From positions 96,330 through 160,329 of the forward strand of contig MEFD01000017.1 of the NCBI GenBank assembly GCA_001724995.1: a stretch of DNA of 64,000 nucleotides. Direction: 5' to 3'. The position numbers were made by a program, and so were the translations under genes. Of the stretch, positions 1 to 64,000 are shown in pieces (the stretch's first letter is position 1; the number at the start of each line of letters is the position of its first letter). The stretch is from Rubrivivax sp. SCN 71-131 (lineage in GTDB: Bacteria; Pseudomonadota; Gammaproteobacteria; Burkholderiales; Burkholderiaceae_C). The notes beneath the pieces are model-generated. The model did not search any database and was not told where the DNA came from. It saw only the letters and a list, made by a program, of their open reading frames with translations.

Positions 1-105
1 GCCCGCTTTCGTGCAGCAGGCGGCGCAAGCGGCCCGTGGGCCGGTCCGGCTTGACATGCGCGGCGACGACCCCACCTGGACGCTTGCCTCGTCCCACGCG
101 CCCGC

Positions 106-936
106 ATGCTGCCGCCCCTGCTCTGGCTGGTTGCGATCGTCCTGCTCGCCCTCGTCGTGGCCGGCTGGCTGGCCGGTCCCGCGCTGTGGCGCGCGTGGCG
201 CCGCCAGCGCCTCACGCGCGTGCCGTTTCCGGCCGCGTGGCGGCGCATCCTGCGCCTGCGCATGCCCTTGTACCGACGGCTGCCGGTGCCGCTGCAGCGG
301 CGCCTGCAGCGGCATGTGCAGGTGCTGCTGGCGGAGCTGCCCTTCGTCGGCTGTCAGGGTCAGGCGATCACCGAGGAGGTGCGCGTGCTCGTCGCCGGCC
401 AGGCGGCGCTGCTCCTGCTGGGCCGGCCCGCGGGGCGTTTTCACGGGCTGCGCGAGGTGCTCGTCTATCCCGGACCCTTCGTCGTCGACCGGCCGCTGCA
501 CGACGGCAGCGTGGTGCACGACGCGCGCCGGGTGCTGGCCGGCGAGTCGTGGCAGCGCGGGCAGGTGGTCTTGTCCTGGCCGGACGTGGTTGCGGGCGCG
601 GCGGATCCGGCCGACGGGCGCAACGTCGTCATCCATGAGTTCGCGCACCAGCTCGACCAGGAAAGTGGCCCGGCCAACGGCGCCCCCTTCCTCGGCCGGC
701 GCGAGGCCTATGCACGCTGGTCGCGCACGCTCGGCGCGGCGTACGAGCAATTGCGCGCGCAGCTCGGGCGCGGCGAGGCGACGCTCATCGATCCCTACGG
801 CGCCAGCGATCCGGCGGAGTTCTTCGCCGTCGTCTGCGAGCTCTTCTTCGAGCGCGCGGCGGACCTGGCCGAAGCGCATCCCGGACTCTTTTACGAGCTC
901 GCCGCCTACACCCGCTGCGACCCGCGAACCTGGTGA
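106..936 (+). CDS. mtfA: MtfA-like zinc metallopeptidase (M90)
   Basis: 276 residues. A hydrophobic N-terminal segment (about residues 5-27) is followed by the soluble MtfA domain. The zinc-peptidase motif HEFAH lies at residues 177-181, and a downstream Glu (about 238, in the AEFF stretch) is the likely third ligand. In Enterobacteria MtfA binds the Mlc repressor and so affects glucose PTS expression, and has aminopeptidase activity; that role is known for the family and not shown here. The length fits the family (about 260-280). Unlike the E. coli protein, this one has an obvious N-terminal membrane segment. The start at 106 is the ATG that gives this segment; longer frames upstream have no family resemblance. 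I see no gene in the first 105 bases. Confidence 0.86.
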   Translation: MLPPLLWLVAIVLLALVVAGWLAGPALWRAWRRQRLTRVPFPAAWRRILRLRMPLYRRLPVPLQRRLQRHVQVLLAELPFVGCQGQAITEEVRVLVAGQAALLLLGRPAGRFHGLREVLVYPGPFVVDRPLHDGSVVHDARRVLAGESWQRGQVVLSWPDVVAGAADPADGRNVVIHEFAHQLDQESGPANGAPFLGRREAYARWSRTLGAAYEQLRAQLGRGEATLIDPYGASDPAEFFAVVCELFFERAADLAEAHPGLFYELAAYTRCDPRTW

Positions 937-998
937 GCGGCCGCGTCGGCGCCAGGGCCCGTGGTAAGGTGCCGAGGCCCCTTCTTTCGGACGACGCC

Positions 999-1424
999 AT
1001 GGCGAAAACCACTTACGAGAAGCTGCAGCGCCAGATCGCGGCGCTGCAGGCGCAGGCCGAGAAGCTGCGCCGCAAGGAGCTGGACGAGGTCATCGCCCGC
1101 ATCCGCGAGGCGATCGTGTTCTACGGCATCACGGCTGAAGACCTCGGCCTTGCCGGCGCGCAGCAAGCCGGCAGCGGCGGCAGCCGGCGGCGCGCCGCCG
1201 TCGCCCGGCCCGCCGGGACGGGCAAGCGCAAGCGCAAGCGCGCGGCAACGGCCGCGGCGGCGTCGAAGGCGACCGCGAACGGAGCCATGGCCGGCAAGCC
1301 GGTCGTGCGCTATCGCGACGAGAACAACCACACCTGGGCGGGCCGCGGCAAGCGCCCGCAGTGGCTGCGCGATGCCCTGGCCGCGGGGCGCGCGCTGGAC
1401 GAGTTCCGCGTCGGCCCGGCCTGA
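999..1424 (+). CDS. H-NS family nucleoid-associated protein
   Basis: 141 residues. The N-terminal part (1-45) is a charged coiled coil used for oligomerisation in H-NS proteins. A low-complexity linker rich in Ala, Arg and Lys follows (about 60-100). The C-terminal part holds the H-NS/Bv3F-type DNA-binding motif, a YRDENNHTWAGRGKRPQWL stretch in which the core binding loop is usually W-x-G-R-G-x-x-P. An in-frame codon 66 bases upstream exists, but the ATG at 999 starts with MAKTTYEKLQ, which is where homologues begin. Expected role: silencing of AT-rich DNA and nucleoid organisation. It is longer than the common 95-110 residue betaproteobacterial H-NS because of the basic linker. Confidence 0.85.
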   Translation: MAKTTYEKLQRQIAALQAQAEKLRRKELDEVIARIREAIVFYGITAEDLGLAGAQQAGSGGSRRRAAVARPAGTGKRKRKRAATAAAASKATANGAMAGKPVVRYRDENNHTWAGRGKRPQWLRDALAAGRALDEFRVGPA

Positions 1425-1473
1425 GCAGGGTGCGAGCGCAGGGCCATCCGGCGCGGCGCAGGGGGCAGGCGCG

Positions 1474-1767
1474 ATGACGGCAGCCGCAGACGGCGTGCCC
1501 GCGATCGTCCACCGCCCCGAGGCCTCGCGCTTCGAGGCCGCCTACGACGAGGGGCTGGCCGTCTGCGTCTATCGCCGCGAGGGCGACCTCGTGTTGATCA
1601 CGCACACCGAGGTGCCTGTGATGCTGGAAGGACGCGGCATCGCCGCCGCGCTCGTGCAGGCCACGCTGGGCTGGGCACGCGCCCAAGGCCTGCGCGTGCG
1701 GCCGCTGTGCAGCTACGTCGTCGCCTACATGCGCCGACATCCGCAGACGCAGGACCTGCTCGGCTGA
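1474..1767 (+). CDS. YjdJ-type GNAT-like small acetyltransferase
   Basis: 97 residues. The pattern is that of the short GNAT subfamily (N-acetyltransferase YjdJ/Gcn5-related, COG2388): an N-terminal strand pair (residues 10-45), the acetyl-CoA loop region VMLEGRGIAAALVQATLGWA (RGIAAAL pocket at about 54-60), then a C-terminal VRPLCSYVVAYMRRHP motif which is characteristic of the subfamily. The substrate is unknown for the family. It starts at the ATG following a weak GGGGGCAGG purine run, 49 bases after the H-NS stop, so it may share that transcript. Confidence 0.78.
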   Translation: MTAAADGVPAIVHRPEASRFEAAYDEGLAVCVYRREGDLVLITHTEVPVMLEGRGIAAALVQATLGWARAQGLRVRPLCSYVVAYMRRHPQTQDLLG

Positions 1768-1918
1768 CGAGCGCCGGCGCGCGCCGGGCTGTCGCAAGCG
1801 CCCCGGCAACCCGGGGGCGACGGGCTTCGGGGCGCGCGGGCGGGATGGTGAATCCGTCACAGGACAGGCGCGCCATCGCTCACCGCCTGCACGGCGCCCG
1901 CAGCGGCAGACTGGCCGC

Positions 1919-2947
1919 ATGGCTGCCTTGCTGCGAAGGATTGCGACCGTGGACCATGCCTTTGCGAAGGGTGGCCGCGGCGCGCCGGCCGCATCCCGCG
2001 ACGATGCCGCCCGGGAGCCGCAGGCGGCGCCCGTGCAATGGCTGGCGCTGCCCGATCCCGACCGCCGCCTGCGGCTGCCCCTGCAACGCTGGCGCATCCT
2101 GCTGCCGGCGCTGTGCCGAGCGCACCGCCTGCAGGTGCAGCGCTGCGGCCACTACGCCTGCCGCATCGCGCCGAGCCTTGCGCAGCGTGCGCGCGTGGCC
2201 GATCTGTGCGGCCGGCGCCGCGGCGAGCCAGCCGTGGCCTCATCCCTGCTGCTCCACGCGCAGGGCGTGATCGACCTGCTGCAGGCTCGCGTGCTCGCCG
2301 ACCTTGGCGTCAACGCACGCCACCTGCGCCTGCTGCGGCATCGCACGCGCATGCTGGCGTCCGAGACCGCCCTGCTCGGGCTGGCGCAGCAGGACATCGA
2401 CTGCTGCCTGGCCCGCGTCGTGCGCGTCGGCCCCACCGAGGTGGTTGCGCTGCTGCAGACGGGCATCGCCGACGAAGGCGGCACGCTGCTCGCGCAGGTC
2501 GAGGACGTCTTCGTCGTGCGCGAGCTGCCGGTGGCCTTCGCGGTGCAGGCCAACGAGGACGACCTGCTGCGGCGCGCCGTCTCGCGCATGCGCCGGCGCA
2601 CGCGCGAGATCGACGCCGCCGCGGCCGGCGTGCGCCAGTGCCGGCTTGGCGTGACGGCCGCAGACGGACGCCGCTTCGCGGCGCTGGCCGGCGGCCCGCT
2701 GCGCCTGCCGCGCCGGCCGTGCGCCGACATGGGCTGGTGGCAGCTGCGTGCCGCGGCGCTGGCGCCGATGCACCTGCGCCATCGGGTGGCGCAGGAGCTG
2801 GCTGCATGGGGCCTGGACGCCTCCAGCCTGCAGATGACCTTCGTCGGCCGCGCTGCCGCCGGGCAGGCGCTGCAGCTGCTGCAGCAGGGCCGCGCGTTCG
2901 AGCTGCTGGACGCGCGCGGGCGCCTGCTCGCCTTCGGCGGCACCTGA
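1919..2947 (+). CDS. Uncharacterised protein, possible double hot-dog fold
   Basis: 342 residues; I do not recognise it firmly. There is no signal peptide or membrane segment. It is rich in Ala, Leu and Arg. The second half ends in a strand-rich stretch (SLQMTFVGRAAAGQALQLL followed by AFELLDARGRLLAF) that looks like the last strands of a MaoC-type hot-dog dehydratase or thioesterase, and the middle (about 110-200) has a comparable layout, so a tandem hot-dog acyl-CoA enzyme is possible. No MaoC catalytic Asp/His signature is evident. Codon use and G+C match the neighbours. The start at 1919 is the first ATG of the open frame; a later start is possible because the first 35 residues are low complexity. 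Confidence 0.6.
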   Translation: MAALLRRIATVDHAFAKGGRGAPAASRDDAAREPQAAPVQWLALPDPDRRLRLPLQRWRILLPALCRAHRLQVQRCGHYACRIAPSLAQRARVADLCGRRRGEPAVASSLLLHAQGVIDLLQARVLADLGVNARHLRLLRHRTRMLASETALLGLAQQDIDCCLARVVRVGPTEVVALLQTGIADEGGTLLAQVEDVFVVRELPVAFAVQANEDDLLRRAVSRMRRRTREIDAAAAGVRQCRLGVTAADGRRFAALAGGPLRLPRRPCADMGWWQLRAAALAPMHLRHRVAQELAAWGLDASSLQMTFVGRAAAGQALQLLQQGRAFELLDARGRLLAFGGT

Positions 2948-3006
2948 ACAGGCGCGGCCGCGCGGCGGTGCCGCGCTGATGCGCCGCACGACGCCGCGCT
3001 GTACGC

Positions 3007-3648
3007 CTACCAGCGCGCGGGCAGCTTCTTCAGCAGCACGATGCGCCGGTCCTCGGTGACGACGTAGCCGCCCAGGGTGAGCTGCTTGAAGATGCGGCTG
3101 ATCATCTCGCGCGAGGAGCCCACGCGCTCGGCGATGTCCTGCTGCGTCAGGCGCTGGCCGACCACCAGCCGGCCCTGTGCGTCGGGCTCGGCGATCTCGC
3201 GCAGCAGCTTGGCCACGCGGGTGTAGACGTCGTCCAGCGCCAGCCGCTTCACGGTGTCGGTCGAGCGCCGCACGAGCGCGATCAGCTTGCGCACCAGGTG
3301 CAGTGCGAAGTCCGGATGGGAGGCGAGGAAGTCGCGCACGCTGGCGCCGCTGACGACGACGCAGGTGCTCGGCTCGAGCGTCATCACCGAGGCCGAGCGC
3401 GGGCCGCCGTCGAGCGTCATCTCGCCGAAGTATTCGCCGGGTCCGAGCGTGTTGTAGACCACTTCGCGCCCGTCCTCGCCGCTGCTGTAGACCTTCACCC
3501 GGCCTCGCAGCAGGATGTAGATGGCGTCGGACTCGTCCTTCTCCGTGACGAGCACGGCGCGCGCGGGATAGCTGCGTGCACCGCCGCGGGCGGCGATGGC
3601 CTGCAGCAGCTCATCGGCCAGCACGGGCTCGGAGGCGGAACTGTTCAT
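3007..3648 (-). CDS. Crp/Fnr family transcription regulator
   Basis: 213 residues. An N-terminal cyclic-nucleotide-binding beta-roll (about 10-130) contains the PGEYFGEMTLDGGPRSASV phosphate-binding-cassette equivalent, with Gly-Glu followed by Arg-Ser-Ala as in effector-binding members. A dimerisation helix is followed by a winged helix-turn-helix near residues 165-190 (TQQDIAERVGSSREMISR). There are no N-terminal cysteines, so it is not an Fnr-type iron-sulfur sensor. It is transcribed away from the twin-AAA ATPase; the 165-base gap probably holds both promoters. The target genes and ligand cannot be inferred; cAMP or c-di-GMP are both known effectors of related proteins. Confidence 0.88.
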   Translation of the reverse strand: MNSSASEPVLADELLQAIAARGGARSYPARAVLVTEKDESDAIYILLRGRVKVYSSGEDGREVVYNTLGPGEYFGEMTLDGGPRSASVMTLEPSTCVVVSGASVRDFLASHPDFALHLVRKLIALVRRSTDTVKRLALDDVYTRVAKLLREIAEPDAQGRLVVGQRLTQQDIAERVGSSREMISRIFKQLTLGGYVVTEDRRIVLLKKLPARW

Positions 3649-3813
3649 GCAGCGGCGGGACGCGGCGGGCGCATGGCCCGGGTGACGTCAGTATGCGCCA
3701 ACGGCTGTCCACCGGGGGCATGGCGGACGCGTTCTGCGGTCGTGCGCGGGCAGGGCTTGCGGGCGCTGCGGCCCTGCGCCAAGATCGGCGCGACGGCAAC
3801 GGAGGTGGGCGCG

Positions 3814-6186
3814 GTGCGCACTGTGGTGACCCGGGGCACGGCAAGGACATCGTCGCGGCGCACGGCCGACGGGCGCAGCGTGCTCTCGCCGGGCGTGTCC
3901 AGCGCGCCGGTGATGGACTTGCTGTGCTCGCACTTCGTGCTCACGCTGACCCAGCACCACGGCCCGCGGCTGAACCTGCGCCGCGACTGGGGCAGCCTGT
4001 TCTCGCTGGTGGGCCGCCATCTCGTGTGGCCGCTGCCGGTGCTGGCGCGCGTGCGCGGCTTCCTGCTCAAGCGCTGCAAGGGCAGTCCGCCCTGGCGCGG
4101 GCACGAGGCGCTCTCCGACGAGGCCTTCCTCGAACGTCACGGCGTCTGGCTCGGCCCCTACGACGAGGGCTCGCTCTTCTTCTACCTCGACGAGTACGTC
4201 AAGGACGCGCACAAGGACCTGCTGGCGACGCTCTCCAACACCTGCGACTGGCTGGCGCGGCGGCTGAAGCAGGAGTCGGCGCTGGTGCAGAAGAACATCG
4301 ACGCGCTCGCCGGCCTGCTGCAGCTCAACCCCGCCGAGCGCGCGCTGCTGCTCTACGGCACGCTGGCGCGCTGGCAGCGCGAGCTGCGCGGACTGCTGGT
4401 GGAGTTCAAGGTGTCGAATGCGCAGGAGGCCTACGCCGCGCTGGCCGCGGTGGCCGGGGTCGATGAGCGCGACGTCGGCGAGGCACTGCGCGCGGGCTCG
4501 CGCCTGGAGCGCATCGGCATGGTCGAGAACCTGATCTCGGAACAGAACATCACCGACCTGGCCGACCTCATGAAGGTCAGCGAGCAGCTCCCGCCGGTGC
4601 TGATGCGCGAGTACGCAGGGCCGGCCGACCTGATGGCGGTGTTCACGCGTCCGGCGGCCAAGAGCGAGCTCGGCGTCGCCGACTTCGCCTTCGTCGCCGA
4701 CGACGTGCAGGTGCTCACCGATCTCCTGCAGAGCGCGACGGCGCGCCGCGAGGCCGGCGTCAACGTGCTGCTCTACGGCCCGCCGGGGACCGGCAAGACG
4801 GAGCTGGCCAAGGTGTGCGCGCAGGCCGCGGGACTCGAGCTCTACGAGGTCGAGTACGCCGACCGCGACGGCAACAGCCTCTCCGGCCGCGACCGCTACC
4901 GCAGCCTGCAGATCAGCCAGGTCTTCCTCAAGGGCAGCGCCGACGTCGCGCTGCTCTTCGACGAGGTCGAGGACGTGTTCCCGCCGATCAGCAACGAGGC
5001 CGCGCAGCTCATCGCGCGGCTGGACAGCAGCGACGCGCCGGCCTCGGGCAGCGTCAGCGGCAAGGCCTGGGTGAACCAGATCCTGGAGACCAATCCGGTG
5101 CCGGTGATCTGGATCACCAACCGCATCGAGCAGATCGACCCCGCCTTTCGCCGCCGCTTCCAGTACCACCTGCTGCTGAAGTCGCCGCCGCCCGGGGCGC
5201 GCGAAGGCCTGGTCGCACGTGCGCTCGACGGCGTGGCGGTGAGCGAGGACTTTCCGGCGCGCCTGGCCGGGCGACGCGCCCTCACGCCGGCGCAGATCCG
5301 CACCGCGGTGCGCTTCGCGCGGCTGGTCGGGCAGGACAAGCCGCCGGCGGAAATCGAGGGCCTGATCCTGCGCCAGCTCGGCAATGCCGACCGGGCGCTC
5401 GGCAGCGGCCTGAGCGAAAGGGCGGCCCGGCCGGTGGTCACGTCCTACGACCTCTCGCTGCTCAACGTCGAGTCGCGCTTTGCCGTGCCGCGCATCGTCG
5501 AGGCCTTGCGCCGTCGCGGCCACGGCACGCTGTGCTTTCACGGCGCACCGGGCACGGGCAAGACCGCGCTGGCCGAGCACATCGCGCAGGCGCTGCAGCG
5601 GCCGCTGATGGTGCGGCAGGCCAGCGACCTGGCCAGCAAGTTCGTCGGCGAGACCGAGCAGAACATGGCGCGCATGTTCGAGGAGGCTACCACCGAGGAA
5701 GCCGTGCTGCTGCTGGACGAGGCCGACAGCTTCCTGCGCAGCCGCCGCCGCGCCGAGCGCACCTACGAGGTCACCGAAGTCAACGAGATGCTGCAGGGCA
5801 TGGAGCGCTTTGCCGGCGTCTTCGTCTGCACCACCAACCTGTTCGAGGACCTGGACGAGGCGGCGCTGCGACGCTTCACCTTCAAGATCCGCTTCCTGCC
5901 GCTCACCCCCGCGCAGCGCGAGCGCATGTTCCTCGCCGAGGTGCTGGGCGGCGACGCCAAGGCGCTGAGCCAGGAGCAGCGCGCGCGGCTGCTGGCGCTG
6001 GACCAGCTCGTCCCGGGAGACTTCGCGGCCGTGCAGCGGCAGGTGGAGATCCTCGGCGAGGCGCTCGACGCCGACGCCTTCCTGTCGCAGCTCGAAGGCG
6101 AGCACCGTGCCAAGCCCGAAGTGCGGCAGCGCCGCGGCATCGGGTTTGTGTCAGCAACTGCACATTCCCCCGGGGTCGGCGGCTGA
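3814..6186 (+). CDS. Twin AAA+ ATPase
   Basis: About 790 residues with two AAA+ modules. Module 1 has Walker A GPPGTGKT at about 322-329 and Walker B LLFDEVEDVFP at about 380; module 2 has Walker A GAPGTGKT at about 577-584 and Walker B LLLDEAD at about 632. Arginine-rich ends (RRRFQYHL and RRFTFKIRF) after each look like arginine-finger/sensor regions. The first 300 residues are helical and specific to this group (no known domain seen). Both sites keep the Walker Asp-Glu, so both may hydrolyse ATP. Start: GTG at 3814 has a GGAGG eight bases upstream; the next candidate is ATG 3913. The open frame reaches back into the Crp gene, which is a GC-rich shadow. Its remodelling target is unknown. 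Confidence 0.8.
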   Translation: MRTVVTRGTARTSSRRTADGRSVLSPGVSSAPVMDLLCSHFVLTLTQHHGPRLNLRRDWGSLFSLVGRHLVWPLPVLARVRGFLLKRCKGSPPWRGHEALSDEAFLERHGVWLGPYDEGSLFFYLDEYVKDAHKDLLATLSNTCDWLARRLKQESALVQKNIDALAGLLQLNPAERALLLYGTLARWQRELRGLLVEFKVSNAQEAYAALAAVAGVDERDVGEALRAGSRLERIGMVENLISEQNITDLADLMKVSEQLPPVLMREYAGPADLMAVFTRPAAKSELGVADFAFVADDVQVLTDLLQSATARREAGVNVLLYGPPGTGKTELAKVCAQAAGLELYEVEYADRDGNSLSGRDRYRSLQISQVFLKGSADVALLFDEVEDVFPPISNEAAQLIARLDSSDAPASGSVSGKAWVNQILETNPVPVIWITNRIEQIDPAFRRRFQYHLLLKSPPPGAREGLVARALDGVAVSEDFPARLAGRRALTPAQIRTAVRFARLVGQDKPPAEIEGLILRQLGNADRALGSGLSERAARPVVTSYDLSLLNVESRFAVPRIVEALRRRGHGTLCFHGAPGTGKTALAEHIAQALQRPLMVRQASDLASKFVGETEQNMARMFEEATTEEAVLLLDEADSFLRSRRRAERTYEVTEVNEMLQGMERFAGVFVCTTNLFEDLDEAALRRFTFKIRFLPLTPAQRERMFLAEVLGGDAKALSQEQRARLLALDQLVPGDFAAVQRQVEILGEALDADAFLSQLEGEHRAKPEVRQRRGIGFVSATAHSPGVGG

Positions 6187-6273
6187 CGCCGTCCGGGCAG
6201 GTCGATATGCTTCGTGACTCGCCGCGCCCCGACCCGGCGGCGAGCCCGTCCCTTTCAGGAGCCTGCCTGTCCC

Positions 6274-7110
6274 ATGCCATCCGTCGGTGATTCCTCGGTG
6301 CTGTTGTGGGTCGCGTCGGCGTGCATCGCGCTGCTGGGCGCGCGCACCTTCTTCGAGTACCTGCGGCGCGTTCGCTTCGAAGGGCCGCTGCGCATGTGGC
6401 GCGAGCTGCTGCTGGGCTCCCTCGCCCTGACCGCGGCGCTGTGGAGCGCGATGGTGATCGACATCGGCGCGCAAGGCCTCGTCTTCGCCGTCGGCTACCA
6501 CCCGGGGAAGGTCTTCGGCACCTTCCTCCTGGGTACGGCAGCGATGGCGGGCGTCGTCACCCTGGCCACGCTGCGCCCGGTCTGGTGGCATCGGCTGGTG
6601 GCTGCGATGATCGCGGCCTTGGTGGCCTTGGTGGTGCAGGTGGGCGTGATCTGGTCGGTGGGGGCCGAACCCGGCTTGACCTGGCGCGCCGAGTCCCTCG
6701 TCTTCGCGCTGCTGCTGCACGGGGTGGGCATGGCCTTCGCCGGCCACCTGGTGACCAGCGCGCGGCGCGGCTCGCATGCCGACCGGCCTTCGCGCCGCCT
6801 GCTGGCGGCGCTGGTCCTTGGCGCCTGCGCCGTGGCGGCTCAGGAACTGGCGATCGCCTCCTCGGGACTCGATCACCAGGTCGTCTCTGCGCATGCGCGC
6901 TTCCTGCCCGAGGTCATTGTCACGCTGGTCGCCGGTGCCGGTGTGCCGGTGGCCCTGGTGCTGATGCTCGTCGACCAGCGCACGCAGCAGCACAGCCGGG
7001 CCTCCGTGCGCGCGCGACGCCTGCGCGTGCGTGCCGAAGGCGCAAGCGAGCCCGGGATCACCGAGAGCCTCTTCGTCGAGGCCGAGAGCAAGAGCCCGCC
7101 GGCGCATTGA
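6274..7110 (+). CDS. Seven-TM membrane protein resembling a degenerate MHYT sensor
   Basis: 278 residues with about seven hydrophobic segments and a basic C-terminal tail (about 235-278). The spacing of helices and the motifs [15 protein letters not shown] (first repeat) and [13 protein letters not shown] (later repeat) look like the positions where MHYT-domain proteins carry Met-His-Tyr-Thr, but the copper-ligand candidates Met and His are mostly missing. MHYT domains are membrane sensors usually fused to GGDEF/EAL; none is attached here. The ATG at 6274 follows a CAGGAG about 12 bases upstream; a frame extension 60 bases upstream has no hydrophobic or family character. The gene follows the twin-AAA ATPase by 87 bases in the same direction. 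Confidence 0.6.
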
Positions 7111-7153
7111 CCCGCCCGCAGGCGGGCCGGCGGCGCTGGCGGACAATCCGCCG

Positions 7154-8269
7154 ATGACTGCTGCGCCGACCGCCTCGAAGACCGCGCCGATCCCTGCCCC
7201 GATCCCCGCCGCGCGGCCCGCGGCGCCCCTGCCCTACGCGCGTGCCACGGCGCTGCCGGCGCTGCTGCGTTCGCGCATCGTCATCCTCGATGGCGCGATG
7301 GGCACGATGATCCAGCAGCACAAGCTGGCCGAAGCCGATTTCCGCGGGGCGCGCTTCGCCGCGCACCCGAAGGACCTCGGCGGCAACAACGACCTGCTGG
7401 TGCTGACGCGGCCCGATCTCGTCGCCGCGATCCACGAGGACTACCTGAAGGCCGGCGCCGACCTCATCGAGACCAACACCTTCGGCGCCACCTCCATCGC
7501 GCAGGAGGACTACGGCCTGGCGCACCTGGCGCGCGAGATGAACGAGGCCGCCGCGCGCATCGCACGCGCGGCCGCGGACCGCCACTCGACGCCGGACAAG
7601 CCGCGCTTCGTCGCCGGGGCGCTCGGCCCCACGCCGCGCACGGCCAGCATCAGTCCCGACGTCAATGACCCCGGCGCGCGCAACGTCTCCTTCGACCAGC
7701 TGCGCGACGCCTACCGCGAGCAGGCGCAAGGGCTGATGGACGGCGGCTGCGACCTCTTCCTCGTCGAGACCATCTTCGACACGCTCAACGCCAAGGCGGC
7801 GATCTTCGCGCTCGACGAGTTGATGGAGGAGCGCGGGCAGCGCCTGCCGGTGATCATCTCCGGCACCGTGACCGATGCTTCCGGGCGCATCCTCTCGGGG
7901 CAGACGGTCGAGGCCTTCTGGCACAGCGTGCGCCACGCCAGGCCGCTGGCGATCGGCCTGAACTGCGCGCTCGGCGCGGCGCTGATGCGCCCCTACATCG
8001 AGGAACTGGGACGCGTGGCCGGCGACACCTTCGTCAGCTGCTATCCCAACGCGGGCCTGCCCAATCCGATGAGCGAGACCGGCTTCGACGAGACGCCATC
8101 GGTCACCGGCGCGCTGATGGAGGAATTCGCCAAGGCCGGCTTCCTCAACCTCGCCGGGGGCTGCTGCGGCACCACGCCCGCGCACATCGCCGAGATCGCG
8201 CGCCGCGTCTCGCCGTACCGCCCACGCAGCCTGCGCGATCCGCTGTTCACGGCGCTGCAGCCGGCCTGA
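7154..8269 (+). CDS. metH: Homocysteine S-methyltransferase half of split MetH
   Basis: 371 residues. It corresponds to the first module of cobalamin-dependent methionine synthase: [11 protein letters not shown] at the barrel start, [26 protein letters not shown], and zinc-ligand cysteines in GLNCALG and the [11 protein letters not shown] pair near residue 340. The folate, cobalamin and reactivation modules are not fused. In many Burkholderiales MetH is encoded as two polypeptides, this one and a separate folate/cobalamin part, normally next door. Here the next gene is a toxin-antitoxin pair on the other strand and no second part is in the window. The first 30 residues are a Pro/Ala-rich leader before the domain. 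The ATG at 7154 is chosen because the extension upstream lacks homology. Confidence 0.88.
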
Positions 8270-8304
8270 GCGGCTCTGCGGCGCAGCGCCGCAGCGCATG
8301 TGCG

Positions 8305-8604
8305 CTACCAGTGCGGGGGAAGCTTGCGCGAGGTGTGGAAGACGCGGAGGATTTCGATCTGCCTTGCGCGGATGCGATAGGGCACGAGGTAGCGCGTCTT
8401 CAGGACGACCAGTTCGCGGATCCCTGGAACGCGGCCCGGGCGACCGAGGGCCGGCTGTTCGGCCATCTGGGCAACAGCGTCGAGAACGCGCTGAACGACT
8501 CGCTGCGCGGCCATCGGGCTCTCCTCGGCGATGTAACTCGCCTCCCTGTCAAGGTTGTGCAACGCCTTGCGCAGCCAGCGCACGCGCAGCGGCTCAGGGT
8601 GCAT
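8305..8604 (-). CDS. parE: ParE/RelE superfamily toxin
   Basis: 99 residues with the RelE/ParE fold pattern: an N-terminal strand (RVRWLRKALHNLDREASYI), two helices, then GRPGRVPGIRELVVLKTRYLVPYR and a final ILRVFHTSRK strand. This PYR-x(n)-ILRVFHTSR ending is typical of ParE-type gyrase inhibitors and of RelE-like ribonucleases, and sequence alone does not separate the two activities. Its start overlaps the end of the antitoxin gene by 11 bases, giving translational coupling. The antitoxin is first in the operon, which is the usual order. Confidence 0.86.
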   Translation of the reverse strand: MHPEPLRVRWLRKALHNLDREASYIAEESPMAAQRVVQRVLDAVAQMAEQPALGRPGRVPGIRELVVLKTRYLVPYRIRARQIEILRVFHTSRKLPPHW

Positions 8605-8836
8605 CCACCTTCCACTTGGCCGCGAGCGCCTTCACGTCCTCGTCGCCGGCAAAGTCGCCTGCGTCAGCCTCTTCGATTGCCGCTTGGAGCTCGGCGATCT
8701 GCCATTCGCTGTTCTCGACGAAGCTGCGGATGGCCTCGCTCACCAGATGCGACTTGCTGCGCTGCGTCGATTCGGCCAGCCGATCGAGACGGCTCTTGAC
8801 CTCTTCGTCGAGCCGGATGGTCAGGGTGGAGGTCAT
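8594..8836 (-). CDS. parD: ParD/CopG-type ribbon-helix-helix antitoxin
   Basis: 80 residues. The first 45 residues form a ribbon-helix-helix DNA-binding module (TLTIRLDEEVKSRLDRLAES, then KSHLVSEAIRSFVE), followed by an acidic helical C-terminal region that should bind and mask the toxin. The chosen ATG (8836) starts MTSTLTIRL, where such antitoxins begin; an in-frame ATG nine residues earlier is possible. Autoregulation of the pair by the antitoxin is expected from the family. No obvious palindrome was seen in the short upstream stretch. Confidence 0.83.
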   Translation of the reverse strand: MTSTLTIRLDEEVKSRLDRLAESTQRSKSHLVSEAIRSFVENSEWQIAELQAAIEEADAGDFAGDEDVKALAAKWKVDAP

Positions 8837-8893
8837 CGGAGATGCGCGCATGGGCGCAATGTACGCGCTCTCATGCACGGGTCGCGGCAAAGT

Positions 8894-10812
<1,919 letters not shown>

Positions 10813-12873
10813 CTACTTGGACAAGACCTTGTGCACGGTGTCGGCCACGTTCTTCGCCGTGAAGCCGAAATGCTCGAACAGCGCGGGCGCGGGGGCGCTC
10901 TCGCCGTAGCGGTCGATGCCGACCACCGCGGCGCAGCCGTACTTCCACCAGAAATCGGTGACGCCGGCCTCCACCGCCACGCGCGGCAGCCCGGGCGGCA
11001 GCACCGCCTTCTTGTACTTGACATCCTGGCGGTCGAAGACGGTGGTGCTGGGCATGCTCACGACGCGCACCGCGATGCCGCGGCGCGCGAGCTCGGCCTG
11101 CGCGTGCAGCGCAAGCGCCACCTCGGAGCCGGTGGCGATGATCACCGCCTGCGCCTTCTTTCCCAGGCCGACCTCGCCGGGCTCGGAAAGCACGTAGGCT
11201 CCCTTGGCGATCTCGTCCAGGCCCGCCTTGGGCGCGTAGGGCAGGTTCTGGCGCGACAGCAGCAGCGCGCTGGGCCGGTGCGTGTTGCCCAGCGCAATCG
11301 CCCAGGCGATCGCCGTCTCGGCGCTGTCGGCCGGGCGCCAGACGTCCAGGCCCGGGATCATGCGCAGCGAGGCCGCGTGCTCCACGCTCTGGTGCGTGGG
11401 CCCGTCCTCGCCCAGGCCGATCGAGTCGTGGGTGAAGACGTGGACGATGCGCCGCTTCATCAGCGCGGCCATGCGGATGGCGTTGCGGGCGTAGTCGCTG
11501 AAGGTCAGGAAGGTGCCGCCGTAGGGGATGTAGCCGCCGTGCAGCGCCAGGCCGATCATGATCGCCGCCATGCCGAACTCGCGCACGCCGTAGTTGATGT
11601 GGCGGCCGCCGTTGGGCCGGCCCTCGGCATCGAAACGCAGGGCCGGGGTGGCGCTGGTGTTCGTCAGGTTGGAGCCGGTCAGGTCGGCGGAGCCGCCGAG
11701 CAGCTCGGGCATGGCCTTCGTGAAGACCTCGAGCGCGACCTGGCTGGCCTTGCGCGTGGCCAGCGTCTCGGCCTTGGCATGCGCGGCGACGACGGCGTCG
11801 ACCGCGGTCTGCGCGAAGCCCGCGGGCAGTTCGCCCTTCATGCGGCGCTGCAGCTCGGCGGCAAGCTCGGGGTGCGCGCCCGCGTAGGCGCATAGGCGCG
11901 CGCTCCATTCGCCGCGGCGCGCGGCGCCCTGCGCCCGCGCGTCCCAGGCGGCGCGGATGGCCTCGGGGATCACGAAGGGCGGCTCGCTCCAGCCGAGGGC
12001 CTCGCGCGTGAGGCGGATCTCCTCGGCGCCCAGCGGCTCGCCGTGCGCCTTGGCGGTGCCGGCGCGGTGCGGCGAGCCCTTGCCGATGGTCGTGCGACAG
12101 CGGATCAGCGTGGGCTTCATCGCCGAGGTGCGTGCCCGCGCGATCGCGGCATCGAGCGCGTCGACATCGTGGCCGTCGACCGCGCCGATGACCTCCCAGC
12201 CGTAGGCCTCGAAGCGCTTGCCGACGTCGTCGACGTACCAGGGCGAGACCTCGCCGTCGATGCTGATGCCGTTGTCGTCGTAGAGCGCGACCAGCTTGTT
12301 CAGCTTCCACGCGCCGGCCAGCGCGCAGGCCTCGTGGCTCACGCCCTCCATCAGGCAGCCGTCGCCGAGGAAGACGTAGGTGTGGTGGTCGACGATGGCG
12401 TGGCCGGGCCGGTTGAACTCGTGCGCGAGCAGCTTCTCGGCCAGCGCCATGCCGACCGCGTTGGCCAGTCCCTGCCCGAGCGGGCCGGTGGTCGTCTCCA
12501 CGCCCGGCGCGATGTCCACCTCCGGGTGGCCCGGCGTCTTGCTGTGCAGCTGGCGGAAGGCGCGCAGCTCCTGCATCGGCAGCTCGTAGCCCGTCAGGTG
12601 CAGCAGCGCGTAGATGAGCATCGACGCGTGGCCGTTGCTGAGCACGAAGCGGTCGCGGTCGGCCCAGTGCGGGTCGGCCGGGTCGTGGCGCAGGTGGCGG
12701 CTCCACAGCGCCACCGCCATCTCGGCCATGCCCATCGGCGCGCCCGGGTGGCCGGAGTTCGCCTGCTGGACCGCGTCCATCGCCAGCGCGCGGATCGCGT
12801 TGGCCATCCCGGCCGGGGTGGCGGACGCCGCGGTCGCGGGCAGCGCAGGGTCGTCGGACAAGATGGAGGACAT
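10813..12873 (-). CDS. tkt: Transketolase
   Basis: 686 residues, the usual length. Thiamine-diphosphate enzyme of the pentose phosphate and Calvin cycles. Visible motifs: [14 protein letters not shown] near residue 40, [14 protein letters not shown], the ThDP-binding [18 protein letters not shown] stretch, and the [14 protein letters not shown] region of the pyrimidine domain. First gene of a tkt-gapA-purC operon. It is divergent from speD; the 101 bases between hold both promoters. In related Burkholderiales tkt-gapA-pgk is common, so purC in place of pgk is a local rearrangement worth noting. Confidence 0.95.
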
Positions 12874-12974
12874 GCGGGAAGGAGCGCTCGGGGCGCCATC
12901 TGACCTTGGGGGAACCCCGGATTGTAGGAGGCCACGTCGCGGCGGAGGTGACCGCCCTTCGTATCATCGGCGCC

Positions 12975-13361
12975 ATGCAGGGCTTGCACCTGACGGCCGA
13001 CCTTCACGACTGCGCGCCCGAAGCCGCGCGCGCGGCGCCGCTCTTCCTCGATCCGGCCGCGCTGCGCACGCACTGCCTGCAGGCGGTGCGGGCCGCCGGT
13101 CTCGAGGCGGTGGGCGAATGCTTCCACCGCTTCGAGGGCGGCGGTGGCGTCACCGGCGTCGTGCTGCTGGCCGAATCGCACCTGGCGGTGCACACCTGGC
13201 CCGAGCTGCGCGCGGTGACGCTGGACGTCTACGTCTGCAACTTCGGCGCCGACAACAGCGCGCGCGCCGAGGCGCTGCTGGCGCAACTGGAGGCGGCCTT
13301 TGCGCCGGCTCGCGCCCTGCGCCACCGCCTGCAGCGCGGGTCCTCGTCGCGCCTGGGCTGA
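12975..13361 (+). CDS. speD: SpeD-like pyruvoyl decarboxylase proenzyme
   Basis: 128 residues, a small class 1B S-adenosylmethionine decarboxylase type. The self-cleavage site ESH is at residues 67-69, so Ser68 becomes the pyruvoyl group; His73 (in HTWPE) and Cys88 keep the spacing seen in Thermotoga SpeD (63/68/83). Family function: decarboxylation of AdoMet to give the aminopropyl donor for SpeE. Some SpeD homologues are known to have switched to arginine or ornithine decarboxylation, so the substrate is not certain. It sits 2.7 kb from a SpeE-like gene on the opposite strand and within the polyamine-associated cluster. The ATG 12975 is chosen over 12906 because homologues start at GLHL. 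Confidence 0.85.
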
Positions 13362-13416
13362 GCGCGAGCGCGAGGCAGCGAGCGCCTGTGCGTCGCCGCG
13401 CCTGCGCGCCGTGCCG

Positions 13417-14397
13417 TCAGCCCGCGAGCGGCTTCGTCGGCGCGTCGATGCGCGCCAGCACCTCGGGCGTGAGCCGCTCCAGCACGGCCAGGGCGCCCAG
13501 GTTCTGCTGCAGCTGCTCGCTGCGGGAGGCGCCGGTGATGACGGTGCTGACGTTCGGGTTCTTCGCCGCCCAGGCGATCGCCAGCTGCGCCAGCGTGCAC
13601 CCCAGCTCCGCGGCGATGGGCGCCAGCGAGGCGACGGCGGCGTTCTTCGCCGGATCGACGAGCTCGTCGCGCAGCGAGGCGTAGCTGGCGACCGTGCCGC
13701 GGCTGCCCGCGGGCACGCCATCCTTGTACTTGCCGCTGAGCAGGCCGCCGGCCAGCGGGCTCCAGGTCGTCAGGCCCAGGCCGATGTCTTCGTACAGGCG
13801 CGCGTACTCCTGCTCGACGCGGCGGCGGTGCAGCAGGTGGTACTGCGGCTGCTCCATCACCGGCTTGTGCAGGTGGTGGCGCTCGGCGATCTCCCAGGCG
13901 GCGCGGATGTCGGCCGCCGCCCATTCGCTCGTGCCCCAGTAGAGCGCCTTGCCCTGGGTGATCATGTCGCTCATGGCGCGCACCGTCTCCTCGATCGGCG
14001 TCTGCGGGTCCGGTCGGTGGCAGTAGACGAGGTCGATGTGCTCGAGGCCGAAGCGGCGCAGGCTGCCGTCGATGGCCTGCATCAGGTACTTGCGGTTGAG
14101 CGTGTTGCGGCGGTTCACGCCATGGCCCTCGCGATCCAGGCCCCAGAAGAACTTGGTCGAGACGAGGTAGTTCAGCCGCGGCCAGCCGAGCTGCTTCAGC
14201 GCCCGGCCCATGATCAGCTCGCTCTGCCCGAGCGCGTAGGCCTCGGCGTTGTCGAAGAAGTTGATGCCGGCGTCATACGCCGCGGCCAGCATCTCCGCGG
14301 CGGCCTTGCCGTCGATCTGGTTGGCGTAGGTGACCCACGAGCCCAGGGACAGCGCGCTGACGCGCACGCCGGCACGGCCAAGGCGACGGTATTGCAT
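13417..14397 (-). CDS. Aldo/keto reductase, Kv-beta/YghZ type
   Basis: 326 residues, an (alpha/beta)8 NADPH-dependent oxidoreductase. The catalytic tetrad is complete: Asp49 and Tyr54 in DNAEAY, Lys82 in STKFFWG, His127 in YCHRPDP. The sequence has the features of the AKR6/14 group (potassium-channel beta-subunit-like; [15 protein letters not shown] loop), which reduce aldehydes and ketones including methylglyoxal. The ORF extends 26 residues further upstream, but [10 protein letters not shown] is the expected start. It lies between speD and the FAD oxidoreductase, 77 bases downstream of the latter and in the same direction, so it could act on aldehydes from amine oxidation; that link is inference. 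Confidence 0.9.
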
Positions 14398-14474
14398 GGG
14401 AAGGACTCTCTCCACGAGGACGGGGACGCCCGCAAGCGTAGCGGCTTCGCAGCGGCTGCGGGCGCGATCGGCCA

Positions 14475-16097
14475 TCAGGCGCAGCGGCAGGGTGCGGCGG
14501 CGGCCTCGCAGCCGGCGATGAAGGCTTCCTCGAAGATCGAGTAGCCGGCCAGATCCGAATGCGCGAAGCGCACGCGGCCGCTGCCGCCGCGCAGTGCGGC
14601 GCGCGCGGCAGCGCTTGCCTGGCGCCCGGGCCGCGGGATCGCCATCGCATGACCCCAGCGCTGCAGGTCGATGCGCTGCATGCGCTGGCGCAGGTCGGGG
14701 TGCAGCGGCGCGAGCTCGGACAGCACGCGCTCGGCCCAGGGCGCCCAGGCCGGCGCCAGCAGCTCCGGCCGCGCGCGCGCCGGCAGCGCGGCATAGGCGG
14801 TGAGCACCGTGGCGCCGGTCACCGGGCGCAGGCTCTGGTGCATGGCGTCGACGTAGCCGAGCATGGCGCCGCCGTAGCGCACGTTGTCCCAGGCCGGCGG
14901 CACCCCCGGGCGTGCGCGCAGCGGCCCCTCGAGCTGCAGGTTGGCGACCAGCCAGGGCGCATAGGCGGTGGCGGCCGCGGCCTGCAGCAGCGCCTGCGGC
15001 GGCGCGTCGAGCACGCGCGCGGCGACGAAAAGCGGCAGCGCGATGACCACGGTGCCGGCGCTCCAGGTTTCCAGCGTCCGGCCGTGGCGTGCGAGCACCT
15101 GCACGCCGTGGCGCTGCTCCCGCACGCGCAGCACGACGCGGCCGCCGTGCACGCGCCCCGACAGCGGCTGCGCCAGCCGGCGCACCAGCCAGGCATTGCC
15201 CTCGGGCCAGGTGAAGACGGGCTGCGGCGGGTCCTGCGCGTCACCGGGCGCGTGAAAGCCGTGGCGGCTGCCGAAGTAGTGCAGCCCGGCCCAGGCCGAG
15301 ACCTCGTCGGGGCCGGCGCCGTAGTCGTCGCGGCAGGCGTAGTCGAGGGCCCAGCGCAGACGCGCGTCGGACAGGCCCTGGCCGTCGAGCCAGGCGGCAA
15401 AGCTCTGACGGTCGAGCGCGTCGTGGGCGGCGCTCCAGGGCACGCGGTGGCTGGGGATGGCAAAGTGCGGGGCGGCGGCCACGGCGCGCGCGAAGCGACG
15501 GTACTGCGCCATCGTCGCCGAGCCCGGATCGGCCGGCGGCAGCAGGCCCTCGTGCCAGGCGCCCTCGAACCACAGCCGCTCCTGCGGCGCGTGGCAGAGG
15601 TGGCGTTCATCGGCCACGGTGCCGCGGGCGTCGTGGCGCAGCAGGCCGATCTCGTGCAGCCACTCGACGACCTCGTGCGCGGGCGCCTGCGGCTGCGGCA
15701 GGTAGTGCGCCCCGCGCGGGCAGGCCATGCCGGCCATGGCGTGGCCGCGGCTGTTGCCGCCGGGATCGTCCTCGAGCTCGAGCAGGTGCACGTCGTCGAC
15801 TCCGGCGCGCGCGAAGCCGCGCGCCGCGGCCAGGCCGGCGATGCCGCCGCCCAGCACCAGCACGCTCGCGCGCCGCGGCGTGGCCTGCGCGGCCTGGCCT
15901 GCCTGGTCTTCCTCGGGCGGGCGCGACTGGCGCAAGGCGTGTCCGCGCTCGTGCGCGGCGCCGATCCAGCCGCCCTGCGGCAGCGGCGCAGGCGCCGGCG
16001 CGCACGCTGCCAGCGGCCACGCCGCGGCCGCCTGCACGAGCCGGCGCCGGTGCAGGCCGCGGCGCGCCGCCGGCGCTACGGATGCACCTTGCCCCAT
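14475..16097 (-). CDS. Tat-exported lipoprotein FAD oxidoreductase (amine-oxidase-like)
   Basis: 540 residues. N-terminus: a twin-arginine-like HRRRLVQ (16-22), a short hydrophobic stretch, and lipobox LAAC with Cys32, predicting a folded, Tat-exported lipoprotein. Then a Rossmann FAD signature [13 protein letters not shown] at about 80-92 with an acidic ELEDDPGG strand end, and an amine-oxidase-like C-terminal half. The ATG at 16097 lies 22 bases inside the end of the speE-like gene, with GAAGAGGA directly in front. The coupling to a membrane SpeE suggests it oxidises a polyamine or related amine at the periplasmic face; this is inference. The substrate is unknown and no covalent FAD site is evident. 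Confidence 0.8.
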
Positions 16098-17638
16098 TCC
16101 TCTTCGAAGGTGTACACGAGCGACTGCTCCGACAGCCGGTTGGGCGGCATCGCCACGCGCGCCATGTCCGGCGGGAACTGCAGCAGCGCCGGCAACCCCT
16201 CGACGGTGAGAAAGCGCAGGCCCGGCGGCAAGGCCTGCGGCAGGCGGTAGGGGCGATGGCCGGCGATGACGAAGCCCCACTCGCCAAAGCTCGGCACGTG
16301 CGCGTGGTAGGGCGCGGTGTCCAGCCCGACTGCCTCGAGCGTGGCCACGACGCTCCAGAAGCTGCGCCGCGCCAGCAGCGGCGAGGTGGTCTGCACGGCG
16401 ATGAAGCCGCCGGCCGCGAGGTGGCGGTCGACGAGCGCGTAGAAGCTCGTCGTGTAGAGCTTGCCGAGCGCGAAGTTGCTGGGGTCGGGGAAGTCGATGA
16501 TGACGAGGTCGAAGAACGCGTCGCTGCGCTCCAGCCAGCCGAAGGCGTCGTCGTTGACGATGCGCAGCCTGGGGCTGGCAAGCGCCCCGGCGTTGAGCGC
16601 CGTCAGCATGGGTTCGGTCGCGAACAGGCGCGTCATGCGCGGATCCAGCTCGACCAGCGTCACCTGTTCCACGCCGGGATGACGCAGGACCTCGCGCACC
16701 GCCATGCCGTCGCCGCCACCCAGCACGAGCACGCGCCGCGGCGCACCGTGCGCGGCCAGCGCCGGGTGCACCAGCGCCTCGTGGTAGCGGTACTCGTCGC
16801 GCGAGTCGAACTGCAGGTTGCCGTTGAGGTACAGACGCAAGCCGCCGTGGCCGCGGGTGACGACGATGCGCTGGTAGTCGCTGCTCTGGCGCAGCACGAT
16901 GGGCTCGCCGTAGAAGCGGTCCTCGGCCCAGGTGGTGAGCCGCGCGCCACCGGCCATGGCGGCGCCCAGCACGGCCACCACCGTCGCGCAGGCCAGCGCG
17001 TGCAGCCGCCAGTGGCGCAGCTCGCCGCGAAAGAGGAACAGCGCCCAGACGGCGACCGCGGCGTTGAGCAGCCCGAAGAAGACGCCGGTACGCACGAGAC
17101 CCAGGTGCGGCACGAACAGCAGCGGAAAGGCCACGGCCACGACGAGGGCGCCCAGGTAGTCGAAGGTCAGCACTTGCGACACCAGGTCTTTGAGCGCGTA
17201 GCGCTCGGCGAAGCGGCGCTTGAGGATGCGCATCACCAGCGGGATCTCGAGGCCGACGAGCGCGCCGACGACGAGCACCAGTGCGTACAGCAGCACGCGA
17301 AACGACGCCACCGCGCCCGCGGGCAGCAGGTTGTGGGCGACGAAGAGCAGCGCCGGCAACAGCCCGCCGATGAGGCCCACGAGCAGCTCGACGACGAGGA
17401 ACTGCGCGACCAGCTGGCGCACGACGAAGCGGCTGAGGTAGGAGCCCAGGCCCAGCGCGAACATGTAGCAGCCGATGACGGTGCTGAACTGCAGCACCGA
17501 GTCGCCGAGCAGGTAGCTCGCCAGCGCGCCCGCGGCGAGCTCATAGACGAGGCCGCAGGCGGCGATGACGAAGACCGACGCCAGCAGCGCCAGCTCCGCC
17601 GGGGCGACCGGCGACTCGCGGCGGCCCGGCGCCCTCAT
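16076..17638 (-). CDS. speE: Membrane-anchored spermidine-synthase-like protein
   Basis: 520 residues. The N-terminal half has about seven transmembrane helices (roughly residues 15-240). The C-terminal half is a spermidine-synthase Rossmann domain with the decarboxy-AdoMet loop LVLGGGDGMAVREVL (about 300), VELDPRM, and DLVIIDFPDPSNFALGKLYT in the position of the catalytic Asp motif. Known polyamine aminopropyltransferases are soluble and about 280 residues; membrane fusions of this size are a separate group with no defined product. Next to DUF350 and DUF4178 genes on one side and overlapping the FAD lipoprotein on the other. Likely aminopropylates an amine at the inner membrane; partner SpeD at 12975. 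Confidence 0.85.
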   Translation of the reverse strand: MRAPGRRESPVAPAELALLASVFVIAACGLVYELAAGALASYLLGDSVLQFSTVIGCYMFALGLGSYLSRFVVRQLVAQFLVVELLVGLIGGLLPALLFVAHNLLPAGAVASFRVLLYALVLVVGALVGLEIPLVMRILKRRFAERYALKDLVSQVLTFDYLGALVVAVAFPLLFVPHLGLVRTGVFFGLLNAAVAVWALFLFRGELRHWRLHALACATVVAVLGAAMAGGARLTTWAEDRFYGEPIVLRQSSDYQRIVVTRGHGGLRLYLNGNLQFDSRDEYRYHEALVHPALAAHGAPRRVLVLGGGDGMAVREVLRHPGVEQVTLVELDPRMTRLFATEPMLTALNAGALASPRLRIVNDDAFGWLERSDAFFDLVIIDFPDPSNFALGKLYTTSFYALVDRHLAAGGFIAVQTTSPLLARRSFWSVVATLEAVGLDTAPYHAHVPSFGEWGFVIAGHRPYRLPQALPPGLRFLTVEGLPALLQFPPDMARVAMPPNRLSEQSLVYTFEEEWGKVHP

Positions 17639-17651
17639 GCCACGACCGCCT

Positions 17652-17876
17652 TCAGCCCTGCACCGCGGCCGAGATGATGAGGCCGATGGCGATGCACATC
17701 GCGCCCACGACGATGGCCAGCGCCACGTTCTTGTGCTCGACGATCTCGCCCCACAGGTCGTAGGGCGTCAGCTTGTCGATGATGACGAAGCACAGCCAGA
17801 AGACGCCCACGCCGATCAGCGCGTAGATCATGGAGCCGAAGAACGCCCCCGGCCTGAGCCATTCGATTCCCATCAT
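17652..17876 (-). CDS. DUF350 small membrane protein
   Basis: 74 residues with two transmembrane helices (about 12-35 and 48-70) joined by a loop DKLTPYDLWGEIVEHKN that is typical of DUF350 (YjfL-like), where two such hairpins or one occur. Function is unknown in the family. It starts with two adjacent Met codons; AGGAGGT is five bases upstream of the first. Only 13 bases separate it from speE and 22 from the DUF4178 gene, so all three are one transcript. DUF350, DUF4178 and SpeE/SpeD neighbourhoods recur in many bacteria, which supports a joint function. Confidence 0.85.
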   Translation of the reverse strand: MMGIEWLRPGAFFGSMIYALIGVGVFWLCFVIIDKLTPYDLWGEIVEHKNVALAIVVGAMCIAIGLIISAAVQG

Positions 17877-17898
17877 GCAGGACCTCCTGTCGTGAACG

Positions 17899-19449
17899 CT
17901 ACTTGTGTCCGCCGCCGCCGCTGGAGAAGCCGCCGAAGGAGCCTCCGCCGCTGCGCGAGCCGCTGCCGGAATCATCGTCGCTGCAGGTCTCCAGCGCGAG
18001 CAGCAGGACGACGATGAGGACGAAGAAGAGGGTCTGGCGCCAGCCGCCCGAGGGCGTGGCGCTCAGCGGCTTCACGTCGCGGCGCAGCGCGGCGGCGTCG
18101 GTGATGCCGAAGGCCTTGGCGACGACGTCCGAGGCGATCGTGCGCCCGGCCGACCAGACCAGCTCGCCGGCGCTCTGCTCGCAGGACAGGCGACCGACCG
18201 AACCCTTGCCGCTGCCGACGTAGTCGAGCACCCGCGCCTCCTCGCCGCGGCGCACGCGCCAGTAGAACTCGCCCAGCACCCAGCTCACCTTGGCGCGGTA
18301 GCTCGCGCGCAGTTCGTAGCCGATGCCGCGCCAGCTCACGCGCTTGCCGCGTCCGGTGGGCGTGCCGGTGATCGGGCGCACCCAGCTCCAGCCGTCCTCC
18401 TCGGAGTCGACGAGGAAGGCGAAGCCGAGCTCGCGGTGGTAGAGCAGGTACTCGCGCCAGAAGACCTGCTCCTCGTCGTCGTCCGGGTCGGGCAGGTCGC
18501 AGCGCTCCAGGTAGCCCACCACCTGCCAGGGTTCGGCCTCTTCGGTGCCCAGCGCCAGCGTCCCGCTGCGTCCCAGCGGGATCAAGGGCATCAGCCCGCC
18601 CTCGCCGGCGTTGTTCTGTGCGTAGTGCTCGAGCTCGCCGCCCACGCCCTGGGAGACGTCGGTCACCGTATGGCACTGCGGGCAGGCGATGGCCTGCGTC
18701 GTCGAGAGCCGGATCGGCAGCGCGGCGCCGCAGCCCGGGCACTCGAGGCTGCGGCCGGCGAGCGTCTTCTCGCTCGTGGCCTGCGCCATCCCGCTCATCC
18801 TCAGCTCGGCCAGTCGCACCGGGCGGCCGATCGACCAGGCCGGATGCGCGGCGTCGCTGTAATCCAGCGAGCCGACCTCGTCCTGCACGTTGCGCAACTC
18901 GGCGACGACGAACTCGCCCTGCAGCCGCGGCGCCGCGGGCAGCTCGCCCTGGGCGGCGATCAGATGGGCGCGCACGACCGAGGCAAGCGTCCACGCGCGG
19001 CCGTCGACGACGAGCGGCTGGCCCACGGGCAGGCGCAGCGCCGCCGCGGCATCGGCCGGGGCATCGCCGGGCGAGGCGGCCTCGAAGGCGAGGACGTAGG
19101 CGCCGTTGTCCTCGCTCAGCCAGCCCGAGCGCTGCCCGCCAGGAGCGCCATCGAAGAGCGCGTGCCATTCGTTCCACGTGCCTGCGGCATAGCTGTACTG
19201 GAGCCTGCCGACGAGCGTGAACGCCACGCCCTGGTAAGTCCCCGAGGCGCCCAGCTGCAGCGGGCTGTGGTCGTCGAAGAGCTCGGCGCTGACGCCGATG
19301 CGCCGCAGCGCCTCGCCCTCGCGCACCAGGGTGCTGCGGCAGTAGCCACAGACGGCACTGGCCGAGGCGGCGGAAGCGAACTCGACCGGCGCGCCGCAGT
19401 TGGGGCACGCGGCGCGGTAGGCGCGATGGGCGCTCGGGGGCGAGCTCAC
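17899..19449 (-). CDS. DUF4178 zinc-ribbon membrane-tethered protein
   Basis: 516 residues. Zinc ribbon 1: Cys15, Cys18, Cys34, Cys37. First DUF4178-like beta domain about 55-200. Zinc ribbon 2 at about 240-265 (CPGCG, CPQC). Second DUF4178 domain about 270-450. A single transmembrane helix (LFFVLIVVLLLALE, about 473-488) is followed by an acidic-Ser stretch and a Gly/Ser tail ending GGFSSGGGGHK. The low-complexity tail resembles those of TPM-domain and LemA-associated proteins. No catalytic motif. Function unknown; the context (SPFH upstream, DUF350 and SpeE downstream) suggests a cytoplasmic scaffold or sensor at the inner membrane. Confidence 0.82.
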   Translation of the reverse strand: MSSPPSAHRAYRAACPNCGAPVEFASAASASAVCGYCRSTLVREGEALRRIGVSAELFDDHSPLQLGASGTYQGVAFTLVGRLQYSYAAGTWNEWHALFDGAPGGQRSGWLSEDNGAYVLAFEAASPGDAPADAAAALRLPVGQPLVVDGRAWTLASVVRAHLIAAQGELPAAPRLQGEFVVAELRNVQDEVGSLDYSDAAHPAWSIGRPVRLAELRMSGMAQATSEKTLAGRSLECPGCGAALPIRLSTTQAIACPQCHTVTDVSQGVGGELEHYAQNNAGEGGLMPLIPLGRSGTLALGTEEAEPWQVVGYLERCDLPDPDDDEEQVFWREYLLYHRELGFAFLVDSEEDGWSWVRPITGTPTGRGKRVSWRGIGYELRASYRAKVSWVLGEFYWRVRRGEEARVLDYVGSGKGSVGRLSCEQSAGELVWSAGRTIASDVVAKAFGITDAAALRRDVKPLSATPSGGWRQTLFFVLIVVLLLALETCSDDDSGSGSRSGGGSFGGFSSGGGGHK

Positions 19450-19465
19450 CTCGGGCCGGGGGCGG

Positions 19466-20509
19466 CTAGACGAGCTTCTTCAGCAGTTCGGCCTTCTTGG
19501 CCGCGAACTCGTCCTCGGTCAGGATGCCCTTGGCCTTGAGTTCACCGAGCTTCTCGAGCGTGGCCATGATCTCGTCGGGCTGGATGCCCGCCGCCGCCGC
19601 CGCGCCCGGGGCCGCGGCAGGGTTGGCCGCGGCCAGCCCGCCCTGCAGCTGCTGCGCCATCACCTGGCCCAGGGCGACGCCCGCGCCCAGGCCCATCGCA
19701 TCACCGACCACACCGCCGCCGCCACCGGCCGCGGCTTCGGCAAATTTCGGGATCGCCTGCGCCGTCTGGTACTGCATGAACTTGCCCATGTCGCCGCCGA
19801 CCATGCCCATGCCGATCTTCTGGTCGAGCACCTTCTGCAGTTCCTCGGGCAGGCTCAGGTTCTGCACCGTCACCGATTCGAGTACGAGGCCGAGCTTGGC
19901 GAACTCGGGCGCGGTGACCTCCTTCAACTGCGTCGCGAACTCGACCTGGTTGGCCGCGAGGTCGAGGAAGGGCACGCCGCTGGCGGCCACCGCGTCGCTG
20001 ATGTGCTGCAGCATGAGCGCGCGCAACTGGCCGTCGATGTCGTCGACCGTGTAGCGCTCGCGCGTGCCCGAGACGCTGGTGTGAAAGAGCTTGGGCTCGC
20101 CGATGCGCCAGGCGTAGTTGCCGAAGGCGCGCAGGCGCACGGCGCCGAAGTCCTTGTCGCGGATCGTCACCGGCTGGCTCGTGCCCCACTTGCGGTCGAG
20201 CTGCTGGCGCGTGCTGAAGAAGTAGACGTCGCTCTTGAACGGGCTCTGGAACAGCTTGTCCCAGTTCTTCAGGTAGGTGAGGACGGGCAGCGTCTGCGTC
20301 GTCAGCTTGTACATGCCCGGGCCGAAGACGTCGGCCACCTGGCCCTCGTTGACGAAGACGGCCACCTGGCTCTCGCGCACGGTGAGCGAGGCGCCGTACT
20401 GGATCTCATTGCCCGCCATCGGGTAGCGCCAGCCGAGCATGCCGTCGCCGCTCTCGGTCCACTCGAGGATGTCGATGAACTGCTTCTTGATGAAATCCAT
20501 CAGCGCCAT
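19466..20509 (-). CDS. SPFH/Band-7 domain protein with SHOCT tail
   Basis: 347 residues. SPFH domain about 35-240 (ESQVAVFVNEGQVADVFGPG, then a virion-core-like half). A Gly-rich linker (GGGGGVVGDAMGLGAG) and an Ala/Pro stretch precede a C-terminal SHOCT helix pair (about 312-347, EKLGELKAKGILTEDEFAAKK). No transmembrane segment: this is the cytosolic YdjI-type branch of SPFH proteins, which oligomerise and are often found with DUF4178 and zinc-ribbon proteins. First gene of the leftward cluster; 16 bases separate it from the DUF4178 gene. It probably scaffolds the membrane complex. Confidence 0.85.
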   Translation of the reverse strand: MALMDFIKKQFIDILEWTESGDGMLGWRYPMAGNEIQYGASLTVRESQVAVFVNEGQVADVFGPGMYKLTTQTLPVLTYLKNWDKLFQSPFKSDVYFFSTRQQLDRKWGTSQPVTIRDKDFGAVRLRAFGNYAWRIGEPKLFHTSVSGTRERYTVDDIDGQLRALMLQHISDAVAASGVPFLDLAANQVEFATQLKEVTAPEFAKLGLVLESVTVQNLSLPEELQKVLDQKIGMGMVGGDMGKFMQYQTAQAIPKFAEAAAGGGGGVVGDAMGLGAGVALGQVMAQQLQGGLAAANPAAAPGAAAAAGIQPDEIMATLEKLGELKAKGILTEDEFAAKKAELLKKLV

Positions 20510-20611
20510 CGCGTTCTCCCGCTCGACTGCGCCCGGGCTTCGGGCGCGCCGAATAATACGCGCCGCTTGGGGCCGGCTGCGGTGCTGCGAGGCCCGCTGC
20601 GCGCCCCAACC

Positions 20612-20617
20612 TACAAT
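20612..20617 (+). promoter_or_regulatory. Candidate -10 box before the TPP riboswitch
   Basis: TACAAT about 50 bases upstream of the aptamer fits a sigma-70 -10 box and places a start site near 20624, which would put the whole aptamer in the leader. I do not see a good -35 at 17 bases. Confidence 0.3.
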
Positions 20618-20664
20618 GGCCGCCGCCGCGCCGACCGCTCTCCAGGGCTGCCGACGCGGTCATC

Positions 20665-20755
20665 CGCTGGGGGTGTTGGCGCGGCCGCAGGGCCGGTGCC
20701 GACTGAGAGAGTCCCTTCGAACCTGATTGAGGTAATCCTCGCGCAGGGAAGCACG
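20665..20755 (+). promoter_or_regulatory. TPP riboswitch (THI element)
   Basis: The region carries the conserved TPP aptamer blocks in order: GGGGGTGTT near 20669, CTGAGAGAGTCCC at 20703-20715, then TTCGAACCTGATTGAGGTAATCC (20716-20738) and CGCGCAGGGAAGCA to about 20752. The CUGAGA and ACCUGAU...GUAAU...GCAGGGAA elements are diagnostic of thiamine-diphosphate binding. The boundaries are approximate. The controlled gene starts 85 bases further on and encodes a thiamine-binding protein homologue, which agrees with the call. Repression when TPP is plentiful, by masking the ribosome-binding site or by termination, is expected from the class; I could not assign the switching helix. Confidence 0.88.
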
Positions 20756-20839
20756 TTCGGTGGCTCGACGGCATTCTCTTTCTCGTGCCGGCAAAGCAGC
20801 CCCTGACGCTCGCCGACCTGCCATCTGCAAGAGTTGCAC

Positions 20840-21286
20840 ATGGCACATTCATCGCTGCGGCGTGCGCGCCGCCTTCGCCTTTCGCTCCTGTGGCTGCCGC
20901 TCCTGGCCGGTGGCGCCGGCTGGGCGCAGCAGGCGTCGCCCCAGGCCTTGCCGCAAAAGCCCGCGGCCGCCGCGCCGGCTCCGGGCCGGCACATGATCGC
21001 GGAGATCCAGGTCATCCCGCGTCCGGCGGGCACCGCCGAGGACCGCTACAAGCATGTCGACGCCGCCATCGCCGTCATCCAGGCCTCGGGCCTGCGTTAC
21101 GAAGTGCACGGCCTGGGCACCATCGTCGAAGGGTCACCGGAGAAGATCTGGCCGCTGCTGCAGGCTGTCCACCAGGCGACCCTGGACGCCGGCGCCGAAC
21201 GCACGCTGAGCCTGATCAAGGTCTCCGGCGCGGCGCAGGCCGGCGGACCGCGCGTCGAAGACCTGGTGGGCAAGTTCCGGAAGTAG
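20840..21286 (+). CDS. Secreted MTH1187-type thiamine-binding protein
   Basis: 148 residues. Residues 1-29 look like a cleavable signal peptide (basic start RRARRLR, hydrophobic LSLLWLPLLAGGAG, cut after GWA). A Pro/Ala linker follows and the MTH1187/YkoF-like domain begins near Met52 (MIAEIQVIPRP..., KHVDAAIAVIQASGLRYEVHG, EAERTLSLIKV-like end). This ferredoxin-like family binds thiamine and is usually cytosolic, about 97 residues, starting exactly at that Met. The upstream TPP riboswitch supports thiamine. The ATG 20840 is chosen because the signal-like segment is continuous; an internal start at Met52 is the alternative. No transporter genes follow; the next gene is on the other strand. 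Confidence 0.82.
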   Translation: MAHSSLRRARRLRLSLLWLPLLAGGAGWAQQASPQALPQKPAAAAPAPGRHMIAEIQVIPRPAGTAEDRYKHVDAAIAVIQASGLRYEVHGLGTIVEGSPEKIWPLLQAVHQATLDAGAERTLSLIKVSGAAQAGGPRVEDLVGKFRK

Positions 21287-21307
21287 GCGACCTCGCGCCG
21301 CTGCCGC

Positions 21308-22120
21308 TCAGCCGGCGGCGAAGATCCGCCGGTGCGCCAGCGCCGGCAGCTGCGCGCGCACCTGGGCGATGCGCGCGAGGTCCAGCTCGGCCAGCGCCGG
21401 GCCCGGCCCTTCCTCGCGGCACGCCAGCACCTCGCCCCAGGGGTCGACGATCATGCTGTGGCCCCAGGTGCGGCGGCCGTTCTCGTGGCGGCCGCCCTGC
21501 GCGGCGGCGAGCACGTAGCACTGGTTCTCGACCGCGCGCGCGCGCAGCAGCAGCTCCCAGTGCTTCTCGCCCGTGGTGTGGGTGAAGGCCGCGGGCACGA
21601 CGAGCAGGTCGCAGGGCGGCTGCATCAGCGCGCGGTAGAGCTCGGGGAAGCGCAGGTCGTAGCAGATCGACAGGCCCACGCGCAGCGCGCCGGCCTGCAG
21701 CGCCACCGGCACGCTGCCGGCCTCGAGCGTGCGACCCTCGTCGTAGCGCTCGCTTCCCTGCGCGAAGGCGAAGAGGTGCATCTTGTCGTAGCGCGCCGCC
21801 TGCCGGCCCTCGGGGTCGAAGACGAGGCAGGCGTTGCGCACGTGCGCGGCGTCGCCACCGGCCAGCGGCAGCGTGCCGCCGACGAGCCACAGCCCATGCT
21901 CGCGCGCGGCCTGCGCCAGCATCGCCTGGATCGGTCCCGCGCCGGGCTGCTCGGCGATCGCCAGCTTGTCGTCGTCGCGCCGGCCCATGAGGCAGAAGTA
22001 CTCGGGCAGCGCCACGAGCCGGGCGCCGGCGGCCGCAGCCTGCGCGATGAGCGCGCGTGCGGCGTCGAGGTTGCCCTCGCGTTCGGTGCCCGAGACCATC
22101 TGCAAGGCGGCGATCTTCAT
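21308..22120 (-). CDS. Nitrilase-superfamily omega-amidase-like hydrolase
   Basis: 270 residues. Carbon-nitrogen hydrolase with the catalytic triad Glu40 (LPEYF), Lys113 (YDKMHLF) and Cys153 (SICYDLRFPELYR). The motifs are those of the Nit1/Nit2 branch, which hydrolyse deaminated glutathione or omega-amides such as alpha-ketoglutaramate. The ATG at 22120 starts MKIAALQM; an in-frame extension of 20 residues is a shadow. It is divergent from glnE, 100 bases apart, so a nitrogen-metabolism link is possible but not proven. Confidence 0.88.
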   Translation of the reverse strand: MKIAALQMVSGTEREGNLDAARALIAQAAAAGARLVALPEYFCLMGRRDDDKLAIAEQPGAGPIQAMLAQAAREHGLWLVGGTLPLAGGDAAHVRNACLVFDPEGRQAARYDKMHLFAFAQGSERYDEGRTLEAGSVPVALQAGALRVGLSICYDLRFPELYRALMQPPCDLLVVPAAFTHTTGEKHWELLLRARAVENQCYVLAAAQGGRHENGRRTWGHSMIVDPWGEVLACREEGPGPALAELDLARIAQVRAQLPALAHRRIFAAG

Positions 22121-22220
22121 GCGGGCATTCTCGTGCAGCCGCGCGCGCAGCGGGCGCTTGGGCAGAATCGCCAGTCGCACCGCCCTCGTGTCGGCGGTGG
22201 CGATGGAGGGCTTTCGAACG

Positions 22221-24944
22221 ATGGACCCGCAGCCTGCGGCGCGCGCCGGGCACAGCCGCTTCGTGCAGCGCGTGCGGCGCCGCTACGCCGCCGAGCGCGC
22301 CTGGCTGGCCGCGGGAGTTCCCGACGCGGCCGGCATCGCGACGCTGGTCGACGCGCTGCAGCAGGGCGGGCGAGCGCTGCCCGCGGCGCTGCGCGTGGCG
22401 CGCCAGCTCGTGCTCGAGCGCCTGGTGGAGGTGGACGTCGAGCAGGGCGCGGCGCTGACGGCGATCACCGGCGCGATGACCGACCTCGCCGAGTTCGTGC
22501 TCGATCGCGCGCTGACGCAGGCGCTGGCCGAGGCCGACGCCCGCCACGGCGTGCCGCGCGATGCGGCGGGGCAGCGCATCGACTTCTGGATCGTCGGCAT
22601 GGGCAAGCTCGGCGGGCGCGAGCTCAACGTCTCCTCCGACATCGACCTGGTCTACGTCTACGAGGACGAGGGCCACACCGACGGCCCGCGGCCGGTGTCG
22701 GCACACGAGTACTTCGCGGGCGTGGCGCGGCGCCTCTACGCGCTCGTCGGCGAGACCGTCGAGGACGGCTTCGTCTTTCGCGTCGACCTCGCGCTGCGTC
22801 CGCACGGCAACTCCGGGCCGACGGTGTGCAGCCTGCAGATGTTGGAGGCGTACTTCCAGGCGCAGGGGCGCGAGTGGGAGCGCTTCGCCTGGCTGAAGAG
22901 CCGCGTCGTCGCGCCGCGCGCGGCCGTGCAGGGCGCACGCGCGCGCGCGCTGCGTCAGCTCGTCACGCCCTTCGTCTACCGGCGCTATCTGGACTACGGC
23001 GTCTTCGAGGGCCTGCGCCAGTTGCACCGCAAGATCCGCGACGAGGCGCAGCGCCGCGCCGCCGGCCGGCCGGAGCGCGCCAACGACGTCAAGCTCTCGC
23101 GCGGGGGCATCCGCGAGATCGAGTTCATCGTGCAATTGATGCAGGTCGTGCGCGGCGGCCAGTTTCCGGAGCTGCGCACGCGCTCCACGCAGCGCGCCCT
23201 GCAACGCCTGGTCGAAGGCGCGCTGATCAAGCCCGAGACCGGCCAGGCGCTGGCCGGGGCCTACGACTTCCTGCGCCGCGTCGAGCATCGCATCCAGTAC
23301 CTCGACGACCAGCAGACGCACCTGCTGCCGGCCGCCGACGCCGACCTGGCGTGGATCGGCGCCAGCCTGGGGCTGGCCTGCCGCGACGATGCCTGCCTGC
23401 TGCTGCAGCGCCTGGGCGAAGTGCGCGAGCTCGTCGCCGAGGAGTTCGACGCCCTGCTCGGCGAAGGGCGCAGCGCGCCCGCGCGCGATGCAGGCTGCCG
23501 CAGCTGCGGCAGCGGTCCGCAGGCCATCGACAGCGCGGCGCTGCACGAGGGCCTGCCCGCCGAGCTGGCCGAGCGCGTGCGCGCCTTCGCCGCGCAGCCG
23601 CGCGTGCAGGCGCTGCGCGAGGAGACGCGGCTGCGCATGGGGCGGCTGGTGGCGCGCGCGGCGCAGGTGCTGCAGCGCGGCGACTGCAGCCTGCAGGGGG
23701 CGTTGCGCTTCGTCGACTGGATGGAGCGGCTGCTGCGGCGCGAGAGCTATCTGGCGCTGCTGCTGGAGCAGCCCGGCGTGCTGCTGCGCCTGCTGCGGCT
23801 GCTGGGGCTGGCGCGCTGGCCGATGCAGTACCTGATGCGCCATCCCGCGGTGATCGACGAGCTCGCCGACACGCCGCTGCTGGGCCAGCGCCTGGACCGC
23901 GAAGCCTTCGTGCTCGAGCTCGACGAGCGGCGCGCGGCCTGGGCGCGCGCCGGCGAGGCCGACGAGGAGCGGCTGCTCGACGCGCTGCGCCACGCGCACC
24001 ACGCCGAAGTCTTCCGCACGCTGGTGCGCGATGTCGAGGGCAAGCTGACGGTGGAGCAGGTCGCCGACGAGCTCTCGGCGCTGGCCGACGCGGTGCTCGA
24101 CACCGCGCTGCGCTGGGCCTGGAGCCTGCACGGCAAGCGCCACCGCGAGGACTGCGGCCTGGCCATCGTCGCCTACGGCAAGCTGGGCGGCAAGGAGCTC
24201 GGCTACGGCAGCGACCTCGACGTCGTCTTCCTCTACGACGATGCCGACGAACCCGACCTCGATCGCGCGCAGGAGGTCTACGGCGGCTTCGTGCGCAAGA
24301 TCATCACCTGGCTCACGGTGCGCACCGGTGCCGGCGAGCTGTTCGACATCGACACCGCGCTGCGACCGAACGGCAACTCGGGCCTGCTGGTGACCTCGAT
24401 CTCGGCCTTCGAGGCCTACCAGGCCGGGCGCGGCAGCAACACCGCCTGGACCTGGGAGCACCAGGCGATCACGCGGGCGCGCTTCGCCGCCGGCTGCACG
24501 CGCGTGGCGCCGCGCTTCGAGGCTGCGCGGCGCGCCGTGCTGACCGCCGCGCGCGACGCCGCTGCGCTGCGCGAGCAGGTGCGCGCAATGCGCGACAAGC
24601 TGCGCGCGGCGCGTGCGGTGCCGGCCGGGCGCTTCGACGCCAAGCACAGCGCCGGCGGCATGCTCGACGTCGAGTTCGCGGTGCAGTTCCTGGTGCTGGC
24701 ACATGCGGCCAGGCACCCGCAGTTGCTGGACAACGCCGGCAACATCGCGCTGCTGCAGCGTGCCGAGGCCGCCGGCCTGCTGCCCGCGGGCATGGGTGGC
24801 GCTGCCGCCGACGCCTACCGCGAGCTGCGCCGCGCGCAGCACCAGGCGCGGCTGGACGAGCAGCCGACGCAGTTCGAGCCCGAGCGTCTGGCGCGCGAGC
24901 GTGACGCGGTGCTCGCGCTGTGGACCGCGGTGTTCGGCGCCTGA
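22221..24944 (+). CDS. glnE: Bifunctional glutamine synthetase adenylyl transferase/removase
   Basis: 907 residues, in the family range (about 900-950). Two nucleotidyltransferase modules: the N-terminal deadenylylation domain has GMGKLGGRELNVSSDIDLVYVYEDE at about 126-150, the C-terminal adenylylation domain has AYGKLGGKELGYGSDLDVVFLYDDAD at about 650-675, each with the G-S-D-x-D metal motif. A central regulatory PII-binding part lies between. Controls GlnA activity by AMP transfer in response to PII and glutamine. ATG 22221 has GGAGGG ten bases upstream; ATG 22203 is a less likely alternative. Confidence 0.94.
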   Translation: MDPQPAARAGHSRFVQRVRRRYAAERAWLAAGVPDAAGIATLVDALQQGGRALPAALRVARQLVLERLVEVDVEQGAALTAITGAMTDLAEFVLDRALTQALAEADARHGVPRDAAGQRIDFWIVGMGKLGGRELNVSSDIDLVYVYEDEGHTDGPRPVSAHEYFAGVARRLYALVGETVEDGFVFRVDLALRPHGNSGPTVCSLQMLEAYFQAQGREWERFAWLKSRVVAPRAAVQGARARALRQLVTPFVYRRYLDYGVFEGLRQLHRKIRDEAQRRAAGRPERANDVKLSRGGIREIEFIVQLMQVVRGGQFPELRTRSTQRALQRLVEGALIKPETGQALAGAYDFLRRVEHRIQYLDDQQTHLLPAADADLAWIGASLGLACRDDACLLLQRLGEVRELVAEEFDALLGEGRSAPARDAGCRSCGSGPQAIDSAALHEGLPAELAERVRAFAAQPRVQALREETRLRMGRLVARAAQVLQRGDCSLQGALRFVDWMERLLRRESYLALLLEQPGVLLRLLRLLGLARWPMQYLMRHPAVIDELADTPLLGQRLDREAFVLELDERRAAWARAGEADEERLLDALRHAHHAEVFRTLVRDVEGKLTVEQVADELSALADAVLDTALRWAWSLHGKRHREDCGLAIVAYGKLGGKELGYGSDLDVVFLYDDADEPDLDRAQEVYGGFVRKIITWLTVRTGAGELFDIDTALRPNGNSGLLVTSISAFEAYQAGRGSNTAWTWEHQAITRARFAAGCTRVAPRFEAARRAVLTAARDAAALREQVRAMRDKLRAARAVPAGRFDAKHSAGGMLDVEFAVQFLVLAHAARHPQLLDNAGNIALLQRAEAAGLLPAGMGGAAADAYRELRRAQHQARLDEQPTQFEPERLARERDAVLALWTAVFGA

Positions 24945-24986
24945 TGCGCAAGTGCCCCGCCGCCGTGCCGTTGCGGGGCTCCGACG

Positions 24987-25895
24987 ATGAGCGATGACCG
25001 CAAGGACCGGCTCGATGGCCTGGCCGTCGCGCTGCTGCTGACCTGCTGCGCCCTCTGGGGCATCAATCAGGTGGCGATGAAGGTGGCGCTGGCCGAGATC
25101 CCGCCGCTGACGCAATCGGCGCTGCGCTCGGCCGTCGCGGGGCTGCTGCTGTGGGGCTGGTCCCTCGCGCGCGGCATTGCGCTCGTGCAGCGTGACGGCA
25201 CGCTGCGTGCCGGCGTGCTCGCCGGACTGCTGTTCGCCTTGGAATTCGGCTGCATGTTCGTCGGTCTGCAGGTCACGACCGCCTCGCGCATGATCGTCTT
25301 CATCTACCTCGCGCCGTTCGTCGTCGCCGCGGGCATGCCGCTCATCAGCCGCAGCGAGCGCCTGGACGCGATGCAGGGTCTGGGCCTGACGGTGGCCTTT
25401 GCCGGCGTGGTCTGGGCCTTCGCGGAGGGGCTGGGCGCCAGCCGGGGCTCGACGCAGTGGCGAGGCGACCTGCTGGGCATCGCGGCTGCGGTGCTCTGGG
25501 GCGCGACCACGCTGGTGCTGCGCGGCAGCCGGCTCGCCGCCGCGGCGCCGGAGAAGACGCTGCTCTACCAGCTCGCCGTCTCGGGCCCGGCACTGGGTGC
25601 TGCCGCGCTGCTGGCCGGCGAGACCTGGCCGGCACGCGTGGGCGCGCTCGCCTGGGCGGCGCTGGGCTTCCAGACGCTGGTGGTGACCTTTGCCAGCTAC
25701 CTGGTGTGGTTCTGGCTCATCCGCCACTACCCGGCGACGCGCATCTCCGCCTTCACGCTGCTGACGCCGGTCTTCGGCCTGCTGGCCGGCGTCGGCCTGC
25801 TCGGCGAACCCGTGACCTCGCGCCTGGTGGTGGCGCTGGCGGCGGTGTCCTGCGGCATCGCGCTCGTCAATCGCGTCGGCCGGCGCGCGGCCTGA
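24987..25895 (+). CDS. EamA-type drug/metabolite transporter
   Basis: 302 residues, ten predicted transmembrane helices in two EamA repeats (first about 10-140, second about 155-298). Typical DMT signatures: ALLLTCCALWGINQVAMK at the start and ITVSAFTLLTPVFGLLAGV-like near helix 9. The substrate is unknown; the family exports amino acids, metabolites and drugs. It follows glnE by 42 bases on the same strand. Confidence 0.88.
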   Translation: MSDDRKDRLDGLAVALLLTCCALWGINQVAMKVALAEIPPLTQSALRSAVAGLLLWGWSLARGIALVQRDGTLRAGVLAGLLFALEFGCMFVGLQVTTASRMIVFIYLAPFVVAAGMPLISRSERLDAMQGLGLTVAFAGVVWAFAEGLGASRGSTQWRGDLLGIAAAVLWGATTLVLRGSRLAAAAPEKTLLYQLAVSGPALGAAALLAGETWPARVGALAWAALGFQTLVVTFASYLVWFWLIRHYPATRISAFTLLTPVFGLLAGVGLLGEPVTSRLVVALAAVSCGIALVNRVGRRAA

Positions 25896-26098
25896 TCGGC
25901 GCGCGGAACTTTTCGCCCGCGCGGCCGATCAGAGCATCCACTGTCAGGTTTTCGCTGCTGTGCGGTCCGGCGGCCACGGTCGCCGGAATCTCCGGGTGGT
26001 TCTCCTCCTCCTCCTCCCTCCCTCGTTCGCCCGGAGGCGCCGCACGGCAGTCCTTTCTGCCCGGGCCGGCCCTGCGCCGCCCGCTGCGTCTGCTGCGT
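25896..26098. other. Intergenic region, convergent ends
   Basis: Between the convergent EamA and corA genes. It holds a CTC microsatellite of five units at about 26002-26016, continuing as a polypyrimidine run to 26023. I found no gene and no clear terminator hairpin. Confidence 0.5.
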
Positions 26099-27070
26099 CT
26101 ACTTCTTGAGCCAGCCCTTGCGGCGGAAGTAGACAAAGGGCGCGATCACCGAGGAGAGCATCAGCGCCAGCGCCATCGGATAGCCCCAGGGCTTGTCGAG
26201 CTCGGGCATGAAGCGGAAGTTCATGCCGTAGATGCTGGCGATCAGCGTCGGCGGCAGCAGCGCGACGCTGGCCACGGAAAAGATCTTGATGATCTTGTTC
26301 TGGTTGATGTTGACGAAGCCGACCGTCGCGTCGAGCAGGAAGTTCATCTTGTCGAACAGGAAGGCGGTGTGCGAATCGAGCGAGTCGATGTCGCGCATGA
26401 TCTGCCGCGCCTGCTCGAACTGCTCGGCGTCGAGCATCCGGCTGCGCATCATGAAGCTCAGCGCCCGTCGCGTGTCCATCATGTTGCGGCGGATGCGGCC
26501 GTTCAAGTCCTCCTCGCGCGCGATCGCCGCCAGCGCCTCGCCGGCGGTGGCGTCGTCCACGCTCTGGCGCAGCACGCGGGCGCTCACCTGCTCGAGGCTG
26601 TCGTAGATGCCCTCCAGCGCATCGGCCGAGTATTCGGCGTCGGCGTCGAAGAGGCTCAGCAGCACGTCCTTGGCGTCCTCGATCAGCGCCGGGATGCGCC
26701 GCGCGCGCAGGCGCAGCAGGCGGAACACCGGCAGGTCCTCGTCGTGGATCGAGAACAGCACGTTGTCCAGCAGGATGAAGGCCACGCGCACGTTGCGGCT
26801 GGGCGTGCGGTCGTCGCCTTCGATGAGGAAGTCCGAGCGGATGTGCAGCTCGCCGTTGTCCTCCTCGTAGAAGCGCGCCGACTCCTCGATGTCCTCGTCG
26901 ACCGCGTCCTGCGGGATGGTGAGGCCAAAGCGTGCGGCGATCCAGCCCTTCTCCTCGACGCTGGGCTCCTCGAGGTCGACCCAGATCGGCTGCACGCGGG
27001 CCAGCGCCTCGGGGTCGCCGATCTCCTCCTGGAACAGCCGGCCGTTGACCAGCGAAAAGACGTTGAGCAT
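26099..27070 (-). CDS. corA: CorA magnesium/cobalt transporter
   Basis: 323 residues. A large cytoplasmic domain (1-265) is followed by the pore helix ending in the YGMNFRFMPEL signature (GMN selectivity motif), a second transmembrane helix and a basic tail YFRRKGWLKK. Standard CorA length. Mediates Mg2+ uptake driven by membrane potential. The start MLNVFS (27070) follows homologues; the frame extends 12 residues upstream. Confidence 0.93.
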   Translation of the reverse strand: MLNVFSLVNGRLFQEEIGDPEALARVQPIWVDLEEPSVEEKGWIAARFGLTIPQDAVDEDIEESARFYEEDNGELHIRSDFLIEGDDRTPSRNVRVAFILLDNVLFSIHDEDLPVFRLLRLRARRIPALIEDAKDVLLSLFDADAEYSADALEGIYDSLEQVSARVLRQSVDDATAGEALAAIAREEDLNGRIRRNMMDTRRALSFMMRSRMLDAEQFEQARQIMRDIDSLDSHTAFLFDKMNFLLDATVGFVNINQNKIIKIFSVASVALLPPTLIASIYGMNFRFMPELDKPWGYPMALALMLSSVIAPFVYFRRKGWLKK

Positions 27071-27338
27071 GCGGGCTCCGGCAATGACGGCGCGGCCCGG
27101 GCTCACGGGCTGCGTCTGCTCACGCGGCTGGGGTGGTTCGAATGCGCAACCGCCACCCGCCAGCGCCGTGGCCGGGGTGGACGGTCACCGGGGTCGGGGG
27201 GCGTCCAAGGAGCCGATCTCCGAGGTGAAAACCGCGAGATTATCGCACCGCGGATGGCGCCGGCGGCGGCGTCTGCGCGCGCGCGGGCATTGCGCCGTAT
27301 GCTTCACCGCTTCGGCCGCACGGCCCCCACGAGTCGAC

Positions 27339-27998
27339 ATGACGAGCCCGAGCACCCAGTTCATCTTCATCCGCCACGGCGAGACCGATTGGAACCGCCA
27401 GCATCGCTTCCAGGGGCAGATCGACGTCCCCCTCAACGCCACCGGCCACGAGCAGGCGGCGCGCCTGGGCGAGTGCCTGGCCGATGAAGCGGCGGACGTG
27501 CTGCTGGCCAGCGACCTCGAGCGCGCGCGCCAGACGGCCGAGCCACTGGCCCGTGCCTGGGGGCTGCCGGTGCTGGCCGAGGCGGGGGTGCGCGAGCAGG
27601 CCTTCGGCGTGCTCGAAGGCCTGGACTTCCCGACCATCCAGCGCGAGCACCCGCAGCTGCTGGCCCAGTGGATCCAGCACCGCGCCGACTTCGCGCCGCC
27701 CGGCGGCGGCGAAAGCCAGCGCGTCTTCTACCAGCGCGTGAGCGCGGCCGTGCAGACGCTGGCGACGCGCCATGCCGGGCGCCGCGTGGTGGTGGTGACG
27801 CACGGCGGCGTGCTCGACATGCTCTGGCGCCGCGCGCACCAGCAGCCGCTGGACGGGCCGCGCCGCTGCGACATCCCCAACGCCGGGCTGAACCGGCTGC
27901 GCTGGCACGCCGGCGCCCTCATCATCGAGCGCTGGGCGGACGATGCACACCTCGCCGGCCTGCCACCGCAGCCGCTGGCGCAGGCTGCGCGCGCCTGA
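27339..27998 (+). CDS. Histidine phosphatase family protein
   Basis: 219 residues. The RHGET active-site motif is at residues 12-16, the second catalytic set is ELASDLERARQTAEP-like (SDLERARQTA at about 55) and VVTHGG near 155 supplies the second His. GpmB/CobC-type branch, often annotated phosphoglycerate mutase; substrate unknown. Starts with ATG 27339; the window upstream to 27070 holds only the corA promoter side. It is followed after 23 bases by the VOC gene. Confidence 0.88.
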   Translation: MTSPSTQFIFIRHGETDWNRQHRFQGQIDVPLNATGHEQAARLGECLADEAADVLLASDLERARQTAEPLARAWGLPVLAEAGVREQAFGVLEGLDFPTIQREHPQLLAQWIQHRADFAPPGGGESQRVFYQRVSAAVQTLATRHAGRRVVVVTHGGVLDMLWRRAHQQPLDGPRRCDIPNAGLNRLRWHAGALIIERWADDAHLAGLPPQPLAQAARA

Positions 27999-28021
27999 GG
28001 CGCGAGCACTGGAGGACCGAC

Positions 28022-28417
28022 ATGTTCAAGCGCATCGACCACATCGAACTCGTCACCCAGGACGAGGAGCGCACGGTGCGCTTCTACACCGGGGTGCTCG
28101 GGTTTCGCGAGCGCATGCGCATGGCGGTGCCCGGGCTGAAGCTGGTCTACCTGGACCTGGGCGGCACGACGGTGGAGCTGATGACCTACACCGAGATGAC
28201 GCCCGCGCCGCGACCGCCCGGCGAGCACCTGGGCTGGCGGCTGATGGCGCTCGAGGTCGACGACCTCGAAGCGGCGCTGGCGGCGCTGGCCGAAATGGGC
28301 GTGGCGTGCACCTGGGGCCCGCTCACCCGGGCGGCCTACGCGCGCGCCGAGATCCGCGATCCCGACGGCAACGCGATCGAGTTGCGGCAGTGGATCGCGC
28401 AGCCGGCGCCGGCCTGA
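28022..28417 (+). CDS. VOC family (glyoxalase-like) protein
   Basis: 131 residues, one vicinal-oxygen-chelate domain built of two beta-alpha-beta-beta-beta units: RIDHIELVTQDEERTVRFYTGVLGF and VDDLEAALAALAEMG...IRDPDGNAIELRQW. Metal ligands His8 and a late Glu (IEL) are visible. Function within the superfamily (glyoxalase I, epimerase, dioxygenase) is not determined. ATG 28022 has GGAGGA nearby. Likely co-transcribed with the histidine phosphatase. Confidence 0.85.
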   Translation: MFKRIDHIELVTQDEERTVRFYTGVLGFRERMRMAVPGLKLVYLDLGGTTVELMTYTEMTPAPRPPGEHLGWRLMALEVDDLEAALAALAEMGVACTWGPLTRAAYARAEIRDPDGNAIELRQWIAQPAPA

Positions 28418-28490
28418 CCCCCGCGCCTGCATCGCCTCTGCACCGCAGGAGCGGCGGCGGCCGCGATGCGCGGTCCACCCGCCGCGGCGT

Positions 28491-29993
28491 CTACTGCCAG
28501 CTCATCGCCGCGAGGTCGTTGACCGACAGCGGCACGTCCTTCCACAGACCCTTCACGCGGGCGTTGGCCACGGTGATGAAGGTCGGCTGGAAGAGGTAGG
28601 CGGCAACGGCCTCCTCGGCCACCATCTTCTGCGCGTCGGCCATCAGCCTGTTGCGCTGCCCGGCGTCGACGGTGGCGTTGATCTTCGTCCAAAGCTCGTT
28701 GAAGGCCTGCGACTCGTAGCCCCAGTAGTAGCCGGGGCGCGCGAAGTTGCCGAAGTCCAGCGGCTCGACGTGGCTGACGATCGTCAGGTCGTAGGCCTTC
28801 TGGCCATAGACGCCGGACATCCACTGCGCCCACTCGACGTTCTCGATCTTCGCGTGGATGCCGACCTTGGCCAGCTGCGCGGCGATGACCTCGCCGCCCT
28901 GGCGCGCGTAGCTCACCGGCGGCAGCTTCATCGTCAGCTCCAGCGGCGGCGTGACGCCGGCCTGATGCAGCAGCGCGCGCGCCTTGGCCTGGTCGAAGGG
29001 GTTGATCGCCGTGGTGTCGACGTAGCCCGGCGCGCCGGGCACGTAGAAGCTGCCGATGGGCACGCCGAAGCCGTCGACGGCGCCCTCGATCACCGCCTTG
29101 CGGTCGATCGCGGCAAGGATCGCGCGGCGCACGCGCACATCGTCCAGCGGCTTGCGCTTGTTGTTGATCGCCATGATGGTCTTCGCGCGCGAGCCGCCGA
29201 CGATGACCTGGAACTTCTTGTTGCCCTCGAACTGCTTGATGCTGCGCTGCACGGCCACGCGCGGGAACACGTCGACGTCGCCGGAAAGCAGCGCCGCAGC
29301 CTGCGCCGCGACGTCGCTGATGAAGCGGATCGTCACGCGACGCAGCTTCACGTCCTTGGCGTTGCGGTAGCCGTCCCAGCGCGAGAGCACGACGCTCGAG
29401 CCCTTGTTCCAGGCGTCGAGCTTGTAGGGCCCGGTGCCCACCGGCCTGGTGCCGTTGGTCGGCGCACTCTTGGGTTCGACGATGATCGCCGTGCCCTGGC
29501 CGAGCTGGAACGGCAGGTCGACGTTGCCGTTCTTCAGGTTCAGCACCACGGTGTGCGCGTCGGGGGTGTCGATGCGCTCGATGTTGGCGAAGACGGCCTT
29601 GTCCTTGTTGACGCTGTCCTTGCCGACGGCGCGCTCGAAGCTGAACTTCACCGCGGCGCTGTCGAAGGGCTCGCCGTTCTGGAACTTCACGCCGCGGCGC
29701 AGCTTGAAGGTATAGGTCTTGAGGTCGGGGCTGACCGTCCAGCTCTCGGCCAGCAGGCCGGTGATGCGGCTGTCGCTGTGGATCTTGGTCAGCGTCTCGA
29801 AGAGGTTGTAGAGCGAGACCTCGGCGATCGCCGAGGCCGCGCCGGCGGTCGGGTCCAGCCCCGGCGTGGGTTCGAGCTGCATCGCCAGCACCAGCGTGTC
29901 CTTCTTGGACTGCGCGTGCGCGGGCGCCTGCAGCAGCAGCGCGGCGGTGGCGAGCGCGGTGGCGGTGAACAGGGTGGTGCGGCGTCGGATCAT
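28491..29993 (-). CDS. Periplasmic ABC substrate-binding protein, family 5
   Basis: 500 residues. Signal peptide of about 27 residues (RRRTTLFTATALATAALLLQAPAHA). The mature part is a family 5 (DppA/OppA/nickel-type) binding protein, recognisable in PTPGLDPTAGAASAIAEVSLYNLFETLTKI and in FKLRRGVKFQNGEPFDSAAVKFSFERA. No dpp/opp permease or ATPase genes are adjacent; it lies downstream of the OsmC-like gene with a 57-base gap. Substrate: peptides or related small molecules, unknown. Confidence 0.9.
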   Translation of the reverse strand: MIRRRTTLFTATALATAALLLQAPAHAQSKKDTLVLAMQLEPTPGLDPTAGAASAIAEVSLYNLFETLTKIHSDSRITGLLAESWTVSPDLKTYTFKLRRGVKFQNGEPFDSAAVKFSFERAVGKDSVNKDKAVFANIERIDTPDAHTVVLNLKNGNVDLPFQLGQGTAIIVEPKSAPTNGTRPVGTGPYKLDAWNKGSSVVLSRWDGYRNAKDVKLRRVTIRFISDVAAQAAALLSGDVDVFPRVAVQRSIKQFEGNKKFQVIVGGSRAKTIMAINNKRKPLDDVRVRRAILAAIDRKAVIEGAVDGFGVPIGSFYVPGAPGYVDTTAINPFDQAKARALLHQAGVTPPLELTMKLPPVSYARQGGEVIAAQLAKVGIHAKIENVEWAQWMSGVYGQKAYDLTIVSHVEPLDFGNFARPGYYWGYESQAFNELWTKINATVDAGQRNRLMADAQKMVAEEAVAAYLFQPTFITVANARVKGLWKDVPLSVNDLAAMSWQ

Positions 29994-30050
29994 CGAGGGG
30001 CCTCCTGGAGTGCAGACCCCGATGCTACGGCCTGCGCCCCCGGCCCCGGT

Positions 30051-30497
30051 TCACTTGAGCTGCGCGCCGCGCGAGTCGAACACGCTCACCGCGACCGGGA
30101 TGCCCTCGCGCACGCTCTGCGTCACGGTGCAGAAGGCCTCGAAGCTGCCGAGCACGCGTTCCAGATGCTGCAGTGTGTCGCCGGGCACCGAGATGGTGAG
30201 CGCGGCCTGCATCTGCAGCACGCGCAGCCGGTTCTCGGCGTTGCGGCCGACCTCGGCGCTGACGTCGCAGGTGATCGTGCCCGGGTCCTGCTTGTACTTG
30301 CGCAGCGCGAAGAGCAGCGATGCGCTGAGGCAGTTGCCGACCGCCGCCGCCAGCAGCTGCACCGGCGAGGGCCCCTGGCCCTGGCCGAGCGGCGGCGGCT
30401 CGTCGGTCTGCAGCACGGCGATGCCCTCGCCGAACTGCGCGTGGAAGCGGTAGTCCTGCACCTGGGTCAGGCGCATGGTTTCCTTGCCTTGGCTCAT
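30051..30497 (-). CDS. OsmC/Ohr-family peroxiredoxin-like protein
   Basis: 148 residues. The two redox Cys of the family are Cys56 (VGNCLSAS) and Cys123 (EAFCTVTQS). OsmC/Ohr proteins reduce organic hydroperoxides using these Cys. Here the first Cys is in the G-N-C form more common in the YhfA/sulfur-handling branch, so the substrate may be a persulfide or other electrophile. Last gene of the CsoR-RND operon (33 bases after the repressor gene). Confidence 0.85.
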   Translation of the reverse strand: MSQGKETMRLTQVQDYRFHAQFGEGIAVLQTDEPPPLGQGQGPSPVQLLAAAVGNCLSASLLFALRKYKQDPGTITCDVSAEVGRNAENRLRVLQMQAALTISVPGDTLQHLERVLGSFEAFCTVTQSVREGIPVAVSVFDSRGAQLK

Positions 30498-30531
30498 CGC
30501 GGGCTCCTCGCGTCGGGGGTTGTGGGGTCGG

Positions 30532-30828
30532 TCAGCGGACCTTGCCGAGCAGGGCCTGCACGTCGTCGAGCAGGGTGTCGAGCTCGCCCTCGGCCGCTTC
30601 GTCCAGTTGCAGCCGCTGTTGCAGTTCCTGCTGCATGTAGCACACCGTCATGCGCACGTAGGCGCCGTCCAGCGCCTTGCGCACGGCGGCCATCTGGGCG
30701 GCGATGTCCATGCAGGACTGGTCCTCCTCGATCATGCGCTGGATGCCGCGCAGCTGGCCCTCGGCACGCTTGAGCCGGTTCAGCAGTTCGGTGCGCTTGG
30801 CGGCGTCCATGAGCATCGTGGAGGGCAT
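30532..30828 (-). CDS. CsoR-family repressor without canonical metal triad
   Basis: 98 residues, all-helical DUF156/CsoR family. Conserved RLKRAEGQLRGIQRMIEED, Cys39 (QSCMDIAAQMAAV) is the first ligand Cys. At the position of the canonical His of copper sensors (HxxxC) the sequence reads Y64, with Cys63 shifted by one and no Cys four residues later, so it is not a standard Cu(I) CsoR and also not a clear RcnR/FrmR. Such changes are found in sulfur-sensing CstR-like and in formaldehyde-sensing members. Placed inside the operon downstream of DUF2892. Two tandem palindromes at 35591-35632 are the likely operators. Confidence 0.82.
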   Translation of the reverse strand: MPSTMLMDAAKRTELLNRLKRAEGQLRGIQRMIEEDQSCMDIAAQMAAVRKALDGAYVRMTVCYMQQELQQRLQLDEAAEGELDTLLDDVQALLGKVR

Positions 30829-30892
30829 GGTGCAGGTCTCGTGGGGACGGGAAACAGGCCCGCTCATTGTGGTCACTGCGTCTCGACCCTGC

Positions 30893-31120
30893 TCAGCGCA
30901 TGCCGCAGCTGGCGCCGCCTTCGGGCACGCCCAGCTTCCTCAGCAGCATGCTGGGGACGCAGAAGTTGGTGAAGCCCGACTGGAACAGGTTCAGCCCGAC
31001 GAAGGCGGTGAAGGCGAGGAACCACGAGCTGACGAAGATGGGGCTGCCTTCGACGCCGAGCGCCAGCGACAGCATGACGAAAAACCCGGCCATCACACGG
31101 ATGTAGCGATCGATGGTCAT
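30893..31120 (-). CDS. DUF2892 inner-membrane protein (YgaP-TM-like)
   Basis: 75 residues. Two transmembrane helices; the first begins IDRYIRVMAGFFVMLSLALG, the second FTAFVGLNLFQSGF, followed by NFCVPSMLL with a Cys that is conserved in the family and a final SCGMR. In E. coli the same module is the membrane part of the rhodanese YgaP. No rhodanese is fused here. Its ATG overlaps the RND pump stop (ATGA), so they are translationally coupled. Confidence 0.85.
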   Translation of the reverse strand: MTIDRYIRVMAGFFVMLSLALGVEGSPIFVSSWFLAFTAFVGLNLFQSGFTNFCVPSMLLRKLGVPEGGASCGMR

Positions 31121-34100
31121 GACGGAACTCCTTCGGTTGAGGTGGGGGTGGTGGGGGTGGGAGACGTTTCGATGCGCCGCCGGTACAGCGCGTAGTACAG
31201 GACCGGAATCACGACGAGCGTGAGCAGCGTGGACACGGCGATGCCGAACAGCAGCGAGATCGCCAGGCCGTTGAAGATGGGGTCGTCGAGGATGAAGACC
31301 GCGCCGATCATCGCGGCCAGGCCCGTGAGCGCGATCGGCTGCGCGCGCACCGCGGCGCTCTGCACGACGGCGTCCTTGAAGGCCATGCCGCGCGCCAGCT
31401 GCAGCTCGATGAAGTCCACGAGCAGGATCGAGTTGCGCACGATGATGCCGGCCAGCGCGATCATGCCGATCATGCTGGTGGCGGTGAACGGCGCGCCCAG
31501 CAGCGCGTGACCGGGCATGACGCCGATGATGGTCAGCGGGATCGGCGCCATGATGACCACCGGCGTCAGGTAGCTCTTGAACTGCGCCACCACGAGCAGG
31601 TAGATCAGGATCAGGCCGACGGCGTAGGCCGCGCCCATGTCGCGGAAGGTCTCGTAGGTGATCTGCGACTCGCCGTCCCACTTCACCGCGTACTGGCGCA
31701 AGGGGTCCGCGGGCTGGCGAATCCAGTACTCGCCGACCGCGCCGGAGCCGGGCAGGGCGACATCGGCGAGCTTGCCGCGGATCGCGAACAGGCCGTAGAG
31801 CGGGGAGTCCGGGATCTCGGCGTCCTGCGCGCGGCGGCCGACGTCGCCGAAGACGTAGCTCACGCCCAGCAGGTTCTTGGTGAAGAGCGGTTTGTCGATC
31901 GACCCGCGCTCGACGCGCACGAGCTCCGACAGCGGCACCAGGCGCCCGTCGGCGGCGCGCAGCGGCAGCGCCAGCAGCGCGTCGAGCCCGACCTGGGATT
32001 CGCGCGGCAGCTGGATGCGCACCGGCACCGCGTACTTGCTGTGGCCGTCGTGCAGCCAGGCGGCGTCCGCCCCGGAGAGCGCGGTGTGCACCGTCTGCGC
32101 CACCTGCGCCACCGGAATGCCGAGCGACTCGGCGCGCTGGCGCTGCACGCGCAGGAAGGCGCGCGGCGCGTCGGCGCGCAGGCTGGAGTCGATGGCGGCG
32201 ATGTCGGGCGTGGCGTGGAAGGCCGCCTCCAGCCGCGCGGCGAGCTGCTGGCGGCCGGCCTCGTCGGGGCCGTAGACCTCGGCCACGAGCGGGCTCTGCA
32301 CCGGCGGGCCGGGCGGCACCTCGACGACCTTGAGCTTGCCGCCGTGGCGCGTGGCGATCTCGTCCAGCGCCGGGCGCAGCCGCTGCGCGATGGCGTGGCT
32401 CTGCTCGTGGCGATGCGCCTTGTCGACGAGGTTGACCTGCAGGTCGCCCTGTTCGGCGTCGGCGCGCAGGTTGTACTGGCGCACGAGGCCGTTGAAGGTG
32501 ATCGGGCTGGCGGTGCCGGCGTAGCCCTGCAGGTCCAGCACCTCGGGCTGCCGGGCGAGGAAGGCGCCGAGTTCGTGCAGCGCGGCGGCGGTGTCCTCCA
32601 GCGGCGTGCCCGCGGGCATGTCGAGCACGAGCTGGAACTCGCTCTTGTTGTCGAAGGGCAGCATCTTCAGCACCACCCCCAGGCGCGAGTTCGGGATCAG
32701 CGCCAGCGACACCGACACCAGCACGGCACCCAGCACCGCGGCCAGCAGCACCCAGCGCCGGGCGGCGCTGTCCAGCAGCGGGCGCAGCAGCACCTCGAAG
32801 AGCCGCGGCAGCCTGGCCGCAAGGCCCGTGGCCTGCGCTTGGCCGTCGGCGCCGGTCACCGCATGGCCATGGCCCTTCATCAGCTTCAGCGCCAGCCAGG
32901 GCGTGACGGTGAAGGCGATGGCCAGCGACAGCGCCATGCCCAGGCTGCTGTTGATCGGGATCGGGCCCATGTACGGCCCCATCAGCCCGGTGACGAAGGC
33001 CATCGGCAGCAGCGCGGCGATCACCGTCAGCGTGGCGAGGATGGTCGGCCCGCCGACCTCGTCGACCGCGGCCGGGATGATCTGGCGCAGCGGCCGACCC
33101 GGCTCGAGCTGCTGGTGGCGGTGGATGTTCTCGACCACGACGATGGCGTCGTCGACCAGGATGCCGATGGAGAAGATGAGCGCGAACAGGCTCACGCGGT
33201 TGAGGGTGAAGCCCCAGGCCCAGCTGGCGAAGAGCGTGGCGGTGAGCGTGAGGATGACGGCCGCACCGACGATCACCGCCTCGCGCCGGCCCAGCGCCAG
33301 GCCCACGAGCAGGATCACCGAAGCCGTGGCGAAGGCCAGCTTCTGGATCAGCTTGTTGGCCTTCTCGGCGGCGGTGGCGCCGTAGTCGCGCGTCACCGTG
33401 GCGTGCACGCCCTCGGGAATGACGGTGTTCTGCAGCGCCTGCACGCGCGCGCGCACGGCCAGCGCCACGTCGACGGCGTTCTCGCCGGGCTTCTTCGTCA
33501 CCGAGATCGTCACCGCGGGGTAGACCGAGCCCGGCGTGGGCGCGGCGGTGCCGGCCGCCGCCTCGGCCGTTGCCGCCATCGCCGCACCCGGCGTGTACCA
33601 GACGTAGCGCTGCGGCTGTGCGGCGGCGGCCTCGACGCGCGCCACCTCGTGCAGGTAGACCGGACGGCCCTGGTGCACGCCGACGACGATCTGGCCGACG
33701 TCGGCGGCGTCGCGCAGGAACTCGCCGGTCTCGACCGAGAGCATGCGCCCCGGTGCCTGCGTGTCGACGACGCTGCCCGAGGGCATGCCGAGGTTCGCCG
33801 CGGCCAGCGTCTGCTGCAGGCGCAGCAGGTCGACGCCGCGCTCGCGCAGCCGGCTCGGGTCGACGTCCACGTGCACCGCGCGGCCGGGGCCGCCGACGGT
33901 GCGCACCTCGCGCGCGCCGGGAACGCGCTTGAGCTCGGACTCCATCGTGTGCGCGACGCGCTCGAGTTCGACGGCGCTGGCGGCGTCGTCGCTCCAGAGG
34001 GTCAGCGCCACCACCGGCACGTCGTCGATACCCATCGGCCGCACGATCGGCGGCAGCGCGCCCAGGCCCTGCGGCAGCCAGTCCTGGTTGGCATTGAGCA

Positions 34101-34497
34101 CGTCGTACAGGCGCACCAGCGCCTCGGTGCGCGGCACGCCGACCTTGAACTGCACCGTCACCAGCGCCAGGCCCGGGCGCGAGACGGAATAGGTGTGCTC
34201 GATGCCCGCGATCTGGCCGAGCACCTGCTCGGCCGGCCGTGCCACGAGGTTCTGCACGTCGGCGCTGGCGGCCCCCGGGAAGGGGATGAGGACGCTGGCC
34301 ATGGTGACGTTGATCTGCGGCTCCTCCTCGCGCGGCGTCACGAGCACGGCGAAGAGGCCCAGCAGCAGCGCGACGATCGCCAGCAAGGGCGTCAGCGCGT
34401 TCGCCTGGAAGGCCGCGGCCAGCCGGCCGGAGACCCCGAGCCGTGCGCCGTCGTTCGATGCGCCGCGCGCCTGGTCGGTGCTCGCTTCAGTGCTCAT
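31117..34497 (-). CDS. RND efflux pump inner-membrane subunit
   Basis: 1126 residues, about 12 transmembrane helices with two large periplasmic loops. The paired Asp of the proton relay is visible in GILVDDAIVVVENIH. N-terminal 40 residues are unusually polar before the first helix. Similar to AcrB/MdtC-type HAE pumps (IGMIALAGIIVRNSILLVDFI near the end), but no heavy-metal signature was seen. It works with the MFP at 34529-35599; an outer-membrane channel is not encoded here. The start ATG 34497 was chosen over an upstream in-frame codon. Substrate unknown, tied by context to the CsoR/OsmC/DUF2892 group. Confidence 0.9.
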   Translation of the reverse strand: MSTEASTDQARGASNDGARLGVSGRLAAAFQANALTPLLAIVALLLGLFAVLVTPREEEPQINVTMASVLIPFPGAASADVQNLVARPAEQVLGQIAGIEHTYSVSRPGLALVTVQFKVGVPRTEALVRLYDVLNANQDWLPQGLGALPPIVRPMGIDDVPVVALTLWSDDAASAVELERVAHTMESELKRVPGAREVRTVGGPGRAVHVDVDPSRLRERGVDLLRLQQTLAAANLGMPSGSVVDTQAPGRMLSVETGEFLRDAADVGQIVVGVHQGRPVYLHEVARVEAAAAQPQRYVWYTPGAAMAATAEAAAGTAAPTPGSVYPAVTISVTKKPGENAVDVALAVRARVQALQNTVIPEGVHATVTRDYGATAAEKANKLIQKLAFATASVILLVGLALGRREAVIVGAAVILTLTATLFASWAWGFTLNRVSLFALIFSIGILVDDAIVVVENIHRHQQLEPGRPLRQIIPAAVDEVGGPTILATLTVIAALLPMAFVTGLMGPYMGPIPINSSLGMALSLAIAFTVTPWLALKLMKGHGHAVTGADGQAQATGLAARLPRLFEVLLRPLLDSAARRWVLLAAVLGAVLVSVSLALIPNSRLGVVLKMLPFDNKSEFQLVLDMPAGTPLEDTAAALHELGAFLARQPEVLDLQGYAGTASPITFNGLVRQYNLRADAEQGDLQVNLVDKAHRHEQSHAIAQRLRPALDEIATRHGGKLKVVEVPPGPPVQSPLVAEVYGPDEAGRQQLAARLEAAFHATPDIAAIDSSLRADAPRAFLRVQRQRAESLGIPVAQVAQTVHTALSGADAAWLHDGHSKYAVPVRIQLPRESQVGLDALLALPLRAADGRLVPLSELVRVERGSIDKPLFTKNLLGVSYVFGDVGRRAQDAEIPDSPLYGLFAIRGKLADVALPGSGAVGEYWIRQPADPLRQYAVKWDGESQITYETFRDMGAAYAVGLILIYLLVVAQFKSYLTPVVIMAPIPLTIIGVMPGHALLGAPFTATSMIGMIALAGIIVRNSILLVDFIELQLARGMAFKDAVVQSAAVRAQPIALTGLAAMIGAVFILDDPIFNGLAISLLFGIAVSTLLTLVVIPVLYYALYRRRIETSPTPTTPTSTEGVPS

Positions 34498-34528
34498 CGC
34501 GGTGTTCTCTGCGTTTGCCGACAGCCAC

Positions 34529-35599
34529 TCACTGCGCCGGGCGCGCGCCGACCAGGCCCGCCTGGACGGCATGGGCGGCGACCTTCTCGCCGGGCTTCAG
34601 GCCGGCCAGGATCTCGACGCCCTGGGCGCCGCGGTCGGCGCCCAGGCGCACCGCGCGCAGGGCGAAACCCTCGCCCTGGGCCACGTAGACGGCGGCGAGC
34701 TCGCCGCGGCGCAGCACCGCCTGGGCCGGCAGGCGCAGCGTGTTCGCGGTCCCGGGCCCGGCGGCGGCGCCGAGGAAGTGCACGCGCGCCACCTGCCCGG
34801 GCAACAGGCCGGGGAGGGCCGCCGCCGGCAGGTCCAGCCGCCACTCGAGGGTTTGCGACACGGGATCGGCGCCGGCGAGCTCGGTGTGGGCGGCCGGCGC
34901 GACGCGCTGGCCGTTGGCAAGCTCGATCTCGATGCGGCTGGCGCGTCGGGCCGCGGGGGCCTGCGACAGCGGTATCTGCGCCGTGGCGCGCATCGCGCCG
35001 GGCGAATACAGCGTCACGATGGGGCGCCCGGGGCTGGCGAGGTCGCCGGCCTCCAGGTGGGTGGCGAGCACGACGCCGGCAAAGGGTGCGCTGACGAGCG
35101 CGAAGCTGCGCGCGAGGGTGGCCTGTGCGCGCGCCGCCTGCGCCTGCTGCACGCCGGCCTGGGCTGCCTTGGCCTGCGTCTGCACGGTATCCAGCGCCGC
35201 CTGGCTGACGAAGCCCTGCGCGCGCAGCTCGCGCGTGCGCTCGAGCGCCGTGCGCGCGTTCTGCGCCTCCGCCTCGGCCTGGGCCAGGGCGGCGTCGCTG
35301 CGCAGCACGCCGGCCGCTGCATCGCGCTCGTCGATGCGCGCGATCGCCTGCCCGGCCTTGACGCTGTCGCCGGCCTTCACCAGCAGCGCCAGCACGTTGC
35401 CGCCGATCTGGGCCGCCACCGTGGCCTGGCGCAGCGGCTCGATCTGCCCCTCGATCGACAGGCTGCTGCCGCCCTGGGCGGCGCCGGGCTGTACCAGGGC
35501 CACCTCGGCGGCAAGCACCGGCTGTGCGGCAGCGGCCAGCAGGGCAGCCAGGGCGGTCAGTGCCGTGACCGTGACGGAAGCGCGTGTCTTGATACCCAT
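34529..35599 (-). CDS. RND membrane fusion (periplasmic adaptor) protein
   Basis: 356 residues. Signal peptide (about 1-30: TALTALAALLAAAAQPVLAA). Lipoyl half-motif IEPLRQATVAAQIGGNVLALLVKAGDSVKAGQ, a coiled-coil hairpin (about 95-150), then a beta-barrel with APFAGVVLATHLEAGDLASPG and the C-terminal domain. No lipobox Cys. Its ATG lies only six bases from the -10 box, so the transcript is nearly leaderless. First gene of the operon MFP, pump, DUF2892, CsoR, OsmC. Confidence 0.9.
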   Translation of the reverse strand: MGIKTRASVTVTALTALAALLAAAAQPVLAAEVALVQPGAAQGGSSLSIEGQIEPLRQATVAAQIGGNVLALLVKAGDSVKAGQAIARIDERDAAAGVLRSDAALAQAEAEAQNARTALERTRELRAQGFVSQAALDTVQTQAKAAQAGVQQAQAARAQATLARSFALVSAPFAGVVLATHLEAGDLASPGRPIVTLYSPGAMRATAQIPLSQAPAARRASRIEIELANGQRVAPAAHTELAGADPVSQTLEWRLDLPAAALPGLLPGQVARVHFLGAAAGPGTANTLRLPAQAVLRRGELAAVYVAQGEGFALRAVRLGADRGAQGVEILAGLKPGEKVAAHAVQAGLVGARPAQ

Positions 35600-35632
35600 G
35601 TGGGTATCGTAGCAGATACCTGTCAGGGTATC
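35591..35632. promoter_or_regulatory. Two tandem CsoR-type operators
   Basis: Copy 1 (35591-35608) is GATACCC-ATGT-GGGTATC, a perfect 7-bp inverted repeat over the MFP start codon. Copy 2 (35615-35632) is GATACC-TGTCAG-GGTATC, with 6-bp arms. Centres are 24 bases apart, so both lie on about the same face of the helix. CsoR/CstR-family operators have a TACCC...GGGTA core, and the operon encodes such a repressor. The copies cover the -35/-10 region, suitable for repression. Confidence 0.75.
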
Positions 35633-35634
35633 AA
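35606..35634 (-). promoter_or_regulatory. Sigma-70 promoter of the RND operon
   Basis: On the minus strand TTGATA (35634-35629) and TACGAT (35611-35606) are separated by exactly 17 bases. The -35 matches the consensus at 5 of 6 positions and the -10 at 4 of 6. The -10 ends six bases before the MFP ATG, so the start site should fall at or next to the ATG. Overlaps both operator copies. Confidence 0.65.
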
Positions 35635-35666
35635 GCGGGGTGCTCGGGCCGCCGCCCGCGGGGCCT

Positions 35667-36152
35667 TCAGAACGGGACGTCGTCGTCCATCTCGTCGAAG
35701 CCGGTGGCGCTCTTGGGTGTGGGTCGGCCGGGCGCTAAACTGGCTGCAGGAGCGCGCGCGGCCGGGGCGCTGCGCGGGGTGCGTTCGGCGCCACCGCCAG
35801 CGTCGTCGCCCGCGCTCTCGCGGCCGCCGAGCAACTGCATTTCGCTGGCGATGATCTCGGTCGTGTACTTGTCGACGCCGTCCTTGTCGGTCCACTTGCG
35901 CGTCTTCAGCCGTCCTTCGACGTAGACCGGGCGGCCCTTCTTCAGGTATTCGCCGGCGATCTCGGCCAGGCGGTCGTAGAAGACGACGCGATGCCACTCG
36001 GTCTCTTCCTGGCGCTCGCCGCTGGTCTTGTCCTTCCACTGCCGGCTGGTGGCCAGCGTGACGTTGCAGATGGCCGCGCCGCTGGGCGCGTAGCGGACCT
36101 CCGGGTCGCGCCCGAGGTTGCCGATGAGGATGACTTTGTTGACCGAGGCCAT
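35667..36152 (-). CDS. ssb: Single-stranded DNA-binding protein
   Basis: 161 residues. OB-fold in the first 110 ([50 protein letters not shown]), a flexible Gly/Ala/Pro linker and the acidic tip DDDVPF that recruits repair and replication partners. Essential for replication, repair and recombination. It lies upstream of the RND operon on the same strand, but the 67 bases between hold a separate promoter. Confidence 0.95.
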
Positions 36153-36282
36153 GACGCGCTCCTGGGGGCACTGGGGAGGGGATGCGCCGCATCATAGCGA
36201 CGCGCCCACCGCAGGCCATCGCCCGGGCGGCGGCCCCCGCATGGTGGCCCCCGGCGCCGGCTGCGGCCGGCCCCTGCGGGCC

Positions 36283-37035
36283 TCAGCCGGTCTTGGCGAC
36301 CTTCACCATCCACGCATCGGGTCCGGACTCGAGGTACTCCCACGTGAAGGGCTCCCTGCTCTCGGCCTCGATCTGGTAATAGAGGGGCTTCGGGTCGTGG
36401 TCGTTGGTGAAGACGAAGGCCTGGCCCGGCTGCAGTTCGTCGAAGGCGCCGAAGACCATGTCGTGGCGCTGCGCCGGCGGGTAGGGGCGCACGTCGAAGT
36501 CCTTGACCACCGGGATCGAGTCGGCTGCCGTCATGCGCGCCGCCTGCTTGGTGACGTGCACGACGATCTCGCCGGGCTCGCTCTTCCTCACCACCCACGC
36601 GTACTGGCCGGCGAAGCTCTGCTCGAAGAGGGCGCGGATGTCCTGCGGCTCCTCGGCGGCGATGATCTCCATCGTGTCGCCCTCTTCCATCATGCCGTAG
36701 CGGTGCGAGATGACGTACTTGCGCGCCTTGCCGTCGACCTTGCGCAAGTCCATCAGCGTGGCCACGCCGCTGTCGCCGCGGCCCTTGGAGGCCTCCAGCC
36801 GCGTCACCTGCACGCGCCAGTCGGTGCCGCCGCGCTGCAGGTAATCCCAGCCGACGACGTCGCCGTGTGCCGAGCGGAACTCGTAGAACAGCGGCATCGG
36901 GTCATGGTCGTTGATGAAGATGAAGCTCTCGCCCACGGGCAGGTCGCGGAACATCTTCAGCAGCTTCTTGTGGCGCTCGATGGGCACGAGCACGCGCACG
37001 TCCAGGGTTTCGATCGCTTGGCTTGCAGTGTTCAT
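36283..37035 (-). CDS. Tandem DUF2249 domain protein
   Basis: 250 residues with two DUF2249 copies: TLDVRVLVPIERHKKLLKMFRDLPVGESFIFINDHDPMPLFYEF at the N-terminus and FDVRPYPPAQRHDMVFGAFDELQPGQAFVFTNDHDPKPLYYQI at about 180-225. Each has the conserved R-H...DHDPxPL motif of the family. The middle has no domain I recognise. Family function is uncertain (related to metal or nitric-oxide handling proteins). GGAGGA precedes ATG 37035. Confidence 0.78.
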   Translation of the reverse strand: MNTASQAIETLDVRVLVPIERHKKLLKMFRDLPVGESFIFINDHDPMPLFYEFRSAHGDVVGWDYLQRGGTDWRVQVTRLEASKGRGDSGVATLMDLRKVDGKARKYVISHRYGMMEEGDTMEIIAAEEPQDIRALFEQSFAGQYAWVVRKSEPGEIVVHVTKQAARMTAADSIPVVKDFDVRPYPPAQRHDMVFGAFDELQPGQAFVFTNDHDPKPLYYQIEAESREPFTWEYLESGPDAWMVKVAKTG

Positions 37036-37218
37036 GGAATCCTCCGCGGCGATGCGATGCGCCAACGAGGACTTCGGGCGCGACGCGATGGCCCAGTATC
37101 GGCGACATCGACCCGCTGCAGCGGGCAAACCCTGCTCGGCGCATAGTTGCTCGGCGCGCGTGCGGCCACGCGCCGCCGCCGTGCGGCGCGACCCCGTCGA
37201 TTACCATCCCCGCCGACC

Positions 37219-39198
<1,980 letters not shown>

Positions 39199-39245
39199 GG
39201 GCACGCCTGCAGCCGACACGCGGGCGCCAAGGCGCGCTGGCTATC

Positions 39246-42248
<3,003 letters not shown>

Positions 42249-42321
42249 AGGTGCGGCCGGTCGCCGCGGCCGCGGCCGCGACGGCCGCCCCGACACATGG
42301 CCGCGATGGCCGCCCCGACGC

Positions 42322-42341
42322 CCCGACGCCCCGGCGTCGGG
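42322..42341. terminator. GC-rich hairpin between convergent genes
   Basis: A perfect 9-bp stem CCCGACGCC/GGCGTCGGG with a CC loop, between the convergent uvrA and bepA genes. There is no T-run on either side, so it would be an imperfect terminator or a structural barrier. Confidence 0.4.
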
Positions 42342-42343
42342 AA

Positions 42344-44038
42344 TCAGGGCTGCGCGTCCGGATCCTCCGCGGGCGCTCGCTCGCCCGGGCGCCCGCGGCG
42401 CTCGGCCAGCAGGGCGCGGCGCTGCGCCTGCAGCTCGCGCCAGCGCACCTCGATGATGGAGGCCTCGATGAAGTCCTGGCCCGCCGCGCCGCTGCGCGCC
42501 AGCTCGCGGCCGCTGCGCAGGCGGTCCAGCGCGCCGGTGAGGTCGCCCAGCAGCGCACGCTCCTCGGCCTGCGCGCGCAGGGCGCGCAGGCGCTGACCTT
42601 GCGCCTGGGCGCAGTTGCCCAGCAGCAGCCAGCCGGTGGCGTCCTGCGGATGCTGCGCGACCCAGGTCTGCAGCCGCTCGGTGGCTTCGCGCAGCGCCGC
42701 GGCGCGCTGCGGCGGCGGCGCTCGCAGCGCCGCCTGCGCCTGCAGCAGCAGCAGCGGTCGCTGCGCCGCCGCGTCGGCCCGCGGCGCGCCCTGCTGTGCC
42801 TGGCGCAGCGTGCCGAGCTGCTGCAGCGCCGCCGCCGCATCGCCCGCGGCAAGCGCGGCCTCGGCCCGCAGCATCACGAACACGTGCTCGAGCTCGGGCT
42901 GCGGCGCGTTCGGCGCGGCCAGCAGCGCCTGCGCCTGTGCGATGCGCTGCGCCGCCAGCGCGTGCTCGTTGAGCAGGCTTGCAGCCATGGCGGCGGCGTA
43001 GAGCGCCGCCAGCTGCGTCGCTGCGCCCTGCGGCTCGCCCTCCCCCGCCAGCGGTAGCTGCTGCAGGCGGTGCAGCGAGGCCACGCTCGGGTCCATCAGC
43101 ACGCTGGCGCGCGCGGCCATGAGCGCGTGCAGCGCGGGCGATGCCGCGGTCGCCGGCAGCGGCTGGCCCTGCAGGCGCATGCGCGCCTCGCTCTGGCGTT
43201 CCTGCGTCAGCGGATGGCTGCGCAGATAGGGGTAGGCGTTGCTGTCGTTGAAGCGGTTGGTGCGGTCCATCAGCTCGAACATCGCGCTCATGCCCGCGGC
43301 GTCGAAGCCCGCCCCGGCGAGCAGCGCGAAGCCGATGCGGTCGGCCTCGCGCTCCATGTCGCGCGAGAAGTTGAGCTGCCCCTGCAGCGCCGCCGCCTGC
43401 CCGCCCATCACCGCGGCCTGGGCGAGATCGGCGTTGTCGGCACGGCTGGCCGCCAGCAGCGCGAGGATCATGCCGACCACGCTCAGCAGCGTCTGCCGCT
43501 GCTGCACCGCCAGGCCGCGCGCGATGTGGCGCTGGGTCACGTGCGTGAGCTCGTGCGCCAGCACCGAGGCGAGCTGGTCGCGCGTGCGCGTCATCGCGAT
43601 CAGTCCCAGGTGCACGCCGACGAAGCCCCCCGGCAGCGCGAAGGCGTTGACGCTGCGGTCGCGCACGAGGAAGGCCTCCCAGGCGAACTGCGAGGCGGTG
43701 TCGACATCGATGTCCCCGCGCGTGCGCGCCGCGGCGACGAGCGGCTGCCACAGCGACTGCAGGTACTGCAGCAGTTGCGGGTCGTCGAGGTAGGCCGGGT
43801 CGCGCCGGATCACCGTCATCACCTCGTCGCCCAGGCGCCGCTCGGCGCCGACGGCGAAATCCTCGGCCGCACTCTCGCCCAGCGCCGGCAGGCGCGGCGT
43901 GTTGCCCTCGTGCGGCGGCCCGCCCGGTCGCTCGACCGCCTGCGCCTGCGGCCCTTGCAGCGGAAGGGCGAGCGCGGCCGCGAGCATCAGCGTGCGGGCA
44001 AGGCGCTCGGGCAGCAGGGCGGGGCGTTGGCTGGGCAC
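42344..44038 (-). CDS. bepA: BepA-like M48 metalloprotease with TPR repeats
   Basis: 564 residues, GTG start. Signal peptide (about 1-35: [17 protein letters not shown]). M48 domain with HELTH at residues 162-166 and the third zinc ligand in the downstream READ motif. The C-terminal half is helical TPR-like (about 330-540) with several AL-AQ repeats. Periplasmic BepA-type proteases act on stalled outer-membrane proteins with the Bam/Lpt machinery. The family is usually about 480-500 residues; the extra length is in the TPR part. Confidence 0.88.
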
Positions 44039-44109
44039 GGAACCTCCCGGGCCCGGTGCGGGCCCGTCGGTATCATGACACCGTCACTTTGCCGGAGTGT
44101 TGCTGCGCG

Positions 44110-44610
44110 ATGTCCTCCCCGCTCACCCACTTCGATGCCCAGGGCCAGGCGCACATGGTCGACGTCGGCGCCAAGGATGCGACGCGCCGCGTCGCGCGCG
44201 CCACCGGCCTGATCCGCATGAAGCCCGAGACCTTCGCGCTCGTCGCCGCCGGGCAGGCGAAGAAGGGCGACGTGATCGCGGTCGCGCGCATCGCCGCCAT
44301 CCAGGGCGCCAAGCGCACGGCCGACCTGGTGCCCCTGTGCCACCCGCTGCCGATCACGCGCGTGGCGGTGGACTTCGGGCTCGACGCGGCGCTGAGCGCC
44401 GTGCGCTGCACCGCGCAGGTCGAGACCGTGGGCCGCACCGGCGTCGAGATGGAGGCGCTGACCGCGGTGCAGGTGGGCCTGCTCACCGTCTACGACATGT
44501 GCAAGGCGGCCGATCGCGGCATGGTGATGGAAGGCATCCGCGTGCTGCAGAAGTCCGGCGGCAAGAGCGGGGACTGGGTGGCGCCGACCGCGGATGTACC
44601 GGGGTCGTAG
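44110..44610 (+). CDS. moaC: Molybdenum cofactor biosynthesis protein C
   Basis: 166 residues. Cyclic pyranopterin monophosphate synthase; motifs [43 protein letters not shown] and [34 protein letters not shown] are canonical, including the MEALT and DMCK catalytic segments. Works with MoaA in molybdopterin synthesis. Stands alone here; no other moa/moe genes are in the window. Starts at ATG 44110, where homologues begin. Confidence 0.95.
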
Positions 44611-44614
44611 CGTA

Positions 44615-44632
44615 TTGGCTAAAATTAGCCAA
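44615..44632. promoter_or_regulatory. Palindromic operator of the Phd/PIN pair
   Basis: TTGGCTAA-AA-TTAGCCAA, a perfect inverted repeat with 8-bp arms and a 2-base centre, 17 bases upstream of the antitoxin ATG. It is much more AT-rich than its surroundings. Phd antitoxins bind palindromes upstream of their own operons, so autoregulation is likely. Confidence 0.75.
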
Positions 44633-44649
44633 CAAACCTCGCAGCCGTC

Positions 44650-44898
44650 ATGAACACCGTCAATATGCTCGAAGCCAAGTCCAACCTCTCCCGTCTGGTG
44701 GAGGCGGTGGAGAGCGGCCGCGAGGCGGAGGTGATTCTCGCCCGCCACGGACGGCCCGTGGCCCGGATCGTGGCGCTTCGAGACATGCCCGCTGCGGTGC
44801 GGCTGGGCGTGGCCAAGGGCCTCTTCGAGGTGCCCGACGACATCGATGCCCACAACGACGAGGTCGCGCGCTTGTTCCTGGAGCCGCAGCGTCCGTGA
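44650..44898 (+). CDS. Phd/YefM-type antitoxin
   Basis: 82 residues. MNTVNMLEAKSNLSRLVEAVESGREAEVILARHGRPVARIV is the Phd/YefM DNA-binding module; the acidic helix at the C-terminus should neutralise the toxin. It overlaps the PIN-domain toxin gene by 4 bases (GTGA), the usual coupled arrangement, and has its own palindrome upstream. Confidence 0.86.
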   Translation: MNTVNMLEAKSNLSRLVEAVESGREAEVILARHGRPVARIVALRDMPAAVRLGVAKGLFEVPDDIDAHNDEVARLFLEPQRP

Positions 44899-45281
44899 AC
44901 CTGCTGCTCGACACGCACATCGCGCTGTGGGCGATCACCGATAGTCCGCGGTTGAGCACGCGTGCCCGGGAGCTGATCGGTGCCCAGCGCGCGGTGGTCT
45001 GGGTGAGCGTGGTCAGCCTGTGGGAGATCGCCATCAAGCATGCGCTGGCGCGCGGCGACATGCCGGTCTCGGCCCGGGAGGCTGCGGGCCACTTCTCGGC
45101 GTCGGGATTTCGCCTGCTGCCGATCGAAGTCGAGCATGCGCTCGGGGTCGAGTCCCTGCCCGCGCTGCACGCCGATCCGTTCGACCGCCTGCTGGTCGCG
45201 CAAGCGCGCGAGGTGCCCCTGCGCCTGCTGACGCACGACGAAACCGTGGCACGCTACAGCGACGCCATCATCCGCGCATGA
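44895..45281 (+). CDS. PIN-domain (VapC-like) ribonuclease toxin
   Basis: 128 residues, GTG start. PIN signature LLLDTHIALWAITDS near the start (Asp6 acidic), a central WEIAIKHAL with Glu, and LHADPFDRLLVAQA with the later acidic Asp residues form the usual metal site. Partnered with the Phd-type antitoxin. Target RNA unknown. Overlap with the antitoxin supports co-translation. Confidence 0.88.
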   Translation: MNLLLDTHIALWAITDSPRLSTRARELIGAQRAVVWVSVVSLWEIAIKHALARGDMPVSAREAAGHFSASGFRLLPIEVEHALGVESLPALHADPFDRLLVAQAREVPLRLLTHDETVARYSDAIIRA

Positions 45282-45336
45282 AGGCGGACCTCAGCCTTGT
45301 CGTCGGGCCGGTTCCGCGCCGGCCGGCGCGGTCCGC

Positions 45337-47079
45337 TCAGCGCTGCGGCAGGAAGTCCCGCCAGCCGTAGGCCTGCTGCGGCGGCGTGCACTGCACCGGC
45401 GGCGGCTCCGGCACCGGCTCCGCCTCTGGCGCGCAGGCGGCGAACCAGTCGCGCGAGGCCGGGTTGTGGAACTCGCGCAGGCGCGCGGCGAGGTGGCGCG
45501 CGCGGTCGAGGTCGCCCGCCGCGGCCCAGGCCTCGGTCCAGGCCATCATCAGCCGCGTGTCGAGCAGGAAGTGCGTGGCGCCCGCGAAGCCGCGCCGGCG
45601 CAGGCGTTCCTCGACCTCGGTCGTCGCCGCGGCGTAGTCGGCCTGGTAGGCGAAGAGCGGGCTGCCCTGGCCGCGCGCGATGCGCGCGTCGAGCGGCCTG
45701 TCGTCGGCGGCCGAGAAGATCGCCGCCACGCGCGCGTAGTCCCAGGCCGCGAACAGGGTCAGCGCCAGCGCCAGCGCCGCCGCCGGGACGCGCAGGGCCG
45801 GCGCCCGCGCAGGCCCTGCGCGCGGCGGCGCGGCGCAGCGGCCGAGGCCAAAGCCCGCCATCCAGGCCGTGGGCAGCAGGAAGTAGGCGTACCACAGCGG
45901 GTACTCGAGCAGGCTGTGCAGGCCGATCATGAGCACGAAGGCCAGCGCCATGCGCTGCGTGATCGCCGCCTCGCCCTGCGCGCGCCGCGCCTGCACGCCC
46001 ATGCGCACGAGGGCCCACGCCAGCAGCGCCAGCACCAGCGCCGCCAGCGGCAGCCCGAGCTCGACGGCCAGCTGCAGCGGCAGGTTGTGCGCGTGGTCGA
46101 AGAAGGCGCCCGGCCGCTGCGGGAAGGGGGTGAGCGTCCAGGCGAGGTTGAATTCGCCCCAGCCCACGCCCGTCCACGGGTTGGCGCCGATGAGCGCGAG
46201 TGCGTTGGCCCAGATGCCGAAGCGCGAGCTCGAGACGTCGGTCTCGGCCAGCCGCGCCGCGCCGCCGAAGGTGTGCTGCGCCAGCTCGGCCCACTGCACC
46301 ATCGCCAGCCAGGTGAGCGCGTACAGCAGCGGCGCGGCCAGCAGCAGCGCGCGCGTGGCGCGGTGCAGGCGCCGGTCCAGCAGGCCCCACAGCGCCAGCA
46401 GGCAGACGCTGAGCAAGCCGGTGCGCGAGGCCGTCAGCACGACGCCGAAGACGAGTGCGGCGAAGGCCGTCGTCGCGGCGGCGGGCGTCAGCCGGCGCAA
46501 CTGCAGCAGCGTCACGGTGGCGATTGCCGCCCACAGCAGCACGCTGCTGAGGTGGTTGGGCTGGCGCAGGTTGCCCACGGCGCGGCCGGGCAGGTTGCTG
46601 CTGGCGATCCAGTGGCCGTCGGCAAGCCCCGGCGCGAACACCTGTACGACGCCGATCGCCAGGCCGAGCAGCCCGGTGACGAGCCAGGCCCAGGCGAAGG
46701 CGATGGGCAGCGCGTCGCCGTCGTCGGTCGCGCCCGTCGTCACGCCGGCGTGCGCAACCATCATCGCCATCGCCAGCAGCCCCAGGGCCGAGAGCATCAG
46801 CGACGCCGGCAGGCTGCCGAACACGCCGGAGGCCAGCGCAGCCAGCGCCAGCAGCAGCAGCGCCGCCTGCAGCGGCCAGGCGGCGCGCAGGGCCGCAAGG
46901 CGCGCCGGCAGCGGCTGCCGCAGCGGCACCAGCAGCAGCAACAGCGCCCAGCCGGCGAGCGCGAGGAGCTGGTTCAGCGCCGTGGCCGAAGGCGCGACGT
47001 TCCAGGCGAGCAGCGTCGGCGGGGCCACGGCGAGCAGGGCCGCCGGCAGCGGCGGCGCAGGGCGGGGCGGCGGCGTCAA
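45337..47079 (-). CDS. pglL: PglL/Wzy-type O-oligosaccharyltransferase (ligase)
   Basis: 580 residues. About 11 transmembrane helices and a large periplasmic loop, with NLRQPNHLSS at about 170-180 and the Wzy_C/PglL motif DHAHNLPLQLAVELG (about 340-355, His ligand of the ligase). This group transfers lipid-linked glycans to type IV pilins or O-antigen; the pilin of this window is at 63175. The start is assigned to TTG at 47079 (GTG at 47028 is an alternative), because no ATG exists in frame; an 8-bp tandem repeat lies right upstream. The last 150 residues are outside the core family. Confidence 0.8.
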   Translation of the reverse strand: MTPPPRPAPPLPAALLAVAPPTLLAWNVAPSATALNQLLALAGWALLLLLVPLRQPLPARLAALRAAWPLQAALLLLALAALASGVFGSLPASLMLSALGLLAMAMMVAHAGVTTGATDDGDALPIAFAWAWLVTGLLGLAIGVVQVFAPGLADGHWIASSNLPGRAVGNLRQPNHLSSVLLWAAIATVTLLQLRRLTPAAATTAFAALVFGVVLTASRTGLLSVCLLALWGLLDRRLHRATRALLLAAPLLYALTWLAMVQWAELAQHTFGGAARLAETDVSSSRFGIWANALALIGANPWTGVGWGEFNLAWTLTPFPQRPGAFFDHAHNLPLQLAVELGLPLAALVLALLAWALVRMGVQARRAQGEAAITQRMALAFVLMIGLHSLLEYPLWYAYFLLPTAWMAGFGLGRCAAPPRAGPARAPALRVPAAALALALTLFAAWDYARVAAIFSAADDRPLDARIARGQGSPLFAYQADYAAATTEVEERLRRRGFAGATHFLLDTRLMMAWTEAWAAAGDLDRARHLAARLREFHNPASRDWFAACAPEAEPVPEPPPVQCTPPQQAYGWRDFLPQR

Positions 47080-47084
47080 GATCG

Positions 47085-47140
47085 GGCGGATGGGCGGATC
47101 GGCGGATCGGCGGATGGGCGGATGGGCGGATGGGCGGGTG
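47085..47140. repeat. Octanucleotide tandem repeat (7 units)
   Basis: Seven units of GGCGGAT(G/C), the last degenerate (GGCGGGTG), lie in the 69-base gap between the PglL-like gene start and the amidase stop. Copy-number changes would alter the promoter/leader of pglL (read on the minus strand) by 8 bases per step. Unit ends vary G/C between copies. Confidence 0.75.
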
Positions 47141-47148
47141 CGCCCGCG

Positions 47149-48510
47149 TCAGCCGCGCCACGTCGGCGTGGGCACGCCGAGTTCGCGCTGCAGTTCGGCC
47201 GCCAGCGCCAGCAGATCCCAGTCGCGCCCACGGCGGCCGATCAGCGAGATGCCCACCGGCAGGCCGCTGGCCGCGCCGACGCCCGCCGGCAGCGCCGCCA
47301 CCGGCGTCTCGGCCCAGTTCCAGTAGTGCGTGAACGAGATCAGGTCGAGGTCCGAGCCGGCATGCGCGTAGCCCTCGCCGCGCGGCCAGGCCACCGTCGG
47401 CACGGTGGGCTCGACGAGGGCGTCGATGCGCGCGTCGTCGAAGGCGTCGTCCCAGGCGCATGCCAGCGCCAGGCGCCGCGCCTGCGCGGCGGCGTAGTCG
47501 GTGGCCGACGCGGTGAGCGTGGCGGCGCGCTCGACCCACTCGCGCAGCGCCGGCCGGTACGCACCGCGCTGCTCGGCGAAGCGGCGGTGGAAGGTGTCGA
47601 TGTCGGCATGCAGCACGAGGCCGTAGTCGGCAAAGACGTCCAGCGGCGCCGCCGGCGGCGGTGCGTCGACGATGTTCGCGCCCAGGCGGCGCAGCGTGGC
47701 CAGCGTCGCGTCCAGCCCGGCGGCGGTGTCGGCGTCCAGCGGCGTGACACCGGCCCTGGGCGAGAGTGCGATGCGCGCGCCGCGCAGCGTTGCCGCAGCC
47801 GGCTGGCGCGGCGCCAGCGCCGCCAGCAGCGCCGCGCAATCCTCGATCGAGCGCGCCATCGGCCCGGGATGGTCGAGCGAGAACGACAGCGGCACCAGGC
47901 CGCGCGTGGACAGCAGGCCGCGCGTGGGCTTGAAGGCCGAGGTGCCGCAGAAGGCCGAGGGGATGCGCAGCGAGCCTGCGGTATCGGTACCCGTGGCCGC
48001 CGGCACCATGCCGGCCGCCAGCGCTGCTGCCGAGCCGCCCGAGGAGCCGCCCGCGCTGCGCGCCAGCGCCCAGGGGTTGCCGACCTGGTCGGTGGTGCCG
48101 CCGGCGGCGAACTCGTGCGTGTGCAGGTGGCCGAGCAGGACCATGCCGGCGCCGCGCAATCGCGCCCAGACGTCGCAGTCGCGCGTCGGCGTCTCGTTCA
48201 GGATGCGGCTGGAGGCGGTGAGCGGCTTGCCCGCGACGCCGTAGAGGTCCTTCAGCCCGATCGGGATGCCGCGCAGCGGCGCGGCGTCGTCGGGCGGCGC
48301 CAGCGTCGCGGCGCTGGCCAGCGCCTCCTGCGCGTAGACGCGCACCCAGGCGTTGATCGACGCCGCGTCGCCGTCGAAGCTGTGCACGCCGTCGCGCTCG
48401 CCGATGCGCTGCAGGCAGGCCTGCACCAGTTCGTGCGCCGACAGGGTGCGCGCGCGCAGCAGGCGCGCGGCGTCGACGATCCCGAGGTCGGCAGGGTGCA
48501 TGGCGGCCAT
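47149..48510 (-). CDS. Amidase signature family hydrolase
   Basis: 453 residues. Ser-cisSer-Lys triad: Lys87 in GLKDLYGV, Ser156/157 in AGGSSGGSAAA, Ser180 in TGTDTAGS. Hydrolyses a carboxamide; the family covers AtzF, indoleacetamide hydrolase, GatA-like enzymes, but the substrate is not specified here. Cytosolic. It follows the CBS gene at 71 bases on the same strand. Starts at ATG 48510, with a second ATG three codons later. Confidence 0.88.
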   Translation of the reverse strand: MAAMHPADLGIVDAARLLRARTLSAHELVQACLQRIGERDGVHSFDGDAASINAWVRVYAQEALASAATLAPPDDAAPLRGIPIGLKDLYGVAGKPLTASSRILNETPTRDCDVWARLRGAGMVLLGHLHTHEFAAGGTTDQVGNPWALARSAGGSSGGSAAALAAGMVPAATGTDTAGSLRIPSAFCGTSAFKPTRGLLSTRGLVPLSFSLDHPGPMARSIEDCAALLAALAPRQPAAATLRGARIALSPRAGVTPLDADTAAGLDATLATLRRLGANIVDAPPPAAPLDVFADYGLVLHADIDTFHRRFAEQRGAYRPALREWVERAATLTASATDYAAAQARRLALACAWDDAFDDARIDALVEPTVPTVAWPRGEGYAHAGSDLDLISFTHYWNWAETPVAALPAGVGAASGLPVGISLIGRRGRDWDLLALAAELQRELGVPTPTWRG

Positions 48511-48580
48511 TCTGGCCCAAGGCCCCCCGCGTCGTCCGGCCGCGGCGGTGACCCGGGCGACGCGACGGCGGTCGCCTCGC

Positions 48581-49000
48581 CTACAGCCCGGGCATCGTGC
48601 TGCGCCGCACGGTCTCGATGAGGGCGTTGAGCGCGTCGGTGGCGGTGAAGATGCCGTAGAAGCGCCCGTCGTCGTCGTTGACGATGACGCTTCCGACCTT
48701 CCTCTCCGACATCGCCAGCGCCACTTCGTCCAGTGGCGTCGAGGCGCGCACGGTCAGCGGATCGGTGGCCATGATGTCGGTCGCCTGGACCTGCATCTTC
48801 TCGGCCGCGGAGAGGCCGGCGACGAGGCGCAGGTCGCGCTCGCTGATGAGGCCGACCACGGTGTCGCCGCGCAGCACCGGCAGGTGGCGCACGCCGTGAC
48901 GGTCCATCAGCTGCTGCAGTTCGTCGATCGTCATGCGCTCGTCGGCGGTGACGGCGTCGGGGGTCGTGTACTCCTCGACAGGAACGCGCGTCAGGGGCAT
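48581..49000 (-). CDS. Tandem CBS-domain protein
   Basis: 139 residues, two CBS motifs (about 10-60 and 75-130): MTIDELQQLMDRHGVRHLPVLRGDTVVGLISERDLR, and PLTVRASTPLDEVALAMSERKVGSVIVNDDDGRFYGIFTATD. Such pairs bind adenine nucleotides and regulate partner enzymes or act alone. No partner is obvious. Family match is clear but function is not. Confidence 0.88.
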   Translation of the reverse strand: MPLTRVPVEEYTTPDAVTADERMTIDELQQLMDRHGVRHLPVLRGDTVVGLISERDLRLVAGLSAAEKMQVQATDIMATDPLTVRASTPLDEVALAMSERKVGSVIVNDDDGRFYGIFTATDALNALIETVRRSTMPGL

Positions 49001-49134
49001 CGGAAATCTCCTCGTGAGCCTGGCGCGGGCAGTCGGCCCGTGCAGGAAGTCAGGGACGCGCGGGCAATTCCGCTGCCCGCCGCGGCGTGCAGGTTAACCC
49101 AAGCGTCGCCTGCGACGGGGCCGCCGCGACCGGG

Positions 49135-49968
49135 TCAACCGCCGAAGAAGCGGTTCAGCGCCTGGCCCGAGGCGGCGTCGGCCAGGCCGTCGAAGCGGCC
49201 CTCCTGCACCAGCGGCTGCAGCGCGCGCATGAAGCCGCCCCAGGCCGCGCGCGCCAGCGCCCCGCCGACGCTGACGCGGCGCACGCCCAGCGCCGCCAGG
49301 TCCGCCATCGTCAGGCCCATGTCCGCGCGGCCGACGAGCACGTTCACCGGCTTGGGCGCGACCGCCGCCACCACGGCGGCGATCTGCTCGCGCGTGGACA
49401 GGCCGGGAGCGTACAGGCAGTCGGCCCCGGCCTGGGCGTAGGCGCGCAGGCGCGCGATCGTGTCGTCCAGGTCCGGGCGGCCGACGATGAAGTTCTCGGC
49501 GCGGCCGATCAGCAGCACCGCCTGGCCCGAGGCGTCGATCGCCGCACGCGCCGCGCGCAGGCGCTGCACGGCCTCGGGCAGCGCGAACAGCGGCGTCTCG
49601 GCCTGCCCCGTGGCGTCCTCGATGGAGAGGCCGGCGATTCCGGTGGCGATCGCCGCGCGCACGTTGCGCGCAACGCCTTCGGCGTCCGCGGCGTAGCCGC
49701 TCTCGAAGTCGGCGTTCACCGGCAGCTCTGTGGCACCGACGAGCGCGCGCAGCGACTCCAGCGCCTGGGGCAGCGACATGCGGCCGTCCGGCAGACCCTG
49801 CGACCAGGCGCTGCCCGAGCTCGTCGAGGCCAGCGCCTTGAAGCCCGCGGCGGCCAGCCAGCGCGCCGAGCCGACGTCCCAGGGGTTGGGGATGGCGAAG
49901 CAGCCGGCGTCGTGCAGGCGCCTGAAGGCGGCGCGGCGGTCGTGGATCTCGGTCATGCTCGGGCTCAT
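49135..49968 (-). CDS. Isocitrate lyase/PEP mutase family enzyme
   Basis: 277 residues, TIM-barrel of the ICL/PEPM superfamily. It has PNPWDVGSARWLAAAGF early on and the acidic metal site DFESGYAADAEG, with the IEDATGQ strand end. The catalytic KKC motif typical of isocitrate lyase is not seen, so oxaloacetate decarboxylase or a 2-methylisocitrate-like lyase is possible. Standing on its own; neighbours give no pathway. Confidence 0.82.
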   Translation of the reverse strand: MSPSMTEIHDRRAAFRRLHDAGCFAIPNPWDVGSARWLAAAGFKALASTSSGSAWSQGLPDGRMSLPQALESLRALVGATELPVNADFESGYAADAEGVARNVRAAIATGIAGLSIEDATGQAETPLFALPEAVQRLRAARAAIDASGQAVLLIGRAENFIVGRPDLDDTIARLRAYAQAGADCLYAPGLSTREQIAAVVAAVAPKPVNVLVGRADMGLTMADLAALGVRRVSVGGALARAAWGGFMRALQPLVQEGRFDGLADAASGQALNRFFGG

Positions 49969-50026
49969 GGCGGGCGTCCTCCGGCGGCAAGCGTAGCGCC
50001 ATCGCGCGCGGCGACCTGCGCGTGCC

Positions 50027-50530
50027 TCAGCCGTCGCTGGCCTGCAGGAAGATCGCGCACAGCGACTGCATGCCGGCGCGGTCGCGCTCGTCGAAGCGTG
50101 CGCGCAGCGGGCTGTCGACGTCCCACACGCCCAGCAGCGTGCCGTCGGCGCGCACGAGCGGCACGACGAGCTCCGAACGCGAGGCGCTGTCGCAGGCGAT
50201 GTGGCCGGGGAAGGCGTTCACGTCGGGCACCAGCTGCGTCGTGCGCGTGGCCGCCGCGGTGCCGCAGACGCCGCGCGCGAAGGCGATGCGCACGCAGGCG
50301 GGCTTGCCCTGGAAGGGGCCGAGCACGAGCTCGCCGCCGGCCACGGCCGCGTCGACGAAGTAGACGCCGCACCAGTTCAGCCCCGGCAGCGCGTGGTAGA
50401 CGAGGGCGGCGAAGTTGGCGGCGTTGGCGACGCGGTTGCGCTCGCCGTGCAGCAGGCCGCGCAGCTGCGCGGCGAGCTCGGCGTACTGGCCGGGCTTGTC
50501 GGGGGCGTCAAGGGCCGGGGTGTGGAACAT
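50027..50530 (-). CDS. msrC: Free methionine-(R)-sulfoxide reductase (GAF)
   Basis: 167 residues, one GAF domain. Three catalytic-position cysteines: Cys79 (KPACVRIAF), Cys89 (RGVCGTA) and Cys113 (HIACDSAS), with the 10- and 24-residue spacing of E. coli fRMsr. Motif NWCGVYFVD and DSASRSELVVPL are also conserved. Reduces free Met-R-sulfoxide. Its ATG lies 22 bases inside the AraC gene, in a different frame by one base; GAGGAAGCAGC provides the ribosome-binding site. Confidence 0.9.
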   Translation of the reverse strand: MFHTPALDAPDKPGQYAELAAQLRGLLHGERNRVANAANFAALVYHALPGLNWCGVYFVDAAVAGGELVLGPFQGKPACVRIAFARGVCGTAAATRTTQLVPDVNAFPGHIACDSASRSELVVPLVRADGTLLGVWDVDSPLRARFDERDRAGMQSLCAIFLQASDG

Positions 50531-51536
50531 GCTGCTTCCTCGGGGGGGGGGCTGAAGGGGGTGACTCCCAGTCCTCGTCGACGCCCAGAGCCCAGAGCCG
50601 GTAGGCCCACAGGCTCTCCTCGGTGAACATCTGCCGGCGCAGCGCCTCCGGGGCGAAGCCGGTGACGCGGCGCGTCTCCCGGCACAGGTGCGCCTGGTCG
50701 GCGTAGCCGGTGTGCACGGCGACGTCGGCCCAGTCCGGCGGCTGCGCCCAGCGGGTCGCGGCGACGTGCAGGAAGGCCTGTTCGGAGCGCTGCAGTCCCT
50801 GCAGCCGGCGCTGTGTCTGCCCGGTCCAGCGCTTGATGCGGCGCTCGGCCTGGCGCAGGCTGCGCCCCAGCGCCGAGCGCGCGGCCCGCACGGCCAGACT
50901 CTGCGACCAGTCCGCGAGCCGGAAGCTGCCCCAGACGCCCGGCGGTCGCGCCTGACGCCAGCGCGGCAGCAGAAAGGCCTCGAGCCGCGCCACGCGCTCC
51001 TCGTCGTCGCAGGCCGTGCGCACCGGCTCGAGCAGCGCCCGCCAGGACGCATCCAGCGCCTGGTCGGCAGGGACGACGCGGTCGACCAGCGCGCCGATGT
51101 CCAGTCCCGTCATCAGCTGCAGCGCGTCGGGCATCAGCAGCACCATGAAGGCGTGCATGTCGCCGGGGTTCCAGCTCACCGTCGGCCGGGTGAAGGGGCC
51201 GCACAGGCTGATCGCCGGCAGGCGCCGTGGCACCGCCGGCTCCGATGCCGGCAGCGGCGGGTGCAGCAGATCGCACTCGCCGCTCAGATACCACAGCAGC
51301 GCGCAGGTCGGTGCCGCCGGGAAGTGGTTGTAGCGCTGCGCGGCCGCAAGCGACGCGCCGCGGGTGTCGCGCGCCATCACGCCGCGCACGCAGGCCGCCA
51401 GCGCCGGCCGCGGCAGCCAGAGTTCGCTGCGCGCGGCGGTGGTGCCGGCGCCCCGGGCGTGCGGCGCCGGCGCGGCCTTGCGCAGGTGGCACGCGCGGGC
51501 GCGCGGCGGGTCGAGGGCCTCGGGTGTCGCAAACAT
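50508..51536 (-). CDS. AraC-family transcription regulator
   Basis: 342 residues. N-terminal AraC sensing part (about 50-190) is unassigned; the C-terminal has two HTH motifs (about 215-320: WADVAVHTGYADQAHLCRETRRVTGFAPEAL is the second). The last 20 residues run over a run of nine G (minus: C) at 50542-50550. It overlaps the start of msrC, so the two are probably coupled and the regulator may control the reductase. The inducer is unknown. Confidence 0.84.
   Translation of the reverse strand: MFATPEALDPPRARACHLRKAAPAPHARGAGTTAARSELWLPRPALAACVRGVMARDTRGASLAAAQRYNHFPAAPTCALLWYLSGECDLLHPPLPASEPAVPRRLPAISLCGPFTRPTVSWNPGDMHAFMVLLMPDALQLMTGLDIGALVDRVVPADQALDASWRALLEPVRTACDDEERVARLEAFLLPRWRQARPPGVWGSFRLADWSQSLAVRAARSALGRSLRQAERRIKRWTGQTQRRLQGLQRSEQAFLHVAATRWAQPPDWADVAVHTGYADQAHLCRETRRVTGFAPEALRRQMFTEESLWAYRLWALGVDEDWESPPSAPPPRKQHVPHPGP
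50542..50550. repeat. Homopolymeric G tract (9 bases) in the AraC gene end
   Basis: Nine consecutive G on the plus strand close to the 3' end of the araC-like gene, 12-20 bases before the msrC ATG. Loss or gain of one or two bases would change the reading frame; one of the shifts joins the AraC frame to the msrC frame. Confidence 0.8.
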
Positions 51537-51605
51537 TCAAGACGGCGCGGCCGGCCGGATGAGAAAGTGCCCGCCGGGCCGACGCGGTACGAAAGGGAGG
51601 AAGAA

Positions 51606-52313
51606 GTGGCGCTCGTGAGTCTACGCAACGTGAGTCGCAGTTATCGCCTGGGGGCGGTGCGCGTGCCGGCGGTGCAGAACCTGGACCTGGACATCCGCGG
51701 TGGCTGCTTCACCGTGCTGTGCGGGCCTTCGGGCAGCGGCAAGACGACGCTGCTGAATCTCGTGGGCGGCGTCGACCGGCCCGATGCGGGAACGATCACC
51801 GTCGACGGGCGCGACCTGGGCCGGCTCTGCGACGACGCGCTCTCGGACTTCCGCGCGCGGCACGTGGGCACCATTTTCCAGAGCTTCAACCTGCTGCCGG
51901 TGCTGTCGGCGGCGGAGAACATCGAGATGCCGCTGCTGCTGGCCGGCGTGGCGGCCGGCCCGCGGCGCTCCCGGGTGCAGGAGCTGTTGCTGGCGGTGGG
52001 CCTGCAGGACCGCGCCGGGCACCGCCCGGGCGAGCTCTCGGGCGGGCAGCGCCAGCGCGTGGCGATCGCGCGCGCCCTGGCGACGCGGCCGCTGCTCGTG
52101 CTCGCCGACGAGCCGACCGCCAACCTCGACACGCAGACCGGCGCGCAGATCATCGCCCTGATGCGCCAGCTGCAGCGCACGTCGGGCTTGAGCTTCGTCT
52201 TCTCCTCGCACGACCCGCAGCTGCGCGCGCACGCCGACGACGTGGTGCAGATCCGTGACGGCCGCATCGAGTCGATCGAGCGGCGCGACGCCGCGCTGGA
52301 GAGCCGCGCATGA
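51606..52313 (+). CDS. ABC transporter ATPase, LolD/MacB type
   Basis: 235 residues, GTG start with GGGAGG five bases upstream. Walker A GPSGSGKTTLLN, Q-loop FQSFNLL, signature LSGGQRQRVAIARAL and Walker B VLADEPTANLD are all intact. MacB/LolD subfamily, ATP-binding half. Overlaps the permease gene by 4 bases (ATGA). With the permease it forms an exporter of lipoproteins, peptides or other substrates, unknown. Confidence 0.92.
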   Translation: MALVSLRNVSRSYRLGAVRVPAVQNLDLDIRGGCFTVLCGPSGSGKTTLLNLVGGVDRPDAGTITVDGRDLGRLCDDALSDFRARHVGTIFQSFNLLPVLSAAENIEMPLLLAGVAAGPRRSRVQELLLAVGLQDRAGHRPGELSGGQRQRVAIARALATRPLLVLADEPTANLDTQTGAQIIALMRQLQRTSGLSFVFSSHDPQLRAHADDVVQIRDGRIESIERRDAALESRA

Positions 52314-53737
52314 GGCTTTGGCAGCTCGCCGCGCGCAACCTGCTGCGCAACCGCCGCCGCTCCCTGGCCACGCTGCTGGCGATGGTCGTCGGCCTCGCGG
52401 CCGTGCTGCTCTTCGGCGGCTATCGCTCCAACATCCTCCACGGCCTGGAGACGGGCTTCGTGCAGTACAGCGGGCACCTGCAGGTGCAGCGCCGCGGCTA
52501 CTTCCTCGACGGCGGCGACAACCCGCAGGCCTACGGCATCGCCGAGCACCCGCGCATGATCGAGGCCATCCGCGGCGACCCGCAGCTGGCGCCGCTGCTG
52601 CGCGTGGTCACCCCTTCGCTGCAGGTCGGCGGCATCGCCCAGCACGCCGCCGCGGGGCAGACGCGCTCGGTGATGGCCATCGGCCTCGTCGCCGACGAAT
52701 TCAATCGCATGCGCGAGTGGAACGCGTACGGCGTCGTCAGCTACGCCCTGCCGCTGGCGCTGGAGGGCGCGCCCGCGGACGCCGCGGTGATCGGCACCGG
52801 CGTGGCGCGCAGGCTCGGCCTGTGCGAGGCGCTCGCCGTCCCCGACTGCGTCAGCGCCTCGCCGCCCCGGCCCGGGCCGAAGGCGCGCGGCGCGGGCGCG
52901 GCCACCGGACTGCCGGATGACCTGGCCGTCCTGGCCGAGGAGACGGCGCAGGACGCCCAAGCCGCGGGCGCCGCGACGGCCGCCGCCGATCGCCGCATCG
53001 AGATGCTGGCTGCCAGCGCCCAGGGCGCGCCCAACGTCATCGGGCTGCAGGCGGTGGGCTATGTCAACGCCGGCTTCAAGGCGCTGGACGACGTCTACCT
53101 GGCGATGCAGCTGCCGCAGGCGCAGCGGCTGGTCTACGGGCGCGAGCCGCCGCGGGTGACGGCGATCGCCGTGCAGTTGCAGCGCACGGCGCAGCTGCCG
53201 GCGGCGCGGGCGCGGCTGCAGGACCTGCTGGCGCAGGAATTCGGCGCGCAGGAGCTGGAGCTGCTCGACTACCGCGAGCTCAACCCGATGCTCGACCAGA
53301 CCGATGAGTTCATGGGCTCGATGTTCGGCTTCATCACGCTGCTGATCGGCGTCATCGTGCTCTTCACCATTGCCAACACGATGGGCGCCGCGGTGATGGA
53401 GCGCACGGTGGAGATCGGCACGCTGCGCGCGATGGGCATGCGCCGCAGCGGCATCACCGCGCTCTTCCTGCGCGAGGCGCTGCTGCTGGGCCTCGCGGGA
53501 GTGGCCGCCGGGCTGCTGCTGACCTTCATCGCCGCCACGCTCATCAACGGCAGCGGCTGGGCCTGGACGCCGCCGGGCTACTCCTACGCCTACCTGGTGC
53601 TGGTGCGCGTCTGGCAGGACGGCGCGCTGCTGGCCGGCAGCGTCGCCGGCATGCTGGCGATCACGCTGGCGTCGGCCTGGTGGCCGGCACGGCGTGCCGC
53701 GCGCCTGGAGATCGTCGAGGCGCTGCGGCACGCCTGA
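52310..53737 (+). CDS. FtsX/MacB-type ABC permease
   Basis: 475 residues. N-terminal helix (NLLRNRRRSLATLLAMVVGLAAVLLFGG), large periplasmic domain (about 45-340), and three C-terminal helices (MFGFITLLIGVIVLFTIANTM etc.). ABC-type FtsX permease with AMGMRRSGITALFLREA, the loop that contacts the ATPase. An additional acidic Ala-rich linker (about 185-225) is unusual for the family. No lipoprotein-carrier or adaptor gene follows. Confidence 0.9.
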   Translation: MRLWQLAARNLLRNRRRSLATLLAMVVGLAAVLLFGGYRSNILHGLETGFVQYSGHLQVQRRGYFLDGGDNPQAYGIAEHPRMIEAIRGDPQLAPLLRVVTPSLQVGGIAQHAAAGQTRSVMAIGLVADEFNRMREWNAYGVVSYALPLALEGAPADAAVIGTGVARRLGLCEALAVPDCVSASPPRPGPKARGAGAATGLPDDLAVLAEETAQDAQAAGAATAAADRRIEMLAASAQGAPNVIGLQAVGYVNAGFKALDDVYLAMQLPQAQRLVYGREPPRVTAIAVQLQRTAQLPAARARLQDLLAQEFGAQELELLDYRELNPMLDQTDEFMGSMFGFITLLIGVIVLFTIANTMGAAVMERTVEIGTLRAMGMRRSGITALFLREALLLGLAGVAAGLLLTFIAATLINGSGWAWTPPGYSYAYLVLVRVWQDGALLAGSVAGMLAITLASAWWPARRAARLEIVEALRHA

Positions 53738-53818
53738 CCCCGGGCCTGCGGCCGGGCGGCTTCGTCGCAGCGCCGGCCAGGCCCCCCCGGCGCAGGCCCG
53801 GCATCGCTTGGAACTGCG

Positions 53819-55120
53819 CTACACCGCCGCCAGCGCCTGTTCCAGGTCGGCCCGCAGGTCGTCGATGTGCTCGATGCCCACGCACAGGCGCACCGTCTCC
53901 TCGGTGACGCCGGCCTTGGCGAGCTCGGCCGGCGCGAGCTGCCGGTGCGTGGTCGAGGCCGGGTGCGTGGCCAGGCTCTTGCAATCGCCGATGTTGACCA
54001 GTCGCGTGAAGAGCTGCAGCGCGTCGAGGAAGCGCGCGCCGGCGGCGCGGCCGCCGTCGGCGCTCTTCACGCCGAAGGTCATCAGCCCCGAGGCGCGTCC
54101 GCCCATCAGGCGCTGCACCAGCGCGTGGTCCGGGTGCTCGGGCAGGCCCGAGTAGCCGACCCAGGCCACCTTCGGATGCTTCTGCAGGTACTGCGCGATG
54201 GCCAGCGTGTTGTCGCAGATGCGCTCCATGCGCAGCGCCAGCGTCTCGATGCCCTGCAGGATCATCCAGGCGTTGAAGGGCGAGATCGCCGCGCCCATGT
54301 TGCGCAGCGGCACGACGCGCGCGCGGCCGATGTAGGCCGCCGCACCCAGCGCCTCGGTGTAGACGACGCCGTGGTAGCTCTCGTCGGGCTCGTTCAGGCG
54401 CTTGAAGCGCGCCTTGTGCTGCGCCCAGGGGAACTTGCCGCTGTCGACGACGATGCCTCCGATGCTGTTGCCGTGGCCGCCGAGGAACTTGGTGAGCGCG
54501 TGCACGACGATGTCGGCGCCGTGCTCGATGGGGCGCAGCAGGTAGGGGCTGGGCACCGTGTTGTCGACGATCAGCGGCACGCCGTGCGCGTGCGCGACCG
54601 CCGCGATCGCCGCGACGTCGGTGACGTTGCCCGCCGGGTTGCCGACCGATTCGATGAACACCGCCTTGGTCTTGTCGTCGATCAGCCGGCCGAAGGCCTG
54701 CGGGTCGTCGGCATCGGCGAAGCGCACCTCGATGCCCTGCTGCGGGAAGGTGTGCGCGAACAGGTTGTAGGTGCCGCCGTAGAGCTTGCTCGAGGCGACG
54801 ATGTTCTCGCCCGCGGCGGTGATGGTCTGGATCGCCACCGTGATCGCCGCCATGCCCGAGGCCAGCGCCAGCGCGCCGATGCCGCCTTCGAGGGCCGCCA
54901 CGCGCTGCTCGAGCACGTCGGTGGTCGGGTTCATGATGCGGGTGTAGATGTTGCCCGGCACCTTGAGGTCGAAGAGGTCCGCCCCGTGCTGTGCGCTGTC
55001 GAACGCGTACGACACCGTCTGGTACAGCGGCACGGCCACCGCGTGCGTGGTTGGCTCGGGGGTGTAGCCGGCGTGGACCATCTTGGTCTCGAAGCGCCAG
55101 CGGCTGGTGTCGCGCGTCAC
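53819..55120 (-). CDS. metY: O-acetylhomoserine aminocarboxypropyltransferase (MetY)
   Basis: 433 residues. PLP fold type I, with substrate region [18 protein letters not shown], cofactor Lys in [11 protein letters not shown] (about 210), and the long C-terminal tail of MetY-type O-acetylhomoserine sulfhydrylases. Makes homocysteine from O-acetylhomoserine and sulfide. With the MetH half at 7154, a source of homocysteine for methionine. Length is as for MetY (about 430). Confidence 0.9.
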
Positions 55121-55245
55121 GTCAATGCTCCTGGTCGGACAAGGGAACCGCGAAGTCTAGGCGCGCCAAGCCGCGCGCCTGCGATCGAATGGCGATATGG
55201 ATATGCAGCGCATGGGCGCCGCGCCACCGCGTGCACGCGCCGGAC

Positions 55246-56397
55246 TCAGCGCTGCGCGCGCGCCAGCGCCTGTTCGAGGTCGGCGATCAGGTCCTCGGCG
55301 TCCTCGATGCCCACCGACAGGCGCAGCAGGTCCGGTGGCACCGGGGAGCTCGGGCCCTCGACGCTCGAACGGTGCTCGATCAGGCTCTCGGTGCCGCCAA
55401 GCGAGGTCGCGCGCTTCCACAGCTGCACCTCGGCCGCCGTCGTGATCGCCGCGGCTTCGCCGCCGCGCGCGCGGATGGAGAGCATGGCGCCGAAGCCGCC
55501 CTTCATCTGCCGCTTCGCGATCTCGTGCCCCGGGAAGCCCGGCAACCCCGGATAGAGCACCTGCGCCACGTGCGGGTGGCCGTCGAAGTGCAGGGCGATG
55601 TGCTGCGCGCTGGCGTTGGCCTGCCGCACGCGCAGGAAGAGCGTGCGCAGGCCGCGCAGCAGCAGGTAGGACTCGAAGGCGCCCAGCGTGCCGCCGTGGT
55701 TGATGCGCAGCGCGCGCAGGCGTTGCCAGAAGTCGTCGTCCTCGCGCGTGACCAGCACGCCGGCCAGCAGGTCGCTGTGCCCGCCCAGGTACTTGGTCGC
55801 CGAGTGCATGACGATGTCGGCCCCGAGCGCCAGCGGCTGCGTGATGACCGGCGAGGCGGTGGTCGAGTCGACCGCCAGGCGCGCGCCCGCGGCATGCGCG
55901 ATGGCCGCGGTGGCGGCGATGTCGGTCAGCGTCCACAGCGGATTGGCCGGCGTCTCGACCCACACCAGCTTGGTCTGTCCGGGGCGGATCGCCGCCTGCA
56001 CCGCGGCCGGGTCGGTCATTTCCACGAGTTCGACCTTCAACCCCCATTGCGCGCCGAACTGCAGCAGCCAGTTGCGCAGCGACCAGTACATGACCTTGGG
56101 CGCCAGCACGTGGTCGCCCGGCGAGAGCGCCTGGAACACGGGCGTGGCCGCGGCCATGCCGCTGGCAAAGAGCATCGCCTCCTTCCCCTGCTCGAGCGCG
56201 GCGATCAGCGCCTCGGCCTGGTCGAAGGCCGGATGGTCGGCGCGTGCATACATGCGCCCGCTGCGGTAGAGGTTGTCGGGGTCGCGCAGATAGGTGCTGG
56301 AGACGTGGATCGGCGGCGTCACCGCGCGCGTGCTCTCGTCGATCCAGCCCAGCGCCTGCGCGGCCAGGGTCTCGGGCTTGAACGGGGGGGTCTTCAT
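55246..56397 (-). CDS. Trans-sulfuration PLP enzyme (cystathionine beta-lyase-like)
   Basis: 383 residues. PLP Cys/Met metabolism enzyme; Lys in HSATKYLGGHSDLL, and VSSTYLRDPDNLYRSGRMYARADHPAFDQAE at the start, which is of the MetC/cystathionine lyase branch. Activity (beta-lyase, gamma-lyase or gamma-synthase) cannot be decided here. A 7-base run of C lies in codons 3-5 after the ATG. Its upstream stop is 125 bases from metY. Confidence 0.86.
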   Translation of the reverse strand: MKTPPFKPETLAAQALGWIDESTRAVTPPIHVSSTYLRDPDNLYRSGRMYARADHPAFDQAEALIAALEQGKEAMLFASGMAAATPVFQALSPGDHVLAPKVMYWSLRNWLLQFGAQWGLKVELVEMTDPAAVQAAIRPGQTKLVWVETPANPLWTLTDIAATAAIAHAAGARLAVDSTTASPVITQPLALGADIVMHSATKYLGGHSDLLAGVLVTREDDDFWQRLRALRINHGGTLGAFESYLLLRGLRTLFLRVRQANASAQHIALHFDGHPHVAQVLYPGLPGFPGHEIAKRQMKGGFGAMLSIRARGGEAAAITTAAEVQLWKRATSLGGTESLIEHRSSVEGPSSPVPPDLLRLSVGIEDAEDLIADLEQALARAQR

Positions 56398-56437
56398 GGC
56401 GCGGATTCTGGCGCAGCGCGGCTTCACCCTGCGTGCG

Positions 56438-57859
56438 TCATCCCCGCCGCGGCAATGTCTCCGCCTGCTCCGCCAGATCCCAGAACAGCCCGCACATGAT
56501 CTGCAGCGCCTCGCGCGCGACCGGGGCCAGCAGGTGCTCGTCGGGGGCGTGCTGCCGGCAGCCGGCGTAGCTGTGCGGGATCCACACCGTCGGCAGGCCG
56601 AGGATGTCGGCGAAGACGTCGTTGGGCAGCGAGCCGCCGAGGTTGGGCAGCAGCACGGGCGCTGCACCCGTGCTGCGCTCGATGCTGGCGAGCGTGAAGC
56701 GCACCCAGGCGTCGTCCGGGTCCAGGCGCGTAGCGTGCATGACCTCGGCGGTGCCCACCTGCACGTCGGCGAGGCCGTGCGCGGCGAGGTGCTCGCGCAC
56801 GGCCTCGCCGATGCGGGTGACGTCGGTGCCGACGACGAAGCGCATGTGCATCCAGGCCTTCGCGGCGGGCGGGATCGCGTTCATCGGCTGCGCCGGGCTG
56901 CCGGCACTCAGCGCCAGCACTTCGAGCGTGTTCCAGGCGATGACGCGTTCGGCCGGCGTCAGCCCCGGCTCGCCCCAGTCGGGGTCGACGGCCGGGTCGC
57001 CCGGGTCGCCGCCGAAGACGAGCCCGGCCAGCGCGCGGCGCACGTTGGCGGGAACGGGCGGCGGGCGCAGTGCCGGCACGCGGATGACGCCGCGGGCGTC
57101 GACGAGGCAGGCGATCGCGCTCGCCAGCACCGTCGCCGGATTGCGCAGCAGCCCGCCCCAGTTGCCGCTGTGGTGGCCGCTGTCGCGCAGGGCGAGCTCG
57201 AGCGTGAAGTTGGCGACGCCGCGCGAGCCGAGGAAGACGGTGGCGCGCTCGCGCGACAGGCGCGGGCCGTCGCTGGCGATGAGCACGTCGGCCGCGAGCA
57301 GGGCCCGCTGCGCGGCGCAGAAGGCCGCCAGGCCGGGCGAGCCGGTCTCCTCACTGGTCTCGAAGAGCCACTTGACGTTGAAGCCCAGCCGCCCGCGCAG
57401 GCGCAGCAGCAGCGCCAGGGCGGCGAGGTTGATCGAGTGCTGGCCCTTGTTGTCGGCGCTGCCGCGGCCGTAGAGGCGCTCGCCCTCGGCGGCAAGCTGC
57501 CAAGGGCCCTGCCCTTGCGTCCACGCCGCGTCCTGGCCGCGCACGACGTCGCCGTGGCCGTACATCAGCACCGTCGGCAGCGCCTCGTGCTCGATGCGGC
57601 GGGCGACGAGCAGCGGGCCGCCCGCCGGCACCGGGTTGTCGTGCAGCTGCCAGTCGAAGCCGAGCGCACCGAGCGTCGGCCCGATCTCCTGCACCAGGTA
57701 GCGGCGCAGTTCGGGCGCCCCGGCCGCATCCTGGCTCGTGCTGCGGATGGCCACGCGGCGCGCCAGCTCGCGCACGAAGTGCCCTTGGTCGAAGAAGGCG
57801 GCTGCGGCGGCGAGAAGCGCCTCGCGGCCGGCATCGTGTGGGGCGTTCAGCATCTGCAT
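56438..57859 (-). CDS. M20 family metallopeptidase
   Basis: 473 residues. Co-catalytic zinc motifs: MYGHGDVV (His,Asp), RGSADNKGQ (Asp), SEETGSPG (Glu), and SHHSGNW-like dimer lid. M20 dipeptidase/succinyl-diaminopimelate-desuccinylase-like; specific substrate unknown. The gene lies just downstream of livF on the same strand, 43 bases, so it may process the amino acid or amide taken up by Liv. Confidence 0.9.
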   Translation of the reverse strand: MQMLNAPHDAGREALLAAAAAFFDQGHFVRELARRVAIRSTSQDAAGAPELRRYLVQEIGPTLGALGFDWQLHDNPVPAGGPLLVARRIEHEALPTVLMYGHGDVVRGQDAAWTQGQGPWQLAAEGERLYGRGSADNKGQHSINLAALALLLRLRGRLGFNVKWLFETSEETGSPGLAAFCAAQRALLAADVLIASDGPRLSRERATVFLGSRGVANFTLELALRDSGHHSGNWGGLLRNPATVLASAIACLVDARGVIRVPALRPPPVPANVRRALAGLVFGGDPGDPAVDPDWGEPGLTPAERVIAWNTLEVLALSAGSPAQPMNAIPPAAKAWMHMRFVVGTDVTRIGEAVREHLAAHGLADVQVGTAEVMHATRLDPDDAWVRFTLASIERSTGAAPVLLPNLGGSLPNDVFADILGLPTVWIPHSYAGCRQHAPDEHLLAPVAREALQIMCGLFWDLAEQAETLPRRG

Positions 57860-57902
57860 CCGGCCGGACAGGCGTCGTCGATCCGCCCTGCGTCGTCCCG
57901 CC

Positions 57903-58616
57903 TCAGACGCCCAGCAGTTGCGCCAGCGCCTCGGGCTGGGCCGCCAGGTCGCGGCTCGCGCCCTGCAGCACCACCTGTCCCTTTTCCAGCACCACCGCGT
58001 GGTCGGTGTTGGCGAGCACCAGGCGCACGCTGCGGTCGACGATCAGCGTGGCGATGCCGCTGCCGCGGATCTCGCCGATGACGCGCCAGATGTCCTGCAC
58101 GATCAGCGGCGCCAGGCCTTCGGTGGCCTCGTCGAGGATCAGCAGCAGCGGATTGGTCATCAGCGCGCGGCCGATGGAGAGCATCTGCTGCTCGCCGCCC
58201 GAGAGCTGCTGGCCGCCGTGCGCGAGGCGTTCGGTCAGGCGCGGGAAGGTGTGCATCACGCGCTCGAAGGTCCAGTCGCGCTGGCCGCCCGGGCCCGGGC
58301 GCGCGCACATCATGAGGTTTTCGCGCACGCTCAGGTTGGGGAAGACGCCGCGGCCCTCCGGCACGTAGCCTATGCCCAGGCGCGCCATGCGCTCGGGCGC
58401 GCTGCCCAGCACCTCCTGCCCCTGCCAGCGCACGCTGCCGCCGCGCGAGCGCAGGTAGCCCATCACCGTGCGGATGAGCGTCGTCTTGCCCATGCCGTTG
58501 CGCCCGAGCAGGCCCAGCGCCGTGCCCGGCGCGATCGCGAGGCCGCCGTCGCGCAGCGCATGGCTGTCGCCGTAGTAGGTGTTGAGCCCTGCGGCGTGCA
58601 GCAGCGCCTGGGTCAT
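57903..58616 (-). CDS. livF: Branched-chain amino-acid ABC ATPase LivF
   Basis: 237 residues. Walker A GRNGMGKTTLIRTVMGY, signature LSGGEQQMLSIGRAL, Walker B ILDEATEGLAP. Second ATPase of the HAAT-family importer. The start overlaps the livG stop by 4 bases. Typical length. Substrate binding component LivK is not encoded in the window. Confidence 0.93.
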   Translation of the reverse strand: MTQALLHAAGLNTYYGDSHALRDGGLAIAPGTALGLLGRNGMGKTTLIRTVMGYLRSRGGSVRWQGQEVLGSAPERMARLGIGYVPEGRGVFPNLSVRENLMMCARPGPGGQRDWTFERVMHTFPRLTERLAHGGQQLSGGEQQMLSIGRALMTNPLLLILDEATEGLAPLIVQDIWRVIGEIRGSGIATLIVDRSVRLVLANTDHAVVLEKGQVVLQGASRDLAAQPEALAQLLGV

Positions 58617-59368
58617 TCGTCCGTCCCCAGATAGGCCGACAGCACCTCGGGGTGGGCGCGAATGGCCTCGGGCGTATCGCTGGCGAGCATCTCGCCGTTG
58701 ACCATCACCGTGATGCGCTCGGCGATGCGGAACACGGCGTCCATGTCGTGCTCGACGAGCAGGATCGCGTGCGCGGCCTTCAGGCCCTGCAGCACCTGCA
58801 GCATGCGGTCGGTCTCCTCGGCGCCCATGCCCGCCAGCGGCTCGTCCAGCAGCAGCACCTTGGGTCGCGTCGACAGGCACATGGCGATCTCGAGCTGGCG
58901 CTTGCCGCCGTGGCTGAGCGAGCCCGCCGGCCGCGCCGCGGCGTCGGCCAGGCCCGCGGCATGCAGGGCCTGCTGCGCGATCTCGCCGCTCACGGCGCAG
59001 CGCGCGGCGGCCTGCCACAGCGCCAGGGGCCGCGCATGCGCGGCCTGCGCGCACAGGCGGCAGTTCTCCAGCACCGAGAACTCCGGGAAGATGGTCGTGC
59101 GCTGGTAGCTGCGCCCCACGCCGGCGCGCGCGCGCCGCGGCTGCGACCAGGCGGTGATGTCCTGCGCACCCAGCCAGACGCGGCCCTCGCTGGCCGGGAT
59201 CTCGCCGCTCAGCATGTTGATGAGTGTCGACTTGCCGGCGCCGTTGGTGCCGATCACCGCGTGCACCTCGCCGCGGCGGAAGTCGAGCGTCAGGCGCGAC
59301 ACCGCGGTCAGCCCGCCGAAGCGGCGCGTCAGGCCCTCGCAGCGCAGCAGCACGTCCGCGCGGCTCAT
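58613..59368 (-). CDS. livG: Branched-chain amino-acid ABC ATPase LivG
   Basis: 251 residues. Walker A GTNGAGKSTLINMLSG, signature LSHGGKRQLEIAMC (one Gly substituted), Walker B LLLDEPLAGMG. It overlaps livF and livM by 4 bases each. LivG normally binds the cytoplasmic loops of LivH/LivM; the signature deviation H-G-G-K is typical of many LivG. Confidence 0.93.
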   Translation of the reverse strand: MSRADVLLRCEGLTRRFGGLTAVSRLTLDFRRGEVHAVIGTNGAGKSTLINMLSGEIPASEGRVWLGAQDITAWSQPRRARAGVGRSYQRTTIFPEFSVLENCRLCAQAAHARPLALWQAAARCAVSGEIAQQALHAAGLADAAARPAGSLSHGGKRQLEIAMCLSTRPKVLLLDEPLAGMGAEETDRMLQVLQGLKAAHAILLVEHDMDAVFRIAERITVMVNGEMLASDTPEAIRAHPEVLSAYLGTDE

Positions 59369-60306
59369 CTGCGCCCCTTCAGCCGCGCCGGCAGCCCGAT
59401 CAAGCCCTTGGGCAGGAGCGCGACGAAGGCGATGATCGTCAGCCCCAGCGTGAGCTGCCAGTGCTCGGAAAGGCTACCGACGAGGTCGGGCGAGGCGTAC
59501 AGCTCCTTCAGCAGCACGAAGGCCGCGGCGCCGAGCACCGCGCCGCGCAGGTGGCCGATGCCGCCGAGGATGATCATCAGCAGCACCGCGCCGCTCTCGT
59601 GCCAGGACAGCAGTTCGGGGTTGACGAAGCCGTCCTTCACCGCCAGCAGGAAGCCCGCCACGCCGGCCAGCGCCCCCGCGATCACGAAGGCCGCGAGCTT
59701 GTAGGCGTAGGTCGCGAAGCCCACCGCACGCATGCGCTGCTCGTTGACGCGGATGCCCGCCAGCGCATGGCCGAAGCGCGAGCGGCGCAGCAGCGCCAGC
59801 AGCGCGTAGGTGAGGATCAGTGTTCCCGCCACCAGGTAGTACAGGTGCGTGCGGTTCTCGGCGTCGAAGGCGCCGACAATCGGCCGGGCCGTCAGGTAGA
59901 TGCCGTCGGTGCCGCGGCCGATCGGCGTGTCGTGGAAGACGAAGTAGGCCATCTGCGCGAAGGCCAGCGTCACCATGATGAAGTACACGCCCTTGGTGCG
60001 CAGGCTCAAGGCGCCGACGAAGAGCGCGTACAGCGCCGCGATGCCCGCAGCCAGCAGCAGCAGCACGAGCGCATTCCCCGGGTCGTACTGCGGCGACAGC
60101 AGCACCGTCACGTAGGCGCCGATGCCGAGGAAGGCCGCATGCCCGAGCGAGACCAGCCCCGTCATGCCGACCAGCAGTTCCAGGCTGAGCGCGAACACCG
60201 CCAGCACCATGATGCGCAGCAGCAGGTCGAAGGTGTAGGGCGTGAGCAGCGCCGGTGCGGCCAGCAGCAGCAGCGCGACGATCCACGGCAGGGCACGTTG
60301 GATCAT
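59365..60306 (-). CDS. livM: Branched-chain amino-acid permease LivM
   Basis: 313 residues, about nine transmembrane helices. LivM signature GLVSLGHAAFLGIGAY near residue 50 and HESGAVLLMIILGGIGHLRGAVLGAAAF near 260. Start ATG 60306 abuts the livH stop with no spacer. Forms the translocation pore with LivH. Confidence 0.93.
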   Translation of the reverse strand: MIQRALPWIVALLLLAAPALLTPYTFDLLLRIMVLAVFALSLELLVGMTGLVSLGHAAFLGIGAYVTVLLSPQYDPGNALVLLLLAAGIAALYALFVGALSLRTKGVYFIMVTLAFAQMAYFVFHDTPIGRGTDGIYLTARPIVGAFDAENRTHLYYLVAGTLILTYALLALLRRSRFGHALAGIRVNEQRMRAVGFATYAYKLAAFVIAGALAGVAGFLLAVKDGFVNPELLSWHESGAVLLMIILGGIGHLRGAVLGAAAFVLLKELYASPDLVGSLSEHWQLTLGLTIIAFVALLPKGLIGLPARLKGRR

Positions 60307-61179
60307 TCAGTAGCCCTTGCGCATCAGCCCCTCGGGCCGCCAGACGAGGATGATCGCCATCAGCAGGTAGACGCCGATGCCCGAAACCTCGGCGAAGAAG
60401 ACCTTGCCGAAGGTGTCGACGAAGCCCACCAGCAGCGAGGCGATGAGCGCGCCGGTGATGGACCCGATGCCGCCGATCACCACCACGACGAAGCTGATGA
60501 TCAGCACGTGCCCGCCCATGCCCGGGTAGACGCTGCTCATCGGCGCGGCGATCATCCCGGCAAGCGCCGCCAGCGCCACGCCCCCGGCGAACACGATGCG
60601 GTAGAGCCGCGTGATGTTCACGCCAAGGCCCCGCACCATGTCGCGGTTGCTCGCGCCGGCGCGGATCATCATGCCAAGCCGCGTGCGGTTGACGACCAGG
60701 TACAGCGCCACCGCCAGCACGATGCACGCCGCCGAGGCGAAGAGCCGGTACACCGGGTAGGTCATCAACTCGCCCAGCGGGATCGCACCGGAGAGCCAGG
60801 GCGGCACCGGCACGCCGTGCACGTCGTCGCCCACGAGCAGCGAGCGCACCTCCTCGAAGACGAGGATCAGCGCGTAGGTCATCAGCACCTGCTGCAGGTG
60901 GTCGCGCTCGTAGAGGTAGCTGAAGAACACCCATTCGAGCAGGTAGCCCAGCAGCGCCGAGAGCACCAGCCCGGCCAGCAGCATGACGAGGAACTTCTCC
61001 CCGAACAGCGGCAGCAGCGAGAACGCCATGTAAGCGCCCAGCATGTAGAAGCTGCCATGCGCGAGGTTGATGACGCCCATGATCCCGAAGATCAGCGTCA
61101 GCCCCGAAGCCACCAGGAACAGCAGCAGCCCGTACTGCACGGCGTTCAGGCACTGAACGAGGAAGGTGGCGAGATCCAT
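60307..61179 (-). CDS. livH: Branched-chain amino-acid permease LivH
   Basis: 290 residues, eight helices. Signature GLTLIFGIMGVINLAHGSFYMLGAYMAF near residue 30 and GMIAAPMSSVYPGMGGHVLIISFVVVVIGGIGSITGALI. First gene of the livHMGF operon reading leftward; the operon precedes the M20 peptidase. Upstream there is no livK but the toxin-antitoxin island. Confidence 0.93.
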   Translation of the reverse strand: MDLATFLVQCLNAVQYGLLLFLVASGLTLIFGIMGVINLAHGSFYMLGAYMAFSLLPLFGEKFLVMLLAGLVLSALLGYLLEWVFFSYLYERDHLQQVLMTYALILVFEEVRSLLVGDDVHGVPVPPWLSGAIPLGELMTYPVYRLFASAACIVLAVALYLVVNRTRLGMMIRAGASNRDMVRGLGVNITRLYRIVFAGGVALAALAGMIAAPMSSVYPGMGGHVLIISFVVVVIGGIGSITGALIASLLVGFVDTFGKVFFAEVSGIGVYLLMAIILVWRPEGLMRKGY

Positions 61180-61240
61180 CGGGCAAGGCGGCGCGGGGTG
61201 CGCGAGCTTATCAGGCAGGCGTAAGGAATCCTAACCGCTG

Positions 61241-61255
61241 GGGGTCAGGTCCTGC
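61241..61255 (-). repeat. 15-bp island repeat, copy A (inverted)
   Basis: GGGGTCAGGTCCTGC on the plus strand, i.e. GCAGGACCTGACCCC on the minus strand, one mismatch from copies B and C (GCAAGACCTGACCCC). The flanking TTCTT/AAGAA also matches copy C over 20 bases. Confidence 0.65.
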
Positions 61256-61342
61256 TTCTTGTCGGCGCCTTCGTCGCGGCGGCCGAAGACCCCCTGGTGC
61301 CGATGCGAAGCGCGACCGCGGGTCGATGTACCGCCCCGCCGT

Positions 61343-61468
61343 CTAGGGTGAAGCTTGCTCCGAGCGAGCCTCGACGCGCTCGATCCGGCGCCGGGCGCGC
61401 GTCCCTGCGAGCGTGAGGCCGACCTTCCAGTCGGGCTGCAAGGTGATGGTGAGGTGACGTTCGCTCAT
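61343..61468 (-). pseudogene. Fragment resembling an HTH toxin-antitoxin regulator
   Basis: 41 codons beginning MSERHLTITLQPDWKVGL and stopping soon after. The opening resembles the N-terminus of HTH (HVO_A0114-like) DNA-binding proteins found as partners of small toxins, which should continue another 70-80 residues. The continuation is missing, so I treat it as a truncated copy. Low certainty. Confidence 0.3.
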
Positions 61469-61550
61469 GCTGCACTCCTGGCAGCATCCACCGCCGCGAT
61501 GAAGTTCTCCAGCAGGCGCGCCACCGTGGTGAAGGTGTAGGGCAGCTCGC

Positions 61551-61613
61551 GTCCGCCCAGGGGCAGAGGCAAGCATCCGCAAGTGGCTGGAGCAACCCGG
61601 AGTTGAACCATGA
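61551..61613 (+). pseudogene. hicA: hicA 3' remnant
   Basis: The frame ending in TGA at 61611-61613 reads VRPGAEASIRKWLEQPGVEP, similar to the HicA C-terminus of the large subgroup (RPHPG-EA-...-FL-x-GV-P). TGA overlaps the hicB ATG (ATGA), the expected hicA/hicB joint. The upstream three quarters of hicA cannot be found, so the toxin is truncated by deletion. Confidence 0.5.
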
Positions 61614-61948
61614 ACACCATGATCGTCGACGGGTTCACCGCAAAGATCGAGGACGACGCAGACCTTGACGCCTTCCGTGGCGAGATCAGGGGTCTCAACG
61701 GTGGCGCTGACTTCTTCGGCAAGAACCCGAAGGAACTTCGGGCCGAGTCCAAGAAGCCCCTGCAGGTCTTCTTGGAGGTCTGCCGCGAGAAGAGGGGGGT
61801 CGAGCCTCGCCGCAGCCACTCTGGCAGGTTCAATCTGCGCATCCCGCCCGGACTTCATGAGCGCCTTGCAATCCTGGCCCAGGCGGAGGGAAAGAGCATC
61901 AATGCCGTCGCCCAGGAGGCGCTTCAACAGCGCTCGGCAGCGCACTGA
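61610..61948 (+). CDS. hicB: HicB-type antitoxin
   Basis: 112 residues. HicB fold (about 1-75: DGFTAKIEDDADLDAFRGEI, FFGKNPKELRAESKK) and a C-terminal ribbon-helix-helix (NLRIPPGLHERLAILAQAEGKSINAVAQEAL). A three-base insertion (EKRGVEP) is present where the second copy at 62848 has EKGIEP. The cognate HicA gene is a remnant upstream. May survive as an orphan antitoxin. Confidence 0.86.
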   Translation: MNTMIVDGFTAKIEDDADLDAFRGEIRGLNGGADFFGKNPKELRAESKKPLQVFLEVCREKRGVEPRRSHSGRFNLRIPPGLHERLAILAQAEGKSINAVAQEALQQRSAAH

Positions 61949-61969
61949 CGGCGAACGAGTAGCGGGCAA
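61739..61969. repeat. Direct repeat of hicB tail, copy 1
   Basis: The 231 bases from CGGGCCGAGTCC to AGCGGGCAA are repeated nearly identically at 62848-63075 (228 bases, 3 fewer), differing by the three-base insertion and about eight substitutions. The two copies bracket the vapBC cassette. Confidence 0.85.
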
Positions 61970-61972
61970 AAG

Positions 61973-61987
61973 GCAAGACCTGACCCC
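61973..61987 (+). repeat. 15-bp island repeat, copy B
   Basis: GCAAGACCTGACCCC, identical to copy C at 62802-62816 and one mismatch from inverted copy A. It lies just after the hicB tail repeat and directly before the vapC stop side of the cassette. Confidence 0.75.
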
Positions 61988-61993
61988 GAACGC

Positions 61994-62428
61994 TCACGAG
62001 GCCCGCAGCGGATGCCTCCAGCGCAGGCCGCTGAAGCGGCTGAAGTCGCGGTCCGTAGTGATCCATTCGCAGCCGGACTCGATCGCCATCGCAGCCAGGT
62101 AGGCATCGGGAACGATATTCGCCTTCGCGCCAGCCTCGATACACAGGCTGCAGAAGATACCCCAGTGCCTGCGGCCCGGCGCGACCGGCACACAGTTCGG
62201 GCGTGCGCGCAGTTGCTCGGTGAATTCCAGCGCGTCAGCCAGTGGGCTCGGCTCGGCAAAGACCTTCGGGTGCGTGACCACCCTCACAAAGCCACTCAAG
62301 ACCAGTTCGGACAAACCATAGGCCTCGTTGCCATGGACCATCGCCTCGAGCCACGCCAGGCAGCCGGCGTGGTGAGGCGAGTCCTCGCGGTGCGCATACA
62401 CCAGCACGTTGACGTCGGGCAGCATCAT
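61994..62428 (-). CDS. vapC: VapC-type PIN-domain toxin
   Basis: 144 residues. MMLPDVNVLVYAHREDSPHHAG with acidic Asp5 at the start, central SELVLSGFVRVVTHP, and C-terminal NIVPDAYLAAMAIESGCEWITTDRDFSRFSG carrying the last two PIN acidic residues. The ATG overlaps the antitoxin TGA (ATGA). The region between the two hicB tail copies contains just this pair. Confidence 0.9.
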   Translation of the reverse strand: MMLPDVNVLVYAHREDSPHHAGCLAWLEAMVHGNEAYGLSELVLSGFVRVVTHPKVFAEPSPLADALEFTEQLRARPNCVPVAPGRRHWGIFCSLCIEAGAKANIVPDAYLAAMAIESGCEWITTDRDFSRFSGLRWRHPLRAS

Positions 62429-62745
62429 GTCGATGGCGCGCCGCCGCCCGCGGGTCCGCCGGATCGGGCGCCAGGCCACGAACAAATCTGGTTCGTCGTG
62501 GTTTCATCCTCGTCGACCATGAGGTCCAGCAGCGATGCGCTGTCGTCCAGGTCAACCCCGGGGCGCACGCCACCGCCACGAAACGTCTTCAGCCGCACGG
62601 GCTCGATCGGGTCGGTCGCAGCGCGCCGCGCCAGTGACTCGCGCAAGGCCTGCTCCAGCACCGCAGTCAGCGTCATGCCGGACGCCGCCGCATGCTGCTT
62701 GGCTTGCCGCAGAAGGTGCTCGTCGAGCCGCACGGTCGTTCGCAT
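62425..62745 (-). CDS. vapB: VapB-type CopG/RHH antitoxin
   Basis: 106 residues. RTTVRLDEHLLRQAKQHAAASGMTLTAVLEQAL is the ribbon-helix-helix N-terminus; then RGGGVRPGVDLDDSASLLDLM, a conserved C-terminal neutraliser motif. About 30 more residues, low in family similarity, run to the overlap with vapC; homologues usually stop after LLDLM-x, so the extra tail is local. Starts at ATG 62745. Confidence 0.86.
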   Translation of the reverse strand: MRTTVRLDEHLLRQAKQHAAASGMTLTAVLEQALRESLARRAATDPIEPVRLKTFRGGGVRPGVDLDDSASLLDLMVDEDETTTNQICSWPGARSGGPAGGGAPST

Positions 62746-62801
62746 GCATCGAAGCGTAGCGAACGCGCATCAATATGTCTAGTGATTCCCGGAGGCAAGA
62801 A

Positions 62802-62816
62802 GCAAGACCTGACCCC
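62802..62816 (+). repeat. 15-bp island repeat, copy C
   Basis: GCAAGACCTGACCCC, same orientation as copy B, 829 bases apart, flanking vapBC on the other side. Immediately followed by 31 unassigned bases and then the hicB tail copy 2. Confidence 0.75.
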
Positions 62817-62847
62817 GCACCCTGCAGAGGTCTCCGAGCGCGAAGGT

Positions 62848-63054
62848 CGGGCCGAGTCCAAGAAGTCCCTGCAGGTCTTCTTGGAGGTCTGCCGCGAGAA
62901 GGGGATCGAGCCTCGCCGCAGCCACTCTGGCAGGTTCAATCTGCGCATCCCTCCCGGACTTCATGAGCGCCTTGCAATCCTGGCCCAGGCGGAGGGAAAG
63001 AGCATCAATGCGGTCGCCCAGGAGGCGCTTCAACAGCGCTCGGCAACGCACTGA
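62848..63054 (+). pseudogene. hicB: hicB tail, copy 2 (5'-truncated)
   Basis: The last 68 codons of hicB (from RAESKKSLQ) are present and end at TGA 63052-63054; the N-terminal half and start codon are absent. The frame extends upstream through unrelated codons (from GAGGTCTCC), so it is not a functional full-length antitoxin. The RHH part is intact and could be translated only from a fortuitous start. Confidence 0.8.
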
Positions 63055-63126
63055 CGGCGGACGAATAGCGGGCAATGTGCAGGAGCTGACTGCGCGCGCT
63101 GCGAGAGTTTTGGACGGCGGAAGCAG

Positions 63127-63149
63127 AAGGGGCGCCGGAGGCGCCCCTT
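63127..63149 (-). terminator. Rho-independent-like terminator of pilA
   Basis: Perfect 10-bp stem AAGGGGCGCC/GGCGCCCCTT with a GGA loop, 25 bases after the pilA stop on the minus strand. It is followed on that strand by CTGCTTC, a modest T content. Confidence 0.65.
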
Positions 63150-63174
63150 GCAGACAGCGTGGGCAGCTACACGC

Positions 63175-63636
63175 TTACTTGCACGAACCCGGCAGGTACT
63201 TGGGCGCCATCGTGCCGGCCGCGCACTTGAAGGTGCCCACCTGCGTCGGAATGGCGGCCGCGGTCAGCGCGACACCCGCGGAGGTTTGCGGCGTCAGCGT
63301 GATGGTCTTGCCGTCAATATCGCCCTCGCCAGTGCCTTGGGCCGTGACCGTGATCACGCCGTCGGCGCTCGTCGAAACATCTGAGACGTACTTGGTGGAC
63401 GTAGTGCCTTCGCCGCAGCCCCAGCCGTCGACGGCGAAGACCGCACCAGCAGGCGCCGTTTGATAGACCTCGGCGACCGTGGTGCGGCACTGGCTCGAAG
63501 CGAGAATCACTTCCGTGACCTTGGCCTTGAGCGTGTAATCCTTGTACGCCGGCAGCGCGACCGCTGCCAGGATGCCGATGATCGCGACGACGATCATCAG
63601 TTCGATCAGGGTGAAACCTTGTTGAACGCGCTTCAT
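63175..63636 (-). CDS. pilA: Type IV pilin (PilA-like)
   Basis: 153 residues. Type III (prepilin) leader MKRVQQG, cleavage after Gly7, then [24 protein letters not shown] with Glu5 of the mature protein conserved. C-terminal globular part with two late Cys (FKCAAG and GSCK) making the D-loop disulfide. Inner membrane and pilus fibre. Likely glycan acceptor for the PglL-like ligase (inference; both are often linked). Upstream sigma-54 promoter, downstream hairpin; no other pil genes in the window. Confidence 0.92.
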
Positions 63637-63686
63637 GGGGGGGCTCCCTTCAGGACGGATGGGGGTGGAGGACACTCCCCTTGAAT

Positions 63687-63701
63687 GCAGGGGCCGTGCC
63701 A
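63687..63701 (-). promoter_or_regulatory. Sigma-54 promoter of pilA
   Basis: On the minus strand TGGCACGGCCCCTGC, with GG at -24 and GC at -12 separated by exactly 10 bases, the invariant sigma-54 spacing and the TGGCAC motif. The start site should be near 63675, about 38 bases from the pilA ATG. In other beta- and gammaproteobacteria pilA depends on sigma-54 and PilR. Confidence 0.75.
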
Positions 63702-63720
63702 GCCCGTTTCCGCGCCTGAC

Positions 63721-63737
63721 GCGTGATGAATTCACGC
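63721..63737. promoter_or_regulatory. Palindrome upstream of pilA, candidate activator site
   Basis: GCGTGA-TGAAT-TCACGC, 6-bp arms around a 5-base centre, about 20 bases upstream of the sigma-54 -24 element. Could be bound by PilR or another factor. Only position supports it. Confidence 0.35.
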
Positions 63738-63922
63738 TTTGCGACGCGTTTGGTCGGTCCGCAGGGGCCGCATGGCGCCGATGCTGACAAGAAGTGTCAG
63801 GTGCAGGTGGCGACGCTTGCCGGGGCACGTGAGTTTTCACGTTTCCGATCCGCAATACGAACGCGACAGCGCCGTGGCGGCGCGCGCACAATCGAATCCG
63901 CGATCAACCCAAGGAGCGCCAG

Positions 63923-64000
63923 ATGGCCGTAGACATGTTCATGAAGGTGGAAGGAGCCAGCGGCGAGTCGCAGGACGCCAACCACAAGGGCTGGACGAAC
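63923..64000 (+). CDS. hcp: Type VI secretion Hcp, 5' part
   Basis: The window contains the first 26 codons only: MAVDMFMKVEGASGESQD and then NHKGWTN. This is the start of Hcp, the tube protein of type VI secretion (MAxDxFLKIxGxxGES). AAGGAG lies seven bases upstream of the ATG. The rest is outside the window, so effector fusion or length cannot be judged. Confidence 0.8.
   Translation, partial: MAVDMFMKVEGASGESQDANHKGWTN

What the first reader, a model, noticed from the sequence alone, without database searches (positions are those of the whole stretch)
12975..20509. Envelope polyamine module: SPFH-SHOCT, DUF4178 zinc ribbon, DUF350, membrane SpeE, Tat-lipoprotein FAD oxidase, SpeD
Five leftward genes with tiny gaps or overlaps (SPFH 16 bases to DUF4178, 22 to DUF350, 13 to SpeE, 22-base overlap to FAD gene) face a small SpeD. 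The products would place a spermidine-synthase domain on the inner membrane and an FAD amine-oxidase-like enzyme on the outside, next to three families of unknown function. SpeD keeps its ESH cleavage site, His73 and Cys88. Association of DUF350/DUF4178 with SpeD/SpeE is known to recur, but the product and purpose are not described; a local polyamine or amine made and modified at the membrane is my inference.
Basis: partly seen in the sequence, partly recalled or inferred. Interest (0 to 1): 0.82.

Follow-up and report, generated by a model that had tools for sequence, protein, structure and literature searches.

The report
Periplasm-facing aminopropyl transfer gene module
A conserved bacterial gene cluster encodes an enzyme that likely makes the aminopropyl donor used for polyamines, a membrane enzyme whose catalytic half is predicted to face outside the inner membrane, and a flavin enzyme predicted to be exported, so the cluster would modify some still unknown molecule of the cell envelope.

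Summary
The gene cluster is real, with the gaps and overlap as described. The order SPFH-DUF4178-DUF350-SpeE-FAD recurs in 56 of 66 testable public loci. In 200 genomes of the order, SpeD is present in 31 of 32 module genomes and 38 of 168 others. The kind is known: related operons are in PMC11237479, and Li 2019 (recalled) argued that this SpeE does not use putrescine.

What I add is sidedness. AlphaFold gives seven long helices before an intact spermidine-synthase fold. Positive loops lie on the side opposite that fold in 97 of 97 relatives; the fold lacks cysteine in 84 of 97, against 1 of 20 soluble SpeE of the order. Of 35 further membrane SpeE, 33 agree on charge and 30 lack cysteine. 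The FAD protein has Tat-type RR plus lipobox in 93 of 100 relatives. So aminopropyl transfer and flavin oxidation are predicted outside the inner membrane, and decarboxylated AdoMet would have to cross it. Acceptor and product are unknown; nothing was tested at the bench.

The parts
19466..20509 (-). SPFH (Band_7_1) protein with C-terminal SHOCT, 347 aa, no clear TM helix; predicted cytoplasmic scaffold at the membrane
   Evidence: Pfam Band_7_1 260.9 bits, SHOCT 36.9 bits; best 19-residue hydropathy 1.39, and 1.10-1.61 in 22 relatives
17899..19449 (-). Protein with two DUF4178 stretches and Cys pairs like zinc ribbons, one predicted C-terminal TM helix (469-488), Gly-rich tail, 516 aa
   Evidence: DUF4178 115.3 bits, two stretches; C15 C18 C34 C37 C237 C240 C256 C259 invariant in 30 sequences; model pLDDT 78
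17652..17876 (-). DUF350 protein, 74 aa, two predicted TM helices (half the size of the form in part of the order)
   Evidence: PF03994 52.2 bits; sizes 70-75 aa versus 128-162 aa frames in relatives
16076..17638 (-). Membrane SpeE, 520 aa: seven predicted TM helices then a spermidine-synthase domain
16946..17638 (-). SpeE membrane region (aa 1-231) with E33, E84, E131, R137, D160, N192 near-invariant
   Evidence: 97-sequence alignment; 35 further loci
16079..16921 (-). SpeE spermidine-synthase domain (aa 240-520), no cysteine, predicted on the periplasmic side
14475..16097 (-). FAD-dependent amine-oxidase-family protein, 540 aa
   Evidence: Amino_oxidase PF01593 80.5 bits; alignment A3
16002..16097 (-). 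Predicted Tat lipoprotein signal of the FAD protein (RR at 17-18, lipobox LAAC with Cys32)
   Evidence: Sequence; R17, R18 and C32 nearly invariant in A3; 93 of 100 relatives by pattern
12975..13361 (+). SpeD, class 1b AdoMet decarboxylase, 128 aa; Ser68, His73, Cys88
   Evidence: TIGR03330 82.9 bits, cut-off 75.65

Best explanation
This conserved six-gene module (SPFH-SHOCT, DUF4178, DUF350, membrane SpeE, FAD lipoprotein, SpeD) likely adds aminopropyl groups to an unknown molecule of the cell envelope: SpeD is predicted to make decarboxylated AdoMet in the cytoplasm, the catalytic domain of SpeE is predicted to sit on the periplasmic side and would transfer the aminopropyl group there, and the predicted Tat-exported FAD lipoprotein would oxidise the product. 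Decarboxylated AdoMet would have to cross the inner membrane. The best candidate path is the membrane part of SpeE itself, which holds conserved acidic residues (E33, E84, E131, D160) that could pass a doubly positive substrate; DUF350 is the alternative. SPFH-SHOCT and DUF4178 would form the cytoplasmic platform. Shown directly: gene set and order, linkage to SpeD, intact catalytic residues, charge and cysteine patterns, export-signal motifs. Predicted: the seven-helix model. Inferred: sidedness, donor export, acceptor, and the oxidation step.
For: Linkage: 56 of 66 loci hold the ordered five genes. SpeD in 31 of 32 module genomes versus 38 of 168 without the module, Fisher p 4e-16; 36 of those 38 have a strong soluble SpeE. 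The own genome has one SpeD and one PF01564 protein, both here. Catalysis: GGGDG and the Asp at 332, 364, 382 and 385 are kept in 97 of 97 (one has A at 311), and the Asp at 310, 332, 364, 382, 385 in 35 of 35 further loci (A at 308 in four). Sidedness: seven long helices before the domain; K+R 10.5 versus 2.4 on the two sides, 97 of 97 in the same sense, and 33 of 35 further loci agree; cysteine-free domain in 84 of 97 although the membrane part keeps 2.7 Cys, versus 1 of 20 soluble SpeE of the order and 0 of 120 others. Export of FAD: RR + lipobox in 93 of 100. In 14 of 32 order loci SpeE is divergent from SPFH-DUF4178, with the FAD gene beside SpeE in 12: a split that matches the predicted compartments.
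Against: No experiment. TM2 is weakly hydrophobic (mean 1.39), although sidedness depends mainly on TM7, which reaches 1.6 in 84 of 97. In the 35 further loci a simple peak count finds seven helices in 24, six in nine and eight in two, and two (L178, L203) have the opposite charge sense. Among the 120 best protein hits most have one Cys in the domain (95 of 120). No known domain was recognised in the membrane part (Pfam); its fold alone was not searched. Releasing MTA outside would waste adenine and methionine. SpeD is near in only 19 of 32 order loci. SPFH is within about 8 kb in only 23 of 32, and FAD is beside SpeE in 28 of 32, so neither is strictly required. The FAD family has no invariant Lys in 19 sequences, so classical amine-oxidase chemistry is doubtful. 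Many of the 97 sequences are close kin.
Confidence: 0.55

Rival explanations
1. Cytoplasmic aminopropylation: the SpeE domain faces the cytoplasm, uses decarboxylated AdoMet there on a membrane-bound acceptor, and the product is flipped outward by the membrane part or DUF350 before the FAD lipoprotein acts on it.
For: No donor export is needed; no export motif was seen in SpeD by me; soluble SpeE enzymes are cytoplasmic. Fits the printed wording of a 7TM transporter-like domain fused to SpeE (PMC11237479).
Against: Needs TM7 not to cross, or the K/R-rich loops to be outside in 97 of 97 relatives; does not explain cysteine loss in the SpeE domain but not in the membrane part.
Confidence: 0.27
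2. Ordinary spermidine synthesis: SpeD plus SpeE simply make spermidine, as the only such pair in the genome, and the FAD enzyme degrades excess.
For: Single SpeD and single SpeE in the genome; catalytic residues intact; one OKR_DC_1-type decarboxylase could supply putrescine or a similar amine.
Against: Five module genomes also carry a strong soluble SpeE; the family differs from 20 soluble SpeE of the order at several fixed positions that I take, from recall of SpeE structures, to lie near the acceptor (272 D to N, 276 M to Q, 451 Y to F, 266 F/L/Y to D); Li 2019 (recalled abstract, not held) reports no spermidine and no complementation for this kind.
Confidence: 0.13
3. SpeD is an arginine or ornithine decarboxylase, so the module handles agmatine or putrescine rather than decarboxylated AdoMet.
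For: Such neofunctionalised SpeD are widespread (PMC10407285, passages read).
Against: Over the TIGR03330 cut-off; the F, S, H, W, E and C of the T. maritima enzyme are kept in 20 of 20 SpeD of the fetched loci; SpeD co-occurs with the module in 31 of 32. The paper's genomes with anomalous SpeD lack canonical ADC or ODC; this genome has one OKR_DC_1 protein, whose substrate I did not test.
Confidence: 0.04

Closest known systems
Polyamine-linked PspA/band-7 operons of the PSP survey (PMC11237479, passages of sections 19 and 20 read)
   Same: 7TM-SpeE fusion, DUF350, DUF4178; [quoted passage not shown]
   Different: That band-7 protein is described with 2 TM helices, here none is clear; DUF350 there is 8TM or 4TM, here 2TM; I did not look for a PspA gene. 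The passages read say nothing about which side of the membrane the SpeE domain faces
MFS-SpdSyn fusion plus SpeD plus DUF350 (Li et al. 2019, Biochem J 476:2579, not held; title seen in reference lists, content recalled)
   Same: Functional SpeD paired with a membrane SpeE and DUF350; acceptor thought not to be putrescine
   Different: As recalled, no sidedness claim and no FAD Tat lipoprotein in the model
SpeE2 of the Pseudomonas ISS locus (PMC7298707, passages read)
   Same: Spermidine-synthase domain behind N-terminal TM helices, function unknown
   Different: 847 aa, and the catalytic Asp residues are replaced (E624, T556, P627); here they are intact
Soluble spermidine synthase SpeE (PDB 1uir, 1jq3 and others)
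   Same: Complete fold and catalytic Asp
   Different: Membrane-anchored, Cys-poor, several fixed positions differ from soluble SpeE of the order

Membership tests
Membrane polyamine aminopropyltransferase (NCBIfam PRK03612, NF002956) | Score over curated cut-off | tested here: met
   674.6 bits versus 472
Spermidine synthase fold (PF01564) | Complete two-part fold | tested here: met
Spermidine synthase fold (PF01564) | Catalytic Asp residues (T. maritima D101, D173, D176; numbers from PMC7298707, mapping by motif) | tested here: met
   D310, D382, D385 in 97 of 97 and 35 of 35
Spermidine synthase fold (PF01564) | Putrescine as acceptor | not testable with these tools
   Several fixed positions differ from soluble SpeE; no assay
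AdoMet decarboxylase class 1b (TIGR03330) | Score over cut-off | tested here: met
   82.9 versus 75.65
AdoMet decarboxylase class 1b (TIGR03330) | Pyruvoyl Ser, His, Cys (S63, H68, C83 per PMC10407285) | tested here: met
   S68, H73, C88, in 20 of 20 SpeD of the fetched loci
SpeD neofunctionalised to ODC (SpeDC) | Four diagnostic residues Gln, Thr, Phe, Tyr | tested here: inconclusive
   Positions are shown only in a figure that is not held
Flavin amine oxidase (PF01593) | Family score and FAD motif | tested here: met
   80.5 bits versus 19.8; GxGxxG in A3
Flavin amine oxidase (PF01593) | Conserved Lys near FAD N5 of polyamine and monoamine oxidases (recalled) | tested here: inconclusive
   No invariant Lys in 19 sequences; position not checked on a structure
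PSP-survey band-7/SHOCT polyamine operon (PMC11237479) | Band-7 fused to C-terminal 2TM and SHOCT | tested here: not met
   Band-7 and SHOCT present, but no clear TM helix: best 19-residue hydropathy 1.39, 22 relatives 1.10-1.61. Hence 'variant', not member
PSP-survey band-7/SHOCT polyamine operon (PMC11237479) | AdoMet decarboxylase and polyamine oxidase genes in the operon | tested here: met
   Both genes in the cluster by family; SpeD is on the other strand here, and near in 19 of 32 order loci
Tat lipoprotein | Twin Arg, hydrophobic stretch, lipobox Cys | tested here: met
   [16 protein letters not shown] here; 93 of 100 relatives by pattern; export not shown
SpeE2 of ISS loci (PMC7298707) | Catalytic Asp replaced by E, T, P | tested here: not met
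   Asp kept at 310, 382, 385

The most novel reading that the evidence does not exclude
Bacteria export decarboxylated AdoMet through the membrane half of SpeE and carry out aminopropyl transfer in the periplasm, on lipid, LPS or envelope protein. This would be an extracytoplasmic alkylation chemistry with a nucleoside-sulfonium donor, finished by an exported flavin enzyme. The same sidedness would hold for the whole membrane-SpeE family across Pseudomonadota, including operons with DUF350 and PspA.
Probability: 0.35. Interest if true: 0.88.

Novelty: new variant of a known kind. Interest (0 to 1): 0.62.

Why it matters
Membrane SpeE is common (44 of 398 genomes drawn from the phylum at E <= 1e-40), and what it aminopropylates is open. 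A predicted outside location of the catalytic domain tells the field where to look (outer leaflet, periplasm, LPS) and gives a simple test (PhoA/GFP fusions). If right, an AdoMet-derived donor crosses the inner membrane, something I know of in no textbook pathway (recall, not a search).

Tried and rejected

Rows dropped: A1 used 27 of 28 full-length SpeE (near-identical L048 left out); A2 used 30 of 32 DUF4178 proteins (L043 cut by the contig end, L048 left out); A3 used 19 of the 26 FAD frames (left out: L038, L044, L045, L047, L048, L058, L060, uncertain starts or near-copies). The 97 SpeE are 28 from the order sample and 69 of the 72 public loci with SpeE (filter: at least 480 aa, E < 1e-50). 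Of 44 genomes hit, 34 were fetched (35 loci); seven were already in the order sample, and G335, G512, G542 were left out. Four of the 35 (L192, L193, L208, L209) are from the window's own family, so they are not distant. The soluble control used 20 of 41 genomes with a strong soluble SpeE; 'strong' was my reading (about 130 bits and up, soluble length), so a 100-bit, 361-aa second SpeE frame in G158 and many hits of about 45-67 bits were not counted. In one search, 100 of 105 FAD loci were scored; of the 7 pattern failures, 3 pass by eye (L118, L119, L129), L104 is cut by the contig end, and L058-L060 have RR but no lipobox match. The pattern control looked at the first 130 residues of stop-to-stop frames, not at a stretch before a motif. 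The p values ignore kinship among genomes.

Full report
WHAT IS THERE. A transketolase lies beyond SpeD (10813-12873), and a TPP riboswitch lies at 20659-20766 on the plus strand.

CONSERVATION. In 200 genomes of the window's order, 32 have DUF4178. Within about 8 kb of it (some contigs end sooner), by single-sequence search, SpeE is present in 29 of 32, FAD in 26 (28 after a wider fetch; G032, G077 and G111 show none and the G159 contig is cut), SPFH in 23 and SpeD in 19, the window included. Two layouts occur: the window's, and one in which SpeE runs opposite to SPFH-DUF4178 (14 of 32 loci; FAD beside SpeE in 12; a DUF350 of 4-TM size was found in seven of these 14). Of the 66 with enough upstream DNA, 56 hold the five genes in order; of 67 with enough downstream DNA, SpeD starts beyond the FAD end in 28.

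SPED BELONGS TO IT. Of the 32 module genomes 31 have SpeD, against 38 of 168 others; 36 of these 38 carry a strong soluble SpeE. Of the module genomes 27 have no strong soluble SpeE; five do (G093, G105, G133, G152, G159). The one module genome without SpeD, G159, is in about 680 contigs. The own genome has one SpeD and one PF01564 protein, both in this cluster. SpeD keeps the processing Ser, His and Cys, and the F, W and E positions that I recall as AdoMet-binding, in 20 of 20 SpeD of the fetched loci (one of the 20, L066, stands apart from its cluster).

WHICH SIDE. AlphaFold2 gives seven long helices before the domain, which I assign as TM (mean pLDDT 90.5). With boundaries from that model and hydropathy, K+R on the N-terminal, 2-3, 4-5 and 6-7 loops averages 10.5, against 2.4 on the others, in the same sense in 97 of 97. 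By the positive-inside rule the domain behind TM7 is outside. The call hangs on TM7 (hydropathy at least 1.6 in 84 of 97), not on the weak TM2. Independently, the domain has no cysteine in 84 of 97 and one in 13, while the membrane part of the same proteins has 2.7 on average; soluble SpeE have 2.70 (20 of the order; one has none) and 2.95 (120 others; none without). The result spreads: of 35 further membrane SpeE loci from 398 genomes of the phylum (44 genomes hit; four of the 35 from the window's own family), 33 have the same charge sense (L178 and L203 do not), and 30 have no Cys, four have one, one has two. Against: a simple hydropathy count gives seven helices in only 24 of the 35, six in nine, eight in two; and among the 120 best protein hits 95 have one Cys, 24 none, one two.

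FAD PROTEIN. In 100 scored relatives, 93 match twin Arg plus lipobox by pattern. The same pattern hits 14 of 100 SpeE, 1 of 94 DUF4178, 0 of 83 SPFH, 2 of 59 SpeD, 1 of 11 AKR and 0 of 24 TKT frames. Kinship is to amine oxidases in general; no invariant Lys was seen in 19 sequences, so 'oxidase' is a family word, not a shown activity.

MECHANISM. SpeD makes decarboxylated AdoMet inside (likely). The donor crosses the membrane (inferred), perhaps through the SpeE membrane part, where E131, D160, Y161 and N192 are fixed in 35 of 35 further loci and E33 (33), E84 (30) and R137 (34) nearly so. The domain outside transfers aminopropyl to an envelope acceptor (inferred). The FAD lipoprotein acts on the product (inferred). 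DUF4178, SPFH-SHOCT and DUF350 are assigned platform or channel roles by association only.

WHAT IS KNOWN. PMC11237479 (passages, mainly of sections 19 and 20, read) describes operons with a 7TM-SpeE fusion, DUF350 and DUF4178, and a variant with band-7/SHOCT, AdoMet decarboxylase and polyamine oxidase; it proposes a link between envelope stress and polyamine or aminopropylated substrates. In the passages read it does not say which side the SpeE domain is on, and no word beginning with 'periplasm' occurs in its main text. Li 2019 (recalled; not held) proposed a non-polyamine substrate. So the kind is known; the two-TM DUF350, the SPFH-SHOCT without a clear TM and the Tat FAD lipoprotein make this a variant, and the sidedness is my inference. 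PMC10407285 was read in passages; PMC11107197, PMC7857480 and PMC8503589 were searched for passages, which gave nothing on membrane SpeE beyond the citation of Li 2019.

LIMITS. Frames come from simple stop-to-stop or first-start rules; E-values and p values ignore kinship; the membrane fold was not searched alone; no expression data.

Noticed in passing
window 20659-20766 (+): TPP riboswitch (RF00059), 54.7 bits, just over the gathering score of 54.3, upstream of plus-strand frames and divergent from the SPFH gene
   Followed up: no
window 13417-14397 (-): Kv_beta-like aldo/keto reductase behind the FAD gene (325.6 bits, cut-off 365.4); present in 10 of 80 related loci
   Followed up: partly
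own genome, L034: Exosortase-A-linked PLP decarboxylase (TIGR03099, 620 bits), which hints at a PEP-CTERM/exosortase system in this genome
   Followed up: no
G015, G050, G102 and others: In genomes of the order without the module, SpeD matches lie in long open frames (for example 410, 422, 652 aa) of the same length as the frame of a neighbouring soluble SpeE match, which suggests SpeD-SpeE fusions
   Followed up: no
L066 (G061): A second, shorter DUF4178 frame (235 aa) stands next to a lone SpeD, away from the main cluster
   Followed up: no
L195-L207: A second membrane-SpeE group (563-607 aa, 13 loci); 9 of the 13 have a DUF350 of about 300 aa beside SpeE, 2 have SpeD, and none showed FAD, SPFH or DUF4178 hits in the fetched stretch
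   Followed up: partly
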